A stretch of DNA of 33,848 nt, taken from assembly GCF_000380185.1 (NCBI RefSeq), contig NZ_KB904770.1:1-33848 (forward strand), written 5' to 3'. Under the pieces are notes generated by a model, which did no database searches, was not told the DNA's origin, and worked only from the letters and a program-made list of their open reading frames with translations. The position numbers were made by a program, and so were the translations under genes. Shown in pieces: positions 1-33,848 of this stretch. Position 1 is the first letter of the stretch. Each line of letters starts with the position of its first letter. Source of the stretch: Thiofilum flexile DSM 14609 (GTDB lineage Bacteria > Pseudomonadota > Gammaproteobacteria > Thiotrichales > Thiotrichaceae).

Positions 1-126
1 AGGGCACTGACGACTACACTCGTGATGACCTCTGCATCACTCATACGGCTGGGTTCTTCGCAGCGCTTTAGGCTCTTTAAAAGGTCGTCACAGACACAAT
101 AGAGCGCTATGATCGTTTCTTCCATG
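1..126 (-). CDS. IS982-like transposase, N-terminal fragment cut by the window edge
   Basis: Reading the minus strand from the ATG at 126-124 gives 42 codons without a stop, beginning MEETIIALYCVCDDLLKSL and continuing with SRMSDAEVITSV. This start resembles the N-terminus of IS982-family DDE transposases, where an 'xxSDAEVxT' segment follows a CDDLLK-like helix. The rest, including the catalytic DDE residues, lies beyond the window. An in-frame stop (MRIV-stop) occurs in the upstream ATG frame, so 126 is the best start. Family assignment is from memory of the N-terminus alone; another DDE family is possible. The gene runs away from trmJ, so it is an insertion next to the conserved block and not part of an operon. 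Confidence 0.65.
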
Positions 127-194
127 AGGCGTTCTCGTTTAAAGGGTTTGTTTTCGTCGATAGACTTTAAACGATCCTCATGGATTTTTCTTTA

Positions 195-211
195 GCTCAC
201 GCAACTTGGGT
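195..211. repeat. Probable terminal inverted repeat of the IS at the window start
   Basis: On the minus strand this reads ACCCAAGTTGCGTGAGC, placed 69 nt upstream of the transposase start and 4 nt beyond the trmJ stop codon. Its position and ACCC start fit an IS end. The other end and any target duplication are outside the window, so this is an inference. Confidence 0.4.
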
Positions 212-215
212 TTTC

Positions 216-971
216 TTATACTCTTGGTCGGAATTTTCGCCCCTGAAATGCAGCCAAGATGCCCCGCAAGATATTCAGCTCACTTTGAGTGAGATGAGTA
301 CGCCCAAATAAACGCCGTAAACGACTCATTAGTAGACGCGGATTGTCAGGATCTAAATAACGAACTTCCACTAAAGTTTGCTCTAGATGCTCATATAACC
401 CCTCTAGCTGCGCTCCCGTTGCTAACGGTTCACCTAATCCCTCTACTTGAACGTTGGGCAACGCATCCAAAGCTCGCACCGCCTGCGAACACTCATAACA
501 ATAGAGCTGAATAGCCGCTGCAATATTGAGCGAGTAATAATCCACTGCCATCGGAATATGGGTGAGATACTGGCACTGTGCTAATTCCTCATTCGTCAGC
601 CCTGTGCGCTCACGCCCAAACACTAAGGCTACTTTTTGCCCTGTGAGTTGTGAGGCCACAAACTCACCACACTCTCGTGCAACTAATTGAGGCCACGCTA
701 AGGAGCGCTCAGAACGCGCACTTGTACCAATGACAATTTGGCAATCCGCAAGTGCTTCATGCAAGGTAGCAGTATGCTTAGCACTCTCTAAAATACTATC
801 CGCCCCTGACGCCATCGCTTTCGTTTGCGGTGAATTAAAATCTTTGGGCTGCACTAGGCGCAAATCACTCACGCCCATGGTTTTCATCGCCCGTGCTGCC
901 GCACCAATATTGCCCGGATGCGAGGTTTGCACCATGACAATACAGAGGTTATCTAGAACTGACATCATCAT
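216..971 (-). CDS. trmJ: tRNA (cytidine/uridine-2'-O-)-methyltransferase TrmJ
   Basis: This 251-residue protein is a SpoU/TrmH-type (SPOUT) methyltransferase that 2'-O-methylates position 32 of tRNA anticodon loops using S-adenosylmethionine. The N-terminus carries the family signature VMVQTSHPGNIGAAARAMKT. The cofactor-knot motifs follow: ALVFGRERTGLTNEE near residue 120 and HIPMAVDYYSLNIAAAIQLY near residue 145. A helical C-terminal extension is typical of TrmJ. The start is one of three consecutive ATG codons directly after the smpB stop codon, so the two genes are probably cotranscribed. The last residues (GRKFRPRV) sit next to an IS end and may not be the ancestral C-terminus. Identification is firm; exact tail is not. 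Confidence 0.93.
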   Translation of the reverse strand: MMMSVLDNLCIVMVQTSHPGNIGAAARAMKTMGVSDLRLVQPKDFNSPQTKAMASGADSILESAKHTATLHEALADCQIVIGTSARSERSLAWPQLVARECGEFVASQLTGQKVALVFGRERTGLTNEELAQCQYLTHIPMAVDYYSLNIAAAIQLYCYECSQAVRALDALPNVQVEGLGEPLATGAQLEGLYEHLEQTLVEVRYLDPDNPRLLMSRLRRLFGRTHLTQSELNILRGILAAFQGRKFRPRV

Positions 972-1457
972 TTAACGGGTACTGTGCTTCATAATACGTT
1001 CTTTCTCGCGCCCCCAATCCCGATTTTTCTCGGTATCGCGCTTATCGTGTTCTTGCTTACCTTTACCTAGACCAATTTCGACTTTTACCCGATTATTTTT
1101 CCAATACATAGCCGTTGGTACGACGGTATAACCTTTACGATCTACCGCTCCCATGAGCTTATCAATTTCACGCCGATGCAAGAGCAATTGGCGGTCTCGA
1201 AACGCATTAGGAATAATGTGGGTCGATGCTGATAATAAAGGAGTGATCAACGCAGCAAATAAATAGGCATTACCATTGCGAAACATCACATAGCTATCTT
1301 GCAATTGTATACGTCCGTCTCGAATACTTTTCACCTCCCAACCTTCTAGTGACACGCCTGCTTCATAGGTACTCTCGATGGAGTAGTTAAAGCGAGCCTG
1401 CTTATTGAGCGCGATAGTATTACTTCCTGAGGAAGATTTTTTCTTTTGTTTAGCCAT
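972..1457 (-). CDS. smpB: SsrA-binding protein SmpB
   Basis: The 161-residue product matches SmpB, the small basic protein that binds tmRNA and delivers it to stalled ribosomes in trans-translation. Visible hallmarks are a Lys-rich start, [20 protein letters not shown], the [20 protein letters not shown] segment, and a basic tail ([19 protein letters not shown]) that enters the decoding site. Length equals that of the E. coli protein to within a residue or two. The stop codon directly abuts the trmJ start. It is divergent from ratA with a 95-bp intergenic region, the arrangement found in many gammaproteobacteria. The tmRNA gene itself is not in the window. Confidence 0.97.
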
Positions 1458-1552
1458 TGAGATTGATATGTTTATCTTGACATAAGGAGCCGATAATAAC
1501 GCTATCAGCCTAGAATAGAAACGCCCGATTAACTTAAAAGGAACCTGATTAC

Positions 1553-1990
1553 ATGGCGCAGATTAGCCGCAGTGCTTTAGTCCCTTACAGTTCTGAACAA
1601 ATGTATCGCTTAGTGAATAATATCAATGACTATCCTCTTTTTTTGCCTTGGTGTAGCCGTGCTGAAGAGCATGAGCGTAGTGAGCATGCGGTCAAAGCTA
1701 GTGTGGAAATAGCCAAGGGAGCTATGAATAAAAGCTTCACCACCCGGAATAGTCTAGTTCCTAATCGAAGTATTGAAATGTCCCTAGTCGATGGCCCTTT
1801 TAAGCATTTACATGGCTTTTGGCGCTTTGATGCACTGGATGAGGCAGCCTGTAAGGTCTCCTTTGATCTAGAATTTGAGTTTTCTAATAAGCTAGTAGCC
1901 TTTGCGATTGGCTCTATTTTTAATCAGGTTGCCAACACTTTGGTCGATTCTTTTGTAAAACGAGCACATGAGCTGTATGGAAAAGCCTAA
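1553..1990 (+). CDS. ratA: RatA-type SRPBCC/START-fold protein (Coq10 family)
   Basis: The protein has 145 residues and belongs to the polyketide cyclase/START fold family that includes E. coli RatA and mitochondrial Coq10. Typical segments are [27 protein letters not shown] at the N-terminus, a central [21 protein letters not shown], and a C-terminal helix [19 protein letters not shown]. coli RatA was described as inhibiting 70S ribosome association; Coq10-type relatives bind ubiquinone, so the role here is either. A purine-rich ribosome site (AAAGGAA) lies 8-10 nt before the ATG. The end overlaps the next gene, so the two are translationally coupled. The smpB/ratA/rnfH order is conserved and strengthens the call. 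Confidence 0.9.
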
Positions 1991-2336
1991 CACGTCTAAT
2001 ACAACGCCTACCCTGATTCCTATTGAGGTCATCTATGCTCTGCCTCAGGAACAGGTACTGCTCACCGCTCGTGTACCGGAAGGGAGTACACTAGCTGAAG
2101 GTATTAAAGCGTCTAAAGTATTAGAGCGTTACCCAGAGTTAGCCTTAGATCTAGCTCAACTTAAGGTGGGCATATTTAGCAAGCTCGCTACCCTAGAGAC
2201 GGTATTAAAAGCCCGCGACCGGATTGAAATTTATCGCCCCCTCATTGCTGACCCTAAAGAGGTACGTAAACAACGAGCGGCTGAAGGTAAGAAAATGAAG
2301 CGTGGTAATGCTGACTCAGAAAGCTCGGAAGGCTAA
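1968..2336 (+). CDS. rnfH: RnfH/RatB family ubiquitin-like-fold protein
   Basis: This 122-residue protein matches the UPF0125 family (RnfH, also called RatB), small beta-grasp proteins of uncertain function encoded after ratA. Family features are IPIEVIYALPQEQVLLTARV near the start, VGIFSKLATLETVLKARDRIEIYRPLIADPKEVRKQRA, and a charged low-complexity tail. The start used overlaps the ratA end by 23 nt; a second in-frame ATG at 1977 would reduce the overlap to 14 nt, and the sequence does not decide between them. The stop codon lies inside the stem-loop at 2324-2349, which probably ends this transcript. Confidence 0.88.
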   Translation: MSCMEKPNTSNTTPTLIPIEVIYALPQEQVLLTARVPEGSTLAEGIKASKVLERYPELALDLAQLKVGIFSKLATLETVLKARDRIEIYRPLIADPKEVRKQRAAEGKKMKRGNADSESSEG

Positions 2337-2356
2337 TTAGCCCTCCGAGTACTTTT
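2324..2356 (+). terminator. Intrinsic terminator after rnfH, facing bamE
   Basis: CTCGGA-A-GGCT pairs with AGCC-C-TCCGAG around an AATT loop: ten pairs with a single A/C mismatch. TACTTTT follows. The hairpin spans the rnfH stop codon and lies between convergent rnfH and bamE, so it could serve both strands. Confidence 0.7.
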
Positions 2357-2401
2357 CATATTTTAAAGGTAATGTTATATACTGAGTGCCACACTCAAGA
2401 A

Positions 2402-2716
2402 TTAAGGGTTCATTTGATCTAAGCGTAGATCAGACACGACCCCATTATTGAAAAATACGGTCACACCCTGTTTTTTAGAGGTTTCATTGCCCTGCTTGAG
2501 ATAAAACACATAATCCCAGCGATTTTGATTAAAATCATCTCTTAACAAAGGAGTACCCAGAATCATTTGTACGTCGGAAGGAGACATGCCTCGTTTGACT
2601 TGATTTAACTCTTCTTGTGTGACGATATTGCCCTGCTCAATATCTGCTTTATATAAACTACAGCCACTGAGCAGCAGCATTGCCATACAGGAAGCTAAAA
2701 TGATTGATTTGATCAT
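2402..2716 (-). CDS. bamE: Outer membrane protein assembly factor BamE (SmpA/OmlA lipoprotein)
   Basis: This 104-residue lipoprotein is a subunit of the BAM complex, which folds beta-barrel proteins into the outer membrane. The N-terminus is a lipoprotein signal peptide (hydrophobic stretch then the lipobox LLSGC, Cys at residue 19). The mature part carries the BamE signature: IEQGNIVTQEELNQVKRGMSPSDVQMILGTPL, then FNQNRWDYVFYLK. Length is typical of the compact family members. It is divergent from fur with a roughly 70-bp intergenic region, as in many gammaproteobacteria. Confidence 0.95.
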   Translation of the reverse strand: MIKSIILASCMAMLLLSGCSLYKADIEQGNIVTQEELNQVKRGMSPSDVQMILGTPLLRDDFNQNRWDYVFYLKQGNETSKKQGVTVFFNNGVVSDLRLDQMNP

Positions 2717-2785
2717 GGTAACCTATCTTATCTAGTTAGAACGTAAGCGTTACCATCATAGACTATTCGCCAAGGAGAATGCAGG

Positions 2786-3205
2786 GTGGAAGAGAAAGAT
2801 ATTAAACGCGCCGGATTAAAAATCACCCAACCTCGTCTCAAAATTCTGGAGCTACTCGGTACTGCCTCTGAACGACATATGAGTGCAGAAGAGATATACC
2901 GTCGCCTATTATCGAACCAAGAAGACATTGGTTTGGCGACCGTTTATCGCGTCCTGACTCAATTTGAAGCAGCGGGTTTGATTACTCGCCATCATTTTGA
3001 GGGTACTCAAGCCGTGTTTGAACTCAGTAGTGATGACCATCACGACCACATGGTTTGTAGCAAGACCGGGCGGGTGGTGGAATTTTATGATGAGATTATT
3101 GAGCAACGCCAAAAAGAAATCGCCGCTAAACATGGGTTTAATATTAGTGGGCATTCGTTGATTCTTTATGGCGAGTTTGCCCAAAAAACGGATGAAACCC
3201 AATAA
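2786..3205 (+). CDS. fur: Ferric uptake regulator Fur
   Basis: This 139-residue protein is an iron-responsive repressor. The N-terminal winged helix contains KITQPRLKILELLG and DIGLATVYRVLTQFEAAGLI; the metal/dimer domain contains HHFEGTQAVFEL, then DDHHDHMVCSKTGRVVEF. The usual CxxC zinc pair is reduced to a single Cys after HHDHM and there is no C-terminal Cys pair, a pattern also known from Pseudomonas-type Fur, so structural zinc binding as in E. coli is unlikely. Translation starts at GTG: no ATG fits, and a strong AAGGAG (2772-2777) lies 8 nt before it. Fur proteins usually repress iron uptake genes; no obvious target is in the window. Confidence 0.95.
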   Translation: MEEKDIKRAGLKITQPRLKILELLGTASERHMSAEEIYRRLLSNQEDIGLATVYRVLTQFEAAGLITRHHFEGTQAVFELSSDDHHDHMVCSKTGRVVEFYDEIIEQRQKEIAAKHGFNISGHSLILYGEFAQKTDETQ

Positions 3206-3224
3206 AAAAGGATGATCTTTTTTT
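3204..3224 (+). terminator. Weak AT-rich terminator after fur
   Basis: AAAAAAG pairs with CTTTTTT around a 6-nt loop and continues into a T run. It begins at the fur stop codon. The stem has only one G-C pair, so efficiency is doubtful. Confidence 0.4.
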
Positions 3225-3250
3225 GCATTTCTTGGTGACCACGGTATAAT
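3223..3250 (+). promoter_or_regulatory. Sigma-70-type promoter for rpsU
   Basis: TTGCAT (3223-3228), a 16-bp spacer and a perfect TATAAT (3245-3250) lie 39 nt before the rpsU ATG. This is the strongest promoter-like match noticed in the window and suits a highly expressed ribosomal gene. Confidence 0.65.
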
Positions 3251-3289
3251 CTTGCGTTCACTAAAATCCGTAATTTTTGAAGTGGTACT

Positions 3290-3505
3290 ATGCCAAGCGT
3301 AAAAGTAAGAGAATCAGAGCCATTTGAAGTGGCGCTCCGCCGTTTTAAACGTACTTGTGAAAAAGCAGGTGTCGTTGCCGAAGTTCGTAGCCGCGAATTT
3401 TATGAAAAACCTACAGCGATCCGTAAACGTGAACGCGCTGCTGCCGTCAAACGCAACTTAAAGCGTATTTCTCGTGACCTGAACCGTCGGGTTCGCTTGT
3501 ACTAA
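3290..3505 (+). CDS. rpsU: 30S ribosomal protein S21
   Basis: The 71-residue, strongly basic product is ribosomal protein S21, which sits near the Shine-Dalgarno binding region of the 30S subunit. The sequence [20 protein letters not shown] and the downstream [20 protein letters not shown] are diagnostic, and the length equals that of E. coli S21. It has its own promoter and is followed after 16 nt by the yqeY-like gene, forming the start of the classical rpsU-yqeY macromolecular synthesis cluster; dnaG and rpoD, which often follow, are replaced here by hemE. Confidence 0.97.
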
Positions 3506-3521
3506 CTAGAAGTACTCTACC

Positions 3522-3968
3522 ATGTCACTTAAGCTTCAACTGACAGACGACATGAAAGCTGCCATGCGTGCCCATGATAAGGGACGCTTGGGGGCTATTC
3601 GTCTCATTCTTGCTGCCGTCAAACAGCAAGAAGTCGACACTCGCTTAGAACAAAGCGATAGCGATATTATTACCATCCTCACCAAGATGGTAAAACAACG
3701 CCGTGACTCCATTAGCCAATTTACTGCGGCTAATCGCATGGATTTAGTTGCTCAAGAACAAGCTGAGCTAGAGGTCATCCAGACCTATTTACCCCAAGCA
3801 TTGACTGAGGCCGAAGTAGCCACCTTGATTAGCCAAGCGATTCAAGAGACCGGAGCTGCGACTGCTCAGGATATGGGTAAGGTAATGAATTGGCTGAAAC
3901 CCAAAGTACAAGGGCGTACTGATATGGGTAAACTCAGCGGCTTAATTAAAGCTCAACTCAGCGCCTAA
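3522..3968 (+). CDS. GatB/YqeY domain-containing protein
   Basis: The 148-residue protein matches the YqeY family, related to the tail domain of the GatB amidotransferase subunit and thought to contact tRNA. It is almost entirely helical. Characteristic segments are LKLQLTDDMKAAMRAHDKGRLGAIRLILAAVKQQEVD, the central FTAANRMDLVAQEQAELEVIQTYLPQAL, and the C-terminal DMGKVMNWLKPKVQGRTDMGKLSGLIKAQL. Length is normal. Position right after rpsU is the classical one. No enzymatic function has been established for stand-alone YqeY that I can cite. Confidence 0.9.
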   Translation: MSLKLQLTDDMKAAMRAHDKGRLGAIRLILAAVKQQEVDTRLEQSDSDIITILTKMVKQRRDSISQFTAANRMDLVAQEQAELEVIQTYLPQALTEAEVATLISQAIQETGAATAQDMGKVMNWLKPKVQGRTDMGKLSGLIKAQLSA

Positions 3969-4001
3969 CTCCTTTTCGCCTATTAGCCCAGCAGAGGTAT
4001 T

Positions 4002-5066
4002 ATGATGAAACCTATGAATGATCGTTTCTTGCGTGCTCTGCTGCGCCAACCTGTCGATACCACGCCTGTTTGGATTATGCGCCAAGCGGGACGGTATTTA
4101 CCCGAATATCGTGCTACTCGTGCCAAAGCGGGTAGCTTTATGGATTTATGCAAAAATCCAGAGCTGGCTTGTGAAGTAACGCTCCAACCCTTAGAGCGCT
4201 TTGATTTAGACGCCGCTATTTTATTCTCAGATATTCTCACCATACCTGATGCAATGGGTTTGGGATTATATTTTTCTGAAGGTGAAGGCCCACGTTTTGA
4301 ACGTCCGGTACAAACCGAAGCCGCGATTCAAGCCTTAAGTATCCCCGACCCTGAATTAGAATTAGGTTATGTGATGGATGCAGTACGCACCATTCGCAAA
4401 GCCCTCAATAATCAGGTGCCGCTGATTGGTTTTTCTGGTAGCCCGTGGACTCTTGCCACCTATATGGTTGAGGGTAGCTCTAGCAAAGAATTTAGCAAAG
4501 TCAAAGGTTTGCTTTATGACAACCCTAAAGCCATGCACCTACTGTTAGATAAGCTTGCTGATAGTGTAACTAGCTACCTCAATGCTCAAATTGCAGCCGG
4601 TGCGCAAGCAGTCATGATCTTTGATACTTGGGGTGGTACTTTAACGCCGAGTACTTATCGCGAGTTTTCATTGCGCTATATGGAAAAAATCGTTAAGAAC
4701 CTCACGCGTACCGTTAATGGTGTCACTATTCCTGTCACTTTATTTACTAAAGGTGGCATGCAATGGCTAGAAACAATAGCTGCAACAGGTTGTGATGCCT
4801 TAGGGTTAGATTGGACGATTAATATCGGTGAGGCTTATCAACGCGTCGGTAATAAAGTTGCTCTGCAAGGCAATATGGACCCTTGCGTGCTGTATGCCTC
4901 CCCTGAAGTGATTCGTACTCACGTCCAACAAATTATCCACGACTTCCCTGCGCCTACGGGTCATATATTTAATCTAGGGCATGGGATTCATCAACATATT
5001 AACCCTGAGCATGTAAAAGTATTAGTAGATACCGTGCATGAATTAGGCCGAGTCGGTAAAACCTAA
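4002..5066 (+). CDS. hemE: Uroporphyrinogen decarboxylase HemE
   Basis: This 354-residue enzyme, the same length as the E. coli protein, converts uroporphyrinogen III to coproporphyrinogen III by removing four carboxyl groups in heme synthesis. Signatures are [16 protein letters not shown] (substrate-binding Arg residues near the N-terminus), the catalytic Asp region in [21 protein letters not shown], and [16 protein letters not shown]. The C-terminal segment [19 protein letters not shown] is also typical. Two in-frame ATGs open the gene (MMKPMNDRF); the sequence does not strongly favour one. It follows the yqeY-like gene by 33 nt and may share its transcript. A hairpin follows at 5118-5145. 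Confidence 0.97.
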
Positions 5067-5117
5067 ATAGCATTGCAGTTATTTATGCTATGCGTTAAAT
5101 AGCAGGCTAACTAAACT

Positions 5118-5145
5118 AGGGTATTATTTTTATTGATAATACCCT
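5118..5145. terminator. Perfect 10-bp hairpin downstream of hemE
   Basis: AGGGTATTAT and ATAATACCCT form a perfect stem around an 8-nt T-rich loop, 51 nt after the hemE stop. No T run follows, so it may be a weak terminator or an mRNA 3'-end stabiliser. Confidence 0.45.
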
Positions 5146-5423
5146 TATGCAAAAGAAATTACCGCTAAAAATAACTATAACTACCCCCCTATTCTCACTC
5201 TTAGTCTTTTATTGTTCTATTCCCCCCCCTATTATTTAAAGCACCTTCAATACTTCAAAGCGTTATAAAATTTTATAAGTATTCCCCTAGCTTTTAGCCA
5301 CAAAATCTTGTTATATACGCAATACCGCTAGGCTTATTGTGGCTGCAAGCGTTTAGAAATTATGTCTAGACCTCCATCTAGAATACTGTCATTGTTAAAT
5401 AACAAGAGTCCGAGATAGTCACC
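5146..5423. other. Non-coding region upstream of the GH65 gene with several dyads
   Basis: No gene was found here. It contains two similar C-rich strings, one around 5184-5192 and one around 5221-5233, each ending in CTATT. AGCCACAA (5296-5303) and TTGTGGCT (5337-5344) form an inverted repeat that could fold the leader. TTGTTA-AA-TAACAA (5392-5405) lies 18 nt before the start of the next gene, where a repressor operator would be plausible. None of these was matched to a known regulator. Confidence 0.35.
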
Positions 5424-7703
5424 ATGAATCAATCCTCTGCTACCGCCTCTGGTTGGCTTTTACCCGAAACCTCACTGAATGAGGCTACCGAACACTACCG
5501 CAAAAATGAAACCCTCATGGCATTATGTAATGGCTATCTTAGTCTGCGCGGTAGCTTTGAGGAAGAAACTATTCAATTAGGCCATGCTGGCACCTATATG
5601 AATGGTTTTTACGAATTCCATCCTCTGCATTACGGCGAAAAGTTCCCCGGTTACCCCGACAATAGCCAGGTCATGATTAATCTACCTGACCCTAAAAGTG
5701 TTATTCTCACTATTAATGGTCAGACTTTCTCCTTAGATCAGGGTAAAGTGCTCCATTTTGAGCGTCAGTTAGATATTCAAACCGCTACCCTAACCCGCTC
5801 TGTGATTTGGGAAGCTCCTAATGGCAATCAGGTACAAATTGACTCGGTACGTTTTGTTTCTGCCACTCAAAAGCATTTGGCAGGCATGCAATACCAAGTC
5901 AAAGCCTTGAATTTTAGTGGGGCTATTACCTTAGAAAGCCTGATTGCTTTAAATCGCACCAATATCTCACGCGCGGATGATCCACGTATTGGCGTGACCT
6001 TTGATGATGCCATTTGGCGTATTCACAATGTCTACCATGCCGAACAAGTGCTGCAAGTGAGCGGCAAAACCAGTAAATCACAATTAGAATTTCGCTGTAC
6101 TGTGTCTAGTGTATTTTCTGGTGCTCCGCATACTATCGAGTTTACCCAAACCGATAATAAAGCCAGCCTCATTGCCAAGGCCACACTACAACAAGGTGAA
6201 ACCCTCACCTTACACAAATATATGTGCTATGACCGCATGGATATGGATAATCCGGTGAGTTTTGCCCTAGCCATGCAGCAACAAGGGTTTAATACCTTAT
6301 TAGCAGAGCATCAAGCTTGGTGGGCGAATGCTTGGGCGCAGATGGATATTCAAATCGAAGGGGCACAACCTCTACAACAAGCGATTCGCTTTAATATGTT
6401 CCATCTTACTCAATCGGTAGGTAAAGATGGGCAGACTAATATTAGTGCTAAAGGTATGACCGGCGAGGGGTATGAAGGGCATTATTTCTGGGATACAGAA
6501 ATCTATATGATTCCCTTTTTCCTCTATACTCAGCCCGAAATTGCCAAACAGCTATTAATGTTCCGTTATAATACCCTAGAAAAAGCGCGTAGCCGTGCTC
6601 GTGAATTAGGGCATAATAAAGGCGTATTATACCCGTGGCGTACTATTAATGGTGACGAGTGCTCGGCTTATTATCCTGCTGGTACTGCGCAATATCATAT
6701 TAATGCCGATATAGCCTATGCTATACAGCTCTATTATAACGTCACCCAAGATCGTGAGTTTATGGAAAACTACGGTTTAGAAATGTTATTAGAGTTATCC
6801 AATCTATGGATGGTCATGGGCGTATTTGACCCTGAAAAAGATAATGCATTTTGTATTCAAGAAGTTACCGGCCCCGATGAGTATACCTGCCTAGTAAATA
6901 ATAACTTCTATACTAATAGCATGGTTAAGCATCAAATTGGCTTTGCTGTAAAATGCTTAGATCAAAACTTTAAATTAAATGCCAATACTCAAGCATTAGT
7001 AGCGCAATTTGATAAGAAACTTGCCGAGCAGATTGTGGATTCTATCTACTTGCCTTATAGCGAGCGTCTGCAAATCCATATGCAAGATGATGCTTTCTTA
7101 TCGCGTCCAGTATGGGATTTAGCGAATACCCCTCGGAATAAATTCCCGCTCTTAATGCACTATCATCCTCTGACTTTATATCGTCATCAAGTTTGTAAAC
7201 AAGCCGATGTGGTGCTCGCGGAATTATTATTATCCGATCAATTTTCACTAGAGCAAAAACGGCGCGATTTTGATTATTACGCTAAAATTACGACGCATGA
7301 CTCCTCTTTATCAACCTGTATTTATGGCATTTTAGCGTGTGAATTAGGAGATATGGAGCAAAGCTATAATTACTATATAAAAACAGCTCGCACAGACTTA
7401 AATGATTTCCACCATAATGCTAAAGACGGTATTCATGCTGCGAATATGGCTGGCTCTTGGATGGGTGTCGTTTACGGTTTTGCGGGCATGCGTTTAAATC
7501 ATGGCGTATTAAGTTTTGCTCCTCAGCTTCCTAAAGAATGGACGGCCTTTAGCTTCCCCATTCATATTCAAAATAAGAAGCTCACTGTACGCATACAGGC
7601 TGATCAGACCACTTATACCCTAGAGCAAGGCCAAGATTTAGTGATTAATCATAGAGGTAAGCCAGTTACTCTCACCCTAAATCAATCAGTACAACTTGCT
7701 TAA
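5424..7703 (+). CDS. Glycoside hydrolase family 65 disaccharide phosphorylase
   Basis: This 759-residue protein matches GH65 inverting phosphorylases (maltose, trehalose, kojibiose, nigerose types), which split an alpha-glucosyl disaccharide with phosphate into beta-glucose 1-phosphate and glucose. The N-terminal beta-sandwich begins with the family motif LNEATEHYRKNETLMALCNG. The (alpha/alpha)6 catalytic barrel contains GHYFWDTEIYMIPFFLYTQP near residue 355, the general acid Glu486 in VTGPDEYT, and TTHDSSLSTCIYGILACELG near residue 625. There is no signal peptide, so it acts in the cytoplasm on an imported or internal sugar. The substrate cannot be told from sequence by eye. The gene for beta-phosphoglucomutase follows after 17 nt, the standard metabolic partner; no transporter is adjacent. 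Confidence 0.9.
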   Translation: MNQSSATASGWLLPETSLNEATEHYRKNETLMALCNGYLSLRGSFEEETIQLGHAGTYMNGFYEFHPLHYGEKFPGYPDNSQVMINLPDPKSVILTINGQTFSLDQGKVLHFERQLDIQTATLTRSVIWEAPNGNQVQIDSVRFVSATQKHLAGMQYQVKALNFSGAITLESLIALNRTNISRADDPRIGVTFDDAIWRIHNVYHAEQVLQVSGKTSKSQLEFRCTVSSVFSGAPHTIEFTQTDNKASLIAKATLQQGETLTLHKYMCYDRMDMDNPVSFALAMQQQGFNTLLAEHQAWWANAWAQMDIQIEGAQPLQQAIRFNMFHLTQSVGKDGQTNISAKGMTGEGYEGHYFWDTEIYMIPFFLYTQPEIAKQLLMFRYNTLEKARSRARELGHNKGVLYPWRTINGDECSAYYPAGTAQYHINADIAYAIQLYYNVTQDREFMENYGLEMLLELSNLWMVMGVFDPEKDNAFCIQEVTGPDEYTCLVNNNFYTNSMVKHQIGFAVKCLDQNFKLNANTQALVAQFDKKLAEQIVDSIYLPYSERLQIHMQDDAFLSRPVWDLANTPRNKFPLLMHYHPLTLYRHQVCKQADVVLAELLLSDQFSLEQKRRDFDYYAKITTHDSSLSTCIYGILACELGDMEQSYNYYIKTARTDLNDFHHNAKDGIHAANMAGSWMGVVYGFAGMRLNHGVLSFAPQLPKEWTAFSFPIHIQNKKLTVRIQADQTTYTLEQGQDLVINHRGKPVTLTLNQSVQLA

Positions 7704-7720
7704 ATTAATGGATCACTGTT

Positions 7721-8404
7721 ATGAATAAACCAACCGCTTTTATCTTTGACCTCGATGGCGTGATTACCGATACCGCGCATTATCATTTCTTGGCGTGGCA
7801 AGCCTTAGCACAAAGTATTGGTATTGATTTTGATGCCGCCTTTAATGAAAACCTTAAAGGTGTTGGACGCATGGAATCACTAGAGCTGATTTTACAAAAA
7901 GGGAATAAAGCGAATGCTTATACCCTTGTCGAAAAAGAAGCGATGGCGACCCAAAAAAATGAGCACTACAAAGAATTGATTGTCAAAATGACACCCGATG
8001 AAGTGCTGCCTAAAATACCGGAATTATTACAGCGCTTACAACAAAGTCAGGTCAAAATTGGTTTAGCCTCCGCCAGTAAAAATGCTTTTACGGTATTAGG
8101 CTGTCTTAAAATGTTGGGTGACTTTGATTATGTCGCCGATGCTGCCAAGATCCCGAACTCTAAACCCGCACCGGATGTGTTTTTAGATGTTGCCAAACAC
8201 TTTGGCCTAGACAGTAAATATTGCATTGGTGTCGAAGATGCCGCAGCGGGCGTTGAATCGATTCATCGCGCGGGCATGTTTGCGGTAGGTATTGGTGACG
8301 TATCTAGCCTTGGTGAAGCCGATATTTTATTCCCTAATACGGCTGCCATTGATGTAGACGCGATCTATCGTGCTTATGATCAATGGTTTAAACAGCAAGC
8401 ATAG
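7721..8404 (+). CDS. pgmB: Beta-phosphoglucomutase (HAD superfamily)
   Basis: This 227-residue HAD-type enzyme isomerises beta-glucose 1-phosphate to glucose 6-phosphate through a phospho-aspartate. Motif I is FIFDLDGVITDTAHYHFLAW, with nucleophile Asp10 and acid/base Asp12; the following HxxxW is typical of the mutase subgroup. Motif II is the LASASKN stretch, motif III the Lys in NSKPAPDVFL, and motif IV GVEDAAAGVESIHRAGM. It is 17 nt downstream of the GH65 phosphorylase gene, and the pair would feed the released glucose phosphate into glycolysis. The following sequence is the nested palindrome at 8417-8521, which ends in a T run and probably terminates the transcript. Confidence 0.92.
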   Translation: MNKPTAFIFDLDGVITDTAHYHFLAWQALAQSIGIDFDAAFNENLKGVGRMESLELILQKGNKANAYTLVEKEAMATQKNEHYKELIVKMTPDEVLPKIPELLQRLQQSQVKIGLASASKNAFTVLGCLKMLGDFDYVADAAKIPNSKPAPDVFLDVAKHFGLDSKYCIGVEDAAAGVESIHRAGMFAVGIGDVSSLGEADILFPNTAAIDVDAIYRAYDQWFKQQA

Positions 8405-8416
8405 AGGGAACTCTTT

Positions 8417-8521
8417 AAGTAATCGGGCATTTCTTCCGCAGTCGCTGTAAATACATCCCTGTACGCTACAAGGCGGCATCCTTGCCGCCAAAACTGCTCC
8501 AGAAACACCCGATTACTTTTT
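8417..8521 (+). repeat. Nested palindromic repeat element, copy 1 (terminator-like)
   Basis: The outer arms 8417-8434 and 8501-8518 are complementary at 16 of 18 positions. They enclose a 64-nt core (8437-8500) that is also present at 17462-17525 with four differences. Inside the core, GCAGT (8438-8442) pairs with ACTGC (8493-8497), GGCGGC pairs with GCCGCC (8472-8489), and TGTA-CGC-TACA can form a small hairpin. TTTTT follows the right arm, so on the plus strand the whole structure looks like a large intrinsic terminator for the GH65-pgmB unit. truA converges on it from the minus strand. Confidence 0.8.
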
Positions 8522-8539
8522 ATTAGCCACTGGAATCCA

Positions 8540-9319
8540 CTAGTTTATTAGGGGTGGTAGGCTAGGTGCAGGTAATTGAAATCGCTCTGGGTAATAAGCC
8601 TGCACAAAATATAATCCTTGTGGTGGAGCGGTCATTCCCGCTTTAGTCCGATCCTGTAGTGCCAATAACTCCGCTATCCACTCAATAGGCTTTTCACCTG
8701 TGCCTACTTTTAATAAAGATCCGACAATATTACGCACCATATGGTGTAAAAAAGCATTGGCTTTAATATCCACATACACCATTTCACCCGAACGCCAAAT
8801 AGTTAGCTCTTGAATTTCCCGTATCGCATGCCGCGCCTGACACCCAGCCGCTCGGAAACTAGAAAAATCATGTTCGCCCAAGAGTACTTGTGCCGCTTGA
8901 TGCATTGCTTTTTCATCTAAGGGGTAATAGATCCAAGCCATTTTGTGCTGAAATAATCCGGGACGTGCTAATCGATTGACAATAATATAGCGATAACGCC
9001 TAGCAAATGCCGAGAATCGGGCATGAAAATCATCTTCAATCGGTACGACCCAACGCAAAGCAATATCAGAGGGGAGTTTAGAATTAGTACCAAATAACCA
9101 ACCGCGTGGATCACGTTTAGCATCGGTATCAAAATGGATAATTTGTCCTACAGCATGCACACCACTATCGGTACGCCCGGAACAAGTCACACTGATGGGG
9201 TGTGCTGCAATACTAGACAGAGCTTGCTCGACCTGCTCTTGCACCGAAGGCGCATGACCTAATATTTGCCAACCACAATAATTAGTTCCGTCATACTCCA
9301 CACATGCCGCAAATCTCAT
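8540..9319 (-). CDS. truA: tRNA pseudouridine(38-40) synthase TruA
   Basis: The roughly 259-residue enzyme isomerises uridines 38-40 in tRNA anticodon stems. The N-terminus MRFAACVEYDGTNYCGWQ is typical; the catalytic Asp lies in CSGRTDSGVHAVGQIIHFDT near residue 51. The C-terminal half contains YYPLDEKAMHQAAQVLLGEHDFSSFRAAGC and FLHHMVRNIVGSLLKVG. An in-frame GTG three nt earlier is an alternative start; ATG at 9319 is preferred because GGGA lies 7 nt before it. The gene starts only about 15 nt after a strong terminator that follows fimV, so its transcription depends on read-through or on a promoter inside fimV. Confidence 0.95.
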   Translation of the reverse strand: MRFAACVEYDGTNYCGWQILGHAPSVQEQVEQALSSIAAHPISVTCSGRTDSGVHAVGQIIHFDTDAKRDPRGWLFGTNSKLPSDIALRWVVPIEDDFHARFSAFARRYRYIIVNRLARPGLFQHKMAWIYYPLDEKAMHQAAQVLLGEHDFSSFRAAGCQARHAIREIQELTIWRSGEMVYVDIKANAFLHHMVRNIVGSLLKVGTGEKPIEWIAELLALQDRTKAGMTAPPQGLYFVQAYYPERFQLPAPSLPPLIN

Positions 9320-9333
9320 CACATTATCCCAAT

Positions 9334-9361
9334 AAAAAAGGCCAGCCTAAGGGCTAGCCTT
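9334..9361 (-). terminator. Strong intrinsic terminator between fimV and truA
   Basis: On the minus strand, AAGGCTAGCC pairs with GGCTGGCCTT (one G-T wobble) around a CTTA loop and is followed by six T residues. It lies 24 nt after the fimV stop and ends about 12-15 nt before the truA start. Confidence 0.85.
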
Positions 9362-9384
9362 TATAACGAGTCTGAGTGAGTTTC

Positions 9385-12300
9385 TCAACCGGCTTGATGC
9401 AATAATTGCTGCGCTTCGCGGCGTTGATCGTCATTACCCTCGACTACAACTTCCTCTAAGGTAGAACGTGCACCTTCAATATCACCCATATCTAAATAAG
9501 CCCGTGCTAAATCAAGCTTAGTGCTGATATGCGCTTCATGTAGATCAATTTCTTCATCCGGTAGATCTAAGAAGGATAAGGCATCATCAATATCACCCAG
9601 CCACTCCTCCTCAGCCGGAGCACTGACAGGCGCAATATTAGCTGCAGAATTAGCTGACTTTGTATAGAAGTTGTTTTCTGGCAAAATCTTATTCAGATCA
9701 TCATCTTTAATATGCAGCGCTAAATCGGTTACTTTCTGCTTAGCAGGTGTAGGGGCCGGTGCTGTATTAATTGCTGGTGCTGGAGCGGCTGCCTGATTAG
9801 GTGCTGGTGTTCCTGTATCAGCTAAGGTTAGATTATGCTCTTTCAGCAAATCATCTAAAGCAGAAAAATCACCATCATCTAAATCATCAAAGTCGTCAAG
9901 ATTATCCGCTGCTGCTTGAGCCGGTTTGCTACCCGAACCAATCACGCCGGTCGCTAAGGCAGCTGCACCTGCTGCAGTCGCTGCTGCTGCCGCACCTAGC
10001 TTACCACCTAAGGCATCTAAACCGTCTCCCGCTGCTTTTGCGGTCGAACTCAGCGCATCCCCAGCATTACTAACCGCATTACCGACCTTATTAGCGGCAG
10101 ATTCCACGCCTAAATCTAAATCATCAAATAAATTGACTAAACCTTTCTCAGGTGTTTTAGGCTCTATGGGTAATGGATCAGTATCGAAGTCGAGACTATC
10201 TAACTCATCTAGCATACTGCTAGCCGTAGGACGCGGTGTATCCGAGTTAAGCGGCGTAGTCGCTAACTTAGGCTCATCAAAATCTAAGTCAAAATCAAAA
10301 TCATCTAACTCATCCACTAACTGAGTAGTGGTCGGTTGCTGAGCCTTCTCTGCCTCTGCTGCAGCCTTAGTATTTAGCAAACTTGCAGGTGCGGCTATCT
10401 CATTCGCATTAGGGCTAATCGCCGTAGTCGTTGCATTAGACTTTAATGGATTAGAGGTAGACAAATCTAAATCTGGTAGATCTAAATCATAGTCATCAAA
10501 ATCATCATCCTCTGCACGCAAGGCTGCATTAGCCACGGCAACTGCACCCGTTCCGGTAGCGGCTGCAACACCTGTGGCAGTAGCTATTTTATTACTAGTT
10601 AGTTCAGGAGCAACGGCTGCTGTAGCCGAATAGAGTGGATTATCTGGGCTAATCTTGCGTCCCCAGACCACAATATCATCCCATAAGCGCTGTTTATTAG
10701 CGCCTGATTGATCCATAAACTCTTGAGCCGTTTGATCAAAGGCGGCGCGATTATTAGCAGCGAAATAATTTTCTAATAATTTATGACGATACTCTAAACG
10801 CTGCGGATGTTTCTCAATGGCTTTTTTCAGCTCACTTTCTGCCTGTTGGTGTAAGCCATAGGCAATATAGACATTAGACTCCATCAGTACGTCATCCTCT
10901 TCAGGAGGTGCCGTATGTTTAACATCTAATGTGGAATCAAACGCTTTAGTACTAGTACTGCTAACCGTATCAAGTGCTGCTTCACGTACATCATGTACAT
11001 CACGCACAGGTGGTAGATCGTAGTCTGGTGCAGTATGCTTAATATCATTATCTAAATTAGCAAATACATCCACACCCTGACGTTTTTCAACCGTCTTCGG
11101 AGAGGTAACAATATCGTCCTCTAAATCGAATACGGTATCATTATTGGCAACTTTCCGCTTTCTACGTCCCAAGAAGTGCCAGAGTAAGCCTAAAAATAAT
11201 GCCCCTAACCCAGTCCCTGCCGCAATTTGGAAGAACAAAGGCGAATTCAACATACTCAGTAAATCGTTTCCACCCGCCGTCTCATTCGCAGCAGCAGTGA
11301 CGACAGGTTTCACCTCAATCGGCTTAGGCACTGCTACAGGTGCTGGAGTTGCAGGCGGAACGGTACGATTAACCATGCCATTTGCATTAGCAACCGTATT
11401 ACTCGCGGGCTGTTGCAGATTCGTAACGGTACTGCCATTGTTAGGCGGTAAGGTTGTACCATTCGTAGTAGTAGCAGGTGTACCTACATTACTAGCTGGT
11501 GTACTGACATTAGTCGGTGTTCCGGTGACGGTACTAGGTGTAGTCTTATTGCCTAGAGAATTTTGCATATCAGCCATTTGGGTATTACCCATAGCCACTA
11601 AGCGATTTTTCTTCTCTAACATTGACTCTAGGTCAGACAAGCGTGAGCGTAATTCAGTGTTTTCACGTTGGCGAGTAGAAATCGACTCACGTGTCAATGA
11701 GAGTTGTTTTTCTAACTCTTGTAAACGTGCTTGACCGGCTGCTGCAGTTGCCTTATTGCTGGATGTAGCCGCTTTATTGCCACCTAGCACTTCTAAACGT
11801 GGTTTAGTATTTTGTTTTTCTGGTACTTGAGGTGTACTTGGTTTATCTGCTTTTGCTGTTTTGGTTGGTTTAGTAGTACGAGTAGTCGGACGTTCTTGCG
11901 CTACTGTAGTGCTAGCCGCACGACCCCGGAACTCTTTCCAATCTGAATGCTGTTGACGTACCTGCTGACGTGCGGTGTTTGGAGAAACACTTTCTGCCCT
12001 TTCCATAGTAGGTGCACGTAAGACTGCTCCACGCTTGAGGCCATTAATATTATTATTAATAAAGGCTTTAGGATTAGCACGATACAGAGCGATCATCATT
12101 TGATCAGTCGTCAAATTATCTGGACGAGCTTGTTCAGCAATACCGTATAAGGTATCACCCGCTCGTACACGATAGGTACGGTTAGCGACTGCCCGACGAG
12201 CCGGACGTGCAGGTTGTTGCACTACAGGCTGTGGTTGTGCCTCCTCCATGTCTTGAGGCTGAGCTTCCATCTGACGCTGCGCTTCCATTTGGCGCTGAGC

Positions 12301-12903
12301 TTCAAGCTGGCGTTGACGCGCCGCTGCTGCTGCACGTTCACGTTGCGTAGGTTGTGGCTGCGCCTGCACTCTTTGTGCTGGAGCTGCGGTTGCAACACGA
12401 GTCTGTTGTGGCTGTTGCTGTTGTGGTGCCGGACGTGCTACCCGACCACTAGCGCTAGGTTCTGCCCGTACGGTTGCCTCTGCGGTTGCGGTACTACCCG
12501 GTTGCATGAGCACCGGTGGGTCTAACATGACCGTATATTCTTTTAATAATTGACCTTGAGGCCAACTGACTTCTACTAAAAAATTAACAAATGGCTCGTC
12601 AATAGGCGCATCGGACGATACGACAATAACGGGTTTGCCATTTCTAATATTGGTCGAAAATCGTAAGCTTTCTAGATAGGCGGGGCGGTCAATACCAACA
12701 CGGTTAAACACACTAGGAGGTGCTAGACGAACCTGTAGTTGTTGAGCTTCCTGAGCATTGGTTGAAAGCAATTCGATTTGAGCTTTCAGCGGCTGATTCA
12801 GGTTAGAGTTAGACTCAATATCGCCTAGACTCAGCGCATTGGACGCCGCCGGATAAATTCCTCCCGCGACGAACACGGCTAAACTTAGAGCCTGCTTATT
12901 CAC
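9385..12903 (-). CDS. fimV: FimV/HubP-family polar hub protein
   Basis: This large acidic protein (about 1172 residues) is a FimV/HubP homologue. Such proteins span the inner membrane, bind peptidoglycan through LysM and organise the cell pole, type IV pili or chemosensory arrays. A signal peptide leads into the FimV N-terminal domain (LSLGDIESNSNLNQPLKAQI). A Gln/Arg-rich repeat region follows (RQMEAQ units), then LysM at about 240-297 (YRVRAGDTLYGIAEQ), a coiled coil near 400-450, a membrane helix at about 554-578, Asp-rich cytoplasmic repeats, and the C-terminal FimV domain (last 55 residues, ISTKLDLARAYLDMGDIEGA). Start: GTG at 12903 has AGGGGA 6 nt upstream and leads directly into the signal peptide; the ATG 45 nt further upstream lacks this. 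It lies in the conserved leu-usg-fimV-truA order. Confidence 0.92.
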   Translation of the reverse strand: MNKQALSLAVFVAGGIYPAASNALSLGDIESNSNLNQPLKAQIELLSTNAQEAQQLQVRLAPPSVFNRVGIDRPAYLESLRFSTNIRNGKPVIVVSSDAPIDEPFVNFLVEVSWPQGQLLKEYTVMLDPPVLMQPGSTATAEATVRAEPSASGRVARPAPQQQQPQQTRVATAAPAQRVQAQPQPTQRERAAAAARQRQLEAQRQMEAQRQMEAQPQDMEEAQPQPVVQQPARPARRAVANRTYRVRAGDTLYGIAEQARPDNLTTDQMMIALYRANPKAFINNNINGLKRGAVLRAPTMERAESVSPNTARQQVRQQHSDWKEFRGRAASTTVAQERPTTRTTKPTKTAKADKPSTPQVPEKQNTKPRLEVLGGNKAATSSNKATAAAGQARLQELEKQLSLTRESISTRQRENTELRSRLSDLESMLEKKNRLVAMGNTQMADMQNSLGNKTTPSTVTGTPTNVSTPASNVGTPATTTNGTTLPPNNGSTVTNLQQPASNTVANANGMVNRTVPPATPAPVAVPKPIEVKPVVTAAANETAGGNDLLSMLNSPLFFQIAAGTGLGALFLGLLWHFLGRRKRKVANNDTVFDLEDDIVTSPKTVEKRQGVDVFANLDNDIKHTAPDYDLPPVRDVHDVREAALDTVSSTSTKAFDSTLDVKHTAPPEEDDVLMESNVYIAYGLHQQAESELKKAIEKHPQRLEYRHKLLENYFAANNRAAFDQTAQEFMDQSGANKQRLWDDIVVWGRKISPDNPLYSATAAVAPELTSNKIATATGVAAATGTGAVAVANAALRAEDDDFDDYDLDLPDLDLSTSNPLKSNATTTAISPNANEIAAPASLLNTKAAAEAEKAQQPTTTQLVDELDDFDFDLDFDEPKLATTPLNSDTPRPTASSMLDELDSLDFDTDPLPIEPKTPEKGLVNLFDDLDLGVESAANKVGNAVSNAGDALSSTAKAAGDGLDALGGKLGAAAAATAAGAAALATGVIGSGSKPAQAAADNLDDFDDLDDGDFSALDDLLKEHNLTLADTGTPAPNQAAAPAPAINTAPAPTPAKQKVTDLALHIKDDDLNKILPENNFYTKSANSAANIAPVSAPAEEEWLGDIDDALSFLDLPDEEIDLHEAHISTKLDLARAYLDMGDIEGARSTLEEVVVEGNDDQRREAQQLLHQAG

Positions 12904-13022
12904 TGCGATTCCCCTTTTATGTGTGCGACTGTTGCATCTCTGATCCATCCCCGGAATTTGACTTAGCCCTAAATTATATAATTTACGGATGAATAGTGAT
13001 TGTAATTATTATCAGTTTTTCA

Positions 13023-13051
13023 ACTATATATGAGCACGTATTGACAAGCAA
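13023..13051 (-). promoter_or_regulatory. Candidate promoter for fimV
   Basis: On the minus strand TTGCTT (13046-13051), a 17-bp spacer and TATAGT (13023-13028) lie 120 nt before the fimV GTG. It would give an untranslated leader of roughly 110 nt. Match by eye only. Confidence 0.4.
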
Positions 13052-13157
13052 TTGTCTACCTGAAGCCCCAGCTAACCATTATAAGCGAGACTAATGGCTA
13101 GATAAGCTTATTCTCACAGGAACCCATTAATTTGAGCTGAACTTTTTTAACACTGTT

Positions 13158-14174
13158 TTACCATTCTTGCACCAATAACTCCGCTATTTGTACCGCGTTT
13201 AAGGCAGCACCTTTACGTACATTATCAGCCACTACCCATAAATCAAGTCCACACGGGTGAGAATAATCTTCACGAATTCGCCCTATAAACACGGCTTCTT
13301 CATTTGCCGCCTCAGTTACAGGGGTAGGATACCCTTCGTCTTCATTCGCCTCCATGACAGTCACCCCCACCGCTTGTCGTAATAGTTCATAAGCTTGATC
13401 AGTACTCAACTTATGCTCTGTTTCGATGTGTAAGGCTAATGCATCACCAAAGAATACAGGAACCCGGACAAAAGTAGGATTTACACCCAAATGAGGGGAC
13501 ATTAGCAAGCTACGTACCTCCTGCATGAAACGGTTCTCATCGACTGTATAACCATTATCTTGCAGAGCATTAATTTGTGGCAACACATTGAAGGCTATTT
13601 GCTTGGGGTATAACTTAGTATCAATCGGACGCGCATTTAATAATTGTGCCGTTTGATTTGCCAATTCATCAATACCCGCCTTACCAGAGCTTGATACCGC
13701 CTGATAGGACGTAATATTTATGCGCGTAATTTTAGCTGCGTCATCTAATGGTTTTAAAGCCATAAGTGCTTGAATGGTAGTACTAAGCGGATTAACGAGC
13801 ATATTGTGATTTTTATACTCACTTACCGCCGCTGGATTCACCTCTGGAATGACCAAAGGCACCCCTTCCCTACCACTAAAATGACCACTTAAATCAATGA
13901 CTACACAGCCTGCTTGTGCCGCTTCCTCGCCATAGTCAGCCGCTAGATCAGCCTCGATAAAAAAGGCCAGCTCCACCGTGGTGAAATCAAAGGCCTCAAT
14001 ATCCTGCACATCCAAGGTTCGACGACCAAAATCAACGTCCTCATCCCAAAAGGAAACCTTAGCCAAAGCATTGAGCTTTTCTATGGGAAAGTTACGCTCA
14101 GCGAGTAATTCCATCAAGGTCTCACCCACTAAGGTTTTAGCACCTACTACGGCTACCGTATATTTTCTGATCAT
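13158..14174 (-). CDS. usg: Usg-type aspartate-semialdehyde dehydrogenase paralogue without the catalytic Cys
   Basis: The protein (338 residues from the ATG at 14174) has the aspartate-semialdehyde dehydrogenase fold: a Rossmann start VAVVGAKTLVGETLMELL and the dimer domain with RVPVFFGDALALHIETE. The catalytic motif NPNCSTIQ of true Asd enzymes is NPLSTTIQ here, with Ser131 where Cys should be, and the GHS of RVPVFxGHS is GDA. It is therefore unlikely to be an active dehydrogenase and fits the Usg paralogue found between leuB/asd and fimV in other gammaproteobacteria, whose role is unknown. Start: ATG at 14174, with AGGA about 11 nt upstream and 14 nt after the leuB stop; a longer in-frame extension overlaps leuB and is not conserved-looking. 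It is probably the last gene of the leu operon. Confidence 0.88.
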   Translation of the reverse strand: MIRKYTVAVVGAKTLVGETLMELLAERNFPIEKLNALAKVSFWDEDVDFGRRTLDVQDIEAFDFTTVELAFFIEADLAADYGEEAAQAGCVVIDLSGHFSGREGVPLVIPEVNPAAVSEYKNHNMLVNPLSTTIQALMALKPLDDAAKITRINITSYQAVSSSGKAGIDELANQTAQLLNARPIDTKLYPKQIAFNVLPQINALQDNGYTVDENRFMQEVRSLLMSPHLGVNPTFVRVPVFFGDALALHIETEHKLSTDQAYELLRQAVGVTVMEANEDEGYPTPVTEAANEEAVFIGRIREDYSHPCGLDLWVVADNVRKGAALNAVQIAELLVQEW

Positions 14175-14188
14175 CGTTCCTATTTTCC

Positions 14189-15268
14189 TTACGCTCTCAA
14201 TGCTGCAACCACCGCATCGCCCATCTGTGCTGTACCTACGTGCTGACACCCTTCGGTATAAATATCACCCGTGCGAATGCCTTGACTCAGTACTCGCTTG
14301 ACCGCACCTTCAATGCGCTCGGCTAATTGCGGCGCATTTAAGCTATAACGCAACATCATGGCTACCGATAAGATCGTTGCCAAGGGGTTTGCAATACCTT
14401 TGCCTGCAATATCAGGGGCAGAACCATGAATCGGCTCGTACATGCCAACACTCGATTCATTAAGCGAAGCAGAGGGCAACATACCAATGGAACCTGTGAG
14501 CATGGCAGCCGCATCGGATAAAATATCGCCGAAAATATTACCAGTGACTATAACGTCAAATTGTTTAGGGGCGCGGACTAATTGCATTGCTGCATTATCC
14601 ACATACATATGACTTAATTCCACATCTGGATAATCTTTACTCATCTCCGTCACAATTTCACGCCATAGCTCGGTGGCTTCTAGCACATTGGCCTTATCTA
14701 CCGAACAGAGTTTTTTATTGCGCTTCTGTGCCGTTTCAAAACCTGTCTTGGCAATTCGTCTAATCTCTGATTCAGTATAGACCATGGTATTAAAACCACG
14801 CCGTTCTCCGGAGGGTAATACTTCAATGCCACGCGGTTGACCAAAATAAATATCGCCCGTTAATTCACGCACAATCATAATATCTAGATTAGCCACTAAT
14901 TCCGGTTTCAATGAAGAGGCATTTGCTAACTCTTCATATAAAATCGCAGGGCGCAAATTAGCGTATAAACCTAAATCAGAGCGAATCGCCAATAATCCAC
15001 GCTCAGGACGTAAAGAACGCTCTAATTTGTCATATTTAGCCCCCCCCACAGCCCCTAATAAAATAGCATCAGCTTTTTTAGCTAAGGCTTGGGTCGACTC
15101 TGGATAAGGCTTACCTTCAGCATCATAAGCTGACCCGCCAATATGCGCATGCTCTAATTCAAAAGCCAGACTACCCTCATCTTTAAAGACATTCAGTACT
15201 TTCAATGCCTCAGCCACAATCTCCGGCCCAATACCATCACCTGGTAATACTAAAATCTTACTTGTCAT
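14189..15268 (-). CDS. leuB: 3-isopropylmalate dehydrogenase LeuB
   Basis: The 359-residue enzyme oxidatively decarboxylates 3-isopropylmalate with NAD in leucine synthesis. Signatures are [22 protein letters not shown] at the N-terminus, [11 protein letters not shown], the substrate-binding [36 protein letters not shown], the catalytic Lys/Asp region [18 protein letters not shown], and [11 protein letters not shown] near the C-terminus. Length is normal. It lies 14 nt after leuD and 14 nt before the usg-like gene, consistent with one leuCDB-usg transcript. Confidence 0.97.
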
Positions 15269-15282
15269 AACCCATTACTCTT

Positions 15283-15921
15283 TTAATTAAATAACCAAGG
15301 TGCTGCTAATCGACGCTTAGCCTCATATGCTTTAATGTCATTCGCATGCTGCAAGGTCAAACCAATATCATCTAAACCATTTAATAAGCAGTACTTGCGA
15401 AATTCATCAACCTCAAAACTAAAAGCCCGACCACTAGGCGTACTCACGGTTTGAGCTGCTAAATCAATTGCTAAGGGATAACCGTTTTGTGCAGCCGTTT
15501 CTTTAAATAATTGATCAACGACTTCCGTCGGTAAAACAATAGGAAGTAGCCCGCTTTTAAAGCTGTTATTAAAGAATATATCGGCAAAACTCGGCGCAAT
15601 AACCACGCGAATACCGTAATCATCCAATGCCCACACCGCATGCTCACGTGATGAGCCGCAGCCAAAGTTTTCCCGCGCAATCAAGACTGATCCACCTTGA
15701 TATTGCGGAAAATTCAGCACGAAATCGGGGTTAATACGGCGCTTTGAGTGATCCATACCCGGCTCACCCGCATCTAAATAACGCCAGTCATCAAATAAAT
15801 TAGGACCAAAGCCAGTACGTAAAATTGATTTTAAATACTGCTTAGGAATAATTGCATCGGTATCGACATTAGCACGATCCAAGGGAATCACTTTGCCAGT
15901 ATGTACGGTAAATTTTTCCAT
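15283..15921 (-). CDS. leuD: 3-isopropylmalate dehydratase small subunit LeuD
   Basis: This 212-residue subunit pairs with LeuC to isomerise 2- to 3-isopropylmalate. Typical segments are [45 protein letters not shown] (the flexible loop forming the active-site lid) and [23 protein letters not shown]. The start ATG overlaps the leuC stop codon by one base (TAATG), a sign of translational coupling that ensures equal subunit amounts. Confidence 0.97.
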
Positions 15922-17324
15922 TATAAAGTCCTCACATCCACAAAGTGACCCGTAACAGCGGCCGCGGCAGCCATTTCAGGGCTAACCAGATGAGTACGCC
16001 CCCCCTGCCCTTGACGACCTTCAAAATTACGATTCGAGGTCGATGCACAACGCTCCCCCGGCTCCAAGCGATCGGCATTCATAGCCAAGCACATAGAGCA
16101 ACCCGGCTCACGCCATTCAAAGCCTGCCTCACGGAAAATTTTATCCAATCCCTCACGCTCGGCTTGAGCCTTGACTAAACCCGAACCCGGAACAACCATG
16201 GCTAGTTTAATATTACTCGCTACTTTGCGCCCTTTAGCAACGGCGGCGGCTGCGCGTAAGTCCTCAATACGTGAGTTAGTACAAGAGCCAATAAACACTT
16301 TATCGACCGCAATCGTATTGATCGGTTGATTTGCTGCTAGACCCATGTATTTTAAGGCAGCGCGGATACTATTGGCTTTAGTACTGTCGGATTCTTGCTC
16401 AGGGTCTGGGGTCATGCCACTGACGGCTACCACCATTTCGGGTGAAGTTCCCCAAGTGACTTGGGGTTGAATACTTGCGGCATCTAGCGTGATTTCTAAG
16501 TCAAATACTGCATCAGCATCCGAGTGTAAATCTTGCCATGCAGTGACTGCTTTGTCCCAATCCTCCCCTTTAGGGGCATAAGGACGACCTTTAACATAGG
16601 CAATCGTGGTGTCATCCACCGCAATCATACCGGCACGAGCGCCACCCTCAATCGCCATATTACAGACTGTCATGCGCCCTTCCATCGATAGGTCTCGAAT
16701 AGCTTCACCAGCAAACTCTATAGCATAGCCCGTTCCGCCTGCAGTACCGATTTTGCCAATAATCGCGAGCACGATGTCTTTAGCCGTGACACCTTTGCCG
16801 ACTTTGCCCGCCACGTTGACACGCATATTTTTCATTTTTTTCTGAATTAAGCATTGTGTTGCCATCACATGCTCAACCTCAGACGTACCAATACCATGCG
16901 CTAAGGCACCAAAAGCACCGTGGGTTGAAGTATGTGAATCACCACAGACTACAGTCATACCGGGCAAAGTAGCGCCCTGCTCTGGCCCCATGACATGCAC
17001 AATACCCTGACGTGGATCACCTAAATTAAATTCCGTCACACCAAAATCACGGCAATTCTTATCAAGCGTTTCCACCTGCAAACGTGATACCGGATCGGTG
17101 ATACCTTTGTCTAAATCTTTAGTAGGAATATTATGATCAGGCACCGCTAGCATCGAGCTAGTACGCCACGGTTGACGCTGTGCGATTTTTAAGCCTTCAA
17201 ACGCTTGGGGGGAGGTCACTTCATGTACTAAGTGACGGTCGATATAAAGTAAACACGTTCCATCCGCTTCACGACGAACTACGTGAGCGTCAAAAACTTT
17301 ATCGTAAAGTGTTTTGCCTGCCAC
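15921..17324 (-). CDS. leuC: 3-isopropylmalate dehydratase large subunit LeuC
   Basis: The large subunit (467 residues from the GTG start) carries the [4Fe-4S] cluster of isopropylmalate isomerase, an aconitase-family enzyme. Cluster ligands are visible in [16 protein letters not shown] and in [11 protein letters not shown]; the substrate-binding [21 protein letters not shown] is also present. I chose the GTG at 17324 because GAGGGAG lies 6 nt upstream and it gives [15 protein letters not shown] at the N-terminus with the usual family length; in-frame ATGs 15 and 33 nt further upstream would add residues not usual for the family. It is the first gene of the leu operon and is divergent from the LysR gene at 17581. 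Confidence 0.96.
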
Positions 17325-17373
17325 AAGAGTCTCCCTCATTGAATAATTGATGAACATTAGCCTAACAGCTTAA

Positions 17374-17436
17374 TATGAATAAATAAAATTCATAATTTTC
17401 ATATTATGCATTCCAAAATAGAATAGATAACTATTC
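17374..17436. promoter_or_regulatory. Cluster of ATTC/GAAT dyads between leuC and the LysR gene
   Basis: TATGAAT (17374-17380) and ATTCATA (17388-17394) form a perfect 7-bp inverted repeat with a 7-bp spacer. GAATAG-ATAA-CTATTC (17421-17436) is a second perfect dyad, and a further ATTC half-site lies at 17410-17413. Clustered dyads between a LysR gene and its divergent neighbour are where such regulators normally bind. The canonical T-N11-A spacing is not exact, so the assignment is an inference. Confidence 0.5.
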
Positions 17437-17437
17437 A

Positions 17438-17547
17438 ACAAAGGTCGGTGGGTATGACTTTCGCAGTCGCTGTGAATACATCCTTGTACGCTACAAGACG
17501 GCATCCTTGCCGCCAAGACTGCTCCAGTCATACCCACCGACCTTTGT
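17438..17547. repeat. Nested palindromic repeat element, copy 2
   Basis: The outer arms 17438-17459 and 17526-17547 are perfectly complementary over 22 bp. They enclose the same 64-nt core as the copy at 8417-8521 (here 17462-17525, four differences), with the same 2-nt gap between left arm and core. The arm sequences of the two copies are unrelated. This copy lies between divergent leuC and the LysR gene, ending 33 nt before the latter's start. No T run follows the right arm. Confidence 0.8.
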
Positions 17548-17580
17548 CTCACTACGAACTACTCATCACGGATGTAATTA

Positions 17581-18441
17581 GTGGATATTCAAACCCTCAA
17601 TGCCTTTATCGAAGTCGCTCGTTTGCAATCATTTTCTAAAGCAGCGGAAATATTATTTGTGACTCAACCGGCTATTAGTAAACGGATTAGTGCCTTAGAA
17701 ATGGAGCTAGGCACTACGCTCTTCAATCGTATTAATCGCAAGGTGACTTTAACGGAGGCAGGTCGAGTACTCTTGCCTAAGGTGCAGAATTTAAGAAATG
17801 AACTCAGCGATATTCGCCATCTGGCCTCCCATCTATCGGGTAAGGTCGCAGGTGAGCTGGTGATGGGAACGAGTCACCATATTGGCCTACATCGCCTCCC
17901 CCCGATATTAAAAACCTTTAATCAACGTTATCCTGATGTGCATTTAGATTTGCGCTTCATAGGCTCAGAAGAAGCTTGCCAAGGCGTCGAACAAGGGGAT
18001 TTAGAACTTGCCATTATTACATTGCCGAGTACGCTGCCCGAACAACTCCAAGCCCAGCCTATTTGGACTGATCTACTATATTTAGTCGTCAGTCGAGAAC
18101 ATCCTCTGGCTCAAACCTCGCATACCGATATAGCAACACTAGCCTCCTATCGTTGTGTATTACCCAGCCCAGAAACCTATACTTATCAGATCATTGCCCA
18201 AGCGTTTGCCGAGCAAAACCAAACACTCCATATGTACTTAAGTACTAACTATTTAGAAACGCTAAAAATGCTAGTAGTAGCAGGCTTAGGCTGGTCGCTA
18301 TTACCCGAAACCCTGCTTGATGAAAATGTCGTGGTATTAAATACTTCAATCTCTCTACAGCGACAACTAGGCATTATTACCCATCACAAACGCTCATTAT
18401 CCAATGCAGCAAGGCATTTAATTTCCATCATAACCCATTGA
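17581..18441 (+). CDS. LysR family transcriptional regulator, probable regulator of leuCDB
   Basis: The 286-residue protein has an N-terminal LysR helix-turn-helix (MDIQTLNAFIEVARLQSFSKAAEILFVTQPAISKRISALE) followed by a periplasmic-binding-protein-like effector domain (from about residue 90: GELVMGTSHHIGLHRLPPIL). Start is GTG; it produces exactly the canonical LysR N-terminus. Divergence from leuC matches the position of LysR genes next to leuC in Pseudomonas, so regulation of leucine genes is likely, effector unknown. The gene's leader contains or follows the nested palindrome at 17438-17547, leaving only 33 nt for a promoter downstream of it, so its transcript probably starts upstream and includes the repeat. 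Confidence 0.9.
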   Translation: MDIQTLNAFIEVARLQSFSKAAEILFVTQPAISKRISALEMELGTTLFNRINRKVTLTEAGRVLLPKVQNLRNELSDIRHLASHLSGKVAGELVMGTSHHIGLHRLPPILKTFNQRYPDVHLDLRFIGSEEACQGVEQGDLELAIITLPSTLPEQLQAQPIWTDLLYLVVSREHPLAQTSHTDIATLASYRCVLPSPETYTYQIIAQAFAEQNQTLHMYLSTNYLETLKMLVVAGLGWSLLPETLLDENVVVLNTSISLQRQLGIITHHKRSLSNAARHLISIITH

Positions 18442-18459
18442 TTTAATAATCTAATTATC

Positions 18460-18478
18460 AATGAAATTTTTATTCATT
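18460..18478. other. Inverted repeat after the LysR gene
   Basis: AATGAA and TTCATT pair across 7 nt, 19 nt after the LysR stop. It resembles the dyad at 17374-17394 in half-site (ATTCAT) and spacer length, and could be another regulator site or a weak transcript end. Confidence 0.3.
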
Positions 18479-18490
18479 ATAACCTACTAC

Positions 18491-18510
18491 TTTTATCAGG
18501 TTTTTATAGC
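18491..18510. repeat. 20-bp repeat upstream of esterase paralogue 1
   Basis: The string TTTTATCAGGTTTTTATAGC is identical to 19524-19543. Both copies precede an esterase gene, by about 88 and 83 nt. It may be a duplicated promoter or operator segment; the third paralogue lacks it. Confidence 0.6.
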
Positions 18511-18597
18511 AAGTTATCTCTGCCTCGTATAACCCCCGTGTTGGATCTGCTATCACTGATACACCTACTTCACCAACACATGATCAGTGAAATACCT

Positions 18598-19515
18598 ATG
18601 AGTAACTTATACTTCAATCCGTTGTCGTCTACTCGCACAGCTACCCAAACCTTTTCTAATCAAAACGGTATTAATGCCGTTAATACGAATACGCCAACGC
18701 TGAGTTATAATGATATAGGCAATATTATTATCGCTCAGCTCATTATTCTGTTACTAAATCAGCTATTAGCGCAGCTAAATCAAGCTGGCTCCTTAAACAC
18801 CAATCCGGCACCTGCTCCAGTCCCCGTTCCAACACCTAGACCCACCCCCATTCCTAACCCTAATCCCAACCCTACTCCGGCGACTAAAATCATCGATATT
18901 TACTTATTAGCGGGACAGTCAAATGCAACCGGATTAGGTTCGGCTCGCTTAGAAAAAGCCCTTGAAGCAGAATTAGGCGCTGATACGGATCAACATGAAA
19001 TAAAAGTATTCATTGATGCCGTACCCGGTAGCAATCTATTCGTGCAATGGAAAGCGGATGGAACCGAGAAAAGCCAAACCGATGGCGTGCTGTATCAAAA
19101 CTTTCAGATTCATCTAAAAGACTATCTGGCTAAGGTTCAACACGAGAATCCTAACGCGCAACTGCGACTAGGTGGTATGTTCTGGCATCAAGGGGAATCG
19201 GATGCCTTATCGACTGCGGCCAATCAGGAAGCCTATGGCGATAACCTCACGCGCTTCATACAGGATATACGCGCCACCACAAAGGCTCCCGAACTACCCT
19301 TTATTATTGGGCGCTTAAGTGATAAGCAACAAATGATGACACCCGCGTCCATTGATAAGATTCAACAAGAGCAAGATGAGGTCGATGCAGCAGACCCTTT
19401 AGCGGTGGCGGTTCCTTTAGAGGAGGCTGAAGTCAGCGATATACACTTTACCGGCAAAGGCTATGAGACCATGGCTAAATTATTTGCTCAAGCCTATAAA
19501 GCCAATTTTACCTAA
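18598..19515 (+). CDS. SGNH/SASA-domain esterase-like protein, paralogue 1 of 3
   Basis: The 305-residue protein has four parts: an S/T/N-rich head (1-40), a hydrophobic helix (IGNIIIAQLIILLLNQLLAQL, about 41-61), a Pro-rich linker (about 70-98) and a catalytic domain resembling the sialate O-acetylesterase-like SASA family (DUF303). Ser108 in LLAGQSNA is the likely nucleophile, 196-202 reads WHQGESD, and the C-terminal DIHF (Asp281, His283) would complete the triad. Substrate is unknown; acyl groups on polysaccharides are the usual targets. There is no cysteine and no classical signal peptide. Start: ATG at 18598 matches the MSNLY start of both neighbours and gives the same length as paralogue 2; the in-frame ATG at 18538 is less likely. 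Confidence 0.8.
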   Translation: MSNLYFNPLSSTRTATQTFSNQNGINAVNTNTPTLSYNDIGNIIIAQLIILLLNQLLAQLNQAGSLNTNPAPAPVPVPTPRPTPIPNPNPNPTPATKIIDIYLLAGQSNATGLGSARLEKALEAELGADTDQHEIKVFIDAVPGSNLFVQWKADGTEKSQTDGVLYQNFQIHLKDYLAKVQHENPNAQLRLGGMFWHQGESDALSTAANQEAYGDNLTRFIQDIRATTKAPELPFIIGRLSDKQQMMTPASIDKIQQEQDEVDAADPLAVAVPLEEAEVSDIHFTGKGYETMAKLFAQAYKANFT

Positions 19516-19523
19516 CACGTTAT

Positions 19524-19543
19524 TTTTATCAGGTTTTTATAGC
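19524..19543. repeat. 20-bp repeat upstream of esterase paralogue 2
   Basis: Identical to 18491-18510 and located in the 110-bp gap between paralogues 1 and 2. It shows that the duplication included upstream sequence. Confidence 0.6.
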
Positions 19544-19625
19544 GGACTAGCTCCCACTCTCTATAGCTAAGCCCTGCTGTTAAGTCACTATCATCGTACA
19601 AACCACTACCCATAAGCTGAATATC

Positions 19626-20543
19626 ATGAGTAACTTATACACAACCCCATTGACCTCACCCACTCGAACAGGAACCTCTGTTACTTCCACTCAGAATCCT
19701 ATGAATATGTCTAATTCAACACTGAGCTATAACTATATCGGTAATATTATTATTGCTCAGCTCATTATTCTGTTATTAAATCAACTATTAGCGCAGCTCA
19801 ATCAATCAGGCTCCTTAAACACTAATCCAGCACCTGCTCCAGTCCCTGTCCCCACACCAACACCCAGACCCACCCCGATTCCTAATCCCACTCCTACCCC
19901 TGATCCAGCCACTAAAATCATCGATATCTTTTTATTAGGTGGACAATCGAATGCGGTTCTATTAGGAGCCGATCGCTTAGAAAAAGCGCTTGAAGCTGAA
20001 CTAGGCGCTGATACTGCTCAACATGAGACCAAAGTATTCATCAGTGCCGCAAGTGCTACTAATCTCTATGACCAATGGAAGGCCGATGGTACGGATAGTA
20101 ACCAAGCCGATGGGCCACTCTATAAAAATTTCCAACGTAGCCTAGACAGCTATCTGGCTAAAGTTCAACAAGATAACCCGACCGCACAACTGCGGCTAGG
20201 TGGTATGTTCTGGCATCAAGGTGAATCCGATGCCCTATCAACGGTTGCCAATCAAGAGGCTTATGGGGATAACCTCGCCCGACTGATAAAAGATGTGCGT
20301 GCCACCACCAAAGCCCCCGAACTACCTTTTATTATTGGACGCCTCAGCGATAAACAGCAGCTCATGCCTGCCGCTTCGATTGATAGAATTCAAGCTGAAC
20401 AAGATGCGGTGGATGCGGCAGATCCCCTCGCGGTCGCGGTTCCCTTAGAAACGGCGGAAGTCACCGATATCCATTTCACGGATAAAGGCTATGAAACAAT
20501 GGCTAAATTATTTGCTCAAGCCTACAAAGCTAACTTTACCTAG
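19626..20543 (+). CDS. SGNH/SASA-domain esterase-like protein, paralogue 2 of 3
   Basis: This 305-residue paralogue has the same layout as its left neighbour: MSNLYTTPL start, nearly identical hydrophobic helix, the linker PAPAPVPVPTPTPRPTPIPN, then the SASA-like domain with FLLGGQSNAVLLGADRLEKA, GGMFWHQGESDALSTVANQE, and C-terminal VTDIHFTDKGYETMAKLFAQ. It also lacks cysteine. The catalytic Ser, Glu/Asp and Asp-His residues are all retained, so there is no sign of decay. The head region (residues 10-30) differs from paralogue 1 whereas the helix is almost identical, suggesting the helix is under selection. A hairpin follows at 20557-20587. Confidence 0.8.
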   Translation: MSNLYTTPLTSPTRTGTSVTSTQNPMNMSNSTLSYNYIGNIIIAQLIILLLNQLLAQLNQSGSLNTNPAPAPVPVPTPTPRPTPIPNPTPTPDPATKIIDIFLLGGQSNAVLLGADRLEKALEAELGADTAQHETKVFISAASATNLYDQWKADGTDSNQADGPLYKNFQRSLDSYLAKVQQDNPTAQLRLGGMFWHQGESDALSTVANQEAYGDNLARLIKDVRATTKAPELPFIIGRLSDKQQLMPAASIDRIQAEQDAVDAADPLAVAVPLETAEVTDIHFTDKGYETMAKLFAQAYKANFT

Positions 20544-20556
20544 CCACTCACCCGTG

Positions 20557-20587
20557 ATCGAGCCTAAGACCTGCTGTTAGGCTTGAT
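20557..20587. terminator. Hairpin after esterase paralogue 2
   Basis: ATCGAGCCTAA pairs with TTAGGCTTGAT (one G-T wobble) around a 9-nt loop, 14 nt after the stop codon. The stem sequence ATCGAGCCT recurs after paralogue 3. No T run follows. Confidence 0.5.
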
Positions 20588-20654
20588 CTAACGCTCGTAG
20601 ACAAACATTACTGCTAAATCAAAATGACTAGGCCACTACCCACAAGTTAATATT

Positions 20655-21518
20655 ATGAGCAACTTATACACAACCCCACTCACATCCTCTGTACAACCTA
20701 GTACTCCGATTATCTCCCGTCAGTCCTCTACTCATACGACGAACACTAACTTTCTCACGGCCTTTAACACTCATCCGCAGCTAATGACGCAATTAATGAC
20801 CTTGCTCTTAAATCGTTTATTAGCTCAGATCAATCAACCAACACCGGCACCGACCCCAGCTCCCACACCTACTACAACTCCAGCGACTAAAGTGATTGAT
20901 ATTTACCTACTCGGTGGGCAATCAAATGCGGGGGGATTAGGCGCACCACGCTTAGAAAAAGCACTCGAAACCGAACTAGGGGCGGATACCGCTCAACATG
21001 AAATCAAGGTGTTTAAAAGTACCCAAGGCGGCACCAATCTCTACGCGCAATGGAAAGCCGATGGCACTAATGACAGTCGAGCCGATGGGTCAGTGTATCG
21101 ATCCTTTCAAAAAGACTTAAACAGTTATCTGGCTGAGGTAAAAAAGGATAACCCCAACGCGGACATTAGAATTGCGGGGATGTTCTGGCATCAGGGTGAG
21201 TCGGATGCACTCTCCCCCCTCGTTAATCAAAATGCCTATGGTGAAAACTTAACTCGATTTATCAAAGATGTGCGTGCTACCACGGGTGTAGCGGATCTAC
21301 CCTTTATTATTGGACGTTTAAGCGATAAGCAGCAAATGATGTCGGCTGCCTCGATTGATCGAATTCAAGCCGGACAAGATGCAGCCGCAGCAGCCGATCC
21401 CCGCGCCGTGGCGGTGCCTTTAGAAGAGGCTCAGGTGAGTGGCATCCATTTTACTGGCAAAGGCTATAACACGATGGCAAGCCTATTGGCTCAAGCCTAT
21501 AAAGCCAACTTTACCTAA
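20655..21518 (+). CDS. SGNH/SASA-domain esterase-like protein, paralogue 3 of 3
   Basis: The 287-residue third paralogue is the most divergent. It starts MSNLYTTPLTSS like paralogue 2, but the head and helix differ (LTAFNTHPQLMTQLMTLLLNRLLAQINQ) and the Pro-rich linker is shorter (PTPAPTPAPTPTTTPATK). The catalytic domain keeps IYLLGGQSNAGGLGAPRLEK, GMFWHQGESDALSPLVNQNA, IIGRLSDKQQMMSAASIDRI and VSGIHFTGKGYNTMASLLAQ. In the last motif the Asp before IH is Gly, while paralogues 1 and 2 have DIH; whether a triad Asp is supplied elsewhere is open. It also has no cysteine. A hairpin at 21530-21559 separates it from convergent cysK. Confidence 0.78.
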   Translation: MSNLYTTPLTSSVQPSTPIISRQSSTHTTNTNFLTAFNTHPQLMTQLMTLLLNRLLAQINQPTPAPTPAPTPTTTPATKVIDIYLLGGQSNAGGLGAPRLEKALETELGADTAQHEIKVFKSTQGGTNLYAQWKADGTNDSRADGSVYRSFQKDLNSYLAEVKKDNPNADIRIAGMFWHQGESDALSPLVNQNAYGENLTRFIKDVRATTGVADLPFIIGRLSDKQQMMSAASIDRIQAGQDAAAAADPRAVAVPLEEAQVSGIHFTGKGYNTMASLLAQAYKANFT

Positions 21519-21529
21519 CTCACTACCTC

Positions 21530-21559
21530 ATCGAGCCTGACAAGTTGTGTAGGCTCGAT
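21530..21559. terminator. Perfect hairpin between esterase paralogue 3 and cysK
   Basis: ATCGAGCCT and AGGCTCGAT form a perfect 9-bp stem around a 12-nt loop between two convergent genes. TGCACTCGTGTTTT follows on the plus strand, so a T run is displaced from the stem. Confidence 0.55.
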
Positions 21560-21571
21560 TGCACTCGTGTT

Positions 21572-22552
21572 TTAAGAAAGCAATAAGCCTTTCTCATCAA
21601 AAATACCGTCAAATAAGGCCGAGCTTAAATAACGCTCGCCTGAATCCGGTAAAATCACCACAATCGTTTTTCCGGCATTTTCCGCCCGTTGAGCTAAACG
21701 AGCCGCCACAGCGACCGCAGCACCACATGAAATACCCGCTAAAATCCCCTCTTCGCGCGTCAAACGGCGAGCATAATCAATCGCTTCTTCATTGGTCACT
21801 TGCTCAATCGTATCGACCAACGATAAGTCTAATACCTCAGGAATAAACCCGGCACCAATGCCTTGAATCTTATGAGGGGCTGGTTTAATTGGCTCACCAT
21901 TGCGTTTTTGCGTCAGTACCGGACTTGCGGTAGGTTCTACTGCCACCGATTGAATGGCTTTGCCTTTTACTTCTTTAAAATAACGTGAGACTCCAGTGAT
22001 AGTGCCCCCTGTCCCCACACCAGAGACAAAAATATCAATATTGCCATCGGTAGCCTCCCAAATTTCAGGGCCTGTGGTTGCCACATGAATGGCGGGGTTA
22101 GCCGGATTTTTAAACTGTTGCAGCAATACATATTTATTAGGATCAGATGCGGCAATCTCTTCGGCTTTAGCTACTGCACCATTCATACCTTTTGGCCCCT
22201 CGGTCAATACCAGTTTGGCACCATAGGCACTGAGTAATTTACGCCGCTCAATGCTCATAGTTTCAGGCATGGTCAAGGTCAAAGGAATACCCCGCGCGGC
22301 TGCAACAAAGGCTAAGGCAATGCCGGTATTGCCACTCGTCGGCTCCACTAGCTCTTTGCCTGCGGTAAGGACTCCGCGCTTTTCAGCATCCCAAATCATG
22401 GCAGCCCCAATGCGGCATTTGACGGAGTAAGCAGGATTACGCCCCTCAATCTTGGCTAAAACGGTCGCTTTCGCATCACCAATGATGCGATTGAGTTTGA
22501 CCAGCGGCGTATTGCCAATAGATTGTGAATTATCATTAAACCAGTGTGACAT
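21572..22552 (-). CDS. cysK: Cysteine synthase A (O-acetylserine sulfhydrylase)
   Basis: The 326-residue PLP enzyme makes cysteine from O-acetylserine and sulfide. It closely follows E. coli Cys[18 protein letters not shown], the PLP-binding Lys45 in [20 protein letters not shown], the substrate loop [19 protein letters not shown], the phosphate cup [12 protein letters not shown], and [20 protein letters not shown]. The start is the ATG at 22552, with AAGGG 7 nt upstream; the in-frame ATG five codons earlier has poorer spacing. It stands alone, convergent with the esterase cluster; no cysE is adjacent. Confidence 0.95.
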
Positions 22553-22913
22553 ATCGATGCCCTTCATAACGTTATGATCCCCTACTCTAATTACACTGGC
22601 CTAGTATGAAAAACAATATAAAAGCATATCTATTTCACGGTTTGTTATAAGCCTAGAGGTTGTGATTTAGCAGCATTGAAATAGTTAGAACTCTAAATGT
22701 TGTGGCACAGCTAACAGTAACAGTGACACTTAAAAACCGCCCTGCTCTTCTAAGATAATTATCAGACGCCTGATGATGATTAATTTATCTAAACAGCACC
22801 TACAAGGGATTAGTTTAGCCATAGATTGGGCGCACACTAATTCAATAGTAGACTAAAGCTTAAAAAGCTGTTAAAAAACAGATGTGTATTATTCATAGTG
22901 TCAGTATATCCAC
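22553..22913. other. Non-coding region between cysK and the LuxR-type gene
   Basis: This 361-bp divergent region holds no convincing gene. Short AT-rich dyads such as CTGTT-AAAA-AACAG near 22870 and AGCTT-AAA-AAGCT near 22857 precede the LuxR-type gene, but none is long enough to name. It must contain the promoters of both flanking genes. Confidence 0.35.
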
Positions 22914-23666
22914 ATGGTTCATTATACCTGTGCCTCACCACAACCCTATGTGTTTGGTAGTGAGTTTGCCCTTTTGACCGAAACTATTAGCCAACTAGGT
23001 TTCGATGGCGTGCTTTACTCGTTCTACCCTAAACCTATGTATCTTAATAGCAAGATTCAACCTGTGCTACACTACTCTAATGTTCTGGCTCCTTTTGTAG
23101 CACATTACATTAAAAATAATTATGGCAATCATGATTTTGTCTTACGTCTTATTTTACAAAATCGTAAAAAAAAGCCTATTGATTGGTGGGAAGAAATTAA
23201 TGCGGATCATGTAACCTCTGAGGAAAGAGTAGTTACTGAAGATGCTAGGCAAAACTTTGGAATTTACTACGGCCTTTCTATACCAGCACTCCACGGTACT
23301 TATGCGGTTGCGGGTATTTCTGTGATTAGCCAAAATCCCTGTGCTACTCATTTTCAACAGCTAAAAAGCTTACACATGGATAAACTTTTTGAGCTATCCA
23401 GTCAATACCATGCCAAAATCATTAACTCTAGAGAGGAATTGCGTTTTTTCCTACTACCCCTATTGCAGGGATTAAATGAAACTCAGAAAAAAGTAGTCAA
23501 ACATACTCTAGAGGGTTTACCTATGAAGGCTATACCTACAACTTATGGTATTACACCCAAATATGCCGAAAAGGTTTGGAGTAATATTCGTAAAGAGTTC
23601 GGTGATATCACTACCAACGAACTCATTTATATTATGGGTATGGTCGATTTATACGAGTACCTATAA
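22914..23666 (+). CDS. LuxR-type solo regulator with divergent ligand-binding domain
   Basis: The 250-residue protein has a two-domain LuxR layout. Residues 1-170 resemble an autoinducer-binding domain (FDGVLYSFYPKP, PIDWWEEIN, and YYGLSIPALHGTYAVAGISVIS, which recalls the GISIPLHG motif). Residues about 188-248 resemble the LuxR helix-turn-helix (LNETQKKVVKHTLEGLPMKAIPTTYGITPKYAEKVWSNIRKEFG). The conserved Trp/Tyr/Asp/Pro residues that bind acyl-homoserine lactones are not in clear register, so ligand and even ligand binding are uncertain. No luxI-like gene is in the window. Its possible targets are itself and the downstream outer-membrane-type gene, 344 bp away. Confidence 0.65.
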   Translation: MVHYTCASPQPYVFGSEFALLTETISQLGFDGVLYSFYPKPMYLNSKIQPVLHYSNVLAPFVAHYIKNNYGNHDFVLRLILQNRKKKPIDWWEEINADHVTSEERVVTEDARQNFGIYYGLSIPALHGTYAVAGISVISQNPCATHFQQLKSLHMDKLFELSSQYHAKIINSREELRFFLLPLLQGLNETQKKVVKHTLEGLPMKAIPTTYGITPKYAEKVWSNIRKEFGDITTNELIYIMGMVDLYEYL

Positions 23667-24010
23667 ACCTTTACCTAGCTCAAGATAGGAGGCTCCTCCT
23701 AAGAAAAATTGGTCATGAGCGGCTTTTACCTCAAAACCTGCTTTTACTTCTATTAGACATTCCTGCCTTTAATCCAAAAAACGGCTAATAAAAATAATTT
23801 ATATCTATCTCTCCAAGAAAGAATCTCTTTTATCCTGCGGTATGATTTTTGTATTTTCAAGGTGGGAATTCCCCCCTTTTATCACTATTCAGTCCTAGTT
23901 AATATCTCATCGATAAGGCCAAATTTATTAACTAGTTAGCTTAATTTATAGACCTCATCATAAAAATAAAATCAATACAAATAAATCTAATTAATTTAAA
24001 TCTTAAGCGA
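23667..24010. other. Non-coding region after the LuxR-type gene, with two palindromes
   Basis: TAGGAGG-CT-CCTCCTA (23686-23701) is a perfect 7-bp stem, 19 nt after the stop codon, and probably ends the LuxR-type transcript. AAGGtGGGAATTCCCcCCTT (23859-23878) is a 20-bp palindrome with one mismatched pair, followed by TT. The remaining sequence is AT-rich and no gene was seen. Confidence 0.45.
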
Positions 24011-24658
24011 GTGATAATTATGCGTGAGTTGCGATGTTTAGTATTGATTGGTTTGTGTTTCCCTAGTGTCTTGTTGGCGGGTGGTCTGAGTGCTCGCCCT
24101 TTTTCTGTCCAAGTTTCTTATACCCAAGTGAAGCCTAAGGCACAGCTTGATACCGCAGCACTTTCTGGGCTGGGGTATTCCGCGCTGAGTGCGGGTGTCA
24201 GCCGCAAGAAGGATAGTGCTGAGGTGTTGTTTCGTTATAAGCCCAATCGTTTCAGTGTTGATTTGGGCTGGGCGTATTTGGGTAAGGCCGATGTACAACT
24301 GAGTCTGACTCCACCTATAGGACGGACTGAGCAGCAAATTGCTCAGGAGGTGGGGGATGCGATTAAACACACGCCAACTGGGGATCAGGTGTTATTGGGG
24401 GTGACTTATCATCATCCGGTCGATACGCGCACTGAGTTTAATATTGGTGTGGGTGCGTATAGGCCACTCAAGGATAATCCCTTTAAGGTGACGGTGAATG
24501 GGAATGAGTATGGCACTAGTGCTAAGCAGACTAAGGCTTGGGTGCATGTCGGCGGGGCTTGGAAGTTAAAGCCGAATCTGGCGTTTGTGATGAATGCCGA
24601 ACGCTTTGATAACACGAGGTCTTTGGATCGGGTTTGGGGCTTAGAATATCGTTCCTAG
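24011..24658 (+). CDS. Putative small outer-membrane beta-barrel protein
   Basis: The 215-residue product starts with a signal peptide (MRELRCLVLIGLCFPSVLLAGG; the ATG at 24020 is as plausible as the one at 24011). The mature part shows alternating hydrophobic and polar residues typical of beta-strands: FSVQVSYTQVKPKAQL, SAEVLFRYKPNRFSVDLGWAYLG, DQVLLGVTYHHP, TEFNIGVGAYRP, KAWVHVGGAWKLKPNLAFVMNAE, and a last strand DRVWGLEYRS. This fits an OmpA/OmpW-like eight-strand barrel, but the terminal residue is Ser and not the usual Phe. I do not recognise a specific family. Its base composition matches the chromosome, unlike the genes from 24893 onwards. Confidence 0.55.
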   Translation: MIIMRELRCLVLIGLCFPSVLLAGGLSARPFSVQVSYTQVKPKAQLDTAALSGLGYSALSAGVSRKKDSAEVLFRYKPNRFSVDLGWAYLGKADVQLSLTPPIGRTEQQIAQEVGDAIKHTPTGDQVLLGVTYHHPVDTRTEFNIGVGAYRPLKDNPFKVTVNGNEYGTSAKQTKAWVHVGGAWKLKPNLAFVMNAERFDNTRSLDRVWGLEYRS

Positions 24659-24691
24659 TCGTTTTTTTGCGAGTTTCATGAGGTGATAGTG

Positions 24692-24890
24692 ATGCGTTTT
24701 TTTAGTCATGGGTTGTTGATTATTTTTCTGGTGTTCTTTTTGAGCTTGTTGTGGTGGCGCTAGTGTGACTACTACCACCTCTAGTGATACCCCCTTGCCT
24801 GTTATTACCCTAAAGGGGACTAGTTCCGTTACTGTTAATCAAGGCAGTACTTAATCCTATAGTACAGATAACCCTAAAGGTGCTATCACA
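24692..24890 (+). pseudogene. Decayed lipoprotein gene with a DUF5011/Ig-like start
   Basis: ATG at 24692 opens a 23-codon lipoprotein-type leader (MRFFSHGLLIIFLVFFLSLL) ending at TAG 24761. In the next frame, from 24747, the reading continues CCGGASVTTTTSSDTPLPVI and then TLKGTSSVTVNQGST before a TAA. The CGG after the hydrophobic leader is a typical lipobox, and PVITLKGxxSVTVNQGST is the usual opening of DUF5011-type Ig-like repeats. A one-base loss near 24746 and a stop at the following Tyr position would explain the break. In the same frame, SYSTDNPKGAI follows the stop. Only this 5' remnant survives; the AT-rich genes begin directly after it. Confidence 0.6.
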
Positions 24891-24892
24891 AA

Positions 24893-26380
24893 ATGCTATA
24901 TCCTCTCAATTGGTTATATGAAAGTCTAGTTCGCTCTAAGCATTTGCAATTGGTAATGATATGGGTATTTGTCATTATAACATATCTAACAACAATAAAC
25001 GGAGTAATAGGCTATATTTTTGGATCAATAAAAAATGCATCTTATCTTGATATACTTTTATTTTCAGTTCCATTGTTTTTTATTCAAGCATTTATTTTAA
25101 TTAAGGCCACGCATGAGGTTTTTGATTGGAATAATGGATTTTTATTGAGTAAAATTATTTGGTTAATATTATTAATATTTTCTTTTTTATTTAGTGCATT
25201 TTTTAGTTACACTTTTTACTATCGACTGATGAGTGCAGAAGCATACAGTAATAAAATATTAGAAGAGCAAATTAACAGCATTAAAAATAATATTTACTCT
25301 TATAATAGCTCATTTTCTTTGGTAAAAGATTTAATGATTAATTTAGCAGAGTACTCAAAAAACAAAGCTGATATTGAGAAAAAAGAGGGAGGCACCTGTG
25401 GCGACAATTCAACACCAAAACCAGGCCCAAGGAGTCGCTACAGAGTTAATGAAGAGAAAGTATTTACAGCTCAAGCAAAAAATATTGAGCTACTATCAAA
25501 AAAAGTTGAAGAGCAAAACAAATTATTCTTATCTTACATAAAAAACTATCCATCAAACGATATAAAAACAATAAATCAACTTGAGGAAAAAATGAATCAA
25601 ACTGTCAATACTTTAAATAATTTTAATGAGAGTAATCCGACTATTGAAAGTACACATCAGACACTTAATGAGCATTATAAAGAAAATAGGAAAACTAACG
25701 AAAAAAATAAAGAAGGAGTTATTATAGCATGCCCTGACTCCGAGATAGATAATAAAATTGATATCATTTTTAAAAGCTTTAAGGCTCTTCCAATGCTTGA
25801 AAAAGTCAAATTATTTGATCAAACAAACACAAGAGAATTACAAGAAAGAGTTTTTGATATTGTAGCTAGTTTAACATCCAAAGAAACTAACGATGATAGT
25901 ACAAAATTCACAATTAATGATTATATTGCACTTATACTAGGTTTTCTAGTAGAAATACTAATAATATCAATAAGTTTTATTTACCATCGTGAAAATAAAA
26001 ACTATATAAGGTTAGATAGACGTGGTAACTATAAGGGGAAATTTTTCTCTACAAAAGATTTTATTGACATAAATAATACCTTGAACTGTAGTATAAATTC
26101 AATTAAGAGTGAAATTAACTCTGCTCATCAATTAGACAAAGGAGTAATAATAGTAAAATCAAAAGATGATGATAATCATATTGTAAGGTTGTTAAAGATC
26201 AAAACCCCATCAGAAGAATTTCATAATATATCCTATAAAAAAACACTACCAGATTTTATCGGAAAGATGGAATCCAACATAAGTGATAATGAGGGTAAAC
26301 TGGTATCTGTTTATTTCTTCCCAAGAATGGTTTGGAGAGATATAGAGCTTTCCTTTCAACATTTAAATGATGTAGTATAA
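24893..26380 (+). CDS. Four-helix membrane protein with a large, probably periplasmic, helical loop
   Basis: I do not recognise this 495-residue protein. Hydrophobic helices lie at about 19-43, 52-71, 84-110 and 343-364. Between the third and fourth is a charged, helix-prone loop (about 111-342) with coiled-coil character (AQAKNIELLSKKVEEQNKLF, INQLEEKMNQTVNTLNNF) and its only two cysteines before the fourth helix, Cys169 and Cys280. The positive charges after helix 4 (HRENKNYIRLDRR) put the 130-residue C-terminal domain in the cytoplasm and therefore the loop in the periplasm; the cysteines could form a disulfide. It is followed after 2 nt by the PBP-like gene, so the two probably form one unit. 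Ile ATA and Arg AGA/AGG codons are common here, unlike in the flanking chromosome, which points to transfer. Confidence 0.7.
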   Translation: MLYPLNWLYESLVRSKHLQLVMIWVFVIITYLTTINGVIGYIFGSIKNASYLDILLFSVPLFFIQAFILIKATHEVFDWNNGFLLSKIIWLILLIFSFLFSAFFSYTFYYRLMSAEAYSNKILEEQINSIKNNIYSYNSSFSLVKDLMINLAEYSKNKADIEKKEGGTCGDNSTPKPGPRSRYRVNEEKVFTAQAKNIELLSKKVEEQNKLFLSYIKNYPSNDIKTINQLEEKMNQTVNTLNNFNESNPTIESTHQTLNEHYKENRKTNEKNKEGVIIACPDSEIDNKIDIIFKSFKALPMLEKVKLFDQTNTRELQERVFDIVASLTSKETNDDSTKFTINDYIALILGFLVEILIISISFIYHRENKNYIRLDRRGNYKGKFFSTKDFIDINNTLNCSINSIKSEINSAHQLDKGVIIVKSKDDDNHIVRLLKIKTPSEEFHNISYKKTLPDFIGKMESNISDNEGKLVSVYFFPRMVWRDIELSFQHLNDVV

Positions 26381-26382
26381 TT

Positions 26383-29088
26383 ATGAGCAACTCATACTGG
26401 AGCTTAAAAAAACATGGGCATAGCTTAAAAATAAAGGAGTTGGTTTACTTAAGCAAACTAAAGCTCAAAAAAATATCTAACTCTATAGAAGAAGAAATAT
26501 GGCTACGATCGCTACGATCATCTCAGAATGAAAGCAACTTGTATGGAAAAATTGTATTACCTACTAAGTATATAATTAATACTTTTGATACATCATTGCT
26601 TTTACTAAAAGAGTTTTTTCAACTCGGAACGACCACTTTACTGACCCCGGTTAAGCTTCCTAGGGAAGCAAAAATACCACCACCACGCACAATAAGAAGA
26701 CCAAGCTGGTTAACATATACAGCAATTGTACTTATACTTATTTTAGCCCTACCAATATTATTAATATTGGTACAATTAATGTATCTTTCATCTCCACCTA
26801 ACGAGGCAAATAAAAAATTTCTTCTTAAACTTCATCAGTATAGAACTGCAATTGCAGTAAGAGATACAAAAAATAATCTTATTGGAATCATGCCATCTAA
26901 TAAAAAATCACCTGATAACTTTATTGATCATGATAAAGATGGAGAGTATAAAATTTCTCTCAATAGGCCTGAGTCTCTATATGTAGATGAGATTCCTGAT
27001 TTTTTCTGGCGTGTTTTAAAACAAAGAGAAGGTAGAAATATCTCATTTAATAATAGCTCATTACACTCATATAAAGGAATTGATTTGGTATCATCATTAA
27101 AAATTCTAATTGGTAAAGGCGGGGGAAGCTCCCCAATGAACCTAATAACCAAAACTTTATATGGGAGTTCTTACTTTGAGATTGAACGAAATCGCTCTAA
27201 AGAATGTGGGTTTCCACTCAACAAATCTGCAAAATTATGTCGGAAACTAGTTGAGTATAGAAGTGCAAAAGACTTATTTCCATATCTGGCAAAAAATGAT
27301 GGTCAAGAGTTTAAAAGATGGAGCGCAATGCATGTACCTATTATAACTGGTGTTCATGGTGATTTAATAGGAATACAAGCTGCATCTGCTGTTCTTTTCG
27401 GGAAAAAACCATCAGATTTAAATTTAGCACAGCAAGCTATATTAGCTGCTGCCTATTATCAGCCTCTTTTATTTAGGGGTGATAGTGAAAAAGTTAGTGT
27501 ATCAGGAGAGGAGTACAAAGCGTTAAGATCATTCTGTAAAGATAAAGAAAATAATCCTGATGAGCAAAAATCACTTCCACTCACTCTGACCACAATATTA
27601 GAAGAAAAGAATAAAGATTTATTAAACTCAAGTCCAAATGATCTATGTATAATACAGAAAACAAACATACCAAACCAACGATGGAGAAATAGAATTAATG
27701 CTGCACGTAAGGTTATAGAGATGATGGGCGATCAAATATCAGCTATGGAGCGTAATATCATTGATAATCAATTTTCTCAATTAGAAGATGCTCCCTTTTA
27801 TCCAGAAATACCAAGTGATCTTAAAGAATTTTTTTATGAAGATGGCGATAAAAATGAAAAAACAGATAGAACAAAAATTTATGCGAACTTAAGCTCTAGG
27901 CTTGATTATTTTGCAAATGGGCTTAAAGACTTAATAAGAATAAACCTAGTCAAAATGGGCTTAGATGACTCCGAATCAATATCTGAAATTAGGCTTTCAT
28001 TACCACTCGCCGATGATTATAAATTTAGGAGAAACATAGATAACGCTTTAGCAAAACTATCTAATAATTTTAAATTTAATAAGTTTCTCCCACTTAATAA
28101 AGAGAATCCAAAAGATCATAATAATGCCAGTATCAGAGTATCTGTTTCCGATATAAAAGGAAACTTAGTAAGGTATTATAGAAGGGAGGGAGCAAGTGCT
28201 ATTGAACAAAAGATAGGACTGAACAAACCACTACGTCCAATTGCCAGTATTGCAAAGATACCAGCATTACTATATCTGCTAAGTAAAGGTGACAAATTAG
28301 ATACAAAATATTGCAATGAGTATTATCACGGCAGAGCCAATGCTGGTAGAGATAAAGGAGTACAAGACTGCTCAGTCAAGTTCACATTGCTTGAAACGAT
28401 TGCCCAATCAAAAAACCTACCATTGATCTGGGCATTAAATAAAAAAAGGCCAAGCCATAATGAGATTGATGCTCTTTACTCAAACCTAGCCATAACCAAC
28501 GAAAATGGAAAAGACATCAATGCAAAACTTGAGGATATGAGTTTTGGAAGCTTGATGGAAACTCCAAGCTACACACACGACTTAATTGATAGTGTTATGA
28601 GCTTCATAGCAGGCAAAAATGATGGTCACGAAATTCACTTAATTAATCAGACCACAATTGTTCATTACGATAATGATCTTCAAACCGAAGCAAAAAACAA
28701 TGATTACTTAAGTGGAAATAAAAATCATAAGAACAATAATCCAATTTCACCGATACAGATTGATAAATATATAACCACTCAAGAGCAAAAAGAAATGCTA
28801 TTAAAAGCCCTTGAGTCCCCGATCACTCACCCCAAAGGAACATTGCATTTCGCAACCAAACTAAAGGGTGGTAAAGTTATCATTGGCAAAACAGGAACCT
28901 ATGATACAGATGCTCGTAACATAAAAGATAAGTATGCCATAGGTTCTTTAAAAATAAATGATAAAATCTATACATTTTCTATTTTAGTAGGATCAGAAGA
29001 TTACGCTGGAGATGGACTGATAAAATCGATTAGATCAGAAGACATATTCAAGCCAATATTGCAGGAGATTATTAACAGCTTTAAATAA
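26383..29088 (+). CDS. Class A PBP-like protein: eroded GT51 domain plus transpeptidase domain
   Basis: This 901-residue protein has a cytoplasmic head (1-108), one membrane helix (about 109-135) and a periplasmic part. Residues about 195-365 align with GT51 peptidoglycan glycosyltransferases only loosely: the EDxxF motif reads REGRNISF (Glu216), GGSTITQQ reads GGGSSPMNLI (246-253), although LNLAQQAILAAAYYQP is family-like. The C-terminal half has all three penicillin-binding motifs: SIAK (Ser622, Lys625), SKN (676-678) and KTGT (836-839). It may therefore crosslink or cleave peptides in peptidoglycan while having lost or altered glycan polymerisation. The sequence is AT-rich with foreign codon use and is joined by 2 nt to the upstream membrane-protein gene. 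Function of the pair is unknown. Confidence 0.8.
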   Translation: MSNSYWSLKKHGHSLKIKELVYLSKLKLKKISNSIEEEIWLRSLRSSQNESNLYGKIVLPTKYIINTFDTSLLLLKEFFQLGTTTLLTPVKLPREAKIPPPRTIRRPSWLTYTAIVLILILALPILLILVQLMYLSSPPNEANKKFLLKLHQYRTAIAVRDTKNNLIGIMPSNKKSPDNFIDHDKDGEYKISLNRPESLYVDEIPDFFWRVLKQREGRNISFNNSSLHSYKGIDLVSSLKILIGKGGGSSPMNLITKTLYGSSYFEIERNRSKECGFPLNKSAKLCRKLVEYRSAKDLFPYLAKNDGQEFKRWSAMHVPIITGVHGDLIGIQAASAVLFGKKPSDLNLAQQAILAAAYYQPLLFRGDSEKVSVSGEEYKALRSFCKDKENNPDEQKSLPLTLTTILEEKNKDLLNSSPNDLCIIQKTNIPNQRWRNRINAARKVIEMMGDQISAMERNIIDNQFSQLEDAPFYPEIPSDLKEFFYEDGDKNEKTDRTKIYANLSSRLDYFANGLKDLIRINLVKMGLDDSESISEIRLSLPLADDYKFRRNIDNALAKLSNNFKFNKFLPLNKENPKDHNNASIRVSVSDIKGNLVRYYRREGASAIEQKIGLNKPLRPIASIAKIPALLYLLSKGDKLDTKYCNEYYHGRANAGRDKGVQDCSVKFTLLETIAQSKNLPLIWALNKKRPSHNEIDALYSNLAITNENGKDINAKLEDMSFGSLMETPSYTHDLIDSVMSFIAGKNDGHEIHLINQTTIVHYDNDLQTEAKNNDYLSGNKNHKNNNPISPIQIDKYITTQEQKEMLLKALESPITHPKGTLHFATKLKGGKVIIGKTGTYDTDARNIKDKYAIGSLKINDKIYTFSILVGSEDYAGDGLIKSIRSEDIFKPILQEIINSFK

Positions 29089-29250
29089 ATAACCCGTATT
29101 GCGCGAGCTAGAGAGAAATCCCATGATGCTTATTTAAAACATAACCCACTAATTAAATAGCAGATGCATTAAAATATAACAATTGATTTATAAGAAAATA
29201 AACAGCATTTAATTTAAGTAATTAATACTACAGTAATACGCGACAAAGCC
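29089..29250. other. AT-rich non-coding tail of the PBP-like island
   Basis: No gene was seen between the PBP-like stop codon and the bamD 3' hairpin. The composition remains AT-rich to about 29235 and then returns to the chromosomal average, so the right boundary of the transferred segment probably lies near there. No inverted or direct repeat marks it. Confidence 0.35.
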
Positions 29251-29286
29251 CAACAATGGCCTAGCCTATTTACCACGCCATTGCTG
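29251..29286 (-). terminator. Hairpin downstream of bamD
   Basis: On the minus strand CAGCAATGGC pairs with GCCATTGTTG (one G-T wobble) around a 16-nt loop, 17 nt after the bamD stop. There is no T run, so it may act as a 3'-end stabiliser or a factor-dependent terminator. Confidence 0.5.
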
Positions 29287-29303
29287 AGTTCAAACCCTAA
29301 CGC

Positions 29304-30110
29304 TTAGCGAAACTTTGCCGCTCGCTCAGGGAAATTAGCCTCTAATACTTTGAGATTATCCGCTGCTAAATCGGGTTTACCCATTTTGCGTGCCGTTACA
29401 ATTTTAATCTCTAAGGCATCAATCACCGCAGGCGAACCTTGATAATGCTTAATCGCATACTCCGCACGATTAAATGCCGCCAGCCACGCCTCCCGCTCCA
29501 TATAATATTTAGCAACATTGACCTCTGAATAAGCCAAAGTATTCCGTAAATACTGCACACGCTGTTTAGCATCGCCGGTATAGCGACTATTAGGAAAGCG
29601 GTTGATCAGCGTTGAGAAATCTTGAAAGGCTTCTTTTTGGCGCACAATATCCAGATCAGCAATACTACGCGGGAATACCTTATCGACTAAACTACTACCC
29701 CGATTAAAATTCACCAAGCCGCGCAAATATAAGGCGTAATCCAGTTTATTACTCATAGGATTCATCCGCACAAAGCGGTCAATGGCGTCTAAGGCCGAAT
29801 CTGGCTCGTCGTATTTATAATAGGCATAGGCCGCCTCTAATTGCGCCTGTTGAGCATAAGGCCCTAAAGGAAAACGTGCCTCTAAGGTCTCAAACAACGA
29901 AATCGCGGTTTTATAATCGCCCGATTTAGTCGCCTTTTGTGCTTTGGAATAGAGTTGATCGGCAGTTAAGGAATTATTAGGATCAACCTTTGGTGTTTCT
30001 TTACTACTCTGAGATGAACAAGCCCCCAGTACCATCGCAAGTACTACCGCGAATAAAACCGTATAGCTGCGGCGCAGATGCATCTTAAACATTTTTGTGG
30101 TTATCGACAT
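29304..30110 (-). CDS. bamD: Outer membrane protein assembly factor BamD (ComL lipoprotein)
   Basis: The 268-residue lipoprotein is the essential TPR subunit of the BAM complex. The N-terminal signal peptide ends in the lipobox VLGAC (Cys31). Five TPR-like helical pairs follow, with family motifs SADQLY-like LTADQLYSKAQKATKSGDY, LETLEARFPLGPYAQQAQLE, AIDRFVRMNPMSNKLDYALYLRGL and FSTLINRFPNSRYTGDAKQR. Length is normal. Three in-frame ATGs (30110, 30092, 30083) could start it; all keep the signal peptide. It is divergent from rluD, the classical gene order. Confidence 0.96.
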   Translation of the reverse strand: MSITTKMFKMHLRRSYTVLFAVVLAMVLGACSSQSSKETPKVDPNNSLTADQLYSKAQKATKSGDYKTAISLFETLEARFPLGPYAQQAQLEAAYAYYKYDEPDSALDAIDRFVRMNPMSNKLDYALYLRGLVNFNRGSSLVDKVFPRSIADLDIVRQKEAFQDFSTLINRFPNSRYTGDAKQRVQYLRNTLAYSEVNVAKYYMEREAWLAAFNRAEYAIKHYQGSPAVIDALEIKIVTARKMGKPDLAADNLKVLEANFPERAAKFR

Positions 30111-30170
30111 TTGCTTAATAACACGTATGATGGATCAAAGTTTGTTAGTATAGCCACAAAGCCGCTCAAG

Positions 30171-31139
30171 ATGTATCAAAATCAGCAGATTACCCACACG
30201 GTTCCTATGGAGCTTTCCGGTCAACGTTTAGATCAAGTACTTGCGACCCTCTGTCCTGAGTTCTCCCGCAGCCAATTGCAAAAATGGATTAAAGCGGATG
30301 GGGTATTAGTCAATGGTAAAGTTGTTAAGCCTAAAGAGCGTCTCTTAGGCGGCGAACTCATTGAAATTGATGCCGAATATGAGATACAGACCGAATTTGA
30401 ACCAGAGGACATTCCCCTCGATATTGTGTATGAAGATGACGCCATTCTGGTCATTAATAAACCCGCTGACTTAGTCGTTCATCCTGCCGCCGGTAATTGG
30501 ACGGGTACTTTAGTCAATGCCCTACTCTTTCATAATGAAGCCCTAAAACAGATTCCGCGTGCGGGTATTGTGCATCGTTTGGATAAAGATACGTCGGGTT
30601 TAATGGTAGTTGCCAAAACCCTAGAGGCACATTTTGCCCTCGTGAATCAACTGCAAGAACGTACTGTTGCACGTGAATATCTGGCCTTAGTACAACGCCC
30701 TATCATTGCAGGTGGTACTATCGAGGGGAATATTGGGCGACATCATGCAGATCGTAAGCGCATGGCAGTATTAGAAGAAGGTGGACGCGAAGCGATTACC
30801 CATTATCGCGTGGAAGAGCGCTTTACCAATCACACCCTATTAAGAGTCGCTCTCGAAACCGGACGCACCCATCAAATCCGGGTGCATTTAAGCACTCATC
30901 ATATGCCGATTGTAGGCGATCAAGTGTATGGCGGACGCTTTAAAGTACCCGCCGGTATTTCCGATGAACTACGTAATGCGTTAAATACCTTCCCACGCCA
31001 AGCACTACATGCCACCCTATTAGCTTTAGAGCATCCAGTGACGGGCGAAGAGATGGAGTGGGAGGTAGAAGTGCCAGACGATATGGCAGACTTACTAGAC
31101 TTATTACACGCTGAGGATGAGCGCTTGGCTCAAGGATAG
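30171..31139 (+). CDS. rluD: 23S rRNA pseudouridine synthase RluD
   Basis: This 322-residue enzyme makes pseudouridines 1911, 1915 and 1917 in helix 69 of 23S rRNA. An S4 RNA-binding domain comes first (QRLDQVLATLCPEFSRSQLQKWIKADGVLVNG), then the RluA-type catalytic domain with the active-site Asp in GIVHRLDKDTSGLMVVAKT and the RTHQIRVHL motif. The ATG at 30171 is preferred; an in-frame ATG at 30078 would overlap bamD. It is divergent from bamD and would normally be followed directly by pgeF; here another gene intervenes. Confidence 0.96.
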   Translation: MYQNQQITHTVPMELSGQRLDQVLATLCPEFSRSQLQKWIKADGVLVNGKVVKPKERLLGGELIEIDAEYEIQTEFEPEDIPLDIVYEDDAILVINKPADLVVHPAAGNWTGTLVNALLFHNEALKQIPRAGIVHRLDKDTSGLMVVAKTLEAHFALVNQLQERTVAREYLALVQRPIIAGGTIEGNIGRHHADRKRMAVLEEGGREAITHYRVEERFTNHTLLRVALETGRTHQIRVHLSTHHMPIVGDQVYGGRFKVPAGISDELRNALNTFPRQALHATLLALEHPVTGEEMEWEVEVPDDMADLLDLLHAEDERLAQG

Positions 31140-31148
31140 TAGGTAACG

Positions 31149-32066
31149 ATGGGAAACAAAGATATTGTTAGCAAACAAGTACTGAGCCATCTAGCCGCTG
31201 ATATTGCTAATTTATTACTGCATTTAGATGTAGATCTACAGTCAGTTGAATTATTAGATACAGAGCATCAGCGTGTCGAGTTACGTCGTGCCGACTTAGT
31301 GGCTCGGATGCGTAAAAAGCTTACGGGTGAGTCCTTTATCTTACATATTGAAATTCAAAATGCTAATCAGCCTGAAATGGCAACACGTATGTTGCGGTAC
31401 TTTACCGATTTACATCTGCAATACCCACATCAGCCTATCCACCAACATTTGGTGTATATTGGTAAAAAGCCACTAGAAATGGCTGCTGAGATTACTCAGC
31501 CACTATTTACCTATCGTTACGCCATTTTAGATATGCGTACCGTAGATTGCAGTGTGTTACTGGCACAGGATACGCCCGATGCTTTAGTACTGGCTATCTT
31601 ATGTGACTTTAAACAACGCCCTGTACAAGAAATGGTTAATTACATTGTCACGCGTTTAAAAGAATTAACAGCAGAGGATGAAAGTAGTTTCCGCAACTAC
31701 TTTGAAATGCTAGAAACGTTGGCAGATAACCGTGATCTACAATCACATCTGCATGAGGCCAAACAAATGCTAACCCAAGTGAATGTTAAAAAATTTGCCT
31801 CTTATAATTGGGGGCTACAAGATGGTTTGCTACAAGGCATCGAACAAGGTATTGAAAAAGGTATCGAGCAAGGTATTGAACAAGGTAAACAATTAGGCTT
31901 ACAAGAAGGTAAACAGCTAGGACTCGAAGAAGGACAACTACTAAAGGCTCGTGCTATCGCGCGTAAATTATTAAGTGCTGGAACCTTTAGCCTTGAGCAA
32001 ATTGTGGAGTTTGCCGAGCTACCACTAGAAGAAGTATTACAATTGCAGCGTGAGCGCTCTAATTAA
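31149..32066 (+). CDS. Rpn/PD-(D/E)XK nuclease-like transposase-family protein
   Basis: This 305-residue protein resembles the Rpn (recombination-promoting nuclease, 'putative transposase') and related PD-(D/E)XK families. Residues 45-75 contain the candidate nuclease core: RRADLV, followed by SFILHIEIQNANQPEMATRM, where HIEIQ is the usual ExQ/ExK strand. The middle is helical (MVNYIVTRLKELTAEDESSF). The tail (about 223-260) is a run of GIEQG/GKQLG/GLEEG repeats, then ILxxGxFSLEQIVEFAELPLEEV, a common C-terminal module of these proteins. It lies 9 nt after rluD and 18 nt before pgeF, so it was inserted cleanly into a conserved operon and is expressed with it. It is intact. True DNA cleavage is not proven by the sequence. 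Confidence 0.7.
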   Translation: MGNKDIVSKQVLSHLAADIANLLLHLDVDLQSVELLDTEHQRVELRRADLVARMRKKLTGESFILHIEIQNANQPEMATRMLRYFTDLHLQYPHQPIHQHLVYIGKKPLEMAAEITQPLFTYRYAILDMRTVDCSVLLAQDTPDALVLAILCDFKQRPVQEMVNYIVTRLKELTAEDESSFRNYFEMLETLADNRDLQSHLHEAKQMLTQVNVKKFASYNWGLQDGLLQGIEQGIEKGIEQGIEQGKQLGLQEGKQLGLEEGQLLKARAIARKLLSAGTFSLEQIVEFAELPLEEVLQLQRERSN

Positions 32067-32084
32067 TAGGGGTAACAAGTACTT

Positions 32085-32843
32085 ATGAATCAAGCAGCCC
32101 TTTTAAAACAAGGTTGGTTACTACCGGATTGGCCAGCCCCACACAATATTCACGCCTTTACCACGACCCGCCAAGGTGGGGTCAGTGCAGCACCCTATGA
32201 CCGTTTAAATCTAGGGGATCATGTAGACGATGTGCCTATGGCTGTAGCACGTAATCGGCAATTAGTGGGGGATATTGCACAACTACCGAGTGAACCGCTA
32301 TGGCTTAAACAAGTACATGGTACGGTAGTGATGGGCATGGAGGGCGGTGGGAGCTGTTATCCTACTGCTGACGCCTCCATTGCGTTAAAACCTAAGCAGG
32401 TGTGTGTTGTCATGACGGCCGACTGTTTGCCAGTACTATTTTGTAATAAGTCAGGTACTAAAGTGGCGGCCGCCCATGCAGGTTGGCGCGGTTTATGTGA
32501 TGGTATGCTCGAACAAACGGTGCAAGCCTTTCAAGAACCACCTTCTGAATTACTGGTATGGATTGGCCCAGGGATTGGTTCTAATGCCTTTGAGGTCGGT
32601 GCAGAGGTGCGAGCTGAATTTATTGCCATCGATGCTAAAGCAGAATCCGCCTTTCAACTGGCTCCTAAAGCAGGTAAATGGCTAGGCGATTTATATCAAA
32701 TTGCGCGACAACGCTTAGCTAATGTGGGAGTTACAGCCGTGTATGGGGGGGACTATTGTACCTACACCGATAGCGAGCGCTTTTTCTCCTATCGCCGTGA
32801 TGGAAAGACTGGACGCATGGGAAGCTTCATCTGGATGGCATGA
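32085..32843 (+). CDS. pgeF: Multicopper polyphenol oxidase/laccase-domain protein YfiH (PgeF)
   Basis: The 252-residue protein belongs to the YfiH/PgeF family (DUF152), zinc-binding enzymes reported as peptidoglycan editing factor in E. coli and as purine nucleoside phosphorylase/adenosine deaminase in relatives. Metal-ligand motifs are visible: WLKQVHGT (His), MTADCLPVLFC (Cys), AAAHAGWRGLCDGMLEQTV (His). The conserved IGPGIGSNAFEVG and the C-terminal CTYTDSERFFSYRRDGKTGRMGSFI are also there. In many gammaproteobacteria it directly follows rluD. A 7-bp hairpin at 32838-32856 overlaps its stop codon. Confidence 0.93.
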   Translation: MNQAALLKQGWLLPDWPAPHNIHAFTTTRQGGVSAAPYDRLNLGDHVDDVPMAVARNRQLVGDIAQLPSEPLWLKQVHGTVVMGMEGGGSCYPTADASIALKPKQVCVVMTADCLPVLFCNKSGTKVAAAHAGWRGLCDGMLEQTVQAFQEPPSELLVWIGPGIGSNAFEVGAEVRAEFIAIDAKAESAFQLAPKAGKWLGDLYQIARQRLANVGVTAVYGGDYCTYTDSERFFSYRRDGKTGRMGSFIWMA

Positions 32844-32856
32844 GCTTCACTCATGC
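32838..32856. terminator. Short hairpin at the pgeF stop codon
   Basis: GCATGAG and CTCATGC form a perfect 7-bp stem around CTTCA, between convergent pgeF and the phasin-like gene. No clear T run follows. Confidence 0.45.
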
Positions 32857-32879
32857 CTCTCTATATTAGAATTAGAGCA

Positions 32880-33269
32880 TTAACCACGTGATAAGCGTTT
32901 AGCATTAGACACGACACGCTTATGTACTGGCGTAATGCCTTTACTCAAGACTTTAAGGGTTTCTGTTTCCAAGCGTCTAGTAGGCCGACTCATCAGCCCG
33001 CCTATACGGTAAGGGTTCCAAGCATTCACCCACATCATCATGAATTCTTGATTCACTCTCAACATTTGGGTCGTCATAGCAAACCAAGCCTCTCCAAAGG
33101 CTTCGACTTTTTCAGCGCCCATTTGAAAAAACTCGTGCTGATCTTTCGCATTAGGATTAACTCCCGCCATTAATAGACGAGCGGTGCGCATTGCAATGAC
33201 TTGCGGGGCAGCCACCGCAATTTCGGTCGCTTGCGTAGAAAGACGAACCGTTTTATTAAGTGTCGACAT
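32880..33269 (-). CDS. Phasin-like protein (PHA granule-associated type)
   Basis: This 129-residue, largely helical protein resembles phasins, which coat polyhydroxyalkanoate granules. Seen in the sequence: an amphipathic stretch (STQATEIAVAAPQVIAMRTARLL), then DQHEFFQMGAEKVEAFGEAWFAMTTQMLR and the Trp/Met-rich FMMMWVNAWNPY, and a basic tail (VHKRVVSNAKRLSRG). The QMxxEKxxAFxE pattern is the usual phasin hallmark. No other PHA gene is in the window, so granule association is an inference. It stands alone, convergent with pgeF. Confidence 0.65.
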   Translation of the reverse strand: MSTLNKTVRLSTQATEIAVAAPQVIAMRTARLLMAGVNPNAKDQHEFFQMGAEKVEAFGEAWFAMTTQMLRVNQEFMMMWVNAWNPYRIGGLMSRPTRRLETETLKVLSKGITPVHKRVVSNAKRLSRG

Positions 33270-33469
33270 AAAAACTCCAAATTAGGCAATAGAAGCAAAC
33301 ATACTCATTTGCTTTACTTGGAGCGGAGCATAGCAGGAAACTCGGAAATCATACCAGCCACACGGAATCAGTCGGTTAGAAATTTTGGATTGGTGCTAAT
33401 AATTCATTTTTTTATCACTAGCTTGTCAACCGATCCCCTCCCCCTTCGTTTACCGAACCAGCCGTAAAG
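33270..33469. other. Non-coding region upstream of the phasin-like gene
   Basis: It must hold the promoter of the phasin-like gene. A 32-residue open stretch at 33422-33517 ends EPAVKPLASARGYKAIGDSR, but it has no start codon or partner. No other feature was recognised. Confidence 0.3.
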
Positions 33470-33489
33470 CCCCTTGCTTCAGCTAGGGG
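33470..33489 (+). repeat. IS200/IS605-type imperfect hairpin upstream of tnpB
   Basis: CCCCT-T-GC-TTCA-GC-T-AGGGG is a stem with one T-T mismatch and a TTCA loop, 81 nt before the tnpB ATG. Small bulged subterminal hairpins of this kind are what the IS200/IS605 transposase recognises at element ends, so this may mark the left end. The element boundary was not located. Confidence 0.4.
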
Positions 33490-33557
33490 ATATAAGGCGA
33501 TCGGCGACAGCCGATGAAGGGTAGTACTACAGTAATAGCAGTTAGCACCTTTTGTAG

Positions 33558-33563
33558 TATAAT
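33558..33563 (+). promoter_or_regulatory. Candidate -10 element of tnpB
   Basis: A perfect TATAAT ends 7 nt before the tnpB ATG, so a transcript from it would be leaderless or nearly so. No good -35 lies 16-18 nt upstream, and there is no ribosome-binding site before the ATG. Confidence 0.35.
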
Positions 33564-33570
33564 CAACATC

Positions 33571-33848
33571 ATGAAATCAGCCACCCACCTCAAAACCCTC
33601 AAAGTTCGTATCAAGGATAAACACAAGCCTATTCTTGAACGTATGGCGTTTGAGGTGAATCAGGTGTGGAATGCTGCCAATGAAGAAACCGCCTATTATT
33701 CACATTTCTTTATTCCGGAGTTTGGTTTTCACTCGCTTTATCTCAGTGCGTATGACCTGCAAAGCCAACTCAAAGGTATTAAGGCAGAACGTGGCTTTAT
33801 GATCCACTCCTCGACGATTCAAGAAACGATAGCCGTTCACGAAAAAGC
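33571..33848 (+). CDS. tnpB: IS200/IS605-family TnpB (RNA-guided nuclease), N-terminal part cut by the window edge
   Basis: The frame is open from ATG 33571 to the window end (92 codons). It begins MKSATHLKTLKVRIKDKHKP, continues LERMAFEVNQVWNAANEETA and includes ERGFMIHSSTIQETIAVHEK, a pattern I associate with a common gammaproteobacterial type of TnpB (OrfB). TnpB proteins are RuvC-type nucleases guided by an omega RNA made from the 3' end of the element. The catalytic DDE residues, the zinc finger and the guide RNA region lie beyond the window, so activity cannot be judged. No tnpA is seen upstream, which suggests a solo-tnpB element. Confidence 0.8.
   Translation, partial: MKSATHLKTLKVRIKDKHKPILERMAFEVNQVWNAANEETAYYSHFFIPEFGFHSLYLSAYDLQSQLKGIKAERGFMIHSSTIQETIAVHEK

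Follow-up and report, generated by a model that had tools for sequence, protein, structure and literature searches.

What two adjacent genes, C0 and C1, do together is the question raised by the window, the 33,848-nucleotide stretch of Thiofilum flexile DNA analysed here. The original prediction had described two long genes lying 2 nt apart, more AT-rich than their surroundings and richer in ATA and AGA/AGG codons, and the data agree on each count. Both ORFs are intact, with 2 nt between the C0 stop and the C1 start (Table 1), and their GC contents are 27.8% (C0) and 33.4% (C1) versus 37.7–49.8% in 24 other window genes examined. Of the 137 Ile codons of C0 and C1, 66 are ATA, versus 47 of 428 in the 24 comparison genes; of their 55 Arg codons, 38 are AGA/AGG, versus 32 of 404. 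The composition of the pair thus looks foreign in the window. A decayed lipoprotein gene had also been proposed directly upstream. Reading frames there do fit a broken lipoprotein, with a hydrophobic leader in one frame, Cys-Gly-Gly-Ala-Ser... in another, and stops present, but since a Pfam search of the interval gave nothing specific, we regard this identity as no more than plausible. The gene preceding it (24011–24658, 215 aa) is an open frame with no Pfam match. Promoter and terminator scans gave sites no more numerous than in shuffled sequence. Foreign codon use and a position behind a possibly broken gene could indicate a recently acquired pair that is decaying and functionless in this genome; however, neither ORF is truncated, C1 retains its catalytic triad and C0 its two conserved cysteines, and we consider this the least probable of the readings discussed here.

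Table 1. Positions of the C0–C1 gene pair, its upstream flank and the motifs discussed in the text (window coordinates).
Feature	Position	Strand	Basis
Possible lipoprotein-gene remnant	24690..24890	+	Stop-containing frames; ends about where the AT-rich block starts
C0, membrane protein	24893..26380	+	ORF; 495 aa
C0 TM1–TM3, residues 21–109	24953..25219	+	Hydropathy and model helices
C0 loop, residues 110–340, helical bundle	25220..25912	+	Model helices; mean charge pattern of 20 homologues
C0 GGTCG motif with Cys169	25388..25402	+	Cys invariant in C0 alignment (20 rows)
C0 CPD motif with Cys280	25730..25738	+	At least 90% conserved in the same alignment
C0 TM4, residues 341–366	25913..25990	+	Hydropathy and charge; followed by a positive stretch, then the C-terminal domain
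C1, divergent class A PBP-like protein	26383..29088	+	ORF (901 aa), PBP profiles, Foldseek, tree
C1 single N-terminal membrane helix	26710..26790	+	Hydropathy; model helix 110–136
C1 transglycosylase motif 1, RE-G-R	27025..27036	+	Comparison with the genome's own class A PBPs by alignment
C1 transglycosylase motif 2, GGGSS	27118..27132	+	Lacks the Thr and Gln of GGST..Q
C1 EFKRW, place of canonical motif 4	27307..27321	+	Alignment with class A PBPs
C1 SxxK (SIAK), transpeptidase nucleophile motif	28246..28257	+	Motif alignment
C1 SxN (SKN)	28408..28416	+	Motif alignment
C1 KTG (KTGT)	28888..28899	+	Motif alignment

The layout of C1 is that of a class A penicillin-binding protein (PBP; PBP1A/1B/1C, PF00912 and PF00905): a single hydrophobic stretch (residues 107–139 by hydropathy) is followed by a transglycosylase-like and then a transpeptidase-like domain. 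Its transpeptidase triad (SxxK/SxN/K[ST]G) is intact as in class A PBPs, whereas its transglycosylase motifs are degraded. These motifs comprise EDxxFxxH, GGSTxxxQ and a second Glu. In the first, window C1 keeps the Glu, has Gly for Asp and carries an insertion ahead of the motif's GID; at the motif-4 place the Glu of PBP1A/1B is absent, as it is in the PBP1C of the same genome. The EFKRW found there is near-identical in active and inactive members of the family of window C1, and looser elsewhere. Because the transglycosylase catalytic motifs are not kept, we describe C1 as class A PBP-derived rather than as a functional bifunctional PBP. The Pfam transglycosylase model gave 26.1 bits (cut-off 27), or 27.3 bits in the genome scan, and the transpeptidase domain was recognised solely through the PBP1A model and Foldseek, for which the 50 rows listed were all PBPs or peptidoglycan synthases. 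No NCBIfam subfamily cut-off was reached (PBP1A, 33.4 versus 508.75 bits; PBP1C, 21.9 versus 494.2 bits), and the PBP1B model did not match window C1. Two C1 homologues, L033 and L114, passed both Pfam cut-offs, and together with the partial transglycosylase, PBP1A and PBP1C matches and the Foldseek result they bear out the class A architecture first proposed for C1. Its predicted model is poor (mean pLDDT 49.8); a sequence search of solved structures with P0002 found no match, and profile A2 matched one solved structure weakly, a PBP1A. The partial profile matches point to PBP1C, yet the tree sets C1 apart, in a clade separate from PBP1A, PBP1B and PBP1C with a support of 100. Judged by its sequence, C1 is thus a member of a distinct class A PBP clade. 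The source genome also encodes proteins that we read as PBP1A, PBP1B and PBP1C.

C0 belongs to a family with no accepted match in Pfam, NCBIfam, PHROGs or PADLOC. Its four hydrophobic stretches (residues 17–44, 49–73, 80–110 and 339–366) define a layout of three N-terminal helices, a helical loop with a Cys pair, a fourth helix and a C-terminal domain, which agrees with the membrane protein originally predicted, with its large loop and two cysteines before the last helix. These are C169 and C280; a third, C399, follows that helix. A Cys pair of like spacing is present in 35 of the 35 C0 sequences listed, and Cys169 and Cys280 are probable disulfide partners. The loop is probably periplasmic, as judged from the family charge pattern and the cysteines, although the short loops of window C0 depart from that pattern (one K+R outside, none inside). 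The C0 model had no Foldseek match at E 0.001 or below, and its VIA structural matches were generic helical bundles. Among these, the four-helix sensor bundle of TorS resembles C0 residues 115–308 in topology, but neither its Z of up to 9.9 nor the 13.1 of designed bundles exceeds the tool's level for unrelated helical bundles, and C0 has no kinase domain. Matches of C0 to sequences of solved structures were rejected as coiled-coil noise, and a weak match of one of 20 C0 sequences to alpha-xenorhabdolysin A (4.4e-4) was taken as coiled-coil chance.

The pairing of C0 with C1 is real. Homologues of both do co-occur side by side, as the original prediction had asked, and its refuting case of homologues never adjacent did not arise: 19 of 23 C1 genes adjoin a C0 gene, in both gene orders and in five families, which represent two or more classes. 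We take the second gammaproteobacterial family to be Beggiatoaceae, and the genomes of the other class are presumably Alphaproteobacteria. In a sample of 398 genomes spanning the phylum, four had C1 (E at most 1.3e-153, with the next match at 1.8e-17), and the same four were those with strong C0 matches (E at most 2.4e-31). A search of 57 genomes matched C0 in 18, the source genome among them, and all 10 genomes with C1 among 57 relatives also had C0. The remaining eight of the 18 gave no C1 match in a single-sequence search, which can miss relatives, and no C1 was seen near C0 in G425 and G131; as many genomes have C0 without C1, C0 has no strict requirement for C1. In G827, C0 and C1 are on separate contigs, and G426 has two pairs, one of them with its genes separated by 3 kb. 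A first contig scan with C1 alone as query found no match. Candidates in G035 and G151 proved on reading to be PBP1C-type and were left out of the C1 counts for that reason. Two groupings recur in the C1 and C0 trees: G005 falls with G020/G460 (support of 83 in the C1 tree, 99 in the C0 tree), and the Leucothrix type with G029/G452 (97 and 99). The deeper forks are weakly supported and not all in agreement, and the place of the window pair, with support of 15 and 23, is too uncertain to name a donor. Four Leucothrix-type genomes of one genus carry the pair at one conserved site, zero to one gene from recD/recB, as would be expected of a vertically inherited pair. In each of the four Leucothrix-type loci that extend far enough, C1 is followed by an OmpA+BON gene, and in G013 such a gene comes directly after an unpaired C0; no OmpA gene adjoins the pair in the window.

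The transpeptidase triad is intact in 12 of 22 C1 sequences, has lost Ser and/or Lys in nine, and is changed at Asn alone in one. The nine inactive genes stay open, and seven comparisons among inactive copies gave pN/pS of 0.27–0.37, similar to the 0.29 and 0.31 of two comparisons among active ones. Three of the seven yielded a dN/dS, of 0.07–0.13, values that are rough because dS is near saturation. The inactive copies thus look constrained. Intermediates are present, from a degraded transglycosylase with an intact transpeptidase, through loss of Lys with Ser kept, to loss of both, and pairing with C0 persists in members of the window family that have lost both sites. Other members keep the transglycosylase Glu and a GG/GAS(S/T)..Q-type motif together with a complete triad (G225, G426a, G700, G827), or score above the Pfam transglycosylase cut-off (L088, L118, L160, L164). 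From these one might argue that C1 is an extra bifunctional peptidoglycan synthase and C0 its inner-membrane activator, akin to LpoA/LpoB. The many window-family members that lack both sites and are still paired, and the degraded transglycosylase of window C1 itself, speak against this reading, which we regard as unlikely though worth keeping in view. LpoA and LpoB are outer-membrane lipoprotein activators of PBP1A and PBP1B (PMC3060616). C0 would likewise serve a class A PBP as its dedicated partner, but it has four membrane helices, lacks a lipobox, has its first Cys at residue 169, and its gene lies next to that of its PBP.

Roles in defence or in a mobile element had also been raised, and neither fared well. 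PADLOC-DB, whose library ends in 2023, gave no family for window C0 and C1 and none for any of 20 C0 sequences from the family alignment, and we found no relatives in viral contigs, PHROGs or, for C1, phage records. As to a mobile element in the strict sense, there is no tRNA in the window, no plasmid relative and no convincing flanking repeat, just short pairs that are probably chance. One 16-nt repeat pair (94%; 24567 and 29790) lies within flanking coding sequence. A competition or defence system, in which C0 would sense phage or envelope attack and C1 would damage or remodel the wall, could draw on the patchy distribution, the foreign composition in the window, the presence in G700 of CHAT and DUF5677 genes close to the pair and a NACHT ATPase gene upstream in G436. 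It is nevertheless very improbable, given the absence of PADLOC matches and of viral or phage relatives, the conserved recD/recB site in one genus, and the lack of any Pfam hydrolase family in C0 or C1.

The receptor-like layout of C0, with TorS bundles among its weak and unspecific structural matches, could instead point to a sensor whose PBP-like domain binds a beta-lactam or muropeptide while C0 relays the signal to its cytoplasmic domain. Acylation of PBPs by beta-lactams needs the catalytic Ser and Lys, however, so homologues without them are not acylatable; Pfam finds no peptidase or kinase domain in either protein, and the cluster tables show no further gene family recurring beside the pair outside Leucothrix-type loci. 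We therefore think such a sensor improbable. BlaR/MecR-type beta-lactam receptors carry a membrane metalloprotease domain, and neither C0 nor C1 has a metalloprotease Pfam match.

On contig 1 of G012, one distant homologue of C0 (L055:7312-8877) comes immediately behind genes for SrfC-like, SrfB and coiled-coil proteins, a setting that recalls the SrfABC cluster (SrfB, PF07520; SrfC-like, PF10139; PMC6950479). The source genome lacks SrfB, and window C0 is paired with a PBP instead. Among the 57 genomes SrfB occurs in G012 and G048, and no C0 was found near that of G048. The pairing had been put forward as undescribed, and neither the databases nor the open-access literature searched yielded such a system. 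That literature gave nothing on Leucothrix peptidoglycan or PBPs, or on comparative genomics of cell division in Leucothrix and Thiothrix, nothing relevant on pseudo-PBPs or inactive class A PBPs, and nothing apparently related on Beggiatoa PBPs.

The account that we favour, and hold to be somewhat probable, is that C0 and C1 form a co-inherited envelope module in which C0, in the inner membrane, anchors or regulates a PBP-derived, peptidoglycan-binding C1 whose enzymatic role is dispensable. This agrees with the suggestion of a dedicated partner for a specialised PBP, to which the 19 adjoining genes lend support at the level of gene order. C1 would be a type II membrane protein whose body lies in the periplasm, where the disulfide-stapled helical bundle of C0 would bind or position it, and the cytoplasmic C-terminal domain of C0 would couple the complex to something intracellular. 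With its triad intact, window C1 probably remains able to acylate or cross-link peptides but has probably lost glycan polymerisation; the C1 of several relatives, with active sites lost, would work as a peptidoglycan-binding or structural subunit. The pairing, the co-occurrence, the motif states and the constraint on inactive copies are observed; the topology, the disulfide, the C0–C1 contact, peptidoglycan as ligand and the direction of signalling are what we infer. A bolder version is less probable: a non-enzymatic wall system in which a class A PBP turned pseudoenzyme stepwise, losing first the glycosyltransferase and then the transpeptidase, and became the peptidoglycan-binding subunit of a disulfide-stapled receptor or scaffold, common to Thiotrichaceae, presumed Beggiatoaceae and scattered, probable Alphaproteobacteria, with C0 swapping partner in the case of SrfB/SrfC.

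Class A PBPs, which are drug targets, are usually treated as enzymes. Pairing in distant bacteria despite lost active sites suggests an undescribed cell-wall system, and a PBP fold that is apparently constrained after active-site loss would show structural or sensory use. The C1 clade comes with a testable partner, C0, and with natural intermediates of active-site loss. For the C0 family, found in Leucothrix and in other bacteria that we take to be relatives of Beggiatoa, the conserved Cys pair and the pairing with C1 give a first testable role in the envelope.

The two genes singled out by the original prediction, encoding the membrane protein C0 and the divergent class A PBP-like protein C1, proved to be real and intact, with 2 nt between them. 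Their foreign composition was also borne out. GC content is 27.8% in C0 and 33.4% in C1 versus 37.7-49.8% in 24 further window genes used for comparison; ATA accounts for 66 of 137 isoleucine codons in the pair versus 47 of 428 in those genes, and AGA/AGG for 38 of 55 arginine codons versus 32 of 404. Since the GC content of the pair differs by at most about 5.5 points from the surrounding DNA at seven other loci (45.5/45.6% versus 44.5% at L036, for example, the widest differences being at L033 and L088), the odd composition is specific to the copy in the window genome and is most simply explained by lateral gain of the pair in its lineage. No tRNA was seen in the window and no clear repeats flank the pair. 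The stretch upstream, previously described as a decayed lipoprotein gene, does resemble a broken lipoprotein gene, although Pfam did not confirm it.

Homologues of the two genes are adjacent elsewhere. Among 23 places with a C1 gene (the 22 sequences in our C1 tree and a 60-aa fragment in genome G462), a C0 gene adjoins C1 in 19. Adjacency in G020 rests on overlapping contig ends, and G026 and G067, where contig ends preclude a call, are outside the adjacent count. G426 carries a second pair 3 kb apart, and the C0 of its adjacent pair is split into two ORFs; in G827 the two genes are on separate contigs. The order is mostly C0-C1, with C1-C0 in G225, G426 and G703 and a convergent arrangement in G424, and the ORFs, as called from the longest start, overlap by 1-20 nt in nine pairs. 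We take family f33 to correspond to Beggiatoaceae and assign G700, G703 and G827 tentatively to Alphaproteobacteria, in both cases from genome size and gene content.

Features of the C0-C1 pair and associated loci (G, genomes searched; L, single loci; f, families other than that of the window)
Feature	Location	Strand	Remarks
C0, 495 aa	window 24893-26380	+	intact ORF
C1, 901 aa	window 26383-29088	+	intact ORF
Possible remnant of a lipoprotein gene	window 24690-24890		upstream of pair
LuxR-type protein	window 22914-23666		upstream of pair; autoinducer-binding domain (PF03472, 5e-14); GC low at 37.7%
Three paralogous genes in succession	window 18538-21518		middle one matches SASA carbohydrate esterase family
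Weak PD-(D/E)XK transposase match	window 31149-32066		below cut-off (E 0.023); directly after rluD-like gene; Gly/Gln-rich repeat close to protein end
C0-C1 adjacent, window's family	window, G005, G006, G012, G019, G020, G025, G029, G034, G452, G460, G462		
C0-C1 adjacent, f33	G424, G436, G437, one of two in G426		
C0-C1 adjacent, other families	G225 (f53), G700 (f213), G703 (f239)		
CHAT-domain and DUF5677 genes	L164:2954-6826 and 13155-14456		flank G700 pair
OmpA+BON and coiled-coil DUF4332 genes	L036:5413-8255; matching places in L038, L039, L040		directly after C0-C1
SrfC-like, SrfB, 415-aa coiled-coil protein, distant C0 homologue	L055:419-10873 (G012)		consecutive; IS66 transposase gene close by
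C0-like protein, 736 aa	L166:6795-9005		E 2e-6; nearby P-loop-like gene (GPKKGGKTS) not recognised by Pfam
C0-like protein, 822 aa	L165:100-2568		E 3e-8
C0 between two AAA_14/DUF4143 ATPase genes	L116:7545-11914 (G425)		followed by large condensation/AMP-binding (NRPS-type) gene

The two families also co-occur across genomes. Among 57 relatives, the window's own genome included, C1 was found in 10, all within the 18 with C0 (an eleventh raw C1 match was a PBP1C and was dropped), and in a class sample of 369 genomes C1 was found in three of the four genomes with C0, one of four raw matches again being a discarded PBP1C; the fourth, G131, has C0 only. In a phylum sample of 398 genomes, scanned with two (C1) or three (C0) candidates scored per genome, C1 matched at E <= 1.3e-153 in four and the following match was at 1.8e-17; 252 of the 398 passed E 1e-8, and these partial matches are presumed to be ordinary class A PBPs. 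C0 was found in six at E 0.001: strongly (E <= 2.4e-31) in exactly the four with C1, and weakly in G602 and G647, which have no C1 match of E <= 1.3e-153 strength. C0 occurs in 27 of 63 genomes of an order sample, in 6 of 42 in f33, including G425 with no C1 in the 19 kb read, and in 2 of 13 in f53, one a weak match within a much longer protein. Twenty of 24 named C0 records carry the name Thiotrichaceae, Leucothrix or Cocleimonas, with one labelled Thiothrix nivea, two labelled no further than Proteobacteria and one labelled Aquificaceae, perhaps a mis-binned contig. Within the window's family, the C0 and C1 trees have two groupings in common (support 83 and 99; 97 and 99). Their deeper forks are unsupported or discordant, as is the order inside the Leucothrix-type group.

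Profile matches of C1 are partial but specific (transglycosylase at 26.1 bits, with a cut-off of 27; PBP1A family; PBP1C), and its relatives at L033 and L114 exceed the Pfam cut-offs for both the transglycosylase and transpeptidase domains. A Foldseek search with the C1 model, which is poor overall (mean pLDDT 49.8), gave 448 matches at E <= 0.001 (best E 3.8e-8), and all of the 50 matches listed were PBPs or peptidoglycan synthases. In a quick tree the 22 C1 sequences form a single clade (support 100) relative to an outgroup of two further PBP1C and the PBP1A, PBP1B and PBP1C of the window genome, labelled by reading of the sequences; ordinary class A PBPs are thus also present in this genome.

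The transpeptidase triad (SxxK/SxN/KTG) of the window C1 is intact (Ser622-Ile-Ala-Lys, Ser676-Lys-Asn, Lys836-Thr-Gly). Its transglycosylase motifs are degraded: ED has become EG, GID is preceded by an insertion, GGGSS lacks Gln, and the second Glu is absent, which says little alone as this Glu is missing in the genome's PBP1C too. The full triad is present in 12 of 22 C1 sequences; nine have lost the catalytic Ser and/or Lys (both in seven, Lys only in G029 and G452), and G703 has Ser in place of the triad Asn. All nine dead copies belong to the window's own family and form two clades with long stems, and parsimony with the triad scored as intact or not places three changes on the C1 tree, G703 being one of them by tree. 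The dead genes are open throughout their available length, with fewer amino-acid changes than silent ones. Since pN/pS among dead copies (0.27-0.37, seven comparisons) is similar to that among active ones (0.29 and 0.31, two comparisons), and dN/dS is 0.07-0.13 in the three computable dead-copy comparisons, with dS near saturation, constraint on the dead copies appears similar to that on active ones, and they look like pseudoenzymes rather than pseudogenes.

C0 matched no named family in Pfam, NCBIfam, PHROGs or PADLOC; a weak toxin-model match in one of 20 C0 sequences was taken as a coiled-coil chance. C0 has four hydrophobic helices. Charges averaged over 20 homologues agree with the positive-inside rule for a topology with both termini inside and a 230-residue loop outside: mean K+R is 2.4, 1.4 and 4.0 in the segments taken as inner and 0.2 in the first, short outer loop. 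The window C0 itself has one K or R in that short outer loop, none in the second loop and six after TM4. Two cysteines spaced 102-124 residues apart occur in all 35 C0 sequences listed, a set that includes a few cut by contig ends and omits, among others, L119 (split), L087 (a fragment) and the two most distant sequences, L165 and L166; in 18 they are the sole cysteines. In a 20-row alignment Cys169 is invariant and Cys280 is conserved at >= 90%. Because this conserved pair suggests a disulfide, the loop would be periplasmic. It was modelled as a helical bundle (whole-model mean pLDDT 74.9, pTM 0.53), for which structure searches returned no specific structural relative.

One clade of C0 genes has no C1 next to it; in many genomes its members adjoin rluD, a HAD phosphatase gene and sppA, or else glyQ/glyS (all labelled by reading), and in others different genes; in G013 an OmpA+BON gene directly follows such a C0. 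In four Leucothrix-type loci, genes for an OmpA+BON protein and a coiled-coil DUF4332 protein come after C0-C1 (assigned by Pfam for L036 and L046, by profile for the others), possibly forming a four-gene envelope cluster, and recD and recB lie upstream, one gene away in two. Second C0 copies occur at the contig ends of L049, L149, L050 and L053, those of L049 and L149 having low-complexity tails of repeated KETKET or KEQKEQ. Given the unpaired loci and their neighbours, C0 probably belongs to the envelope, with C1 as its most frequent but not indispensable partner gene.

Class A PBPs are anchored by an N-terminal helix, with the body in the periplasm, and by analogy C1 would be held in the same way. 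The helical bundle of C0 would be its natural partner, in putative contact with it, and the C0 C-terminal domain would face the cytoplasm. We found no description of the pair in the open-access literature searched. C0-C1 is a variant of the general arrangement of PBP-plus-partner systems but is unusual in that one partner has been retained while repeatedly losing catalysis. The transpeptidase of the window C1 may still be active. Because C0 and C1 stay paired even where catalysis has been lost, the task conserved in the pair would likely be to bind a ligand, putatively peptidoglycan or its precursor, and to hold it or report on it to a presumed output.
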